Origin: a virus
Virus record (IMG/VR): IMGVR_UViG_3300032242_001265
Coordinates: 1-38,563 of that record
Direction: 5' to 3' (one strand)
DNA: 38,563 nt
Numbering within the stretch: the stretch's first letter is position 1; every line of letters starts with the position of its first letter. Below are positions 1-38,563 of this stretch, one piece after another. The notes beneath the pieces are model-generated. The model was not told where the DNA came from. It saw nothing but the letters and a program-made list of their open reading frames with translations, and searched no databases. A program made the translations under genes and the position numbers.

Positions 1-123
1 CGGAGCGATCCACCATGCCACATCGTTTTGGATGTCGCGGAGATCAGCCGATCTAGTTTGCGTGGAGACGATCACAGTATCTAGACGCTTTGGTGTGCCA
101 TGTTTGTCGTAGGCAATCGATAC
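1..123. repeat. terminal direct repeat, left copy
   Basis: These 123 bases are identical to 38441-38563, by direct reading of both ends. Removing one copy gives a circle of 38,440 bp, and the reading frame of metK runs uninterrupted across the join. This is what assembly of a circular, circularly permuted or terminally redundant genome gives. The length could be an assembler overlap rather than a biological terminal repeat. Confidence 0.97.
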
Positions 124-651
124 CTGCGTTTTGCCATCTGGTCGGAGCAAATCTGTTTCACCGTTTTTGCGGATGCGCGCTAACTCTTTTGCAAGTTTAT
201 GTGCCAGCATGATTGGCGCTGGCATCAGTTCCGCAGTTTCATCTGTGGCATACCCAAACATCATGCCTTGATCACCTGCACCAAGTTGGCCAGGCGCATC
301 GTCAAGAGTGCCGGATCGCGCTTCCAAACTTTCTGATACTCCGTTAGCGATCTCTGGCGATTGCGCTCCGATGCTCACGGAGATCCCACAGGATGCTCCA
401 TCGAAACCTAGAGCGCTCGAGTTGTATCCGATCTCTAAGATTTTGGCTCTGGCAATAGCTGCAAAATCCACGTGCGCTGATGTTGTGACTTCTCCGGCAA
501 TGTGGATCTGCCCGGTCGTTGCCATTGTCTCGACAGCCACTCGAGCCGTTGGATCGTCTGTCAAAATCGCATCAAGGATCGCATCGCTGATCTGATCGCA
601 AATCTTGTCTGGATGCCCTTCGGTGACACTTTCGGATGTAAAGATACGCAT
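1..651 (-). CDS. metK: S-adenosylmethionine synthetase, N-terminal part (gene continues at 38440-37892)
   Basis: Makes SAM from methionine and ATP, the methyl donor for DNA methyltransferases. Translation from the ATG at 651 gives the family N-terminus: [12 protein letters not shown] with catalytic His13 and Asp15, then the first signature [12 protein letters not shown] at residues 124-135. Across the circle junction the frame continues unbroken into 38440-37892, giving 399 residues in all, close to the 380-400 usual for bacterial MetK. AGGAAGG lies 7 nt before the ATG. It is the last gene of the early operon that starts at 5153, 46 bp after the 698-1087 gene. SAM synthetase is an unusual phage gene. 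With three methyltransferase reading frames elsewhere in the genome, the likely role is to supply SAM for modifying phage DNA. Identity is certain from both signatures; the role is inference. Confidence 0.97.
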
Positions 652-671
652 GATGCAGCCTTCCTGTTATG

Positions 672-691
672 GATAGATTACTAGATCTATC
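672..691. promoter_or_regulatory. 7-bp inverted repeat ahead of metK
   Basis: GATAGAT, 6 nt, ATCTATC: a perfect dyad between the stop of the preceding gene (698) and the metK ribosome site. It could be an operator or a small mRNA hairpin affecting metK translation. No other evidence supports either role. Confidence 0.35.
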
Positions 692-697
692 AGACGC

Positions 698-1087
698 TCA
701 CAACTCACCGCGAGCGCGTTTCAGTTGTTCTTCCGTAGGCCGTTCTAGTTCAAGCCTGCTCCAGATCTGCTCCGGAGTTTCTTTGTAACCCTTGCGCCAC
801 GATCTGTCGAGCTGCTCAAACGTTTCCCAGCCAATGATGTGTGATCGTGCGATGCAATCTCGATGCCGGCAGATCCGAAACCCGGGTCTAAACAACGTGC
901 CATCTGGTTTGAGCGGATTGTCGTTGTCATCAAAATCGCCTAGGTGCGGTCGGCATTTGCCGTAGTCTGTTTTGACTACTCGCGTGGGTTTCGCTGTGCA
1001 TGATGAGCAGAAATCGCCCATGTTGAGATCGGCTGTTTTCGCGGATGGATCTCCGCTTGGATCGTAGCCACAGCGTTTGCAAGTCAT
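698..1087 (-). CDS. Cys-rich putative zinc-binding protein, 129 aa
   Basis: Function unknown. It opens with CKRCGYDPSG, has a second knuckle FCSSC near residue 27, and a CRHRDC segment near residue 75, so one or two zinc sites are likely. The C-terminal third is charged and probably helical. The gene sits directly before metK and directly after the terminator at 1122-1154. There is no clear ribosome site before the ATG at 1087, so it may be read from a weak promoter in the 34 bases after the terminator or from read-through. It could be a small DNA- or RNA-binding protein or an HNH-like relic, but I see no HNH residues. Confidence 0.75.
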   Translation of the reverse strand: MTCKRCGYDPSGDPSAKTADLNMGDFCSSCTAKPTRVVKTDYGKCRPHLGDFDDNDNPLKPDGTLFRPGFRICRHRDCIARSHIIGWETFEQLDRSWRKGYKETPEQIWSRLELERPTEEQLKRARGEL

Positions 1088-1121
1088 AGATCTAAGGTTA
1101 GCCCATCGATGCGCAGAGCAT

Positions 1122-1154
1122 AAAAAAGGTGGTCGGACTTATGAGCCGACCACC
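1122..1154 (-). terminator. intrinsic terminator
   Basis: On the minus strand GGTGGTCGG, 9 nt loop, CCGACCACC is followed at once by six T. The 9-bp GC-rich stem plus U tract is a textbook Rho-independent terminator for leftward transcription. It ends the proposed RNA at 1122-1470 and lies ahead of the 698-1087 gene. Confidence 0.9.
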
Positions 1155-1470
1155 CTATCAGATCCGCAGGTATCCAGCCTGCAAACTTGGAGTTAGATCC
1201 GATCTGGCATTGGCCGCCAGAGCCTTGCAAGGCTGTGATCTTGCTCGCGTCATCTTGTCTGCAAACGCAACGCTGATCGCACACACGCCTTACTATCTGC
1301 TCCGAGTTTGCAGCTCTGGAGCATTTGTGGATTTGCGGAGAGTCGAACCCCGGTGCTGATCGCTTCTCCATGAGAGTTTTAGCGCCCAGACGAAACCATC
1401 CAAACCCGAAAGGCTGGCAGGCTATCGGAGAAAGGGTCAAGGGAATAACCGATCCGAAGCCTGCCAGCCC
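1122..1470 (-). ncRNA. candidate structured noncoding RNA, about 350 nt
   Basis: This gap has no convincing gene but is packed with stems in RNA order. An 11-bp stem 1412-1422/1459-1469 is extended by 5 bp (1425-1429/1453-1457). Then come CGGGG-TTCGACT-CTCCG (1336-1352), which looks like a tRNA T-arm; a 9-bp stem with one bulge (1298-1306/1314-1323); AGCCT-TGCA-AGGCT (1221-1234); CTGGC/GCCAG (1204-1220); GCAGG/CCTGC (1166-1182); and the terminator (1122-1154). A promoter at 1476-1504 would start the RNA at the first stem. I could not complete a tRNA or tmRNA cloverleaf and recognise no known RNA class. A TTG-started frame (1440-1084) crosses it, but its product is Cys/Ser-rich with no family look and runs through the terminator. 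Confidence 0.65.
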
Positions 1471-1475
1471 ATCTA

Positions 1476-1504
1476 ACTCTACCCTACCTTTGGATGAACA
1501 TCAA
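1476..1504 (-). promoter_or_regulatory. promoter of the candidate ncRNA
   Basis: Minus strand TTGATG (1504-1499), 17 nt spacer, TAGAGT (1481-1476). Six bases later comes the GG that opens the first RNA stem (near 1469). The -10 overlaps the TAG stop of the upstream gene. Optimal spacing and the match to the start of the structure make this more than a chance hit. Confidence 0.6.
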
Positions 1505-1847
1505 AGTTGGGTAGCATCGCTTGTGCAAGCAAGCGAAGTTTTCGGAATGCTGTTCCGCTCTGCACACAGTAGAGCATGAGATCAACAAGCGGTTGTCGGA
1601 TCTGCTCCAGATCATCGCTCCAGACAAGATTGGGATCAGCATACAAATCGATCGCCTGGCCGACAGCGCCGACAGGTTTGTAATTAAAGTGGCGCTCCGG
1701 ATCAAGGCTGTCGATCATGCGCATAAACTCCCAACAGGCTGCGTGATCACAATGCGCTTTCTCCAGATGATCAAAGCAGATCGCGAACCGCAGTTTAGCG
1801 ATGATCGCTTGGTTGGCTGATGCTACGCCTTCCGCAAAACTATCCAT
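1479..1847 (-). CDS. hypothetical protein, 122 aa
   Basis: Not recognised. Soluble, mixed acidic and aromatic, with an N-terminal helical stretch (SFAEGVASANQAIIAKLRF) and several scattered Cys/His (CFDHLEKAHCDHAACWEF, residues about 25-43) that could bind metal. I chose the ATG at 1847 because AGGA lies 8 nt upstream; a GTG at 1853 is the alternative. It is a member of the early operon with 15 bp to the preceding gene. Its stop codon is shared with the -10 of the ncRNA promoter. Confidence 0.7.
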   Translation of the reverse strand: MDSFAEGVASANQAIIAKLRFAICFDHLEKAHCDHAACWEFMRMIDSLDPERHFNYKPVGAVGQAIDLYADPNLVWSDDLEQIRQPLVDLMLYCVQSGTAFRKLRLLAQAMLPNFDVHPKVG

Positions 1848-1862
1848 GGTCACGATCCTGCC

Positions 1863-2180
1863 CTAGTCATCATGCGAGAAATAAGCGTTGGAGCAATCGA
1901 CGCACATACCTAGTTCTTCGGCATGGATGTCGCTGGCGATCATCTCTCCGCAGTTGTTGCATGGCGTTTTATCCGGCTCGATCCAGCGCTCGCAACCAAA
2001 ACAGCGATGCTTGCAATCGTCATGTTGCCCATGCGTATCTTCGGTTACAGAAAGGATGCCATCCGAATAGTTTTTGCCTAGTTCAGCATCAGCCACGTTG
2101 CGCTCCAGCAGAAACTCATACGCACATTTCTGGCAGGCGATCTCCGTAAAATCTTGATCGTGGATTTCCCAAACAGCCAT
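1863..2180 (-). CDS. multi-zinc-ribbon protein, 105 aa
   Basis: Four Cys pairs are visible: CQKC (about 17), a CKHRCFGC cluster (about 58), CNNC (about 74) and CVDC (about 93), which suggests two treble-clef or rubredoxin-like zinc ribbons. It starts at an ATG overlapping the previous stop (TAATG), with AGGGAG 8 nt upstream. The acidic sequence makes a protein-interaction role, for example with host RNA polymerase, more likely than simple DNA binding. This is inference; no family is recognised. Confidence 0.75.
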   Translation of the reverse strand: MAVWEIHDQDFTEIACQKCAYEFLLERNVADAELGKNYSDGILSVTEDTHGQHDDCKHRCFGCERWIEPDKTPCNNCGEMIASDIHAEELGMCVDCSNAYFSHDD

Positions 2181-2326
2181 TAGCGTTTCTCCCTGCCGAT
2201 GATCTGGTTGATCCAACGCTTCAGCGCCGGCTTCTGAAATGCATACCATTTGTTTCGAGCTGCATAAACATAAACGCCTAAAGGGTAGCGTTTCGTAGTT
2301 GCGCGATGCCTAGCCTTTCTGCTCAT
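2180..2326 (-). CDS. small basic protein, 48 aa
   Basis: Begins MSRKARHRATTKRY and ends IIGREKR. Rich in Arg, Lys and Tyr/Trp with a core VYVYAARNKWYAF. Its ATG lies inside the end of the upstream gene and its stop forms TAATG with the next gene. GGGG lies about 6 nt before the ATG. Tight coupling on both sides supports a real gene. A nucleic-acid-binding peptide is plausible. Confidence 0.65.
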   Translation of the reverse strand: MSRKARHRATTKRYPLGVYVYAARNKWYAFQKPALKRWINQIIGREKR

Positions 2327-2537
2327 CAGCATCCCCAATCTTGCGATCCAGCACAGCCAAAATGTTGTCGGTCAAAATGCCAATCTGAATGTCAGGCGCT
2401 CGATCCCCAAAATGATCGGCAATCAATTTAGAGATCTGCTCCCGATAAACGGCTCGCGCACGTTTGATCCCAAACCAGTAACCTTCCTGCCAGCGATCCG
2501 GCGCAACCATCTCGCGAAATAATGATTGCTCACTCAA
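2310..2537 (-). CDS. hypothetical protein, about 75 aa
   Basis: Not recognised. Contains VAPDRWQEGYWFGIKRARAV and an acidic C-terminus, probably helical. The start is uncertain: a TTG at 2537 overlaps the upstream stop by 8 nt as is usual in this operon, and an ATG at 2510 would give 66 residues. The reading frame stays open further upstream, but that part overlaps the preceding gene. Confidence 0.6.
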   Translation of the reverse strand: MSEQSLFREMVAPDRWQEGYWFGIKRARAVYREQISKLIADHFGDRAPDIQIGILTDNILAVLDRKIGDADEQKG

Positions 2538-2841
2538 CGCTCTCACCGCAATCGATGCAAACAAACTCTTCGCAAGGCTTGCCGGTCGTGATCTGGCACA
2601 TTTCGCAATCAAGCCAACGCGTCAATTTGTGTTTGCAAGGTTTGGATGATCGCAACGGAGTGATCCGCACGATCCCGATCGCGAGCGCCAGCCCTTCGAG
2701 TTGCATCTTTCTGCGCCGGCGATTGATCCAGCCGTCTCGATTAGCAACAATGAGTTCCTGCGTTTTGAGATGGCGCACCAGGCTCTCGATGATCTGGTCA
2801 CGGATCTGCTCCGGTTTTGCGCACTTGCATTTGGCAGCCAT
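2530..2841 (-). CDS. zinc-finger-like protein, 103 aa
   Basis: A helical N-terminus (KPEQIRDQIIESLVRHL) is followed by a very basic stretch (INRRRRKM), then CKHKLTRWLDCEMC and CIDC near the C-terminus, a likely zinc ribbon. It starts by TAATG overlap with the upstream gene. It looks like a small DNA-binding early protein; family unknown. Confidence 0.7.
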   Translation of the reverse strand: MAAKCKCAKPEQIRDQIIESLVRHLKTQELIVANRDGWINRRRRKMQLEGLALAIGIVRITPLRSSKPCKHKLTRWLDCEMCQITTGKPCEEFVCIDCGESVE

Positions 2842-3242
2842 TATTCGTCACCGCCGATCTCGATGTCGGAGAAACCGCCCTTGATGATGGCATCGAGAGC
2901 GATCTGCAAACCCGGCAAAAGATCGTTGGATCCATTGGTTTGTGCGGCCAGGATCATTTTTTCAATGCGATCAGCGATTGACGCTTTCTCTGATGCAATA
3001 CCTTCGCGCGCAGAGTTGGCGATCGTGCGCGTGAAATCTGACATCTTGATCGTCAGCAAGTCAGCGTTGGGATCGAGCTGCGCTGGCAGATCATCGAAAA
3101 CTAGTTTCGGCACTTCCATTTTGTTGATCGCATCGCGAATGCGGATCAGCATTGCGTCTGCTCCATCAGCAAACGCTTCGCTCTGCGCCTGCTTGATAGA
3201 TCCATAGTTTGTTGTAACTTCATCGTCAGCCTTCCAAGCCAT
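2841..3242 (-). CDS. hypothetical protein, 133 aa
   Basis: Begins MAWKADDEVTTNYGSIKQAQ. Largely helical and acidic, with no Cys and no membrane segment. The ATG at 3242 forms TAATG with the stop of the upstream gene, which decides the start although the frame is open further upstream. It lies just downstream of the winged-helix and RecT/Bet genes, so it may belong to the recombination module. Not recognised. Confidence 0.7.
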   Translation of the reverse strand: MAWKADDEVTTNYGSIKQAQSEAFADGADAMLIRIRDAINKMEVPKLVFDDLPAQLDPNADLLTIKMSDFTRTIANSAREGIASEKASIADRIEKMILAAQTNGSNDLLPGLQIALDAIIKGGFSDIEIGGDE

Positions 3243-3556
3243 TAGATGCCTTCCTTTACTGTTTGCCAAACGATCGAGTTTCGACCGCTTGGGAGTTTGA
3301 TGCGAGCGCCGGTATCTTTTACCTTGCCCATAGCGACTAGTTCGGATCTCCGCGATCGGCAACCGCTCTCTGAAATAAACGGCAAGCCCATGGAGCAAGC
3401 CAGCGAGCAGTATTCTGCGTGGAGCATTTGATCGTGCATTGGTCGCATGGCTAGGATCCTTAGGATCAGAGCCTGCGCTGATGTCACGCTGTCATCATCG
3501 ATCGAGTTGGCGGCCTGGTGGCTGGTTGCCGGATCTGTCATTCTTGCTACCGGCAT
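3242..3556 (-). CDS. winged-helix DNA-binding protein, 104 aa
   Basis: DPATSHQAANS is followed by TSAQALILRILA (helix), then SGCRSRRSELVAMGKVKDTG and a C-terminal wing with SGRNSIVW. The recognition-helix pattern of SRRSELVxxGKVxDTG resembles small winged-helix proteins common in actinophages that are often placed next to recombination genes. The ATG at 3556 overlaps the RecT stop (TAATG). It probably binds phage DNA as a regulator or accessory protein. The fold is fairly secure; the target is unknown. Confidence 0.75.
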   Translation of the reverse strand: MPVARMTDPATSHQAANSIDDDSVTSAQALILRILAMRPMHDQMLHAEYCSLACSMGLPFISESGCRSRRSELVAMGKVKDTGARIKLPSGRNSIVWQTVKEGI

Positions 3557-4386
3557 TATTTATCAGCCTTTGGCTCTGGCATAGATGCCTGCTTTGCAAG
3601 AATGATCTCCTTGAAAGTCACCCATTCATCGAGAGTGTTCTTCCAGCGCAGTTCTAGGATCGATGCGTTATCTTTCCAGATCTCGCGCAGATCATCTTTG
3701 GTTTCAGCCTTAGAGATCTGCTCCAAAACCGATGCCCTAGTTTCGTCATCCATCTCGCGCACGATCTCCGCTTCAATCGGAGCTGCATTCGGCTTCTGCG
3801 CCGGCTCGATGATGCGAGCGTCAGCCTGATCCATTTCTTCGCTGGTATAGATGCCAGAAAGATCGTTCGGGAAAGCTTTGCGGAGCGCCAACGCTTCGGC
3901 AACTTTTGCCAGCATAACATCCGGCATCTTTGCCCATAGGCCTTGTGGCTTGCCATCCTTGCCGGCTGGCATGTATGAGTTGAGCGTTGCCACCGCGATC
4001 AATGGCTCTGCAAAACCCTGTCGATAAACGCCGACCTTGGCAGCCAAAGGTGGTGTGGAGTGGAGCCAGACATCCTGCCAAACCCCATCTTCTCCGCACC
4101 ATTTCGGTTCGGTCTGTCCGGCATACTCGCCGGAGCGTTGCGCGATGATCCGCAGACCATCGATCGATGATTGGATCGTGTATCGGTTGCCACCTGATCG
4201 GCTATCCCAGCGACCGATCATGTAGATCTGTCGGCTGAATGGATCGAGACCGGTGCGCTGTGAGTAGTGCAGGAACAATGCTAGATCGCCTTGCGGAGCA
4301 TCGGACAAGCCTAACTGTTTTAGAGCTGCAAGTTGCGCTCCATCCCACGCCTGCTGATCAGATGCTACTGATAGTGCTGTTGTCAT
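3556..4386 (-). CDS. bet: RecT/Bet-type single-strand annealing protein
   Basis: Anneals complementary single strands in phage recombination and replication. The family core is clear: LKQLGLSDAPQGDLALFL, YSQRTGLDPFSRQIYMIGR and YTIQSSIDGLRIIAQRSGEY, as in Redbeta/Bet proteins. The acidic, less conserved C-terminus is likely to contact SSB or the replisome. Length is 276 aa, typical for the family. The ATG at 4386 has AAGGGAG about 7 nt upstream, which decides the start. The probable partner exonuclease is the Cas4/RecB-like protein at 33168-34082, encoded in a different operon, with SSB at 31269-31679. Confidence 0.9.
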   Translation of the reverse strand: MTTALSVASDQQAWDGAQLAALKQLGLSDAPQGDLALFLHYSQRTGLDPFSRQIYMIGRWDSRSGGNRYTIQSSIDGLRIIAQRSGEYAGQTEPKWCGEDGVWQDVWLHSTPPLAAKVGVYRQGFAEPLIAVATLNSYMPAGKDGKPQGLWAKMPDVMLAKVAEALALRKAFPNDLSGIYTSEEMDQADARIIEPAQKPNAAPIEAEIVREMDDETRASVLEQISKAETKDDLREIWKDNASILELRWKNTLDEWVTFKEIILAKQASMPEPKADK

Positions 4387-4417
4387 TTTGGGTTTCTCCC
4401 TTGTATCTCTCATCCGG

Positions 4418-4705
4418 CTATCGAGCGATAGTCAGATCGTGCATTTTGAGATCTTCGATCTCATACTGCAACGCTTGGTTCAACTCTGCGTATGCGAGTT
4501 GCTTGCTGATGTAGCGAACGCGGTCACTAGTTTTGTCTTGTTCCAGGCCGCAGTATTCGATCAGCCCTTTATAGGTGGCGCGTTCGCCTGCGCGGATCTG
4601 ATCCTTGCAATACTCGCGCATAGCAAAATAGTGGCTTTCGGTGTTTGTGATCCAAAGCCAGACGTTCCATGTTTCGTAGTTTTGCCAGCCTTCGGTGGTA
4701 GTCAT
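4418..4705 (-). CDS. GWxNYETWNV small phage protein, 95 aa
   Basis: The N-terminus EGWQNYETWNVWLWITNTES matches a widespread small phage protein defined by an NYETWNVALW-type motif (I recall the label DUF7249). Its biochemical role is not known to me. The C-terminal half is helical. The ATG at 4705 overlaps the upstream stop (TAATG). It is the third gene of the P1 operon, just before bet. Confidence 0.75.
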   Translation of the reverse strand: MTTTEGWQNYETWNVWLWITNTESHYFAMREYCKDQIRAGERATYKGLIEYCGLEQDKTSDRVRYISKQLAYAELNQALQYEIEDLKMHDLTIAR

Positions 4706-4932
4706 TATGCGCCTGCTCTCTCTAGGATGTCCGAGATTTCGTTCCAAGTCGTTTTGCTGTATGCGCCGTAGCCTTTTGAGATGATCATCAGCGAGTGGCT
4801 GTTGCCTTTGGCTGCGATAATCAAGACGCGCTTTGGCAGATCAATGCGGAGTTTGTTTGCATCAGCGTCAAAAGACCAATCGATGTTTTGAGCCGATACT
4901 TTCTCGATGAGTTGTTTCTGCTTGCCGGTCAT
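4705..4932 (-). CDS. small protein, paralogue of its upstream neighbour (75 aa)
   Basis: Shares with the 4932-5153 product the frame MTxKQxQxIEK, a central IAAKGNxH and the ending TTWxEIxxxIExAGA, so the two arose by tandem duplication. No known domain; a small alpha/beta fold seems likely. The start is set by TAATG overlap with the upstream gene. The middle segment (residues 18-32) differs most, so the copies may now bind different partners. Confidence 0.75.
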   Translation of the reverse strand: MTGKQKQLIEKVSAQNIDWSFDADANKLRIDLPKRVLIIAAKGNSHSLMIISKGYGAYSKTTWNEISDILERAGA

Positions 4933-5153
4933 TATGCGCCTGCGTTTTCGATCTGGCGGTTGATCTCTTTCCATGTGGTCGGAGCGATCGTTCCTAATCC
5001 GCGTGGCAGGATGTCCAAAATGTGCTGATTGCCTTTGGCTGCGATCGAGATCACAAAGCCATCCATGTCGATCCAGAGTTGGGTGCGAGCCATGCGCACG
5101 TTTAGACCGCGCGCCTTGGCCTTCTCGATGATCTGGTTTTGTTTGCTAGTCAT
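4932..5153 (-). CDS. small early protein, first gene of the P1 operon (73 aa)
   Basis: MTSKQNQIIEKAKARGLNV, then IDMDGFVISIAAKGNQHIL and a C-terminus like that of its neighbour's product. AAGGGAG lies 6 nt before the ATG. First gene after promoter P1, so probably very early. Function unknown; related to the next gene by duplication. Confidence 0.8.
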   Translation of the reverse strand: MTSKQNQIIEKAKARGLNVRMARTQLWIDMDGFVISIAAKGNQHILDILPRGLGTIAPTTWKEINRQIENAGA

Positions 5154-5174
5154 TTATTTCTCCCTTTTTATTCG

Positions 5175-5242
5175 AGCCATCTGGCTTAACTACAACTTAG
5201 CAAGACCGGCGGACATTTTGGGAGAAATACTAAAAGTTTTTT
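5175..5242 (-). promoter_or_regulatory. early promoter P1 with upstream box and start-site dyad
   Basis: Minus strand AAAAAACTTT (5242-5233), then 38 nt, then -10 TGTAGT (5194-5189), then the dyad AGCC-AGAT-GGCT (5186-5175), then AAGGGAG and the ATG at 5153. The stretch TTGCTAAGTTGTAGTTAAGCC matches promoter P2 at 16 of 21 bases without gaps. No good -35 hexamer exists at normal spacing, so an activator or alternative RNA polymerase contact at the upstream box is likely. Confidence 0.7.
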
Positions 5243-5247
5243 ATCTC

Positions 5248-5313
5248 ATTTTGATAAACATTTTCGAGCTGCAGAGCGCACACAGATTGGACAGATCCAA
5301 CAGATTTTGATAA
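5248..5313. repeat. two direct copies of ATTTTGATAA, 56 bp apart
   Basis: Exact 10-mers at 5248-5257 and 5304-5313, upstream of promoter P1. The spacing is 5 to 6 helical turns. They may be binding sites for a regulator. They are short enough to be chance in this AT-rich gap. Confidence 0.35.
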
Positions 5314-5342
5314 TCTTTTACTGTTCACTCCAAGGAACAGAG

Positions 5343-5373
5343 ATCCCCGGCGCTATCCCCAAGCGCCGGGGAT
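5343..5373 (-). terminator. strong hairpin ending the late operon
   Basis: ATCCCCGGCGC, 9 nt loop, GCGCCGGGGAT: a perfect 11-bp GC-rich stem, 5 bp after the stop of the phosphoesterase gene. No U tract follows on the minus strand (CTCTGTTCC). U-poor hairpins are common terminators in actinobacteria. It is placed where late transcription must stop before P1. Confidence 0.65.
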
Positions 5374-5377
5374 TTCG

Positions 5378-6571
5378 CTATTGCTTTCTGCGCTCGCCAG
5401 AGATCACGACCAGATCTCTGCGCGGATCATAGCCATCGCCAACAACCAAACTAACAATACCGGTTGGACTATCCAGCCCAGCGCGATCCTTCCACCATGG
5501 AGATCCGCCATCCATCGCCGGAACCTGAACCCAAAGGCCAGGCCCGACCTGCTCAACTTTGTAGTGGTGTTTGTGCGCGGTGATCAGAAGCGTTGCCTGC
5601 CCGACAGGTGTTCTACCCATAGCCTGCCCATGCCACCATTTCACTATGTCGCGCGCCTGATGCCCATGAGCAAACCCAACCATCTCGCCTGATAGATCAA
5701 TAGCCAGCGTGGTGTTGTCTGATGCAGGATACCGAAACTTGACGTGCGCCAGATCCGGGTTCTCCGCAATAATGTCTTCGACCTGCGATGCAATTTCAAT
5801 CTGCCAACTATCGATCGGGTTAGTCAAAACTTGACGATGCGTTTCATCATGATTGCCCGGCACAACAGGCACGATGATCTGCTCCGCTAACGGAGCCATC
5901 GCCTTGATCCACTCTAAAAGAATGCGCCTGCCCAATCGAACCTGTTGCGTCAGCGACAGATCAAGCCTGCCAACGATCCGACCGCCTTGCGAGACAATCC
6001 CTTCAATGCAATCGCCTAGCTGCGGTAATGCAATCTGCCCGATGCCACGATTTTTTAGCTCTTTGTGACGCGCAACGCTTGCTTCTATGCCAGCGCGAAT
6101 GCGCCTGATCGTTCCATCTGTTCCATCGCCGGCATCCTTACCCCATTGGGTGTCTCCAACATTGTAGATCGCTGTCAGATCACCTGATCGCGGTTGCGAT
6201 CCCTTTGGCGGTCTCCACTTTTTGATCTCCGCGCTGATCCGATCCACATCCTGATCGAGCAGATTGTTGCCGGCAGGCTTGACAGATACTCTAAACGCTT
6301 CCAGCCACTCGCCGTCATAGCGTTGCCATTTGGATCGGCGCACAGAAACAATTTCCCATGCGCGCGGATCAAGATCAAACTCTGCAAGCAGGCTAGATGC
6401 ATCTTCAGAAGCGCCAGAAGGCCTTGCTGACGTCACAAAATAGCCACCGGATGCATCGATCTCTAAATGTGGTCTCCACGCTTCCTTAGGCGCTTGGTTG
6501 CGTTTATCTGATCCAGAGTTTGCTAACCCGGTTAGATCATCCGCGAGCGCCACGGCACTCTCCGCGAGCAT
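5378..6571 (-). CDS. calcineurin-like metallophosphoesterase, 397 aa
   Basis: Has the metallophosphoesterase blocks in order in the C-terminal two thirds: GDTQWGK, LGDCIEG, PGNHDETHR, FAHGHQ and ITAHKHHY, which ligate two metal ions. The N-terminal 100 residues look like a separate domain. Proteins of this kind occur at the end of late operons in actinophages. The substrate is unknown: nuclease or nucleotide phosphatase activity is possible and a Mre11-like role cannot be excluded. The gene starts at ATG 6571, overlapping the preceding gene by 35 bp, and is the last gene of the block before the hairpin at 5343-5373. Confidence 0.9.
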   Translation of the reverse strand: MLAESAVALADDLTGLANSGSDKRNQAPKEAWRPHLEIDASGGYFVTSARPSGASEDASSLLAEFDLDPRAWEIVSVRRSKWQRYDGEWLEAFRVSVKPAGNNLLDQDVDRISAEIKKWRPPKGSQPRSGDLTAIYNVGDTQWGKDAGDGTDGTIRRIRAGIEASVARHKELKNRGIGQIALPQLGDCIEGIVSQGGRIVGRLDLSLTQQVRLGRRILLEWIKAMAPLAEQIIVPVVPGNHDETHRQVLTNPIDSWQIEIASQVEDIIAENPDLAHVKFRYPASDNTTLAIDLSGEMVGFAHGHQARDIVKWWHGQAMGRTPVGQATLLITAHKHHYKVEQVGPGLWVQVPAMDGGSPWWKDRAGLDSPTGIVSLVVGDGYDPRRDLVVISGERRKQ

Positions 6572-6782
6572 GACGCGACAAAGTGTTGCCGTTCATTTTG
6601 TGTCCGTTTGCATTCAGGATTGCAGCTAGACGCGATTTTGGTATTTCGGGATCAGCCAAAAGCGCTGACAGTTTTGTTTTGGTGTCTGCATCCAAATCGC
6701 GGAGCAGTTTGCAAACCGAGCAAACTACGCCGGAGCGAACATCGAGCAGATCCGGATTGTTTAGATCGTCTAAAAGCGCCAT
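6537..6782 (-). CDS. small zinc/HTH-like protein, 81 aa
   Basis: CSVC near residue 21 and a C-terminal RHARGECRG could form a CC..HC zinc site around a helical core (IPKSRLAAILNANGH, then NTLSRHARG) that resembles a helix-turn-helix. Similar small proteins accompany phosphoesterase genes in actinophages. AAGGGAG lies 7 nt before the ATG. It probably binds DNA and may regulate the late genes; this is inference. Confidence 0.7.
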   Translation of the reverse strand: MALLDDLNNPDLLDVRSGVVCSVCKLLRDLDADTKTKLSALLADPEIPKSRLAAILNANGHKMNGNTLSRHARGECRGARG

Positions 6783-6862
6783 GTGCTTACTCCCTTAGTT
6801 TGTGATCACCTGACAATCCAAGTATGGCACAGGATCGGGAGAGCAACTAATGGCCAGGCGCG
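6783..6862 (-). promoter_or_regulatory. possible promoter in the gap before the 6782 gene
   Basis: The 80-bp gap contains TGCCATACT on the minus strand, an extended -10-like element, with TTGCTC upstream at short spacing (14 nt). Weak on its own. It is noted because the downstream pair of genes has a strong AAGGGAG ribosome site like the genes that follow promoters P1 and P2. Confidence 0.25.
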
Positions 6863-7504
6863 CTATTTGCCAACATAGGTAACAGTAAAGAATGTGAGCG
6901 GAGCTGCAATACCGCCAATGGTAAGTGATGATCCAGAGTTCTGGAGCGCCAGCAAAGTCAGAACATCGCCAGCAGTAAAGTTGTAGTCGGTTAGGTTGAG
7001 TAGGCTCTGATGCGCGTTGGTGGTCGCTGGAGTGTCTGTCGTTCGCAGGATCTCTGTCGTGCCATTAGCCATGAGCCTGATCCTGCGATAGCCTGTCGCG
7101 TTACCTGTCACCCACAAAATCGCAGCCGTTATCGCATAGCGCCCAGTAAACGGAATGGTGATCGAGCCGGCTGATGCGCTAACTGTTATCTGGTTGGATG
7201 TGGCAGTATCAAAACCTGTGATCGTTGCTTCGACACCAGTAGTAGTCGATAGCGATGCGCTGGCAGACATTATGATGCGCGCATTGATTTGACTAGGGAT
7301 CGCATACATGATCGCGTTGTTTTTATCGACAACCTTGAACAGGCCTGTCGATGAGTTGATCCACTCATCTCCCAAACGATAAATCTGTGGATCCGGGTTC
7401 ATGTTTGGAATAGTGAAGCGTTTGCCTGTTTCTAGTTTCTGCAAACGCGTATCGTAATCTTTGAACAGCGCTCGCAGAGATGCTGGCAGATTTATGTATG
7501 GCAT
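6863..7504 (-). CDS. putative tail fibre/tip protein with C1q/TNF-like fold, 213 aa
   Basis: A short coiled N-terminus (SLRALFKDYDTRLQKLETGK) is followed by a linker and a beta-rich domain with ITIPFTGRYAITAAILW and a C-terminal LTFFTVTYVGK. This pattern resembles C1q/TNF-like trimeric heads on phage fibres. It lies 8 bp after a tail protein gene, so a receptor-binding or tail-tip role is likely. No enzyme motif is seen. Confidence 0.65.
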   Translation of the reverse strand: MPYINLPASLRALFKDYDTRLQKLETGKRFTIPNMNPDPQIYRLGDEWINSSTGLFKVVDKNNAIMYAIPSQINARIIMSASASLSTTTGVEATITGFDTATSNQITVSASAGSITIPFTGRYAITAAILWVTGNATGYRRIRLMANGTTEILRTTDTPATTNAHQSLLNLTDYNFTAGDVLTLLALQNSGSSLTIGGIAAPLTFFTVTYVGK

Positions 7505-7512
7505 AACAATCC

Positions 7513-8625
7513 TTATGACGTGGTTGGCAAGGTGAGAGTGATCGTAACTAACTCTGCCGATGTTTCGCCAGCGCTGACAGACAAAGAAACAAGACGATAG
7601 ATGGCATCCAATCCGTTAGGGAAACGATCATCGATGATGCGCACTCGCACGTCATCACCTGGCCCGTATGATCCTAAAGTTGGTGTCTGATTTGCTGGCA
7701 CAGTTAGCGTCAGATTGATCGGTGGGTTCTGCACAGCTGCAACACGCCCTGATGCAATGTTGCTCAAAAGCGTGGTGTCGTTGATGTCCGAGTAGTTTCC
7801 AATGTCTTCCAACAACGGCCATCCGGCTGTGAGTTGCGATGTCGCTGTCGCGGTCTGTTGCAACTGCCCTTCGTTTGATCCTGCTCCAAATGTTGTGAAT
7901 GTGTTGGCGCACGACATACCATCTTCGGAGTAGCGGTAGGCGTTGATGTTGCCGGCTGGAAACTCAAATGTTGGAACGCTGATCGATGTCGATGTGTAGC
8001 GTATGCCTGACATTGGATAGCCAAGCACCAACTGTTTCACGATGTTGCCAGAGCCATCGTAGTATGAGTGAATGTTGAAATCGAAGCCGGCGCTAGATGA
8101 TCCACCGGTTCCTGCTTGCGACAGATCAAGCATCGCCTGATAAACAGATTTCTGCTCATAGCCGTAGAACGTTCTCGAGACCAAGACGCCGGATGTCTCT
8201 GCGCCCACCTGAATGCCAATGTTGCCGTTAGTTAGGCTTTGCGCATACGTGAAAAGTGATCGAGCAATCTCTAACTGATCTTTGTTTACAAATGTTTGTG
8301 TTTGCGCAACGCGCCGGCGCTCGAAATAGGTTTCAAACTCTGCGCCGATAAACATTAGCGTTTGGGTTTGGCTGTCGTATTCTCGAGACCAAAGGATGCC
8401 AGCCCAAACGATCAGCCCATCTCGATCGACATAGATTGCGGTTCTTCCGGGGATCGTTGAGTTGTTGATGTTGAGCGCGCTCTCGCGGAGATCAGAGAGT
8501 TGCAGAGATCCAGTAAATGATCCGGCAGCGTTGAGTTGCGCTGTGAAATTGACAGCCGTCAAAGGCAGCTCGCCTATGATCGTGTTTGTAATCAGATCAG
8601 CAAATAGGTATCGATATTGGGTCAC
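7513..8625 (-). CDS. minor tail/baseplate protein, 370 aa
   Basis: Begins MTQYRYLFADLITNTIIGELPL and reads as a beta-rich tail-tip protein, resembling the Gp37-like minor tail proteins of actinophages (N-terminal Tal/gpD-like domain: YVDRDGLIVWAGILWSREYD). GTG start at 8625. It probably forms part of the tail hub or baseplate that holds the fibres. It is separated from the other tail genes (9755 upward) by the lysis genes, which is unusual. Confidence 0.7.
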   Translation of the reverse strand: MTQYRYLFADLITNTIIGELPLTAVNFTAQLNAAGSFTGSLQLSDLRESALNINNSTIPGRTAIYVDRDGLIVWAGILWSREYDSQTQTLMFIGAEFETYFERRRVAQTQTFVNKDQLEIARSLFTYAQSLTNGNIGIQVGAETSGVLVSRTFYGYEQKSVYQAMLDLSQAGTGGSSSAGFDFNIHSYYDGSGNIVKQLVLGYPMSGIRYTSTSISVPTFEFPAGNINAYRYSEDGMSCANTFTTFGAGSNEGQLQQTATATSQLTAGWPLLEDIGNYSDINDTTLLSNIASGRVAAVQNPPINLTLTVPANQTPTLGSYGPGDDVRVRIIDDRFPNGLDAIYRLVSLSVSAGETSAELVTITLTLPTTS

Positions 8626-8634
8626 GATACCAGC

Positions 8635-8913
8635 CTACTTCTTTTCGGGAGTTTGCGCTTTCTGAATGGCATCCTTGATGCCTTTCTGAACATCATCCTG
8701 CGTAGCCTTGCCGGTGATCGCGATGGCATAACCTAGACCGCCAACCACACCAAGCATGAGCGTCAGCCAGGCCGAAATAATGCCACCGATCCATGAGCCG
8801 AAAACGATCGCGCCAGATAGTCCAGCCGATCCAGCGATGTAAAGAAACAGACCTATTCCGCGCCAGAGCAGATCAGAGAAAACAGCCCAGATGGCCAAAA
8901 GTCGTTTCTGCAT
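8635..8913 (-). CDS. holin candidate, 92 aa, two membrane segments
   Basis: Starts MQKRLLAIWAVFSDLLWRG. Two hydrophobic helices follow (about 16-34 and 38-64, Gly/Ala/Ile-rich), then a charged tail ending AQTPEKK. Placed directly after the endolysin (TGATG overlap at 8913), as holins usually are. It would open the membrane to release the endolysin. The frame is open further upstream, but the overlap decides the start. Confidence 0.75.
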   Translation of the reverse strand: MQKRLLAIWAVFSDLLWRGIGLFLYIAGSAGLSGAIVFGSWIGGIISAWLTLMLGVVGGLGYAIAITGKATQDDVQKGIKDAIQKAQTPEKK

Positions 8914-9464
8914 CACTCCGCCTGTTGAGTTGGAGCTGCAGTTGGCGTGGCGGTATGCGCAGCCTGCTGTTCTGCGTGGATTGTTGGCACAACAGATACT
9001 GGTGGCACAAACTTTACAGGTCTGCCAAAGCCGGTGATCCAAAGCGTTCCAATAGTGTTAAGCGTTACGATGCCCGGAATAACCTTGCCGGTATCGGCAG
9101 AGATGTAGGTCACAGTTTTAGCCTTCAGATCAACTGAGATCACCATTCCAATGTGATCGGTGTTGGTGTTCTTGCCTAGACCCTTTTTGCTCTCCCAATC
9201 GAAAATAACGGCATCGCCCGGTTGCACATCTTTGAGATCGGTGTGCCAAGTTTTATTTGCCAAACAAAGATCACGAATAGCGTGGCACGAAACCTGTGCC
9301 GGATGGATGCCAGCGATAAATGAGTAGCCTAGTGCGCAATCGTAGAAACCCTTGACGCGGTTTGGGAAACCCGGAGTTTTGCCGTTTAGCCATGGCAGAT
9401 CTTCGCGTGGCTTGCCTAGAAAGGTTTTGAATTTAGCAATCGCTTGCTGTGCTGTTTCAGACAT
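8913..9464 (-). CDS. endolysin, CHAP amidase/peptidase
   Basis: Cuts cell-wall peptidoglycan. The CHAP fold is shown by the active-site Cys43 in FYDCALGYSFIAG, the block QPGDAVIFDW (81-90) and His104 in TDHIGMVISVD. After about residue 150 comes a Pro/Ala/Thr-rich tail with no evident cell-wall-binding repeat, so targeting is minimal or provided by another protein. It lies between a small tail-anchored protein (9465) and the holin candidate, forming a lysis cassette. No signal peptide, so it depends on a holin. Confidence 0.85.
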   Translation of the reverse strand: MSETAQQAIAKFKTFLGKPREDLPWLNGKTPGFPNRVKGFYDCALGYSFIAGIHPAQVSCHAIRDLCLANKTWHTDLKDVQPGDAVIFDWESKKGLGKNTNTDHIGMVISVDLKAKTVTYISADTGKVIPGIVTLNTIGTLWITGFGRPVKFVPPVSVVPTIHAEQQAAHTATPTAAPTQQAE

Positions 9465-9755
9465 TTATTTCCCTAAAACTCGATAGATGATTTCTATCGC
9501 TAAGACTACCACGCTCAATCCGCCGTATGCCATCCACAGTTTCTTTTCAGTATCGCGGATGCGCCGATCCTGATCATCGATGCGGATCTCGATCCTGCCC
9601 AGAGCGTTGAGTGTTGCTTCGGATGCTCGAATACGCATTTCGTGATCCTTGATGTTGCGCTCTGTCCATTCGACATGAGTTGGCAGGCGCTCATTTAGGA
9701 TTGTGACTTGGCGCGTCAGTTCGACCGCCCAGCCGGGGATTTGTTCGTCAGACAT
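9465..9755 (-). CDS. coiled-coil, C-terminally membrane-anchored protein (XhlA-like holin?), 96 aa
   Basis: A long heptad-like stretch (TERNIKDHEMRIRASEATL ... IEIRIDDQDRRIRDTEKKL) precedes a single C-terminal membrane helix (YGGLSVVVLAIEIIYRVLGK). This matches the build of XhlA/haemolysin-type proteins that work with holins. TAATG overlap with the preceding fibre gene sets the start at 9755. It is probably the first gene of the lysis cassette. Confidence 0.7.
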   Translation of the reverse strand: MSDEQIPGWAVELTRQVTILNERLPTHVEWTERNIKDHEMRIRASEATLNALGRIEIRIDDQDRRIRDTEKKLWMAYGGLSVVVLAIEIIYRVLGK

Positions 9756-10960
9756 TAGGCCCACGCACCCACAGATGTTGTGGTCGAGTTGCTGATCGGT
9801 GTTAGTTTCATCCATGAGTTTGCTAAAACCAACGGCGATGTGTATGTGCTAGATCCTTGTGTGATTTGCGGAGTGAGCGTTGTTGTTGTGTTTGTTCGGA
9901 GCAATCCGCGAACGCGAATAGTGTGGTTCTGCGTTCCTGATGATCCTGTTGCATAGTTAAGCGTCTGCGATGCTGTTCCAGAAATCGAGTAGGTCGATGG
10001 ATTGATGCCGTTTCCAAAAGAGCCGTTTGCGATTTCATAGATCGCTGTGATCGATGTGACGGATGCGCCAAGCAACAGCCCAAGAGTTGTCGAGATCGAT
10101 GGAGTGGTGACATTGTATTGGAAACGAATGTTGATCTCAAACTCATAAGTTGTTGATGCAGCTAGTGAGATGCCAACGCCGAAAACTGACTGCGCCGATG
10201 TCGATACCGATAGTGATCGGTCAGCGCTTAGAGCATAGTAATGCGTTGCAGGCACAACTGCACGACCGCCGTTGGTTGTGAGAGTGCTGGCAGAGTTAGG
10301 TGCAAAGTATTGTGCTGTTCCGTCATACTCGATCGCGCCCGGCACAAGCGTAGCGTTGAGCGTTGCTCCGGCTGTTAGTTTGATCGGCGTGATCGATGCA
10401 GATCCACCAACGGCTGTGAGTTGCCCTGTCATTGTTCCGCCACCAAGCGGTAGATAAACACCGGTTGTTAGGTTGCTAGTGGTTAGGCTTCGAGTATCAG
10501 TTATGTTGCCCGATGTGATCGTTGTGGTGTTTGCAGCCACAGCAATCGTGGCCAGGCTGATCGAGTTTGATGGAGTGGCTGGAGCGGTCGGAGATCCGGC
10601 AGGCGTTCCAGCGATCACAGTAAATGTGACGTTGTTTAGCGATCCCGAGTAGTAGGTGTCGTTTACAGTTACCACGATGCGGTCGATGCGCGGGTTTGTT
10701 GCGTCAGCTGCGGAAATCGTGAGCGTTGTGGATGCATCGTTGTAAAACAAATAAACGCCAGCGTTTGCTGTGCTAGAGAGAACCGATCCCCAACCAGATG
10801 AAGCATTCACTGTCATGTTTGGCGATCCCTGCGCGGTGATCTGCAACGATGATGATCCAATAACGCCGGTCGATGAAACAAGCGCCTGCATAGTGAGACG
10901 ATCGTTCTCTGCCGGATGCGATCCGTTTTGCAACCATGATGGTGGTGTTCTTAAGGCCAT
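9755..10960 (-). CDS. tail fibre/appendage protein, 401 aa
   Basis: Begins MALRTPPSWLQNGSHPAEND, typical of actinophage and GTA-like fibre base domains. Residues to about 170 form a beta-rich attachment domain (RIDRIVVTVND, LATIAVAANTT). A short linker GVYLPLGGGTMTGQL follows, then a Ser/Thr-rich C-terminal half with TTYEFEINIRF, a probable receptor-binding head. Downstream of Dit, so it is probably mounted on the baseplate. Confidence 0.75.
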   Translation of the reverse strand: MALRTPPSWLQNGSHPAENDRLTMQALVSSTGVIGSSSLQITAQGSPNMTVNASSGWGSVLSSTANAGVYLFYNDASTTLTISAADATNPRIDRIVVTVNDTYYSGSLNNVTFTVIAGTPAGSPTAPATPSNSISLATIAVAANTTTITSGNITDTRSLTTSNLTTGVYLPLGGGTMTGQLTAVGGSASITPIKLTAGATLNATLVPGAIEYDGTAQYFAPNSASTLTTNGGRAVVPATHYYALSADRSLSVSTSAQSVFGVGISLAASTTYEFEINIRFQYNVTTPSISTTLGLLLGASVTSITAIYEIANGSFGNGINPSTYSISGTASQTLNYATGSSGTQNHTIRVRGLLRTNTTTTLTPQITQGSSTYTSPLVLANSWMKLTPISNSTTTSVGAWA

Positions 10961-10972
10961 TAGCCGATCTCC

Positions 10973-11845
10973 TTATACATAGGCGTTTCTCAAAACAACT
11001 GTTGCGCTGGTCGCGCCAGATGTTCCGCTAGAGCAAGAAAAGTAGAGTTGAGTTGATCCGGTCGATGCTCCGAACCATTGCGAGTTGCCGTTCAAAAGGT
11101 TGCGAGCCGTTGATCCGTTCAACGCAATCGTTTTCTGATCTAGGTCGATAACTAGCGTATCAGTTGCCGATAGCGTGGTATTGAAAGCCAGAAACTGTTG
11201 AGTTGTTAGGTTCGTGATTGTTGGGTTCACGCCAGGCCCGGTGATCGTGATCAATGGGTTAGTCGTTGCCCAGCCAGCATTGGTGACAGTAGTTGTCGCG
11301 TTTGATGTTCCGCCACCATACGAAAGATTGTAGGTGCGGTTATAGGTGCGACCAGTTGGAGAGCCAGGGGTGAGAACAACAGTTGTAGCTGCATCATCAT
11401 AGTAGCGTGGATCCGGCGCAAACAATGTGATCTGCGCCCGAATGTATCCGTAGGTGTATTCAGGATCGATCGTGATCTTGCGGTCGCGCACACGCGCGGA
11501 GAGCCTTTGCAACTGATCAGCGCTAGACAACTGAAACTGCAAAAGCGTTGTGCCAGCCTGCTGTGGATTGAGCGCCTGCTGAAACAGGTTTAAGTTTGCT
11601 TGTGCGCTGTTTCCGTTTCCGGCTAGGATCAGCACCGAGATCGTGATGTCGCGCGCATCATAGAAGTCGCGCCCAGAAAACTGTCCATCGTTGTAACCGC
11701 GGTTGCTGTCTTGGGTGCGGAGCGCTGGCAAACTTTCAAGGCCATCGACAGCGATCACCTGAAATGGCGAGTTGGATCCACCAAACACAAACGGAGTGCT
11801 TAGATAGGATGCGTTCCATTGGAAAGAGTAGTTTGATAAAGCCAT
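10973..11845 (-). CDS. distal tail protein (Dit-like), 290 aa
   Basis: N-terminal ring domain with FVFGGSNSPFQVIAVDGLESLP and RDFYDARDITISVLIL, then LFAPDPRYYDD before a beta-sandwich C-terminal domain. This is the siphovirus Dit layout. It follows the tape measure gene directly (stop and start share bases at 11845), the standard Dit position. It forms the hub joining the tail tube to the tip. Confidence 0.8.
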   Translation of the reverse strand: MALSNYSFQWNASYLSTPFVFGGSNSPFQVIAVDGLESLPALRTQDSNRGYNDGQFSGRDFYDARDITISVLILAGNGNSAQANLNLFQQALNPQQAGTTLLQFQLSSADQLQRLSARVRDRKITIDPEYTYGYIRAQITLFAPDPRYYDDAATTVVLTPGSPTGRTYNRTYNLSYGGGTSNATTTVTNAGWATTNPLITITGPGVNPTITNLTTQQFLAFNTTLSATDTLVIDLDQKTIALNGSTARNLLNGNSQWFGASTGSTQLYFSCSSGTSGATSATVVLRNAYV

Positions 11846-14166
11846 TAGTTTGTGGATCCGATCACAGAAACAGGCAAACCAAACTTGATCGCGCTGATCG
11901 TCTGGTTAGCGATTTGCGTAGGTGATGCGTTAGTTGATGCGACAACATTTGTGTTGATCACAGTTTGCGATGGCGATGATGGAGCAGTAACCCATGGTGT
12001 TGCGTTTGCGCTAGTCAAAGATTTGGCGAGCGCCGGCGAAACATTATCTGCCAGATAACCTGACATGGCTTGCGCAAATTGTGCATCTGTAGTTTTGCCT
12101 GATGCGAGCTGCACAGCCTTGCTAAATGTTTTAGCAAACTTTTGACCCATAGTTGCAGCCGTTTGCAAGAGCGCCTGATCCTGCGAGATGATGCCGTTCA
12201 GCAAGCCTTTAGAAACATCAACGCCGTCACCATAGATCGCTGTTGCAACCTGATCGGCTGTGCCGGCTGATGCATCCTGAACCGCTTGCCAAGATTTATT
12301 GACAGCATCGATCTGATCCTGCGAAGCGCCAGCCAGGCCACTCGCGAGCGCTCCGCCTTTCTCCACACCAGCCTGCGCAATCTCTCCCAACAAACCAGCC
12401 GATAATCCTGACGCTTTTAGTTTTGCAATGTTTTGCCCATAGGCAACAACGTGTTTAGCAACATCATCCATGATGCTGATCGCGCTCTGCGCGGTTGCGC
12501 CTAGTTTGTCGATGCCCAACATTTCAGCAATGCCCTTGCTGGTATCTCCAATGAGAGTTTTGGCAAGATCGTATTTTGTTGCCAACGCGTCGCGAGCTGC
12601 ACCAATGCGTTCTAGAACAGCCTGTTCTTTATCTGCATAACTTTGCAAGGCTGATGCAGCCTTTTGTGTGATCGCTCCAGCATCCAGACCAGTTTTTAGG
12701 TTTTTAGTGATCTGCGCAAAACTATCCATGGCGGCCTGTTGGATGCGACCAACTTTTTGTTGGATGAAACCAGCCGGCGCAAACTGCTCACCAAAGTTGT
12801 CAAAAGCAGACACAAGTGCAGCCTTAGCCTGCGCCAGTTTTTGAGCAGACGCTGACGCGTTTTGCGCATCCATAGCAGCCTTGGCATCTTTTGCAGCCTG
12901 CGCTTTCGCCGCGGCCGCGCGCGCATCGCTCTCTGCTTGGCTCACTTTGTCAATCGCGGCCTGACGAATACCATCTAAAGTTTTTGATGCATCTACTCCG
13001 CGCACGTTTGAGTAACTAAAGTTACCATACTTGCCTTTTCGAGCGGCTGCTTGTGCATCAGCGACCGCTTTATCGCCGGCTGCAATTGCGGCCTTAGACG
13101 GCCCAAGACCTGCTCCGGCTGATGCATCATTCAAACCAAGCAAGGCTGCTGTGAGCAAACCAACCGCGATCGCGATCGCGCCGATACCGGTCGATGCCAG
13201 AGCTGCTGTAAAGCCTTCGGTCGCAACAGTTGCACCTTCGGTCGCTACAGCCACCGCATCAGTAGCAACCGCTTCCGCTTCCATAGCAACAGCCGTGGCT
13301 GATGCTCGAGAAGCAAGCAGAGTTTGAATGCCAGCCCATAGGCTTTGTATTCCATTGACAGCCATCTGCGTCAGTTTCATCGCACCCAATCCGGCGATGA
13401 TGCCGGCGATGATCGGCACTAACCTTTCGATTAGCGGTAGGTTGTCTGTGAACCATTTTGCAAACGCCTGCATCGTTGGGAGCAAAGATTGTCCAACACT
13501 TTCTTGCAGAGTTTCCATCGTTGCGTTCAGGCGCATGTAGGGATCAGCATCAGCGGCCGATTCGGCTGCGCCAGAGAAAGCGTTTTTTAGAAAGGCAATC
13601 TGATCTGTTGCGTTTTTTGCTCCCGGCACAAGTCTGTTCAGAGCTGCAGTATTGCCTGTGAGTGATCGTGCAATGGCCAGGGTGACAGTTTGTAGGTTTT
13701 TGCCTGTGCCGGCTGAAACATCCATCGCGATCTGTTGCAGTTTCAACGATTTGGAAACATCGTGCGTGGATCGCACCAGCACATCGAAACTAGGTCGCAA
13801 CTCTTTTGTTGTTTTGCCAGCGACCAAAGCCATCTTTTGCAACTGCTTATCGGTGGCTTCCACCTGTTCGTTGGTTGCAAATGTGACACTCTGCATAGTG
13901 CGTCGCATCTCATCGAAAGATTTGTTGTCGATCGCGGCGGCCTTGCCGGCTTCTTTTAGATACTCTGTGGCTTTCGCAACCGCTTCAAATGCCAAGAAAC
14001 TGCCTGCCAGTTTTTTGACAGACACTCCAAATGATTCCATCGGCGCTTTTTGTTTAGTAACGCCATCGCCTATTTTGTCGATCTCTCTTGTTGCCTGCGC
14101 GATGCGCGTTTTTAGATCAGCAATGTCTAGTTCGATCTGCACCATCATCGGTGGAATAGAACTCAT
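11845..14166 (-). CDS. tape measure protein, 773 aa
   Basis: Sets tail length and passes through the tube during DNA ejection. Long, Ala-rich and mostly helical, with an N-terminal coiled segment and a hydrophobic patch near residues 240-265 (LIERLVPIIAGIIAGLGAMK) plus a second near 320 (IGAIAIAVGLLTAALLGL), as is usual for tape measures. At roughly 0.15 nm per residue it predicts a tail of a little over 100 nm. It follows the tail chaperone pair and the gp10-like gene. Confidence 0.9.
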   Translation of the reverse strand: MSSIPPMMVQIELDIADLKTRIAQATREIDKIGDGVTKQKAPMESFGVSVKKLAGSFLAFEAVAKATEYLKEAGKAAAIDNKSFDEMRRTMQSVTFATNEQVEATDKQLQKMALVAGKTTKELRPSFDVLVRSTHDVSKSLKLQQIAMDVSAGTGKNLQTVTLAIARSLTGNTAALNRLVPGAKNATDQIAFLKNAFSGAAESAADADPYMRLNATMETLQESVGQSLLPTMQAFAKWFTDNLPLIERLVPIIAGIIAGLGAMKLTQMAVNGIQSLWAGIQTLLASRASATAVAMEAEAVATDAVAVATEGATVATEGFTAALASTGIGAIAIAVGLLTAALLGLNDASAGAGLGPSKAAIAAGDKAVADAQAAARKGKYGNFSYSNVRGVDASKTLDGIRQAAIDKVSQAESDARAAAAKAQAAKDAKAAMDAQNASASAQKLAQAKAALVSAFDNFGEQFAPAGFIQQKVGRIQQAAMDSFAQITKNLKTGLDAGAITQKAASALQSYADKEQAVLERIGAARDALATKYDLAKTLIGDTSKGIAEMLGIDKLGATAQSAISIMDDVAKHVVAYGQNIAKLKASGLSAGLLGEIAQAGVEKGGALASGLAGASQDQIDAVNKSWQAVQDASAGTADQVATAIYGDGVDVSKGLLNGIISQDQALLQTAATMGQKFAKTFSKAVQLASGKTTDAQFAQAMSGYLADNVSPALAKSLTSANATPWVTAPSSPSQTVINTNVVASTNASPTQIANQTISAIKFGLPVSVIGSTN

Positions 14167-14618
14167 TGGCTACTCCATTTCCGTCTAAAGGCTCGCGTAA
14201 AGATTTCGCTGGCGCGTTTCTCAACCTGCTCTGCAGCCGGTCGCAGGTATGGATAGTCGTATTTTACTTCGACCGCGCGCGCATAGATCATCGTCGGAAA
14301 CACTTGTGCAACATAGTTTCCGAAACCCTGCCGGATCTCCGTATGGATCGAGCGCACCAAAGCGCCGGTCACGCGGTTAGGGCCTTGACCCTTTGGGCCA
14401 ATGTGGCGTGGCGGATCGTAGCGAATGACGCGTTTGCCGTTTGCGTTAGTCGTGACCACGCGCTTGCGTGTTCCGTTCATGGCGTTCATTTTGGCTTGAC
14501 GTTCTACAGCAAAAGCAACTTGCGAGATGGCATACATAGCTGCTTTCTCCATGCGATCACCTTCGCGTTTGATCGCATCCTGAACCTGCCGGCGGTTGAT
14601 CCAACGTGCATCGTTCAT
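14163..14618 (-). CDS. HK97 gp10-like tail-completion protein, 151 aa
   Basis: Contains ALVRSIHTEIRQGFGNYVAQV and YPYLRPAAEQVEKRA, the pattern of HK97 gp10-like proteins that act at the head-tail joint. The ATG at 14618 overlaps the stop of the chaperone extension (ATGA). The position is odd: these genes normally precede the major tail protein, but here it lies between the tail chaperones and the tape measure. A minor tail role is the alternative. Confidence 0.75.
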   Translation of the reverse strand: MNDARWINRRQVQDAIKREGDRMEKAAMYAISQVAFAVERQAKMNAMNGTRKRVVTTNANGKRVIRYDPPRHIGPKGQGPNRVTGALVRSIHTEIRQGFGNYVAQVFPTMIYARAVEVKYDYPYLRPAAEQVEKRASEIFTRAFRRKWSSQ

Positions 14619-15165
14619 GATTTCATCTTTTCTGCTTTGACTTCTTCGACAACTCCGGCGATCCCTAGAACCCAATCTATTAGTTGAGCAGGTTGGTTAT
14701 CTGTTTCTTCCGGTGTCCAACCAAAGCGATCAGCGCAAAGATAGTAGCGATACTCTGCATCCGGAAACGGCCATTCGTCGTTGCGCTCATTGCCTTGCAA
14801 AACCCATTTTAGGTGTTGGAGTTGCCGGTATCCGCTTTTGGGTCTGCTTCTGTTTCTGCCGTCTTGCTGGTCGATGATGTCAGCGCTGGCAATGCCTGCT
14901 GTGCTTGTTCCGTCAAAACATTCATGTCATCGATTGACAACTCGCCAAGGGTTTCGCGCCGGATGCTTGGAAGCATCAGATCGAACGACCATGATGCGAT
15001 CAAGATGCTAACCATGTTGTCCATGATGAGCAGAGCGCGCTCTGTTGAGTTTAGATCGTCATCGACGTTTGCAAACAGGCGCAGACGATCTTTGTGCTTT
15101 AGATCTTTTGCATCTCGCAGCTCGACAGTTTCTCCCGATGGGAGAGTGATGTTTTTTGTAGCCAT
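14615..15165 (-). CDS. tail assembly chaperone, long form made by -1 frameshift (G-T), 183 aa
   Basis: The short chaperone frame (15165-14809) contains C CCA AAA at 14842-14836 with the correct phase for a -1 slip. The -1 frame then stays open to 14615 and adds SGYRQLQHLKWVLQ followed by WPFPDAEYRYYLCADRFGW. The added part has no strong start of its own; a TTG at 14800 would be the first. This is the conserved G/GT arrangement of siphophage tail chaperones, which bind the tape measure during tail assembly. Confidence 0.8.
14809..15165 (-). CDS. tail assembly chaperone, short form (G), 118 aa
   Basis: Small helical protein between the major tail protein and the tape measure, the standard chaperone place. 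MATKNITLPSGETVELRDAK, a helical core with an acidic patch (NVDDDLNSTERALLIMDNMV), and a low-complexity Thr/Ser/Asp tail that contains the frameshift site. The start is the ATG at 15165 and the stop is 27 nt after the slippery site. Confidence 0.85.
   Translation of the reverse strand: MATKNITLPSGETVELRDAKDLKHKDRLRLFANVDDDLNSTERALLIMDNMVSILIASWSFDLMLPSIRRETLGELSIDDMNVLTEQAQQALPALTSSTSKTAETEADPKADTGNSNT
14836..14842 (-). promoter_or_regulatory. -1 programmed ribosomal frameshift site CCCAAAA
   Basis: X XXY YYZ heptamer C-CCA-AAA on the minus strand, in phase with the upstream frame (Pro-Lys codons). It joins the two chaperone frames. CCCAAAA is a recognised slippery type. Confidence 0.8.
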
Positions 15166-15198
15166 TTGTGCCTTTCCTAGTTTGCCTTCCAGATTTGA

Positions 15199-15249
15199 GT
15201 GGTGGGATCACTATGGGGAAGGCGATCCAAAGAGTTGTGATCCCACCAC
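15199..15249 (-). terminator. 13-bp hairpin after the major tail protein gene
   Basis: GTGGTGGGATCAC and GTGATCCCACCAC, separated by 25 nt, form a perfect 13-bp stem 4 bp after the major tail protein stop. It lacks a U tract on the minus strand. It is probably a partial terminator or a stabiliser of the abundant upstream message. Confidence 0.55.
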
Positions 15250-15253
15250 GCTT

Positions 15254-16243
15254 TTACTGGTATGTGCCAGACGCGATTGCGTTCTGGAACACCCATTTGA
15301 TCGGAGCATAGCCGGCGGATGCGCCAGCGTCAGTTGTGTTGGCCAGGCCAGTAAGGTCGATCTGCACTTCAACATAGTCTTTTGATCGATCGATGATCGC
15401 AGCCGTATAAGCGCCCTTGGTTAGAGTGGCTTGGATCTGCGTTGCGGTTGCGCCTGTTCCGTTAGTCCAGTTGATCACAATCGCTGGTTGAGTGTTGCTA
15501 AGGAAGTTGGTGAGTTGCGCATCGGTCTCCATGACAAACTTCAACTGACCTTTGACTTCCAGACCGCCAACAAAGATGGCAAAAGGGTTCTGGCTGTTGC
15601 TGATGCCATAGATCGGAGTGACAGATCGCGTCATCGAGATCGAACCTTCAACAGCGTTAGCAACCTGCGATCCGCTAACCGAAACAGTTGCCTGCCATGT
15701 TGGAGTTGGAGTGATCGTAGAGAACGATGGAGTTGGAGTGCTGGCGGTCGCGCTCTGCCATCCGGTTCCCTTGGCATCATAGTCCAGCAAGCCTTCAGCC
15801 GAAAAGTTGAGAGAGACATCGTGGATTTGGATGCCGGCGTATGCGCGCACCGCAGTTGCATAAAAGTCGGTGAGCGTCAAAGCGGTTGGCTGTGCGTCAG
15901 CTGCAGTTGCGCTCGAGTTCTTTAGCGAAACTGTGTGCGTGTATGGTGCGCTCGCACCGGTGGTCGCAACAGATCCGAGCAGACCGGCTACAGCCCATGG
16001 GAAAGTGTCTGCGAAAACTGGCCCACCAAAATCGAAGGTGGAACGAACGCGACCCTGCACATAGTTGTAGTTTCCCTTGACCATTGATCCGCGCAGACCA
16101 TCATCGAAAAGCGGATCGATGACATCGAGCGGTCTAATCTTTGACGCGGTTACAGGAATGAAAGTGGTTGGCGCAACAGGCGTTCCCTTGGTGGTTTCTT
16201 TAGCGACACCAAGGTAGGATCTTACGCTATTTTGTGCGGTCAT
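15254..16243 (-). CDS. major tail (tube) protein, 329 aa
   Basis: Forms the tail tube. MTAQNSVRSYLGVAKETTKGTPV and TFIPVTASKIRPLDVIDPLFDDGLRG are typical of siphophage tube proteins with a beta-sandwich core. The second half carries VEGSISMTRSVTPIYGI and LKFVMETDAQL. It lies between the tail-terminator region and the chaperones and is followed by a 13-bp hairpin, as expected for a highly expressed gene. Confidence 0.85.
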   Translation of the reverse strand: MTAQNSVRSYLGVAKETTKGTPVAPTTFIPVTASKIRPLDVIDPLFDDGLRGSMVKGNYNYVQGRVRSTFDFGGPVFADTFPWAVAGLLGSVATTGASAPYTHTVSLKNSSATAADAQPTALTLTDFYATAVRAYAGIQIHDVSLNFSAEGLLDYDAKGTGWQSATASTPTPSFSTITPTPTWQATVSVSGSQVANAVEGSISMTRSVTPIYGISNSQNPFAIFVGGLEVKGQLKFVMETDAQLTNFLSNTQPAIVINWTNGTGATATQIQATLTKGAYTAAIIDRSKDYVEVQIDLTGLANTTDAGASAGYAPIKWVFQNAIASGTYQ

Positions 16244-16254
16244 TTATTTGCTCC

Positions 16255-16494
16255 TTAGTTGGATGGCTCTGATGCGCTATCGGTTGAAGGCGCGTCGCTA
16301 GATGTGGTCTGATCGGTCACAGGATCGGCGCTGACGGCTTTAGAAGCTTTGCCGGCACTCTTGGTGTCAGTTACGATCTCAACGCCTTCTGCGGTCAGAT
16401 CATCTGGCGCTTCGAAAACATCTCCCGATCTGACAATGATACCAAGCGAAGGGAAAATCAGATCCTGATCTCCAGAGTATTTGAATTGAGCCAT
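16255..16494 (-). CDS. small virion-region protein, 79 aa
   Basis: Folded N-terminal half (QFKYSGDQDLIFPSLGIIVR) and a Ser/Ala/Asp-rich disordered tail. The N-terminal pattern, with a beta-strand protein and an EAPDDLTAEGVEI segment, is typical of small head or tail accessory proteins in actinophages. Between the tail terminator and tube genes. Exact role not recognised. Confidence 0.65.
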   Translation of the reverse strand: MAQFKYSGDQDLIFPSLGIIVRSGDVFEAPDDLTAEGVEIVTDTKSAGKASKAVSADPVTDQTTSSDAPSTDSASEPSN

Positions 16495-16503
16495 CTGCTA
16501 ATC

Positions 16504-16992
16504 CTAACTTTGTTTCATCTGCGTAACTGTGAAAACGATGGCTGCCCAAATCTCAACAGCACCGCCATCATTTGTGAGTGGCTCTCCATAGTTTACAGAG
16601 ATCCCCGGTTCGGCGGCCTGCCAGATAGTTGTGCCATCTGATAAACCTAGTCTATGACCACCGGAGCGCAATTGATCTTTTACAGCGTCAATGATCACAT
16701 CGAAATCGGTCATGGCATCCTGCGCATAGTTTTGCATCGAGTGGCAGTAGATCTGAAACTCAACTTCGTAGTCTATCCGTTTCCAGCCGGAGTTTGCACC
16801 GCCGACCGCGATACGGCTTTCGATCTCCGAGTTGATGTAAACGACACCTGCAGCTCTGGTGAGTTGGCCAGGCGCAGAGTTTTGCTGAAAGTTGATACGC
16901 TTTGGAAACGCAGTAAAGATCTGGTTTAGGTTTGTGATATTGGCTTGCGCGATCCAGTTGCCAACAGCGTTGCGGACTTCTTGTCTGGACAT
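16504..16992 (-). CDS. tail terminator-like protein, 162 aa
   Basis: Mixed alpha/beta with YEVEFQIYCHSMQNYAQDAM (strand then helix), FDVIIDAVKDQL and a C-terminal VEIWAAIVFTVTQ strand, which fits tail-terminator (gpU-like) folds. Position between the connector and tube genes supports this. It would cap the tube and join it to the head. Confidence 0.6.
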   Translation of the reverse strand: MSRQEVRNAVGNWIAQANITNLNQIFTAFPKRINFQQNSAPGQLTRAAGVVYINSEIESRIAVGGANSGWKRIDYEVEFQIYCHSMQNYAQDAMTDFDVIIDAVKDQLRSGGHRLGLSDGTTIWQAAEPGISVNYGEPLTNDGGAVEIWAAIVFTVTQMKQS

Positions 16993-17885
16993 TATCTGAT
17001 CCGGCGGAAAGGCTTTAGCAGATCCATGGCGTGAGCGATGTCGGATCCAACGCGTTGCGCGCCATCGATTTGCTGACCCGGGTTAGTGGTTACAGCCATG
17101 ATCAGCGATGCATCTCCGCGAATCTTTAGATAGGCGCTAGTCACCAAGATTGCAGCTTCTTTGACAGCTGCCGGCAATGCCGAAACGCTGACACCTGATA
17201 CATGGTTGTTGATCAACGGCGATGCCAGCAAAACTGTCGATGATCCAAAACTGTAGTTGCTCGAGACCGCAACGTTTTCTGTAGATGCTCCGTCAAAGAT
17301 TTTCAGCGTCTCGCCGGGGATAATGCCAACAGGGTAATCGACCACGATCGATGTATCTCCAGCGTTGGCTGATGCGGTTGTTAGCGCGTTAGCGTAGCCG
17401 TTGATGTATGAGTATTTGATAAAGGTTTCGGCTCTGCTCGATGATGGGAAACCAAACGATAATGGCCCTTGGTTTGAGTAGGTGAGATTTTGCCCAGCGT
17501 AGGGAAAGATCACTTCCTGTTCTTCCAACCATGCGCCAGAAACATCCGGAGCGGTCACTAGCGAGTTTGGTGTCGATCCCCATGCAAAAGATGTCAAGGC
17601 TACGATCGGAAAGTATTTTGGATGAAAACGGATCGTGCCATCTGGTCTGATGCGAGCGCGTTGCTGTTCAACATCTGCGGTCGCTCCGATGATTTGATTA
17701 CAATACTGATCGATCCATGATGATGCTCGAGTGATCGCATTGGTGAGTTCTGCATCCTGCGCGGCCTGGTTGCCACCGGCTACAAGGTTTCCATAGTCGA
17801 GAGCGGTCGGCGCGTTCTTGAATTCAGCGAGCGAGAGATAAGGTCGTGAAACCTGTCTGACGATTGGTGAGATGGCGTTAGCCAC
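16992..17885 (-). CDS. head-tail connector (adaptor) protein, 297 aa
   Basis: Helical N-terminal part with SLAEFKNAPTALDYGNL and NAITRASSWIDQYCNQIIGA, the signature of gp6/gp15-like adaptor proteins, followed by an inserted beta domain (about 165-225) and a C-terminal helix LPAAVKEAAILVTSAYLKI. It sits below the portal. Overlaps its neighbours by one base at each end. Confidence 0.75.
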   Translation of the reverse strand: MANAISPIVRQVSRPYLSLAEFKNAPTALDYGNLVAGGNQAAQDAELTNAITRASSWIDQYCNQIIGATADVEQQRARIRPDGTIRFHPKYFPIVALTSFAWGSTPNSLVTAPDVSGAWLEEQEVIFPYAGQNLTYSNQGPLSFGFPSSSRAETFIKYSYINGYANALTTASANAGDTSIVVDYPVGIIPGETLKIFDGASTENVAVSSNYSFGSSTVLLASPLINNHVSGVSVSALPAAVKEAAILVTSAYLKIRGDASLIMAVTTNPGQQIDGAQRVGSDIAHAMDLLKPFRRIR

Positions 17886-18136
17886 TAGTTCTCCTTACCG
17901 CACCTACCGCATTTACGAAAGACGCTATTGAACCCACAAGAACATGGGAAACCTACGATGGCAAAACCTGAAGCCAATGGTGCAGCTGTAAAACCTTCTG
18001 CGCGCATCTGCCTTGCATGTTTCGGATTATCGACAGAAACCTTGCCAGTTCGATCTGCATCGTATTTTACTACGCCACTCTCCGTCTGAACATCGATACC
18101 GCGAACACCATCGTTCGGCACTCTTAGATCACTCAT
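17885..18136 (-). CDS. small protein with C-terminal zinc knuckle, 83 aa
   Basis: MSDLRVPNDGVRGIDVQTES, then a basic stretch (NPKHARQMRAEGF) and CSCGFNSVFRKCGRCGKEN at the end, a CxC...CxxC zinc knuckle. AAGGG is 5 nt before the ATG at 18136. It lies between capsid and connector genes, a position often held by small head proteins; it may contact packaged DNA. Confidence 0.75.
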   Translation of the reverse strand: MSDLRVPNDGVRGIDVQTESGVVKYDADRTGKVSVDNPKHARQMRAEGFTAAPLASGFAIVGFPCSCGFNSVFRKCGRCGKEN

Positions 18137-18152
18137 GCAAACCCTTCCAGAT

Positions 18153-18192
18153 AAAAGCAAACAGCCGGATCGCGTTTGGCAATCCGGCTGTT
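18153..18192 (-). terminator. intrinsic terminator after the major capsid gene
   Basis: Minus strand AACAGCCGGAT, 11 nt loop, ATCCGGCTGTT, then TGCTTTTAT: a perfect 11-bp stem with a T-rich tail, 19 bp after the capsid stop. Probably leaky, so capsid message exceeds downstream messages. Confidence 0.8.
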
Positions 18193-18210
18193 CGCGATGC
18201 GTCTATTCTA

Positions 18211-19854
18211 CTAGGCGCTCTTGATACCTGTGACGATACCATTCCATGCTGGCGCGTAGCCAACAAATCCACCACGGAAATACGTGCTGAATTCGTAAGC
18301 AAACTGCGTGACAGGCCATTGGACACCCATGTAGTCTTGCACGTTTACCGCAGCCCAAACATCCGAAACTTCGGTGTCAGGAATAGGCAAGGTGTAAGAC
18401 ATCACCGGAGCAACGCCCTGTGGCAACCATGGGTGAACAGTTAGATCAACTAGTTTGCCGGTGATCTCATTGTAGAGACCGCCGATAACTGCACCACCAA
18501 CATAATCGCCTGCATCGGTCTGCGTTAGGTTCAAACGATAGTTAGCCGTTGATCCGTTCTTGATCGCATCCGATAGCTGCTTGCGGTCTGCACCGTTTAG
18601 GAAGATCTCATCTGGATCAGCCTTGACGTTGTTATACAGAGTTGAAAAAATGTTCTGGAATTCAACGCCCGGGTTAGCGGTCGAGAACTGGCTGTTCACG
18701 TTGTTTACTGCACCACCATTGCTGATGATCTGTGGCAGGATGCCATCGTAGCCGGTCGCATAAGCGCTAGTGTCTGCGGTTGGTGCAGTAGCGCTTGATG
18801 CGGTCGAGTAGATGATCTCATCGTTGGTAGAAAGACCACCAGCGCCGTTGATCACACCGGTAAGGCTGGTGAAGCGACCCTGATACTTGGCATTGGCGTT
18901 ACCAGTGGTAGTGCCAACGTAAACCTTGTATCCGAGCGCGCCAGTTACGGCGGTGGTGGTGACAGTAAGGACGTTGCCCGAAGTAACAGCAAGGCTCTGC
19001 ACAGTTGATGAAACGCCTTCACCGAACGCGCCTGCATCTGCCGTTACATAGACATAGTAGGTGGTTGCGGTTAGAGCGACTTCGCCGTTTGCGGCCGCGC
19101 GCTGACCTAGAGTAACAGTTGCCGGAGCTGCAAGAGCGCCTGACAGACCTGATGCGGTTCCACGCGACATAAGCATCATGCGCTCTTCCATCAGCATCGT
19201 TGCGTATAGAGTGCTGGTCGATGACAACTGGCGCAGATCCTGATAACCAAGACCTGAGAAGTTTGCATCGAACGATACTGCATCCGACAGCGAGTAACTG
19301 AAGTATGGGAAGATCGCATCTTCTGCGGTGTAGGAGATCTTTGGCCCACGCTCAAAAGCAATCGAACCAAAGGTGGTCGTGGTGCTTTCGGTGATGCCTG
19401 GCCAAATGTTTCCCTGACCGCCTGTGCCAGTACCGGTGTATCCGGTGATGCGCTTGATGCGGTGGCTTGTTCCGACACCCTTCTTGCGAGCAATCTTGTT
19501 ACGCAATGGGGTTGGTCGTGGAGTAAGCAACTTGGCTGGAGCTTCTAGATCAAAGGCTGCAAACGCGGTCGAGAGCGGACTAGTCAAGGTGATGTCCTTG
19601 ATCATGTCAGCCGATGCGGTGCGCTGTGCTTCTAGAGCCGAGTTGAGTGCGCCAACTGCTTCTGGCGAAAGCGACTTGTTCGCAACAAGTGCTTCCATCT
19701 GCGCCATAGGGTTAGCAACTGGTGCCTGACCCGGAACAGTTGAAGGGTTGGTAAATGACTTGTTGAGTTCGCCAAGATACTGTTCCTGACGCTTGGCTGC
19801 CTTTTTTGCTGACGTTTCATCAGCGAAAAGATCAGTTGCTTTTACTGCTTCCAT
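18211..19854 (-). CDS. major capsid protein with inserted domain, 547 aa
   Basis: Follows the prohead protease and has an HK97-type course: a helical N-terminal delta-like region to about 110, then LRNKIARKKGVGTSHRIKRI, the E-loop region with SIAFERGPKISYTAEDAIF, and a C-terminal core with DVWAAVNVQDYMGV. Residues about 245-345 form a Thr/Ala/Gly-rich Ig-like insertion (TATTYYVYVTADAGAFGEG ... GALGYKVYVGTTTGNANAKY) that probably decorates the shell. TAATG overlap with the protease gene. Confidence 0.9.
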   Translation of the reverse strand: MEAVKATDLFADETSAKKAAKRQEQYLGELNKSFTNPSTVPGQAPVANPMAQMEALVANKSLSPEAVGALNSALEAQRTASADMIKDITLTSPLSTAFAAFDLEAPAKLLTPRPTPLRNKIARKKGVGTSHRIKRITGYTGTGTGGQGNIWPGITESTTTTFGSIAFERGPKISYTAEDAIFPYFSYSLSDAVSFDANFSGLGYQDLRQLSSTSTLYATMLMEERMMLMSRGTASGLSGALAAPATVTLGQRAAANGEVALTATTYYVYVTADAGAFGEGVSSTVQSLAVTSGNVLTVTTTAVTGALGYKVYVGTTTGNANAKYQGRFTSLTGVINGAGGLSTNDEIIYSTASSATAPTADTSAYATGYDGILPQIISNGGAVNNVNSQFSTANPGVEFQNIFSTLYNNVKADPDEIFLNGADRKQLSDAIKNGSTANYRLNLTQTDAGDYVGGAVIGGLYNEITGKLVDLTVHPWLPQGVAPVMSYTLPIPDTEVSDVWAAVNVQDYMGVQWPVTQFAYEFSTYFRGGFVGYAPAWNGIVTGIKSA

Positions 19855-21593
19855 TAGGCTTTAGCCTTTCTCTCTGCTTTTTTGCGGAGATCGTCTGCCA
19901 TCTGGCGGTATCCTTCGCGGAGCGTTGGATCCGTTGTGACGGCTGATTTGTTTGCATAAACCGAAGCCTGCGCGAGCAGAGCGTCGATCTTTGCGGTGTT
20001 GTCTTTTTTGGTTATGGCAGAGCGCTTAGGCCCACCACCGGCTACTGCCTTTTTAGCAACATCTAGATCAGCCTGCAACTGCACCGACTTCTCTTGCTCC
20101 GCCTTTAGTGCGGATGCCAGAGTATCGATCTCTGCGGTCACGGCTTCCTTTGCCGATGCTACGGCTTTCTCGATGATGCTGGCAACCACGCCATCATCAG
20201 CAACCGAAGTCTTTGCGAGATCCTTGTGATCGGCGCTCGCGGTTTTCATGCTACCGCACGTGCAACCATCTGATCCACATCCGTAGCCGTTTTTGCAGCT
20301 GTCGCAATCGCATGAACATCCGTCATCGTCACCATCGACATCATCTGCATCGATTTTGTCTGATGGCAGGATTGGCACTTCGCCCTTGCCGGCTTCGATT
20401 TTGTGCCAACGCTGTAGGTGCTTCATAGCCTTTAGCAAAGCCTTGATGTCTTTGTTTTCGTTATCGCCATCGACGATTTCGTCAGTTTCAGACTTGATCA
20501 ACTCTGCGAGCGCGCTGATCGCTTTGTTGTAGAGATCAATGTCACCTTTGACGATCTCGCCGGCAACGGACTTCTCTGCATCATCGGCTGGATCGGTTTC
20601 GGCGGCCTGGCCTTTGGTCTCGATCTCTGGCTCTGCATCAACAGTTTCTGCCGGCTCATCGATCTCTGGATCCACGATCTCCGGCTCTACGATCTCTGGC
20701 TCTACGATCTCCGGAGCTGCAATTTCAGTTTCTGGCTCTGCTGGATCTGCATCCACGTTCTTTGAAATCATGCGCGCGACATCGGCTGGCGATGGTGCGC
20801 TGTTCTGATCTACTGCCACAAGTTCTCCACTCTCTAGTGCCTTCGCCAACATGAGTTTGGCATTTGGGTTCGCTGGTCGATCAACCAGAGACACTTCAAC
20901 AATCTGTCCATCAATGATACGACCATTGACAGCCTTTTCATCACGCACCAAGCGTGGCCCACGGATGCCGATCGAGAAACCTTTGAGAACGCCGGTCTCA
21001 ACTTTCTTGACGCTGACCGGATCCACAACCAGAGCGGTGATGTAATGTCCGTCTGCTTTGCTCTCATAGTCGGTAGCCACGCCGGATGCAATGTTGCTGT
21101 GCTGTTCGCGGATGTTGCCACCAGACTTGAACCAATCTGGCATCGCGCGCTTTAGCCAATCTTCATCGCAGATCTGGAGATCAATGTCGATGCTGTCATC
21201 TGTGGCTTTGCCATAAACCTTTAGAGTGCCGTCAGCCTGTTTTTCGGATTTGATAATGCCGGCGTATGAGAATGCTAGATCTGTCATTTTATCCTTTTTG
21301 TTTTCTTTTGCCAGTATACCTTTCGCCCATCGCCAGCCTGCATCTCCACCCCATAAAAGCCACGCGATGTAGCCGGCAGAATCTTTACCCCAACCTTCAC
21401 CCTGCTTATCAACTTCGTGTCTAGCGAAGTATGAGTTCATGCGTTGGATCGTGTCGATCGGGAGACTAGCGCCGTTGGAAAGATCTCTGGCGCGAGCCAC
21501 GCCTACTGCTGTTCCACCACGCCCGTATTTTTTGCGCAGTTCTAATCCGCGTTTTGCGTTAGATCTGACATCGCTTGGTGGTATGAAACTCAC
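19854..21593 (-). CDS. prohead protease with N-terminal accessory domain and scaffold region, 579 aa
   Basis: N-terminal 90 residues: DVRSNAKRGLELRKKYGRGG and WGKDSAGYIAWLLWGGDAGW, a domain seen in several phage head proteins. Residues about 105-250 are a U35/HK97-type serine protease: the His region REQHSNIASG, GFSIGIRG with the catalytic Ser, and EVSLVDRPANPNA. The rest is scaffold-like: acidic EPEIV repeats (about 290-325), a Cys-rich segment near 420-445 (CSCDCDSC ... CTCGS) and a C-terminal coiled coil. It matures the capsid and provides the scaffold in one chain. GTG start at 21593. Confidence 0.85.
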   Translation of the reverse strand: MSFIPPSDVRSNAKRGLELRKKYGRGGTAVGVARARDLSNGASLPIDTIQRMNSYFARHEVDKQGEGWGKDSAGYIAWLLWGGDAGWRWAKGILAKENKKDKMTDLAFSYAGIIKSEKQADGTLKVYGKATDDSIDIDLQICDEDWLKRAMPDWFKSGGNIREQHSNIASGVATDYESKADGHYITALVVDPVSVKKVETGVLKGFSIGIRGPRLVRDEKAVNGRIIDGQIVEVSLVDRPANPNAKLMLAKALESGELVAVDQNSAPSPADVARMISKNVDADPAEPETEIAAPEIVEPEIVEPEIVDPEIDEPAETVDAEPEIETKGQAAETDPADDAEKSVAGEIVKGDIDLYNKAISALAELIKSETDEIVDGDNENKDIKALLKAMKHLQRWHKIEAGKGEVPILPSDKIDADDVDGDDDGCSCDCDSCKNGYGCGSDGCTCGSMKTASADHKDLAKTSVADDGVVASIIEKAVASAKEAVTAEIDTLASALKAEQEKSVQLQADLDVAKKAVAGGGPKRSAITKKDNTAKIDALLAQASVYANKSAVTTDPTLREGYRQMADDLRKKAERKAKA

Positions 21594-21604
21594 GATTGCC
21601 TAGA

Positions 21605-21889
21605 TTAGATACCGCTGTATGTGATCACTACTGCGCCGGCAGACGTTCCGGCTGCAGAGATTGCGAAAACGCGATCTCCAGAGTTGAGCCAGATCTGAAA
21701 CGATGCGCCAGCTGCAATTTGGTGACCGCGACCTGCGCCGGTTGCGGTGATCGATGTATCACCAATAAAGATGGCTGCGCTGTCTAGGTTCTGTATTTGC
21801 ACAGCCACGTTGCGAGCCAAGCCGGATGGCAGGGTAAAGAGTTGCGTTGCGGTTGTTCCAACTGTTGCGTTGAGATGCACTAGAGCCAT
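21605..21889 (-). CDS. putative head decoration protein, 94 aa
   Basis: Small beta-rich protein: MALVHLNATVGTTATQLFTL, VQIQNLDSAAIFIGDTSI, QIWLNSGDRVFAISAAG. It resembles the small beta-sandwich head or fibre decoration proteins of phages. AAAGGA is placed well before the ATG. Lies between the MuF-like and protease genes. Confidence 0.65.
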   Translation of the reverse strand: MALVHLNATVGTTATQLFTLPSGLARNVAVQIQNLDSAAIFIGDTSITATGAGRGHQIAAGASFQIWLNSGDRVFAISAAGTSAGAVVITYSGI

Positions 21890-21893
21890 GAGT

Positions 21894-23132
21894 TTATTCC
21901 TTTACTAGCCAAACTGGTGCTTGATCCATGCCAAGAAGCCAGAGCGCCATTAGTCGATGATGCCCATCCACAATAATACTCTTGCCATCGCGTTCGATCA
22001 CCATTGCATACGATCTGTATTGACTATTGGCCTGGCCCAAACTTTCGATGTGCTTCGCCACATTCTTTCTGCGCAGAAACGGATCTGTGCCAGAGAGATC
22101 AGCGAGCTGCACTAGAGCGATCTCCGCACGATCCCAAACCTTCGGATCGATAGTTGGAACAGGCACGACCTGCCATGGCGAGATCACATACTTTTCAATG
22201 TTCTCGATTGTTGGATCGGCAGGGTTTGGCAGAACAGCGAGCCGGTTTCGTGCGCGCTCAACATCTCCGGCGTTCAGAACACCTTTCACCATCATCTCGA
22301 TTGATGCGCTATCTGATCCTTCAATCATGTTGCCTGATCCATCATCGATAACTGGCACGATCGAACAGCGACAGTTTGGATGGCCTGGTGGAGCATCATC
22401 TTCGCTTTCGAATGTTGCATCGATGCTGATTGGCCCTTGCTCCGAGTTGGCTTCACAAATGTCGCATGGATCGAGCGACAGCCACTCTTTCATTTCCACA
22501 CCATACTCTTTGTAGGTGTCGATTGATGCTCTGCTCATGGCTGCGTTCATTTCGGTCGATGAAATCGTCAGCGCGCGAATCGGATCAGCAAGAATCGCAT
22601 CGATGCGATCGGCTAACCATGCATCTGTTGCACCGGTTGTCAAAGCGGTTGCAAGATCTGTGCCGATCCTGTTGAGTGTTGTGTCTGTTAGATCAGCATA
22701 GAGATCACGCCGTTTGCCTAGCAGAGCAATAAGACCGCCGGGTGGTGCGACCAGCAAGGCTGCTGGATGGTTTCCGGGTGTCCAGTTAGACCAATCTGTG
22801 TTTAGAAATCCGAGCAGATCGTTTGGATCTGACGCTTTGGAAAGGTAGGCGTGAGCGATGGCAGCCTTGCTCACATCGTTGCCAAGCGCGTATCCTGTGG
22901 CGTAGATCTTTGCGAGAGCATCGTTGAGTTTGTCTGTTTTGACTACTGCGTGGATCCGCAACCAGGCGCGCGCTTCTTTTGGTGTCGCTGATCCGCCGGC
23001 TGGATGCGTTTCACGCCACGCGCGCACAATCTGATCACGATCGACAGACGCTTGGATGCCAGATCGTATTAGCGTTGCGCTGTTTGCAGCTGTGCGAAGC
23101 AAGACGGCGTTGATCTGCTTCCAGAACATCAT
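21894..23132 (-). CDS. MuF-like head protein fused to a ParB/Srx-like C-terminal domain, 412 aa
   Basis: The middle has the MuF hallmark: LSLDPCDICEANSEQGP, then PPGHPNCRCSIVPV (residues about 217-260), in a minor head protein directly after the portal. The last about 100 residues contain RKNVAKHIESLGQ and IIVDGHHRLMALWLLGMDQAPVWLV, the DGHHR motif of ParB/sulfiredoxin-fold domains. MuF proteins are packaged and are known to carry variable C-terminal effector domains, so this domain may be delivered into the host. ATGA overlap with the portal. Confidence 0.8.
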   Translation of the reverse strand: MMFWKQINAVLLRTAANSATLIRSGIQASVDRDQIVRAWRETHPAGGSATPKEARAWLRIHAVVKTDKLNDALAKIYATGYALGNDVSKAAIAHAYLSKASDPNDLLGFLNTDWSNWTPGNHPAALLVAPPGGLIALLGKRRDLYADLTDTTLNRIGTDLATALTTGATDAWLADRIDAILADPIRALTISSTEMNAAMSRASIDTYKEYGVEMKEWLSLDPCDICEANSEQGPISIDATFESEDDAPPGHPNCRCSIVPVIDDGSGNMIEGSDSASIEMMVKGVLNAGDVERARNRLAVLPNPADPTIENIEKYVISPWQVVPVPTIDPKVWDRAEIALVQLADLSGTDPFLRRKNVAKHIESLGQANSQYRSYAMVIERDGKSIIVDGHHRLMALWLLGMDQAPVWLVKE

Positions 23133-25039
23133 GCTAGGTATTGTTCCGCATAAAATCGTGCGCCATCGAAATCTTGTTGCGCGACAAGCGTGTTAAGCGT
23201 GTCTGCGAAAACGACCGGCATCACCTTGAAGTCGAACGGCCTGGCTGGCGATTTGCGAAGCCAGCGCAGAAACGCTTTGGTCTCTTTCATTTGCTCGATC
23301 AATGTTTCACGTGAAACATCCAACGATTTGTCGGTTGCTCCATCATCGCTTTCGTCTGGTGATCCCGGCTGGCTGGTTGCCGGATTTTCTGCTGGAGCGT
23401 TTTCGCTGATGGTCGCGCTCGCCGGAGATGGTGCTGGTGAGCCTTCTGGTGGTGCGCCAGCGCCCGATCCTGCCAGAGATGGGTTTAGATCGCCAGCGAT
23501 GTTTTGGAAGCCTTCATCGGTCAGCATAAACGTGCCGGCGCTGGTAACAAAGATTGGTTGATCAGCCGATGGGTTATCGATGAGCGGTAGCCCTTCAGCC
23601 GATCGCGCTTCGTTGATCGTCAAGCGTCCGCCACGCAGTTTTAGATCTGACGCGCGAGCATCCGATTCAGCATCGGCACGATCCGATGGCATAAAACGAA
23701 ACTCGAGTTCGCGTGGCATACCCAAGAAAACGTATGAGAGTTGCGAGATCATACGACCCATCCATTGCTGGAGTGGGATCAGCCCGATTACTTCGGATGA
23801 TGACGCTTCGCCGTTCTGATGTCCAGCACCGCCCAAACCTGTTTTCGGTGTGTAGCCGATCTCTGTTGGCATCACACCAAAGTGTCCGCAGATCGATGTG
23901 ATCAGAAACTCATCGAGAGTGTCTTTGAATTTCTCGCCATAGCCATCCATCTGCACAGGTCGAACGCCGGCTGGCAACAGGCGAGCGCGTTTGCGTTGCT
24001 CTGTCTGTCCGGCTAGATCATCGTTGAAAACATTTTCATAGGCGCGGAGCAGATCCGGAGAGTTACCAAAGTTGGCGTCAGTTTCAAATAGCAGCTCTGG
24101 CAAAACTCCGTCGGTGTATTCTGCGCGCAACCATTGCTGACGGCGCAGATAAAGATCAGCGAGTGGGAGAGCGCGCTCCGTTGGCGAGTAGCCGTAGATC
24201 GTGGTCGTTCTGCGGTTGCGGATCATGTAGGCAAGTTCATCGCTCGAAAACTCACCATCGGCTTCTAGCGTTTCATCTGGCGCAGAAAACTCTGATCGTG
24301 GGAAACCATACAGGATCTGCTGGAAAGCAGGGTATGGTGGTGCTGGTCTCATACCGCGATCATCGATGAGTGGCTTGATCGTTGCGCCGTCTAGGATCTG
24401 CAAACCATTGAGATCTCCGCCGACCTGTTTCTGCGGCCAGATTGCGAGCGCATCTAAAACCAAAACATCTTCGAGAGCCATGTTGAGCCAATCTGAAAAG
24501 ATCAAGCCGTTGGCGATGTCTGGCACTTCCCAAAACTGTTTTAGCCGGTTGATCTCATCCTGAAACTGCTCCTTGGCTTTTGCCATGGCTTTCGTGAAGT
24601 TGGTTTCGCCGGTTTCCTGCATAACCTGTTCAGCTGCATCTTCAGCCAAAACGACATCCCAATCCAAACCCTGCATTTTGGCTTTCAGCACTTCGATGCA
24701 TCGGCGTAGGATGTCGATCTGATCTGCAGCCGCGCGCAACGTCTTGAAAGGCACAAGGCGCGTCTCTGTGATGTTGATGTTTTGAGCGACCTGATACTCA
24801 TACCGGCGTGGATCTGGTCTGCCATCAGCGCGGAGCGGATTGATCGCGCCGGGAATGATTGGAACGCCGGGAGTGAATGGAACGTTTCCCATGTTTGGAT
24901 CACGCGTGAGACCGGCAGAGTTACCATACCCAAGGTTTTGTGCGGCCTGGAGTTGCGCATCGGTGATTGGTGTCGCTGTTGGTGATGCTTTGACGATTTC
25001 TTTTGCGATGCGCTCGATCGCTCTGTCGAAAATACCCAT
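23129..25039 (-). CDS. portal protein, 636 aa
   Basis: Forms the DNA gate of the head. Portal features include TRLVPFKTLRAAADQIDILRR, FSDWLNMALEDVLVLDALAI, GYSPTERALPLADLYLRRQQ and GGAGHQNGEASSSEVIGL, and the LTINEARSAEGLPL block common to siphophage portals. The C-terminal 120 residues are a Pro/Ser/Ala-rich tail. AGGA is 7 nt before the ATG. The gene contains the parS sequence at 23303-23318. Confidence 0.9.
   Translation of the reverse strand: MGIFDRAIERIAKEIVKASPTATPITDAQLQAAQNLGYGNSAGLTRDPNMGNVPFTPGVPIIPGAINPLRADGRPDPRRYEYQVAQNINITETRLVPFKTLRAAADQIDILRRCIEVLKAKMQGLDWDVVLAEDAAEQVMQETGETNFTKAMAKAKEQFQDEINRLKQFWEVPDIANGLIFSDWLNMALEDVLVLDALAIWPQKQVGGDLNGLQILDGATIKPLIDDRGMRPAPPYPAFQQILYGFPRSEFSAPDETLEADGEFSSDELAYMIRNRRTTTIYGYSPTERALPLADLYLRRQQWLRAEYTDGVLPELLFETDANFGNSPDLLRAYENVFNDDLAGQTEQRKRARLLPAGVRPVQMDGYGEKFKDTLDEFLITSICGHFGVMPTEIGYTPKTGLGGAGHQNGEASSSEVIGLIPLQQWMGRMISQLSYVFLGMPRELEFRFMPSDRADAESDARASDLKLRGGRLTINEARSAEGLPLIDNPSADQPIFVTSAGTFMLTDEGFQNIAGDLNPSLAGSGAGAPPEGSPAPSPASATISENAPAENPATSQPGSPDESDDGATDKSLDVSRETLIEQMKETKAFLRWLRKSPARPFDFKVMPVVFADTLNTLVAQQDFDGARFYAEQYLA
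23303..23318. promoter_or_regulatory. parS: perfect bacterial parS site inside the portal gene
   Basis: TGTTTCACGTGAAACA, a perfect 16-bp palindrome identical to the consensus chromosomal parS bound by ParB in most bacteria, actinobacteria included. It falls in the variable C-terminal tail of the portal gene and encodes VSRET plus flanking bases. No other copy or near copy was noticed. No phage parA is present, so a host ParB is the obvious ligand. Confidence 0.85.
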
Positions 25040-25058
25040 TGTTTTATCCTAGTTTGTC

Positions 25059-26213
25059 TTACATTCTGATGGCGGTGAAATAGGATGTGGATCCGGTCAC
25101 AGATGCGCCGTTATCGATTGGCGTGTATTGGATAACTGATCCTGCGACAGTTGATGCGACTTCGATGCCGATCGTTCCTGATCCACCAAAGGTGAGATCT
25201 ATGAGCGTGTTGATGGGAATAGTAACTAAGCCTTGAACGCCTGCTCCCATCGCAGGCATTGTGGCTTCCGCGCCGGCTAGGTATCCGGCTGTTGCGTTTC
25301 CAAATCGTGCGGTGACGCGCATCGCAGTATTGGCTGGAGATGCAACAACGATGTTTCCAACGATCAGCCATCGAGCTGCACCAAGCGAAACGCTAGGGCC
25401 AACATAGAACGTGTTTGCGCTTGTCATCGTGACGTTGCTGAGTTGGAAGGCTTCCTGCAAGCCTGATGTGGATCCAAGGGTTAGCGACAGGTATTTGGTG
25501 TTGATGCCAGCGTTGAAGGTTTGGATCGCTGTCCAAGTGTTTGCTGTGGTGAGTGATGCGCCACCGCCTGATCCGTTGCTGGCTGCGGTGATGCGACCGG
25601 TGGCATCGACAGTAAGGTTTGTGTTTGTGTATGAGCCGGGAGTGACGGCGGTCGTTGCTAAACCTAGTTGCGCTGATGTTGATGTGCCGGAGTTTGTGAT
25701 CGGTGCGGTGACGGAGATCACTCCGCTCGATCCGGTCGCGCCGGTCGCACCAGTTGCTCCAGTTGCACCGGTTGTTCCAGTTGCACCTTGTGGGATTGTG
25801 AAGTTGAGAACGGCCGCCGATGATGATCCGCTATTTGTTACTGATGCAGATGTTCCGGCTGATCCTGTGGTCGTGGATCCAACTGTGATCGTGGCTGCCG
25901 ATCCCGGGTTTCCCTGCGCTCCGGTAGCACCAGTTGCACCTGTTGCACCTGTTGCGCCTTGCGGAATGGTGAAATTGAGAACAGCAGCTGATGTGGATCC
26001 GGAGTTGGTGACGCTGGCAGATGTTCCTGACGCGCCGGTCGTTGTTGAGCCGACAGAAACTGTGGCTGCCGATCCGGGTGTGCCGGGTGTGCCGGGTGTG
26101 CCGGTTGCACCTGTCGCACCGGTTGAACCGGTTGCTCCGGTCGCGCCTTGTGGGCCTGGCGCGGAAACTGTGACAGCCTGCACCGTTTGAGTGACGATTA
26201 TGTTATCGGTCAT
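25059..26213 (-). CDS. collagen-like virion protein, 384 aa
   Basis: Three Gly-X-Y blocks (residues 20-47, 86-104 and 143-164, mostly GAT and GTP triplets) alternate with two copies of a beta-rich unit (GSAATVSVGSTTTG and GSAATITVGSTTTG, each ending FTIPQ). The C-terminal 200 residues form a beta-rich head. Collagen-like segments make phage fibres trimeric. The location between terminase and portal is unusual for a tail fibre, so a head fibre is a good alternative. TGATG overlap with the upstream gene. Confidence 0.8.
   Translation of the reverse strand: MTDNIIVTQTVQAVTVSAPGPQGATGATGSTGATGATGTPGTPGTPGSAATVSVGSTTTGASGTSASVTNSGSTSAAVLNFTIPQGATGATGATGATGAQGNPGSAATITVGSTTTGSAGTSASVTNSGSSSAAVLNFTIPQGATGTTGATGATGATGATGSSGVISVTAPITNSGTSTSAQLGLATTAVTPGSYTNTNLTVDATGRITAASNGSGGGASLTTANTWTAIQTFNAGINTKYLSLTLGSTSGLQEAFQLSNVTMTSANTFYVGPSVSLGAARWLIVGNIVVASPANTAMRVTARFGNATAGYLAGAEATMPAMGAGVQGLVTIPINTLIDLTFGGSGTIGIEVASTVAGSVIQYTPIDNGASVTGSTSYFTAIRM
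25722..26156 (-). repeat. collagen-type 9-nt repeats in three blocks
   Basis: Near-identical 9-nt units coding Gly-Ala-Thr or Gly-Thr-Pro at 26156-26072, 25958-25902 and about 25787-25722, with a duplicated spacer between them. Such tracts recombine easily, so copy number may vary among relatives. Confidence 0.75.
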
Positions 26214-26557
26214 CAGATCACCTTTGCATTGACAGTTAGTTGGCCTTTGAGTAGCGATGTTTGCACAGCAGATCCTGATGTCAAAACTAGTTCGCCAAAG
26301 TATGTGCCGGCAGAGATGCTGGTCTGTGTTGGTGTGGCATGGATTGCGATCGTGCCTGCAGCTCCGCCAAGGGTGATGCCGGATGCGCTGGTAAGAGTGA
26401 GCGCGCTAGTCGTTGCGTTGTATGACGTGGCTAGGTTGAAGGTTGCGGAGTAGCCTGTCAGGTTGATCGGTGTGTTGTTGCTGTCGTTCCATGTGATCGT
26501 CAGATACCAATCGCGCGCCTGATCGATGCTCACGGAGAGTGGGAAAGGGTTAGACAT
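26213..26557 (-). CDS. small beta-sandwich virion protein (BppU/Ig-like), 114 aa
   Basis: MSNPFPLSVSIDQARDWYLT, then INLTGYSATFNLATSY and a strand-rich remainder ending LLKGQLTVNAKVI. This resembles the N-terminal Ig-like domain of BppU-type proteins that anchor appendages. It precedes the collagen-like gene and may attach that fibre. Starts inside the terminase stop region (8-bp overlap). Confidence 0.65.
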   Translation of the reverse strand: MSNPFPLSVSIDQARDWYLTITWNDSNNTPINLTGYSATFNLATSYNATTSALTLTSASGITLGGAAGTIAIHATPTQTSISAGTYFGELVLTSGSAVQTSLLKGQLTVNAKVI

Positions 26558-27917
26558 TCTGAGCCTTGTCTGCTAGTGGTTGGTGACAGTTTGGACAAAC
26601 TTTTGCGGATCTAGGTGCTGGCATTCTGCATGACGGACAGAACCGAGCCAAGGCCGCTAACCCAATGATACTCGCTTGGCTATCCATGAGTTCGTGCATC
26701 GCCCATACCATCGCATCCATGCGGTCTGGTGATTGGTTGCTGTCTGGTGTAAAGTTGCACATCTGATCTTCGAGCGGTGCAAACATTCCGACATGGTGCG
26801 CGCGCATCTGTTCGTAGAGTGCAGCTACAGGTTCGGCTCTCACGATCTTTCCGCGAGTGGCTGTCACTTTCTTGTATGAGATCGATGGATCGACCTGCCG
26901 GAGCAACAGTTCGATCATGTCTCCGCCGTTGTTTGTTTCTCCGATGATCCGATCAGCGTTCCATTTGCGGTAGGCATCGACGGCCTGGCGCGCCCATTTC
27001 TCTGGCGATGCTCGCAGAGTGAGATCATCGAGAACGTAGTAGTGTCCGTCTGATGATACGCCGGCTACCACGATGCCGGTTTCGTCTGATGCTTCGCCGG
27101 ATGTTACTGCTGGATCGATAGCGACCACTACGCGGATGAGTGGTGGGTGATCGGTCACTCTGTTGGCTTCGATCTGTGCGTGTGTCCATAGTGCGCCATC
27201 GACTTCATCAACGATTTCGCCGTAGAGTTCTTGCCGACCGAGCCTAGTGCCTTCGTAGCGTAGGCGCATTTCTGCGAGCGCTGTGGCAGCTAGGTTGTCG
27301 GCGTTATCGAATGTGGATCCGCGCTGGACATACACGCCATCTCTGGATGAGAGATCCTTGATCAGTTTGACAGGTCGTGGTGTGGTGGTGACAACTGTTT
27401 GCGGATGATCGCCTAGGCGCAGACCAAACTGATACTGATCCCATGCATCGGCGTATTTGAATGACGCTAACTCATCGAACCAGCCACCATGAAACTGTGG
27501 CCCACGGAGCCGGTTGGGTTCTTCGCCGGAGAATAGTTTTATGCGTGATCTGTTTGTCAGCACGATCTCTCCGATGGATCGGTTGTAGTCTTTCAGCGTT
27601 CCATACTCTCGAAGGATCTGCACCACTCCGGAGACACCTTCGGCGCAGGTATCTCTGGCATCAGCAAAGGTTGGTGCAACGATCGCCCAGCGAGTGTTGC
27701 GGTGGCGCGATGCCATCCATGCGATCCATTCAGCTGCAGATCTGGTTTTGCCAAATCCGCGACCGGCAAGCAACAGCCACGTGTTCCAATCGTTGTCTGG
27801 TGGGAGTTGGTTAGGTCTGGCTTTCTGGAGTGTCCAAAATCCGCGCCTGGCCGCGATCGCCTGCTCCAAGGAGATCTGCGAGCCGTTGGACTTCTCGATC
27901 AATTGTTGCTCCGTCAT
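26550..27917 (-). CDS. terL: terminase large subunit (GTA/COG5323-like) with zinc ribbon, 455 aa
   Basis: Packages DNA using ATP and cuts it. Walker A is WLLLAGRGFGKTRS (GRGFGKT 52-58), Walker B ends FDEL (Asp148, Glu149), motif III is TTTPRPVKL (about 177), and the nuclease begins AIDPAVTSG (Asp268). LRGPQFHGGW and QFGLRLGDHPQ are hallmarks of the gene-transfer-agent type. The last 30 residues add CPSC ... CPNC (427-444), a zinc ribbon not usual in this family. It overlaps the small subunit gene by 107 bp. Confidence 0.93.
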   Translation of the reverse strand: MTEQQLIEKSNGSQISLEQAIAARRGFWTLQKARPNQLPPDNDWNTWLLLAGRGFGKTRSAAEWIAWMASRHRNTRWAIVAPTFADARDTCAEGVSGVVQILREYGTLKDYNRSIGEIVLTNRSRIKLFSGEEPNRLRGPQFHGGWFDELASFKYADAWDQYQFGLRLGDHPQTVVTTTPRPVKLIKDLSSRDGVYVQRGSTFDNADNLAATALAEMRLRYEGTRLGRQELYGEIVDEVDGALWTHAQIEANRVTDHPPLIRVVVAIDPAVTSGEASDETGIVVAGVSSDGHYYVLDDLTLRASPEKWARQAVDAYRKWNADRIIGETNNGGDMIELLLRQVDPSISYKKVTATRGKIVRAEPVAALYEQMRAHHVGMFAPLEDQMCNFTPDSNQSPDRMDAMVWAMHELMDSQASIIGLAALARFCPSCRMPAPRSAKVCPNCHQPLADKAQNV

Positions 27918-28287
27918 AGTTGGTCACTTCCACCTGTTGTTTGATCGGCTGATCTAGTCCAAGCAAACGCGCTCGCCGTTCCATGATGCGCATAAGCGTT
28001 GTTACTGCTGATAGTGATCCGTTGAGAACCTGACCCCAAATCGCTGATTGTGCGATGTCTAGTCTTTCCATCTCCATCGATCTGATGGCTGCGATGTCAT
28101 CTTGGACAAGGCGTTGTGCAGCTCGCATGTAGGCGGTTTGCGCTCCGGATGGATCAGCGTATCCGGTCTTTTGTGCGATCAGATCCCATGTCAATCCACC
28201 GCGTCGGAGTTTGACTACTTCGGCTTCGCGCGCTAGGACTTCGGGTTTGGGTGATCGGCCTTTGGGTCTACCTTTGTTGTTGCTCAT
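27811..28287 (-). CDS. terS: terminase small subunit, 158 aa
   Basis: Basic N-terminus (MSNNKGRPKGRSPKP), a helix-turn-helix (VVKLRRGGLTWDLIAQKTGY) and a helical oligomerisation region ending RIMERRARLLGLDQPIK, the common ending of small terminases. It recognises phage DNA for packaging. The ATG at 28287 is preceded by TAGAAT and 6 nt, so the message may be leaderless. It is the first gene of the late block. Confidence 0.8.
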   Translation of the reverse strand: MSNNKGRPKGRSPKPEVLAREAEVVKLRRGGLTWDLIAQKTGYADPSGAQTAYMRAAQRLVQDDIAAIRSMEMERLDIAQSAIWGQVLNGSLSAVTTLMRIMERRARLLGLDQPIKQQVEVTNYDGATIDREVQRLADLLGAGDRGQARILDTPESQT

Positions 28288-28288
28288 G

Positions 28289-28301
28289 TTTAGATTCTAA
28301 A
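28289..28301. promoter_or_regulatory. 13-bp palindrome over the terS -10 element
   Basis: TTTAGA-T-TCTAAA is perfect about its centre and overlaps TAGAAT (28299-28294, minus strand), which lies 6 nt before the terS ATG. The arrangement fits a repressor operator and a leaderless promoter. No good -35 is present, as is usual when an activator is needed. Confidence 0.55.
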
Positions 28302-28315
28302 TCCTTCGGATAGAG

Positions 28316-28344
28316 TTGCTTTTTTTTATTTTTTTATGCATAAT
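28316..28344 (+). promoter_or_regulatory. plus-strand promoter of the 28351 gene
   Basis: TTGCTT (28316-28321), 17-nt AT-rich spacer, CATAAT (28339-28344), then 6 nt to the ATG at 28351. Near-consensus elements at ideal spacing predict that transcription starts on the start codon itself, a leaderless mRNA, which is common in actinobacteria. Confidence 0.7.
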
Positions 28345-28350
28345 GGATGT

Positions 28351-28542
28351 ATGAGAACAAAGGGATCGGCTCGATTTGAAGCCTACTACAAAGTCCAAAT
28401 CTGGCAAGAGCGTTCGCTCTGCTGGCTAGACATCCAAAAGGCGTATGCCAGCGCTGATGAAGCCAGAGCAAACTTTCCGGCTGGAGAGACATCACGCGTC
28501 ATGGAGATCACTCCGGCTGGTCGGCGTCCGCTAGGAAACTAG
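28351..28542 (+). CDS. leaderless small protein, only plus-strand gene, 63 aa
   Basis: MRTKGSARFEAYYKVQIWQE, then WLDIQKAYASADEARANFPA and RVMEITPAGRRPL. Compact alpha/beta look with a basic N-terminus; similar small proteins occur in actinophages. I chose the ATG at 28351, not 28336, because the promoter places the first RNA base there. It is convergent with the ParB-methyltransferase gene (35-bp tail overlap) and divergent from terS. Being alone on its strand and beside the operator, it may be a regulator of the early-to-late switch; this is inference. Confidence 0.75.
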   Translation: MRTKGSARFEAYYKVQIWQERSLCWLDIQKAYASADEARANFPAGETSRVMEITPAGRRPLGN

Positions 28543-30814
28543 GATCGATCTCGATCTCGCCACAGTTTAGCGTGGCTTTTTTGGCATCGCCCTTCACGAA
28601 AACTAGCACGTTCTGGTGCGCCTTTCCGAGTTTGCGACCGGCGTTGAACATTCGTGCAGCTCGAACCCCTAGTGATCCGATCGGGGAAACTAGGATCGCA
28701 TCGTTGTAGAAGCGCAGCCCGGCATCTTCGAACGCTCTGATCGTGTCTGGCACAAATCCGCGATAGGTTCCGGTTTTTTTGTCGCGCACGTCACCGATCA
28801 CCCAAACAGCAAATCGATCGTCTCGAAGTCGTTTGGCGGCCTGGCTGATGATTGATCTGTAGATCTCCATGAATTTGTCGTATGGCATGTTGCTGATGTC
28901 TGCTGGATCATCCGAATAGACTTCAAGATCTGCGTATGGTGGACAACTCATGATCATGTCTGCCATGAAGTCTGTCGGGAGCAGATCATCCATCTCATTG
29001 CTGTCTCCGGCGAACCATGTGGCTGTGCCTGTGATGTCAATGTTGGTGCTGGTTGCTGTTGCTGTTTCGCGTCTGCCTACGATCCACAGCAGATCTCCGG
29101 TTTGTAGGTAGGGTAGCGTTTTTGCTTCGTAGATCGGATCGAGAGTGATGCCAAAGAATTGTGTGCGCTCTGCCGGCGTGTGGTAGTCGAGATCGCTTTG
29201 GATGATCGTGACCATGTTGCGCCAGTTTTTCGGAGCGTATTTGTCTAGGCGATCTGTTGGATCTGCGCCGACCTGCACTCCAAGCACCGGGATCTCGATG
29301 CCGGCTTTTTGTAGGCCTGTGAGTATTCCGGCGAGCGCCATGCCAGAGCCGACAGGCACAACAATGCGTGAGATGCCGTCTGGCAGGTTTGCGGTTTGCG
29401 ATGCTGTAGCTGCAATGATCGCTTGATGCTCCATGCCGAAAGGGATCTCTAGCCAGTTGGGATTTGCCTGCGCATCTTCTCTGGCTCTGGCTACGATCAC
29501 GTTGTTGTAGCCTGCCTTGTGTCTGATGATCTCCGCTCCGGCTTCTGCGGCCGCGATGAGTTCTGGAGTGTCTGCGCCTTGGGGAACATGGCATCTGGCT
29601 TGCAGATTGTATTTCTTGGCGAGCGTAGCAACTATGTTTACCTGTGGCGATTGTCTCGAGCCGGCGGTGATCAGCCCGATGATCTCACCCTTGGCTAATG
29701 CGTTCTCCACGATCGTTTGGCAGGCGCGCACCTTGCCACCGCGCGATCCCATGATGTTGAAGGTGTCATCACGCTTCACCCAATACTGTCCGACCTTTTG
29801 GACAGGGGTGAGTGCTGATGCATCATCGGTGTCTGGTGTCTGATCGGCTGGCTGATCGTTGGTGATCTCTAACCATTGCGCTTGGTTCGCTTCGATTTGT
29901 TCTGCGCGGAGATCAATGCCGGTGTAGTGCCGTCCGAGTGTTGCAGCTACTATTCCGCGCACCGATCCGCCGGCGAATGGATCGAAAACTGTTCCGCTCT
30001 CTGGAGAGAACCATCTGTAGGCGAGTTCGCAAAGCACCGGATCAAAGATTGATGTGCCGGTGGTCGATAGGTTTGCGGTATCGGGGATCGTCAGGTAGTC
30101 GCTTTCAAACTCTGCGAGCGATAGCGAGCGTCCGATCTTTTTTTCGGCTTCCGATTTCTGGTCGTAATAGTTTGGCACGATGCCAGAGAGTGATCCGAGC
30201 GTGAGCGGTTTCTTTTTATCCGGGTTGTTGCCTGCGTTGATCTGTAGGATCGTGTCGCTCATGCCCAAAAGGTTGTCGGCGCGACCTTCTTCTGATCGGA
30301 TGCCCATGGCTAACCATTTGCGTTTCCGTTCCTGCCAGTAGCCGGCGCGCTGATCAAGGATCGAGAAAGGTGGAACAACAAATCTGTCGGCCAGGGTGAC
30401 CTTTTCGCCCGGCTCTGTCTGATCTGCATCATCATCGATCTGTTTCTCAAATCCGAGCATGGCAATATCCCAGCCTTCGGTTTCGAGTTCGACTAGTTGG
30501 CTCGCTAGGATGCTTTCATCCCAATCGGCTAGTTCGGCTGTGCGGTTATCTGCGAGCGCGAACGCTTTGGCCTGGTCAAGTGTCCATTCTTCTGGCACTC
30601 TAACGATGTCGATTTCTTTCCAACCAAGTTTTTTGGCTGCGGTGATCGTGCCGTTGCCGGCTACCACAACGTTGCCTTTGCCGACCACGATCGGTTTGCG
30701 TTGCCCAAAGGTGGCTAGGCTGTTTTTGATTGCGGTTAGGTTGCTGTCATCGTGCTTGCGCGCATTGTTTGGATCGAGCTGCAGTTCCGAGATTTTGATG
30801 GTTTCGATTTTCAT
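28508..30814 (-). CDS. ParB-like domain + DNA methyltransferase with nested PLP-enzyme-like domain, 768 aa
   Basis: Residues 1-115 are a ParB/Srx-like domain (LDPNNARKHDDSNLTAIKNS, VVAGNGTITAAKKLG). Residues 140-310 begin the methyltransferase, with SAM motif FDPFAGGSVRG (277-286) and GRHYTGIDL. Residues 335-585 are a fold-type-II PLP-enzyme-like domain as in ACC deaminase/D-cysteine desulfhydrase: YWVKRDD, GSRGGKVRACQ with the likely PLP Lys361, ITAGSRQSPQVN (382-393) and the phosphate loop VPVGSGMALAGI (486-497). Residues 597-745 resume the methyltransferase: MSCPPYADLEVYSDDP (622-637, catalytic CPPY), GRKLGKAHQNVLVFVKGD. The target is thus an exocyclic amino group or a further modified base. 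It is the last gene of the block D operon. Related chains occur in other actinophages to my recollection; the role of the PLP part is unknown. Confidence 0.88.
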   Translation of the reverse strand: MKIETIKISELQLDPNNARKHDDSNLTAIKNSLATFGQRKPIVVGKGNVVVAGNGTITAAKKLGWKEIDIVRVPEEWTLDQAKAFALADNRTAELADWDESILASQLVELETEGWDIAMLGFEKQIDDDADQTEPGEKVTLADRFVVPPFSILDQRAGYWQERKRKWLAMGIRSEEGRADNLLGMSDTILQINAGNNPDKKKPLTLGSLSGIVPNYYDQKSEAEKKIGRSLSLAEFESDYLTIPDTANLSTTGTSIFDPVLCELAYRWFSPESGTVFDPFAGGSVRGIVAATLGRHYTGIDLRAEQIEANQAQWLEITNDQPADQTPDTDDASALTPVQKVGQYWVKRDDTFNIMGSRGGKVRACQTIVENALAKGEIIGLITAGSRQSPQVNIVATLAKKYNLQARCHVPQGADTPELIAAAEAGAEIIRHKAGYNNVIVARAREDAQANPNWLEIPFGMEHQAIIAATASQTANLPDGISRIVVPVGSGMALAGILTGLQKAGIEIPVLGVQVGADPTDRLDKYAPKNWRNMVTIIQSDLDYHTPAERTQFFGITLDPIYEAKTLPYLQTGDLLWIVGRRETATATSTNIDITGTATWFAGDSNEMDDLLPTDFMADMIMSCPPYADLEVYSDDPADISNMPYDKFMEIYRSIISQAAKRLRDDRFAVWVIGDVRDKKTGTYRGFVPDTIRAFEDAGLRFYNDAILVSPIGSLGVRAARMFNAGRKLGKAHQNVLVFVKGDAKKATLNCGEIEIDPSFLADADQPE

Positions 30815-31269
30815 TCTGTGATCCTTATGCGGTCGGTTTTTTCTATGTAGTAGCCATGGCTTCTGGCTGATCTGATCATCGAGCCGTATGCGCCTAGCGC
30901 TGTGCGCAACCGGTGGATGGCTACGCGGAATGATTGTTCGCTGGCTAGATCATCGCGGAGATGCGCCGGCAGTAGATCAAAGGTGAGACCGGCGTTTCCG
31001 ACGGCCCAAAGCAGGGAGAGTAGCGTGGTCTGTTTGACAGTTAGGTAGGTCGTTTTGCCATCGATCCTGATGGCGCTCGATCCAACTTTCCACGCTAACT
31101 CTGGCGCACGATTTGCTGTGATCTGTGCGTGGATGTTTGCGATGCCGGAGACGTTGCGCACCTTTTCGGCAAGCAGAGCAGCCATTGCTGGCAGAGTTGT
31201 CATCTGCCGTCTGGCATCTATCTCCGACATCGGGATCCACAGCAGGATGCCTGTTTCGTTTTGATCCAT
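30811..31269 (-). CDS. OmpR/PhoB-type winged-helix regulator, 152 aa
   Basis: The C-terminal about 90 residues follow the response-regulator effector fold: IRIDGKTTYLTVKQTTLLSL, then SEQSFRVAIHRLRTAL (recognition helix) and IRSARSHGYYIEK (wing). There is no receiver domain; the N-terminal 60 residues are short and unrelated. It could bind the AAAAAACTTT box or the CTTT-NNN-AAAG dyads of the early promoters. ATGA overlap with the next gene. Confidence 0.8.
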   Translation of the reverse strand: MDQNETGILLWIPMSEIDARRQMTTLPAMAALLAEKVRNVSGIANIHAQITANRAPELAWKVGSSAIRIDGKTTYLTVKQTTLLSLLWAVGNAGLTFDLLPAHLRDDLASEQSFRVAIHRLRTALGAYGSMIRSARSHGYYIEKTDRIRITE

Positions 31270-31679
31270 TAGAACGGCATGAAGTCGCGGTATTTGCGAG
31301 CATCATCTTCATCGATGCTTCGAGCCGGTGTGTTTTCTGGCTGGCTGCTCTCGCCATCGCGCGCTGGTCGGTGAGTGAGCGCCACGACCGCATCATCGAT
31401 CTGGAGCGCCTGACGCTTCTCGCCATCCTTGTCGTATGAGCGTTGGATCAGAGTGCCGGTTGCCATGATAGACGCGCCGGTGGTGAATAGGATCTCTGGT
31501 AGTGATCCCCAAACGCTGACAGAGAACCAGATCGTTTCCCCATCTGTCCATTCGCCGTTCTGTTTGATGCGCGGAGTGTGTCCAACCGATAGGTTGGTGA
31601 TCGTTTTACCTGACGGCAGCTGTCGAACCTGTGCAGGCTTTCCAAGGTTGCCGGTGATTGTTATTGTGATGTTTGCCAT
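31269..31679 (-). CDS. ssb: single-stranded DNA-binding protein, 136 aa
   Basis: OB fold with ITITGNLGKPAQVRQLPSGK, WFSVSVWGSLPEIL, SIMATGTLIQRSYDKDGEKR and an acidic, disordered tail ending DFMPF, the tip that binds partner proteins in bacterial SSBs. Coats ssDNA in replication and recombination beside Bet and RusA. GGAAGG is 7 nt before the ATG. Confidence 0.93.
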   Translation of the reverse strand: MANITITITGNLGKPAQVRQLPSGKTITNLSVGHTPRIKQNGEWTDGETIWFSVSVWGSLPEILFTTGASIMATGTLIQRSYDKDGEKRQALQIDDAVVALTHRPARDGESSQPENTPARSIDEDDARKYRDFMPF

Positions 31680-31693
31680 CGATGTGCCTTCCG

Positions 31694-31825
31694 TTATTTG
31701 TTTACTAGTTTGCGTTTGATTGGATCGAAGATCTTTGGATGTTTCTTGTTGGCTTTGCCGTTTGGTCGATCATCGTTTGCGCCCTTGGCTTTCTGCGCCT
31801 GGCCGCCGGATTTAGATTTCGCCAT
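31694..31825 (-). CDS. small Lys/Gly-rich basic protein, 43 aa
   Basis: MAKSKSGGQAQKAKGANDDR ... KRKLVNK: about a third Lys/Arg, disordered, probably nucleic-acid binding. Starts 14 nt inside the WhiB gene with GAAGG 6 nt upstream and ends just before ssb. Spacing and ribosome site support it. Confidence 0.65.
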   Translation of the reverse strand: MAKSKSGGQAQKAKGANDDRPNGKANKKHPKIFDPIKRKLVNK

Positions 31826-32090
31826 TTGTTACCTTCTCTTTCGTAATAAATCTAGCATGTTTTTTGAGCATCTGCTGACGATCTGTTGGAGTGAGCGCAC
31901 CCCAAACTCCGTCAGCAACTTTGGTCTCGAGCGCGTATTGTGCACAGGCATCCATGAGCGGACAGGTTTTGCAGATCTCCACGCACTCCGCTTCGAACCA
32001 TTGGTTAAAGAAGATTTCGGGATCGATCATCGGATTGGCGCATGACGCTTTTTTGTCTCCAAGCATAAATCGTGGGATCAGATCAATCAC
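31812..32090 (-). CDS. whiB-like: WhiB-family Fe-S transcription factor, 92 aa
   Basis: Four-Cys cluster site: Cys17, then CKTCPLMDAC (Cys40, Cys43, Cys49), followed by the GVWGALTPTDRQQM turn (61-74) that contacts sigma factor, and a basic tail. WhiB proteins are confined to actinobacteria and their phages, so this fixes the host phylum. GTG start at 32090 with GGAG 7 nt upstream, overlapping the rusA stop. It may redirect host RNA polymerase to the phage promoters that lack a -35. Confidence 0.92.
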   Translation of the reverse strand: MIDLIPRFMLGDKKASCANPMIDPEIFFNQWFEAECVEICKTCPLMDACAQYALETKVADGVWGALTPTDRQQMLKKHARFITKEKVTNGEI

Positions 32091-32499
32091 AACGGATCTC
32101 CAAATCCGTGCGCGCGATCTCCGCATACTGTTTGCTGGCATAGATCCAAACAACCTGCGCATCATCCTGCCAGACCGCTCCGGATTGTGTGATCGCATCT
32201 AGGCAGTAGCGCACGATCTTGTCGAGATCCGGTTTGACAGTAGGGTTCTTGCGCGTCACAGTTTTTGGTCGCTCCATGTAATGAGCGATCAGAACCTGCG
32301 CGGATGCATCCTTGGCTAGTCGCTCCCAACCATTTGATCTGGCTGCCATGGCGATCAGATCGGATGCTTGCTGACGTGCTTTTTTCAGACCGACAGCTGC
32401 TTCCGTCATCACGATCTTGCCGTTGATCATGTAGGCGTTTTTTGATCCCTGCGGTTTCGCTGGTGGGATCGAGATCCGGATCGCTCTGATGTTAGCCAC
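32083..32499 (-). CDS. rusA: RusA-type Holliday junction resolvase, 138 aa
   Basis: Cuts four-way DNA junctions. The RusA acidic core is present: NPTVKPDLDKIVRYCLDAI and AVWQDDAQVVWIYASKQYAE, with catalytic Asp residues in the DLD and DD positions. Length is typical (about 120-140 aa). GTG start overlapping the stop of the zinc-ribbon gene (GTGGCTAA). Works with Bet, SSB and the Cas4-like nuclease. Confidence 0.9.
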   Translation of the reverse strand: MANIRAIRISIPPAKPQGSKNAYMINGKIVMTEAAVGLKKARQQASDLIAMAARSNGWERLAKDASAQVLIAHYMERPKTVTRKNPTVKPDLDKIVRYCLDAITQSGAVWQDDAQVVWIYASKQYAEIARTDLEIRCD

Positions 32500-32659
32500 G
32501 ACCCCATCCTGTTCCGCGAAAACTGATCGCCGGAGATGTCCAGATCCGTTTCATGGCCTGGTCGCAGTTTGCGCATTTTGGCGCATCTGATTTGTCGTGG
32601 ATTGATCGCTCGATCTGCATGATCGCAGAGCATTGATCACATTGGTAGTCGTATGTCAT
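32492..32659 (-). CDS. FmdB-type zinc ribbon protein, 55 aa
   Basis: MTYDYQCDQC, then CANCDQAMKRIW and SFRGTGWGRG: the layout of FmdB-family regulatory zinc ribbons (YxYxCxxC ... CxxC ... GxGW). Function in phages unknown. The start TGATG overlaps the upstream stop. Confidence 0.8.
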   Translation of the reverse strand: MTYDYQCDQCSAIMQIERSIHDKSDAPKCANCDQAMKRIWTSPAISFRGTGWGRG

Positions 32660-32922
32660 CAGAAATGCACTCCTTGGTAGCCGTTCTCACGATAGTCGAT
32701 GCTCTTGATCGGCTCACCGGTCATGCAGCTCAACCAGGCGCTCTGGTTTTCATCCCACCAGATCAGACCGATCTCTGCGAGTTTGGCTGTGATCTTGTCT
32801 GTTTGAAATCTGCGCCCAGATGTAAAACCCATCTTCCAGCGAGCGCGCTCCGCATCATGATCAGATCCGGCGAGCATTTCTTTCATGCGCGCTAACCATT
32901 CGTCTGTGGTTTGGCTTTTCAT
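32659..32922 (-). CDS. hypothetical protein, 87 aa
   Basis: MKSQTTDEWLARMKEMLAGS, then a helical basic middle (AERARWKMGFTSGRRFQTDK) and IGLIWWDENQSAWLSCMTGE. No known domain. The ATG at 32922 forms ATGA with the upstream stop. Sits in the recombination operon. Confidence 0.7.
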   Translation of the reverse strand: MKSQTTDEWLARMKEMLAGSDHDAERARWKMGFTSGRRFQTDKITAKLAEIGLIWWDENQSAWLSCMTGEPIKSIDYRENGYQGVHF

Positions 32923-33158
32923 GGGATCAGTTTCATGGCATCGACAGCATCGAGAACAGTTTGCAAAGCAAACCATGTTGGCGATTTTTTGCTGATCACG
33001 CTCTGCTGTTTGACGATCTCTCCAATGATCTGCAATCTCATGCTCTCGCCGGCGGCCGTCATGATCGGGATTGCAAAGTCGTGTTCCTTGCGTGTCAGAT
33101 CGATCTGGTGTCCAGAAATAAACGTGATCCTGATCATGCGTTTTTTGAATAGCGACAT
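32919..33158 (-). CDS. hypothetical protein, 79 aa
   Basis: MSLFKKRMIRITFISGHQID; beta strands first, helix at the end. Not recognised. AAAGG is 4 nt before the ATG. Lies just after the Cas4-like nuclease gene. Confidence 0.7.
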   Translation of the reverse strand: MSLFKKRMIRITFISGHQIDLTRKEHDFAIPIMTAAGESMRLQIIGEIVKQQSVISKKSPTWFALQTVLDAVDAMKLIP

Positions 33159-33167
33159 GATGCCTTT

Positions 33168-34082
33168 CTATTTTACGTTTAGGCGAACGCTTGGCTCGCC
33201 GGTTTTCATCGGGATCGGCTGATCTCCGAGTAGCGTTTTGACCTGATCAAGATCTGGCGTGGATCTTCCGTTGATGCTAGACCAAGAAACCTTGATCCCA
33301 TCCATGGTGATCCCAGCGATACCTTCGAGCGCTGTTTTGGCGCTATCCTGTTCCGCTTTTAGTTCCTTAAGTTTGGCAGAGATCTCGACATACGCTTTTG
33401 CAGCTCGCTCCGCGTTTTCGTCTGTGATCGGCGCTCCGCTCATGTCGGCTGTTTTGCCAGAGCAGAGCGTTCCATAAAACTGGCAGTAGCGTTGGCAGAA
33501 AGATGCTGGCTCGCGTTCCGGCTCTGGCGCATCTTCGAGTGTGCGAATGTTTGCCAACCAGGCCAATGCTTCTTCAGCGACCGCCGGATCGTAAGGTTCG
33601 GAGTAGATCTCGATGTCGTTCTCTGTGCCGTCTCGCGGAATGCCGACCAGCGTCACAGTTTTGACATCGATCGCCGGATCCTTCAACTGCATCAGCAGAT
33701 AGGCGTAGGTTTGGATCTGCCAGCGCTTCTGCTTGGTGACGAAATAATCAACGTTTTTGAGCGTGATCGTTTTCCAATCGACAACTTCTCCGGTCGCTGG
33801 ATTGTAGTAGTCGATGGTCGCTGGCGGATAGCCATCGATCTCTACGCGATACTCAATCAGCACTCCGGTGTTGTGGACAGCCTGCTCGATCATTGCGTGG
33901 ATTGCTGTTCCCATGATCGCCGGCAGGCGCAGAGTTGTGTTAGTGCCTGCATCTCCGCGAGCCATGTGCCAGACTTTGCGTTTGCAATCTCCAAGGCTGC
34001 TAACCCCGATCGCGGTCTGTTTTGATCTGGCGCGAGAGTTATCCCATGCGACTAGTTGATCGATGAATGTTTGTTTCTCCAT
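33168..34082 (-). CDS. Cas4/RecB-like PD-(D/E)XK exonuclease, 304 aa
   Basis: AIGVSSLGDCKRKVW starts with the N-terminal cluster Cys. MGTAIHAMIEQAV, VEIDGYPPATIDY, EVVDWKTITL (core Asp...Lys) and KRWQIQTYAYLL follow the PD-(D/E)XK order with a QxxxY motif. FCQRYCQFYGTLC (about 195-207) supplies the other Cys for an Fe-S cluster. The last 80 residues are an added helical domain. Likely the 5'-3' exonuclease partner of Bet. TAATG overlap with the upstream gene. Confidence 0.85.
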   Translation of the reverse strand: MEKQTFIDQLVAWDNSRARSKQTAIGVSSLGDCKRKVWHMARGDAGTNTTLRLPAIMGTAIHAMIEQAVHNTGVLIEYRVEIDGYPPATIDYYNPATGEVVDWKTITLKNVDYFVTKQKRWQIQTYAYLLMQLKDPAIDVKTVTLVGIPRDGTENDIEIYSEPYDPAVAEEALAWLANIRTLEDAPEPEREPASFCQRYCQFYGTLCSGKTADMSGAPITDENAERAAKAYVEISAKLKELKAEQDSAKTALEGIAGITMDGIKVSWSSINGRSTPDLDQVKTLLGDQPIPMKTGEPSVRLNVK

Positions 34083-34336
34083 TAGTTCCTTCTTCCAAGG
34101 GTTTTGGTGAGATCGTAGTAAAAGTGATCGTCACCGGTTTTGCAAATCGAGCGGTCGTGTTTTGGCAGCTCGAAAAGTTGATCGACTACGCGGTAGCCGA
34201 AACGGATGGAGTATTCCCAGCCGTTGAGTTGCATAGTGCCAAACGCGATCTCTGACGCCTTTAGCGCGCTCTGTTCTCCAACCGCTACAGACTTTATGTA
34301 TGCGGCCAGGCGCTCGCGGATCATTTTGTTGCGCAT
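34082..34336 (-). CDS. hypothetical protein, 84 aa
   Basis: MRNKMIRERLAAYIKSVAVG, then FGTMQLNGWEYSIRFGYRVV and a charged C-terminus. Alpha/beta, no motif recognised. GGAG is 7 nt before the ATG. Second gene of the P3 operon. Confidence 0.7.
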   Translation of the reverse strand: MRNKMIRERLAAYIKSVAVGEQSALKASEIAFGTMQLNGWEYSIRFGYRVVDQLFELPKHDRSICKTGDDHFYYDLTKTLGRRN

Positions 34337-34340
34337 CCGA

Positions 34341-34757
34341 TCACTCCGCGTAGAAAGCGGTCGATGCCATCTGCGACCAAGTGTGCGAGATCATGCGCTC
34401 CGCAAGCACTGTGATCTCGCTCGATGAGTTGATCCAGCCGGCGCTTAAGATTGTTGATGTGATCTCTCTGCGGATCTCTGCCATCAGTTCGGCATTGAAG
34501 TCAATGAATTCTTCGCCGGTGTGGTTCTGCGCGTATTCTGCTAGGCGAGCGCATCGGTAGTCTGCCATCTGCTTGACGCGGTAGTTTACTCTGCGCTCTG
34601 CATCGATCCAAAGCAGGCGCTCGACCTGAAAGGTTGTTGCAAAGGTTTTGCCATCAGCCATGGCTGCCAAAAGATCAGCGCGCTCCGCTTCGAGTTTGTT
34701 GATCTCTTTCTCCATGCGGTCGCTAAGGCTGATGATGCTGTCGTTGTTTCCAAACAC
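34341..34757 (-). CDS. helical early protein, first gene of the P3 operon, 138 aa
   Basis: After the N-terminus MFGNNDSIISL there is a coiled stretch (SDRMEKEINKLEAERADLLA), and helices to the end. GTG start at 34757, chosen because AAGGGAG lies 5 nt upstream and because the promoter dyad lies just beyond; the longer frame would run into the promoter. Function unknown; very early expression expected. Confidence 0.75.
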   Translation of the reverse strand: MFGNNDSIISLSDRMEKEINKLEAERADLLAAMADGKTFATTFQVERLLWIDAERRVNYRVKQMADYRCARLAEYAQNHTGEEFIDFNAELMAEIRREITSTILSAGWINSSSEITVLAERMISHTWSQMASTAFYAE

Positions 34758-34784
34758 TTGTTGCTCCCTTGTTTTATTCAGTTT

Positions 34785-34853
34785 CAGCGTTTGCTGATAA
34801 TTACAATATAGAGCCAAGAGAGATTTGTTTCAGCATCTTTCGCAAAGTTTTTT
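34785..34853 (-). promoter_or_regulatory. early promoter P3
   Basis: AAAAAACTTT (34853-34844), 38 nt, -10 TGTAAT (34805-34800), dyad CAGC-AAAC-GCTG (34796-34785), then AAGGGAG and GTG at 34757. The box carries the dyad CTTT-GCG-AAAG (34847-34837), shared with P2 as CTTT-CGC-AAAG. Spacing from box to -10 is identical to P1 and P2. Confidence 0.7.
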
Positions 34854-34865
34854 CAGTTTCTTTTT

Positions 34866-35317
34866 GCCAGATCCAGCGAGCTGCACTCTGCAATTCTCTC
34901 CAGCATCTCGATCCCTTTTCAGCCGGAAGGATCTGGAGAGTAGGGAATGGCTTAGAGCCAGCCACTCCCCACTCTGTTCAGCCGTATAGGCCTATCGAGC
35001 GTTTTCATGGGGATCAGCCACTACAACTGATCCGACAGCGCCATGCGCTACATGAAACCCTTTCGGGCGCGGGTATCCGGCTATCCGTTTAGAAACCTTC
35101 CATGCAGCTCTGCTTTTCCCTTTGAAGCGATCATCCAGAGCCAACTAATCTAGATGCGCAAAACCCACAACGCTCTAACCGCTGGTATCCCCGAAAGTCA
35201 ATCGTGGGAAAGTTGACTTTGCGACAGCCTAACGATCTCTGATCTCTGTCGGCGCTAATGCATCATCAGCGACTATCTATGAGAGCGGAGATCCTTGCCG
35301 ATCGCCGGTCTGTTTGT
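34866..35317 (-). ncRNA. candidate structured RNA or long structured leader, about 450 nt
   Basis: No gene fits this gap. In minus-strand RNA order: 8-bp stem 35220-35213/35201-35194; CCC-GAAA-GGG (35067-35058); AGCGC-ATG-GCGCT (35049-35037); 7-bp GGATCAG/CTGATCC (35033-35011); a 15-bp stem 34974-34960/34952-34938 with 7-nt loop; and CCAGATCC/GGATCTGG (34936-34929/34874-34867) closing a final domain. The 15-bp stem has two G-U pairs on this strand that would be A-C mismatches on the other, which sets the direction. No terminator is visible, so it could also be a leader read into P3. No known RNA class recognised. Confidence 0.55.
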
Positions 35318-35323
35318 AAGCCA

Positions 35324-35353
35324 ATCCTAAAGATGTCTTGGAGCGATCTGCAA
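35324..35353 (-). promoter_or_regulatory. possible promoter for the 34866-35317 RNA
   Basis: TTGCAG (35353-35348), 18 nt, TAGGAT (35329-35324) on the minus strand, just after the stop of the Nmad1-like gene. Reasonable hexamers and spacing; unsupported otherwise. Confidence 0.4.
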
Positions 35354-35362
35354 AGCGAGTAT

Positions 35363-35692
35363 TTATTCGGGCCAGGCCTTGTCTAAAACCATGAGCGCGA
35401 TGATCGCGTAGTTTGCCAGATCCACGAAACTGTCGCGCAGGCTTTCGTTCTGTGGCTGCGCTCCAGTATCGATTAGGTGATTGATCCTAGCCTGCTTGTC
35501 GTGCATCCTGACGCGCAGACCATTGAGAGCGCCACCAGGCGCGCGAGAAATGTTTGTCGGGCCGTAGTCCAAATGTTTCTTGATCAGCAACTGCTCCGCT
35601 TCGGCGAAGCGTTTGTGCAGCTCGATTTCAAAGGCGCTCTGCGCCGGCTCTGGTTTAGGATCGCTGTTCTGTGCGCTGATCATCGTTGCCAT
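35363..35692 (-). CDS. Nmad1/DUF1599-like protein, 109 aa
   Basis: HLDYGPTNISRAPGGALNGL, VRMHDKQARINHLIDTG and LRDSFVDLANYAIIALMVLD follow the DUF1599 pattern, which I recall as nucleotide modification associated domain 1. Its chemistry is unproven, but the family was named for its neighbourhood with DNA-modification genes. Here it directly follows the split C5 methyltransferase (38-bp overlap) and ends the P2 operon. AAGG is 5 nt before the ATG. Confidence 0.8.
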   Translation of the reverse strand: MATMISAQNSDPKPEPAQSAFEIELHKRFAEAEQLLIKKHLDYGPTNISRAPGGALNGLRVRMHDKQARINHLIDTGAQPQNESLRDSFVDLANYAIIALMVLDKAWPE

Positions 35693-36590
35693 CTATGCCT
35701 TCTAACATTTCGGAGATACCAAGAAGTTGCAATGCTAACATAGCCTGCTGTGGCACTACGCCGTTTCCCAGCGCTCGCAGTTGATCGGCTCTCGAGATTT
35801 CAACATCTGTTACCCAGCCGGCAGGGATACCCATCATCCACTCAGCAAAAGCCGGGTTGAGCCTTGGCGCTCCATCTCTGCCATCGTTGCGCGTTGGCTC
35901 CGGAGCTACTCTGCCGATCACTCTCTCCCAGCGTTTGATTGCTGGTTCGAACCTACCCCAGTTAGTAGCCAGCACTTGATCTTCGATGCGAGATTTTGGT
36001 GCGCCAGCGTCGATTTGCTTTTGTGTTCCTGGGCTTGCTGATGCGCGCGGTGTTCCGATCAACGGAATGTTCAATTGAAGCGAATCAGATCTTTCTATCG
36101 TGGTGGCTTCAGCTGCAGGTTCTAGATTATTGATCACATACTCTCGCAGGTTTGAGTAGCCGGCAGGCTGGCGCTCTTTGCTCTCCGCAATCTTTTCAGG
36201 TGATCTTGGCGGTAGGCTGTCCATCGTGTTGGGTGTTGGCAGTAGGCGCATCTCTGACAGATCTCTGATCTGATCTGATAGTCGAACTTGATGATTTCGC
36301 TCGCGCGCAAGACTTTCTCCAACAACTCCACCAGCTGCTTCGTCGGCTGCAGGCGTTCTAAAGAGCGCGGATGGTGCGATTTGCGATGATGAAAACTCTA
36401 AGCCGATTGTGGCAAGATCCGGCATCGGAAGCGCGTAGAGCGATCCATTTACTGTCATAGCCGACATCGGAAAGACTTCCTGATACAAGACCCATGGCTC
36501 TGAGAATAGGCTGTCGTTCGTCATAGACCATACTTGCAGGATCGAGTTCCATGTTGCTATGGGCGTGCGTGTTGAGTAGTCCGCGGACAT
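35655..36590 (-). CDS. C5-cytosine methyltransferase, C-terminal (target-recognition) polypeptide, 311 aa
   Basis: Carries the second half of a C5 methyltransferase: a variable target-recognition region with LLPTPNTMDSLPPRSPEKI, then RLNPAFAEWMMGIPAGW (243-259, motif IX) and RALGNGVVPQQAMLAL (272-287, motif X). No catalytic Cys. ATG at 36590 with GGTGAT about 8 nt upstream. The first 77 residues overlap the end of the catalytic polypeptide in a different frame. Together they recall two-chain enzymes such as M.AquI. The alternative is a +1 frameshift at CTT TAG (36363-36358), giving one chain of about 425 residues. Confidence 0.85.
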   Translation of the reverse strand: MSADYSTRTPIATWNSILQVWSMTNDSLFSEPWVLYQEVFPMSAMTVNGSLYALPMPDLATIGLEFSSSQIAPSALFRTPAADEAAGGVVGESLARERNHQVRLSDQIRDLSEMRLLPTPNTMDSLPPRSPEKIAESKERQPAGYSNLREYVINNLEPAAEATTIERSDSLQLNIPLIGTPRASASPGTQKQIDAGAPKSRIEDQVLATNWGRFEPAIKRWERVIGRVAPEPTRNDGRDGAPRLNPAFAEWMMGIPAGWVTDVEISRADQLRALGNGVVPQQAMLALQLLGISEMLEGIDGNDDQRTEQRS

Positions 36591-36933
36591 TTTCGATAAT
36601 CACCAATCTTGGTTTTAGGGTTTCAATTGCTTCTAACATTTCGATCCATAGTCCAGATCGTGTTCCGGCTCCCAGCCCGGCGCGTTTGCCAGCCAAAGAA
36701 AGATCTTGGCATGGGAAACCGCCGGTAAGAATGTCGATCGGTTCTACCGAGTTCCAATCGACAGCTGCAACATCTTTGTAGTTTGGTATGCCGGGAAAGT
36801 TGCGTTCCAGTATTGCGCTTGGCGCTTTGGCGTTTTCAACGTGCCAGACGATCTTTCCGCCGGTCATTTGTTCGACCGCAAGATCCAGGCCGCCGTAGCC
36901 GGAGAATAGGCTTCCGATTTTTAGGCTAGTCAA
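36358..36933 (-). CDS. C5-cytosine methyltransferase, catalytic polypeptide, 191 aa
   Basis: Motif I KIGSLFSGYGGLDLA (residue 5 on), motif IV DILTGGFPCQDLS with catalytic Cys75, motif VI VIIENVRGL (Glu114) and motif VIII SCHNRLRVFIIA, all in order. It stops right after motif VIII, without target-recognition region or motifs IX and X, which are in the overlapping frame 36590-35655. I chose the TTG at 36933 because it overlaps the upstream stop (TTGACTAG); a longer TTG start at 36996 is possible. It methylates cytosine at C5 together with the other half. Confidence 0.88.
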   Translation of the reverse strand: MTSLKIGSLFSGYGGLDLAVEQMTGGKIVWHVENAKAPSAILERNFPGIPNYKDVAAVDWNSVEPIDILTGGFPCQDLSLAGKRAGLGAGTRSGLWIEMLEAIETLKPRLVIIENVRGLLNTHAHSNMELDPASMVYDERQPILRAMGLVSGSLSDVGYDSKWIALRASDAGSCHNRLRVFIIANRTIRAL

Positions 36934-37138
36934 TGTCGATCCAGTTGCTTCTGATCGATAGCACAATGAGATAGATGAGCGCGATGAGAGCGCCAATCGC
37001 TTTCACTGTCAGCCCGATCAGATACCATGGCTTGCCAATGTTTTCGATCGCCTGTCCAGCGATGCCAAACGGAGCGAGCAAAAGGCAAAAGAATGCGATT
37101 CGGACAAGGGTTCGGATCAGCAAGGCGGTTTTGCTCAT
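36926..37138 (-). CDS. two-helix membrane protein, 70 aa
   Basis: MSKTALLIRTLVRIAFFCLL, then a second hydrophobic helix (LIGLTVKAIGALIALIYLIV) and a short polar end. Two membrane segments with an N-terminal positive charge. Early membrane protein; superinfection exclusion or host takeover are possible, an extra holin less so given its operon. ATGA overlap with the upstream gene. Confidence 0.75.
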   Translation of the reverse strand: MSKTALLIRTLVRIAFFCLLLAPFGIAGQAIENIGKPWYLIGLTVKAIGALIALIYLIVLSIRSNWIDID

Positions 37139-37368
37139 GCTGTCACCTGCTCGATCTCTACGATCACGATTTCATCTGCGGAGAGTTTGCCGGAGAGCAT
37201 CTGCATCGCGGAGTGCTTGGCGTTGAGCGCTAGGCGCAGGTCGCGCGCTTTACGCAGGATGATCCAGTTGCCGTCATCGCCTAGCCATGCCACGATGTAG
37301 GCGAATGGTGTTCGGCTGGTGATCTGCAGCGTTTGTCCGTCTGGCATTTGTGCGTTTAGTGTGAGCAT
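37135..37368 (-). CDS. hypothetical protein, 77 aa
   Basis: MLTLNAQMPDGQTLQITSRT, then FAYIVAWLGDDGNWIILRKA and a helical, acidic end. Alpha/beta, not recognised. The ATG at 37368 is preceded by AAGAAAG, which is better placed than the longer frame. Confidence 0.7.
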   Translation of the reverse strand: MLTLNAQMPDGQTLQITSRTPFAYIVAWLGDDGNWIILRKARDLRLALNAKHSAMQMLSGKLSADEIVIVEIEQVTA

Positions 37369-37379
37369 TTTGTTCTTTC

Positions 37380-37589
37380 TTAGTTGATGCGGAATGATCC
37401 GCGAATAGAGTTGGATGTGCTGTTGTCGGTGGCGAGCCATGTGGCGATCCACGCGTCTATGGTTTCATCGAGCGTCATGCCATCAGCCTGCATTTGCCAG
37501 TTGCTGGTGTGCGCTCCGATGCGTCTGAAAAGGTTGTCTGGTCGGATCTCGATCTGAACGCCGTTGCGCTCGATGATTTTGTTTGCCAT
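37380..37589 (-). CDS. hypothetical protein, 69 aa
   Basis: MANKIIERNGVQIEIRPDNL, then a helical DETIDAWIATWLATD. Start set by TGATG overlap with the previous gene. Not recognised. Confidence 0.7.
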   Translation of the reverse strand: MANKIIERNGVQIEIRPDNLFRRIGAHTSNWQMQADGMTLDETIDAWIATWLATDNSTSNSIRGSFRIN

Positions 37590-37789
37590 CAGCGCACCGT
37601 TGCCGTTCCGATGGTGACTTCTTCGATCCATAGATCAGCGCTGGCTTCGCTCCATGTCAGCGTCGCAAAGCGGTCGCTCATGGTTTTCAGAAACTTCTTT
37701 CGCAAAAGGTCTCTGGCTTCGTCTGGCGTGTTGCCGTAGCCGGCAAACTCCCAGTTGCGGGTTTCTAGTCTGGCAATGTAGATCTGCAT
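37589..37789 (-). CDS. small early protein, first gene of the P2 operon, 66 aa
   Basis: MQIYIARLETRNWEFAGYGN, then TPDEARDLLRKKFLKTM and a strand-rich end. AAGGGAG is 6 nt before the ATG. First gene after P2; function unknown. Confidence 0.8.
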   Translation of the reverse strand: MQIYIARLETRNWEFAGYGNTPDEARDLLRKKFLKTMSDRFATLTWSEASADLWIEEVTIGTATVR

Positions 37790-37812
37790 TTATTTCTCCC
37801 TTGTTTTTTCGC

Positions 37813-37881
37813 GAGCCGGTTGGCTCATCTATACTTTAGCAAATAATAAACATAAATAAAGCATCTTTGCGAAAGTTTTTT
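37813..37881 (-). promoter_or_regulatory. early promoter P2
   Basis: AAAAAACTTT (37881-37872), 38 nt, -10 TATAGA (37833-37828), dyad GAGCC-AACC-GGCTC (37826-37813) over the predicted start, then AAGGGAG and ATG at 37789. The box starts 11 bp after the metK stop and carries the dyad CTTT-CGC-AAAG (37875-37865). Confidence 0.75.
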
Positions 37882-37891
37882 ATCTTTTTTT

Positions 37892-38563
37892 TCAGATCAC
37901 TTTTGCATCGATTTCCTGATGGCGCACAGCTGCAAGCAGATCATCAATCCTGTTCGTCTGCTCCCATGATCGTCCAGCCCAACCAAAGTGTCCATAGCGA
38001 GCCGTATCCTGATAAATCGGTCTGCGCAGATCTAAATCTGCAATGATCGCGCCAGGCCGCAAATCGAAAACGCGCCTGATCATCTTTGCAAGTTTGCTGT
38101 CGCTGATCACACCTGTGCCAAACGTATCGACATACAAACCAACAGGATCAGCCACGCCGATCGCATAGGCAACCTGCACTTCGCACCGCGATGCCAGTTG
38201 AGCTGCAACCACATTTTTCGCTACCCAACGCATTGCGTATGCAGCCGATCGATCTACCTTTGACGGATCCTTGCCGGAGAAAGCGCCACCGCCATGGCGA
38301 GCCATTCCGCCGTAGGTATCGACAATGATTTTGCGACCGGTCAGCCCGGCATCAGCCATTGGCCCGCCCATCTCGAAACTGCCCGATGGATTGACTAGCA
38401 GTTTGATCCCATCCGGATCGAAACCAGCCTGCCCGATGATCGGAGCGATCCACCATGCCACATCGTTTTGGATGTCGCGGAGATCAGCCGATCTAGTTTG
38501 CGTGGAGACGATCACAGTATCTAGACGCTTTGGTGTGCCATGTTTGTCGTAGGCAATCGATAC
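37892..38563 (-). CDS. metK: S-adenosylmethionine synthetase, C-terminal part (gene begins at 651)
   Basis: Continues the frame that starts at 651; 38441-38563 duplicate 1-123. Contains [40 protein letters not shown] and the second family signature GGGAFSGKD (residues 267-275 of the full protein), then [16 protein letters not shown]. The C-terminus [15 protein letters not shown] is the usual family ending. The stop TGA at 37894-37892 is followed by promoter P2, with no terminator seen between them, so the early operon may run on into block C. Confidence 0.97.
38441..38563. repeat. terminal direct repeat, right copy
   Basis: Identical to 1-123; see the left copy. It lies within metK. Confidence 0.97.

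Follow-up and report, generated by a model that had tools for sequence, protein, structure and literature searches.

A phage locus that almost certainly encodes a tmRNA reduced to its tRNA-like domain, with relatives in other phages

The closest described counterpart of the RNA reported here is the tmRNA of the mycobacteriophage DS6A, which consists of the tRNA-like domain (TLD) only (Mao et al., 2009; tmRNA Website tmID 11587). A tmRNA collection of 2025 comprises 97,179 sequences; 79 are of phage origin, and nine are standard-form sequences that lack a coding part. The one phage example of that form named in its text is DS6A (PMC11915505). The mRNA-like part has likewise been lost, and the TLD kept, in the CDS-less tmRNAs of mitochondria (jakobid and others) and of Mallomonadaceae plastids (PMC11915505), the mitochondrial form being usually permuted and in two pieces. 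Additionally, ssrA-type genes for full-length tmRNAs, whose mRNA-like domain with its tag makes full trans-translation possible in principle, occur in phage Bxz1 and its relatives, in Streptomyces phages and, permuted, in phage Melnitz, and large structured noncoding RNAs such as GOLLD are also known from phages. In bacteria, tmRNA releases stalled ribosomes; SmpB binds it via the elbow and D-loop of the TLD, and the pair G3·U70 together with A73 directs charging by AlaRS (PMC3968760; PMC3985003).

The RNA analysed here, encoded on the minus strand of a viral DNA stretch of 38,563 nt (the window), is of the same kind as the DS6A RNA, to which it is likened by description. It differs from the latter in belonging to another phage and in lying behind an operon hairpin and ahead of a long hairpin and a terminator. 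Unlike the mitochondrial forms, it is a one-piece molecule of standard order; unlike the full-length phage tmRNAs, it has no mRNA-like domain; and it bears no sequence or structural relation to GOLLD and similar large phage RNAs. The kind is already known from DS6A, and the window RNA is a further member of it; the wide spread and the phage restriction of the form appear to be new, though a preprint or subscription paper may already say so.

A tRNA-like domain in an operon gap

The window carries a 123-bp direct repeat at its ends, with one metK gene split across them, and is therefore in all likelihood the complete genome, circularly permuted and about 38.4 kb long, of one phage. Its genes include a ParB-like/DNA methyltransferase fusion (28508-30814, minus strand) and a further DNA methyltransferase (35655-36590, minus strand), and ARAGORN calls a tRNA-Ile inside the terminase gene (27604-27697, minus strand) that is probably a false positive. 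The locus occupies a 391-nt gap between CDS 1479-1853 and CDS 698-1087, both read in the direction of the RNA, so that the operon is interrupted here as the preliminary description had stated. Its claim of a structured RNA also holds, in that the whole stretch (358 nt) folds more stably than its shuffles (z -6.1; 0 of 100 shuffles equally stable) and the core is backed by covariation in related phages. The ORF at 1084-1440, which traverses the TLD and the terminator and has no relatives in the phage group, was rejected as a coding sequence.

The core of the locus is almost certainly a phage gene for a tmRNA that consists of the TLD alone (Table 1). The 7-bp acceptor stem contains the G3·U70 wobble and is followed by A73, directly 3′ of which stands CAA, CCA not being encoded. 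GAU joins the acceptor 5′ strand to GGUUUCGUC, and the D-loop is open and without a D stem, as in tmRNA; GGUUUCGUC is one base off the motif GGNUUCGAC of the latter. The P2 helix stands where an anticodon arm would be, and a small apical hairpin on it replaces the whole mRNA-like domain. The loop previously described as T-arm-like belongs to a canonical T arm (CGGGG-TTCGACT-CTCCG, 1352-1336), and P2 and T arm are together as in the tRNA-like domain of tmRNA. GCAC, in the place of the GGAC motif of tmRNA, stands between P2 and the T arm. The D-loop motif and the T arm are just 37 nt apart, and there is no room for a resume codon and tag reading frame with its stop or for pseudoknots, as a full tmRNA with its mRNA-like domain would have them; the parts follow the standard order without a coding part, as in DS6A.

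Table 1. Features of the locus and of related loci (window positions unless a relative is named)
Feature	Position	Strand	Basis or remark
TLD-only tmRNA (almost certain), 80 nt, without mRNA-like domain	1328-1407	-	covariance model; RF00023; family covariation
Acceptor stem, 5′ strand GGGUUUG	1401-1407	-	pairs with 1329-1335, G3·U70 wobble; sequence and model alignment
Acceptor stem, 3′ strand CAAAUCC, with discriminator A73	1328-1335	-	sequence
Open D-loop motif GGUUUCGUC	1389-1397	-	family and tmRNA: GGUUUCGAC; model alignments
Short P2 arm	1357-1388	-	UGGGCGCU (1388-1381) with AGCGAUCA (1364-1357), one mismatch
T arm CGGGG-UUCGACU-CUCCG	1336-1352	-	sequence; model alignment
Two-tier operon hairpin (16-bp composite stem of the preliminary description)	about 1410-1470	-	z -8.4; directly upstream of the TLD
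Long imperfect hairpin, 168 nt	1160-1327	-	-65 kcal/mol, z -3.2
Intrinsic terminator, 9-bp stem (1154-1128) and U6	1122-1154	-	z -4.9; sequence
Promoter-like TTGATG-N17-TAGAGT, not accepted	1476-1504	-	8/12 consensus bases; overlaps the end of CDS 1479-1853
metK (SAM synthetase) across the terminal repeat	1-651 and 37892-38563(-)		
Two-tier hairpin in relative L217	3732-3804		
Two-tier hairpin in relative L227	2547-2619		
Two-tier hairpin in relative L218	6974-7036		
Two-tier hairpin in relative L220	18366-18437	-	
Two-tier hairpin in relative L225	18445-18512	-	
Two-tier hairpin in relative L222	6153-6226	-	

Covariation and distribution of the family

The first relative, an unannotated stretch of 80 nt in the tRNA cluster of the Streptomyces phage Shaeky, came from a distant blastn search. 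An exact 24-nt pattern of the window T arm and acceptor found nothing in IMG/VR, and a degenerate one was needed; GGTTTCGACN{26,50}GGGGTTCGA matched at least 120 contigs there. No fewer than 87 loci, Shaeky included, have the TLD in full, with an acceptor and a T arm that pair, and at least 51 of these are distinct. The covariance model R1, made from 14 other phage TLDs, all of 79 nt, with the window left out, matches the window over its full length at 1407-1328 on the minus strand (64.5 bits, E 4.2e-16), the best tRNA in tRNA-rich phage loci reaching 19.9 bits.

Covariation was assessed in an alignment of 58 matches, 57 of them distinct, that was fitted to the model. Standard pairs fill 98.1% of the pair cells, whereas shuffles give 69% and slid partners 44-61%, the pairing of acceptor and T arm being partly due to selection because these were used to choose most members. 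Of the 18 pairs, 13 vary on both sides, with a covariation score of 0.70 versus 0.13. P2 was not used in choosing members; all six of its modelled pairs covary, with 95% pairing. In 56 of the 57 distinct members G3·U70, which is the identity pair for alanine, is kept, and the gap-free MAFFT alignment of the 14 sequences gives the same covariation picture as the model-fitted one. Pair-preserving change in related phages, the test proposed in the preliminary description, thus supports the core of the structure.

The tmRNA model of Rfam, RF00023, also matches the window (focused search, E 1.6e-12), spanning model positions 1-374 with a deletion in the middle. Its score, 33.3 bits in the focused and 41.8 in the genome search, stays below the gathering score of 47, a threshold set for full-length tmRNA, of which the window copy lacks about 290 model positions. 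Among the relatives, the gathering score was passed by all eight loci first scanned and by 44 of 47 family TLDs in whole-record searches, Riptide passing it only via a separate full-length tmRNA. Since tRNA-sized matches in bacterial genomes reach 37.5 bits with RF00023, the window's score with this model is weak by itself, and R1 carries the identification. The earlier statement that the RNA matches no known class is therefore not upheld; the proposed Rfam search yields a match to tmRNA, and no family, GOLLD and the other phage RNAs of Rfam included, reaches its gathering score in the window.

Several other assignments were rejected. An ordinary tRNA does not fit, because the region has neither anticodon arm nor D stem and gives no ARAGORN or RF00005 match, and no tRNA exceeds 20 bits with R1. 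A circularly permuted tmRNA is contradicted by the 5′ acceptor strand preceding the T arm; RF04321, for permuted or two-piece tmRNA, gives a truncated match of 22.2 bits against 47. Reading by eye the frames after the TLD, we saw no convincing tag with stop that might be hidden in the 3′ domain, and a new RNA class is ruled out by the homology with tmRNA.

The form is nearly confined to viral DNA. The strict pattern GGTTTCGACN{20,46}GGACNGGGGTTCGANTCCCC occurs in 73 viral contigs and in two of 84,980 bacterial and archaeal genomes. Next to one of these two matches are phage head genes, and close to the second is a match to a phage primase/helicase family; each is in a metagenome-assembled genome that also holds a full-length tmRNA. 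Seven phage isolates carry the form, namely the Streptomyces phages Shaeky, LuckySocke, pSt2308, BRock and Riptide, phiPsal1 of Pontimonas and Jojan60 of Stenotrophomonas, and in none of the seven is a tmRNA annotated at the match. The TLDs recur in two contexts, in tRNA clusters and ahead of the major capsid gene, at a distance of 50-300 nt. A search for SmpB genes found none in 46 TLD-bearing records and none in the window; absences from many of the contigs are soft because these are fragments, the seven isolates being deposited as complete genomes.

Some further matches were observed. Riptide (PV654398) appears to carry a full-length tmRNA at 94862-95130 (RF00023, 92.9 bits) and also a TLD-like RNA at 83298-83374 (R1, 53.3 bits). 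Weaker R1 matches of 26-29 bits occur in Synechococcus phage S-CAM1 (L132, 1482-1533), Pseudomonas phage PA_L9 (L130, 1462-1541) and Ruegeria phage RpAliso (L003, 1962-2041); these keep mainly the T arm and acceptor, are mostly unannotated, and are perhaps permuted tmRNAs or smaller relics.

The covariation bears on whether the TLD might be a functionless relic, either a decayed full tmRNA or an attP copy of one end of a tmRNA gene of the host. Genes for tmRNA and tRNA commonly serve as attachment sites (PMC10865867); moreover, the score of the window copy is one of the lower ones in the family. However, compensatory change keeps both acceptor strands and P2 across the 57 distinct sequences, and this purifying selection at the level of pairs speaks against a relic for the family. 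An attP core would hold only one gene end, and a tyrosine integrase was found in just one of 47 records and neither a tyrosine nor a serine recombinase in the window, for which reason an attP core was rejected. We therefore regard a relic as very unlikely. Compensation for a tRNA gene broken by integration, as in tRNA-dependent lysogeny (PMC10865867), was also dismissed, because a TLD alone cannot replace tmRNA; for DS6A, the same source lists integration at a tRNA-Lys gene.

Neighbouring hairpins and the terminator

The preliminary description took the locus for one autonomous RNA of about 350 nt, of a class of its own and with its own promoter. The terminator it had noted is indeed an intrinsic one, with its U6 at 1127-1122, and the 5′ stem (about 1468-1410) is indeed very stable. 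The promoter is present as a sequence at 1504-1476, but its match is at chance level, 364 sites at least as good occurring in the window with spacers of 15-19 allowed. The TLD is missing from the global minimum-energy fold of the stretch, which makes the stems listed earlier unlikely as the biological structure there.

Comparison with relatives separates the 5′ stem from the TLD. Synteny from recT to the 698-1087 gene is kept in six relatives, and all six have a hairpin in the corresponding position ahead of the 698-1087 homologue, with a TLD there in none. These two-tier hairpins, that of the window (1468-1412, minus strand) included, have a long outer stem, mostly of 11-15 bp, their stem sequences differ widely while the pairing is kept, and several loops have pyrimidine-rich motifs in common; they are possibly a conserved regulatory or terminator element. 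In L217 and L227, the gap before the homologue is about 100 bp and holds only the hairpin with T residues behind it, whereas the window has, behind a hairpin of this kind, some 290 extra bp with the TLD, the 168-nt hairpin and the terminator. The 16-bp stem is therefore an element separate from the TLD, and the supposed unit is a composite of three neighbours. Judging from synteny, the TLD unit was probably added behind the operon hairpin, the alternative being loss in the relatives. Only one of 50 other records related by terminase (G004) has a TLD, at another place and on the other strand, which indicates that the TLD is dispensable in this phage group.

A single autonomous RNA could still draw on the good terminator, on the stability across the whole stretch and on the 3′ hairpin that our account leaves without explanation; given the chance-level promoter over a CDS end, a 5′ stem that relatives have without the rest, a core that is tmRNA and a composite that recurs in no relative, it is most improbable. 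For the 168-nt hairpin no homologue was found, including among the TLD family loci. We hold it quite unlikely that TLD, 3′ hairpin and terminator form a two-domain phage RNA whose 3′ domain has gained a new role, such as recruiting a partner or holding the TLD inactive until processing.

As a separate observation, about a dozen of 47 TLD loci, the window included (other examples are L005, L011, L015, L017, L026, L029, L065, L085 and L112), have a strong hairpin that stops 0-6 nt short of the 5′ end of the TLD and is often stronger than in shuffles. Such a hairpin may be either a leader or a gene-end terminator that TLDs settle behind.

Possible action on host trans-translation

We propose that the TLD-only RNA is probably a competitive inhibitor of host trans-translation, namely a decoy that can be alanylated. 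First, the RNA would be transcribed together with the operon, and its 5′ end would be cut by RNase P just behind the 5′ hairpin. Upon addition of CCA, it would be charged with alanine by the host AlaRS, and the charged TLD could then bind the host SmpB and EF-Tu instead of the host tmRNA. Inhibition might result either from holding SmpB or from entry into stalled ribosomes without a template, and in infection the phage proteins would be spared from tagging, or ribosome rescue would be blunted. For the window RNA, processing, charging, SmpB binding and inhibition are all predictions.

Two papers that cite Mao et al. (2009) report strong inhibition of tmRNA in E. coli by a DS6A-type TLD, whether or not it can be charged, with SmpB titration as a possible cause (PMC4131195; PMC11915505). 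The inhibition reported there concerns a similar molecule expressed in E. coli and not an infection. Together with the retention of the SmpB and AlaRS features without a template, this report favours a decoy or poison of trans-translation, as does the near confinement of the form to viral contigs with no SmpB gene found in the 46 records or in the window. Against a decoy stands that the window TLD departs from its family in having GUC for GAC, GCAC for the GGAC motif of tmRNA and a G·U pair in the T stem, and therefore the window RNA could be less active; the dispensability of the TLD among the terminase relatives also counts against it. The nearly exceptionless retention of G3·U70 implies that charging matters, and leans towards entry into the ribosome as a charged TLD over simple titration of SmpB.

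The same retention keeps alive the rival idea that the charged TLD serves with host SmpB as a rescue factor, as suggested for mitochondrial tmRNAs without a CDS; it would add one alanine in place of a tag and help to clear stalled ribosomes, from which phage translation would profit. If SmpB were only titrated, there would be no need for the almost invariant G3·U70 and A73; in mitochondria, CDS-less tmRNAs occur together with SmpB and have been proposed to assist where mRNAs are incomplete (PMC11915505), and the family often lies within tRNA clusters. However, the RNA offers no resume codon and hence no stop codon for ribosome release, and the DS6A-type molecule is reported to inhibit the endogenous tmRNA in E. 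coli. Such rescue without a tag therefore seems unlikely.

Alternatively, the tRNA-like fold could act in cis, as a site at which processing by RNase P and 3′ nucleases leads to the separation or stabilisation of mRNAs, the freed RNA having no function. This would suit the position of the TLDs within operons, with repeated cases shortly ahead of the major capsid gene, and the terminator 3′ of the TLD in the window, but an ordinary tRNA would serve as well, and the SmpB-specific D-loop motif, the GGAC motif and the invariant G3·U70 would be left unexplained; we give it little credence.

In conclusion, the TLD-only form is represented by at least 51 distinct sequences; these come almost entirely from viral contigs, and cellular genomes contain almost none. 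If the family inhibits rescue as reported for DS6A, trans-translation would be a frequent target of phages, and isolates such as Shaeky and phiPsal1 make this idea testable now.
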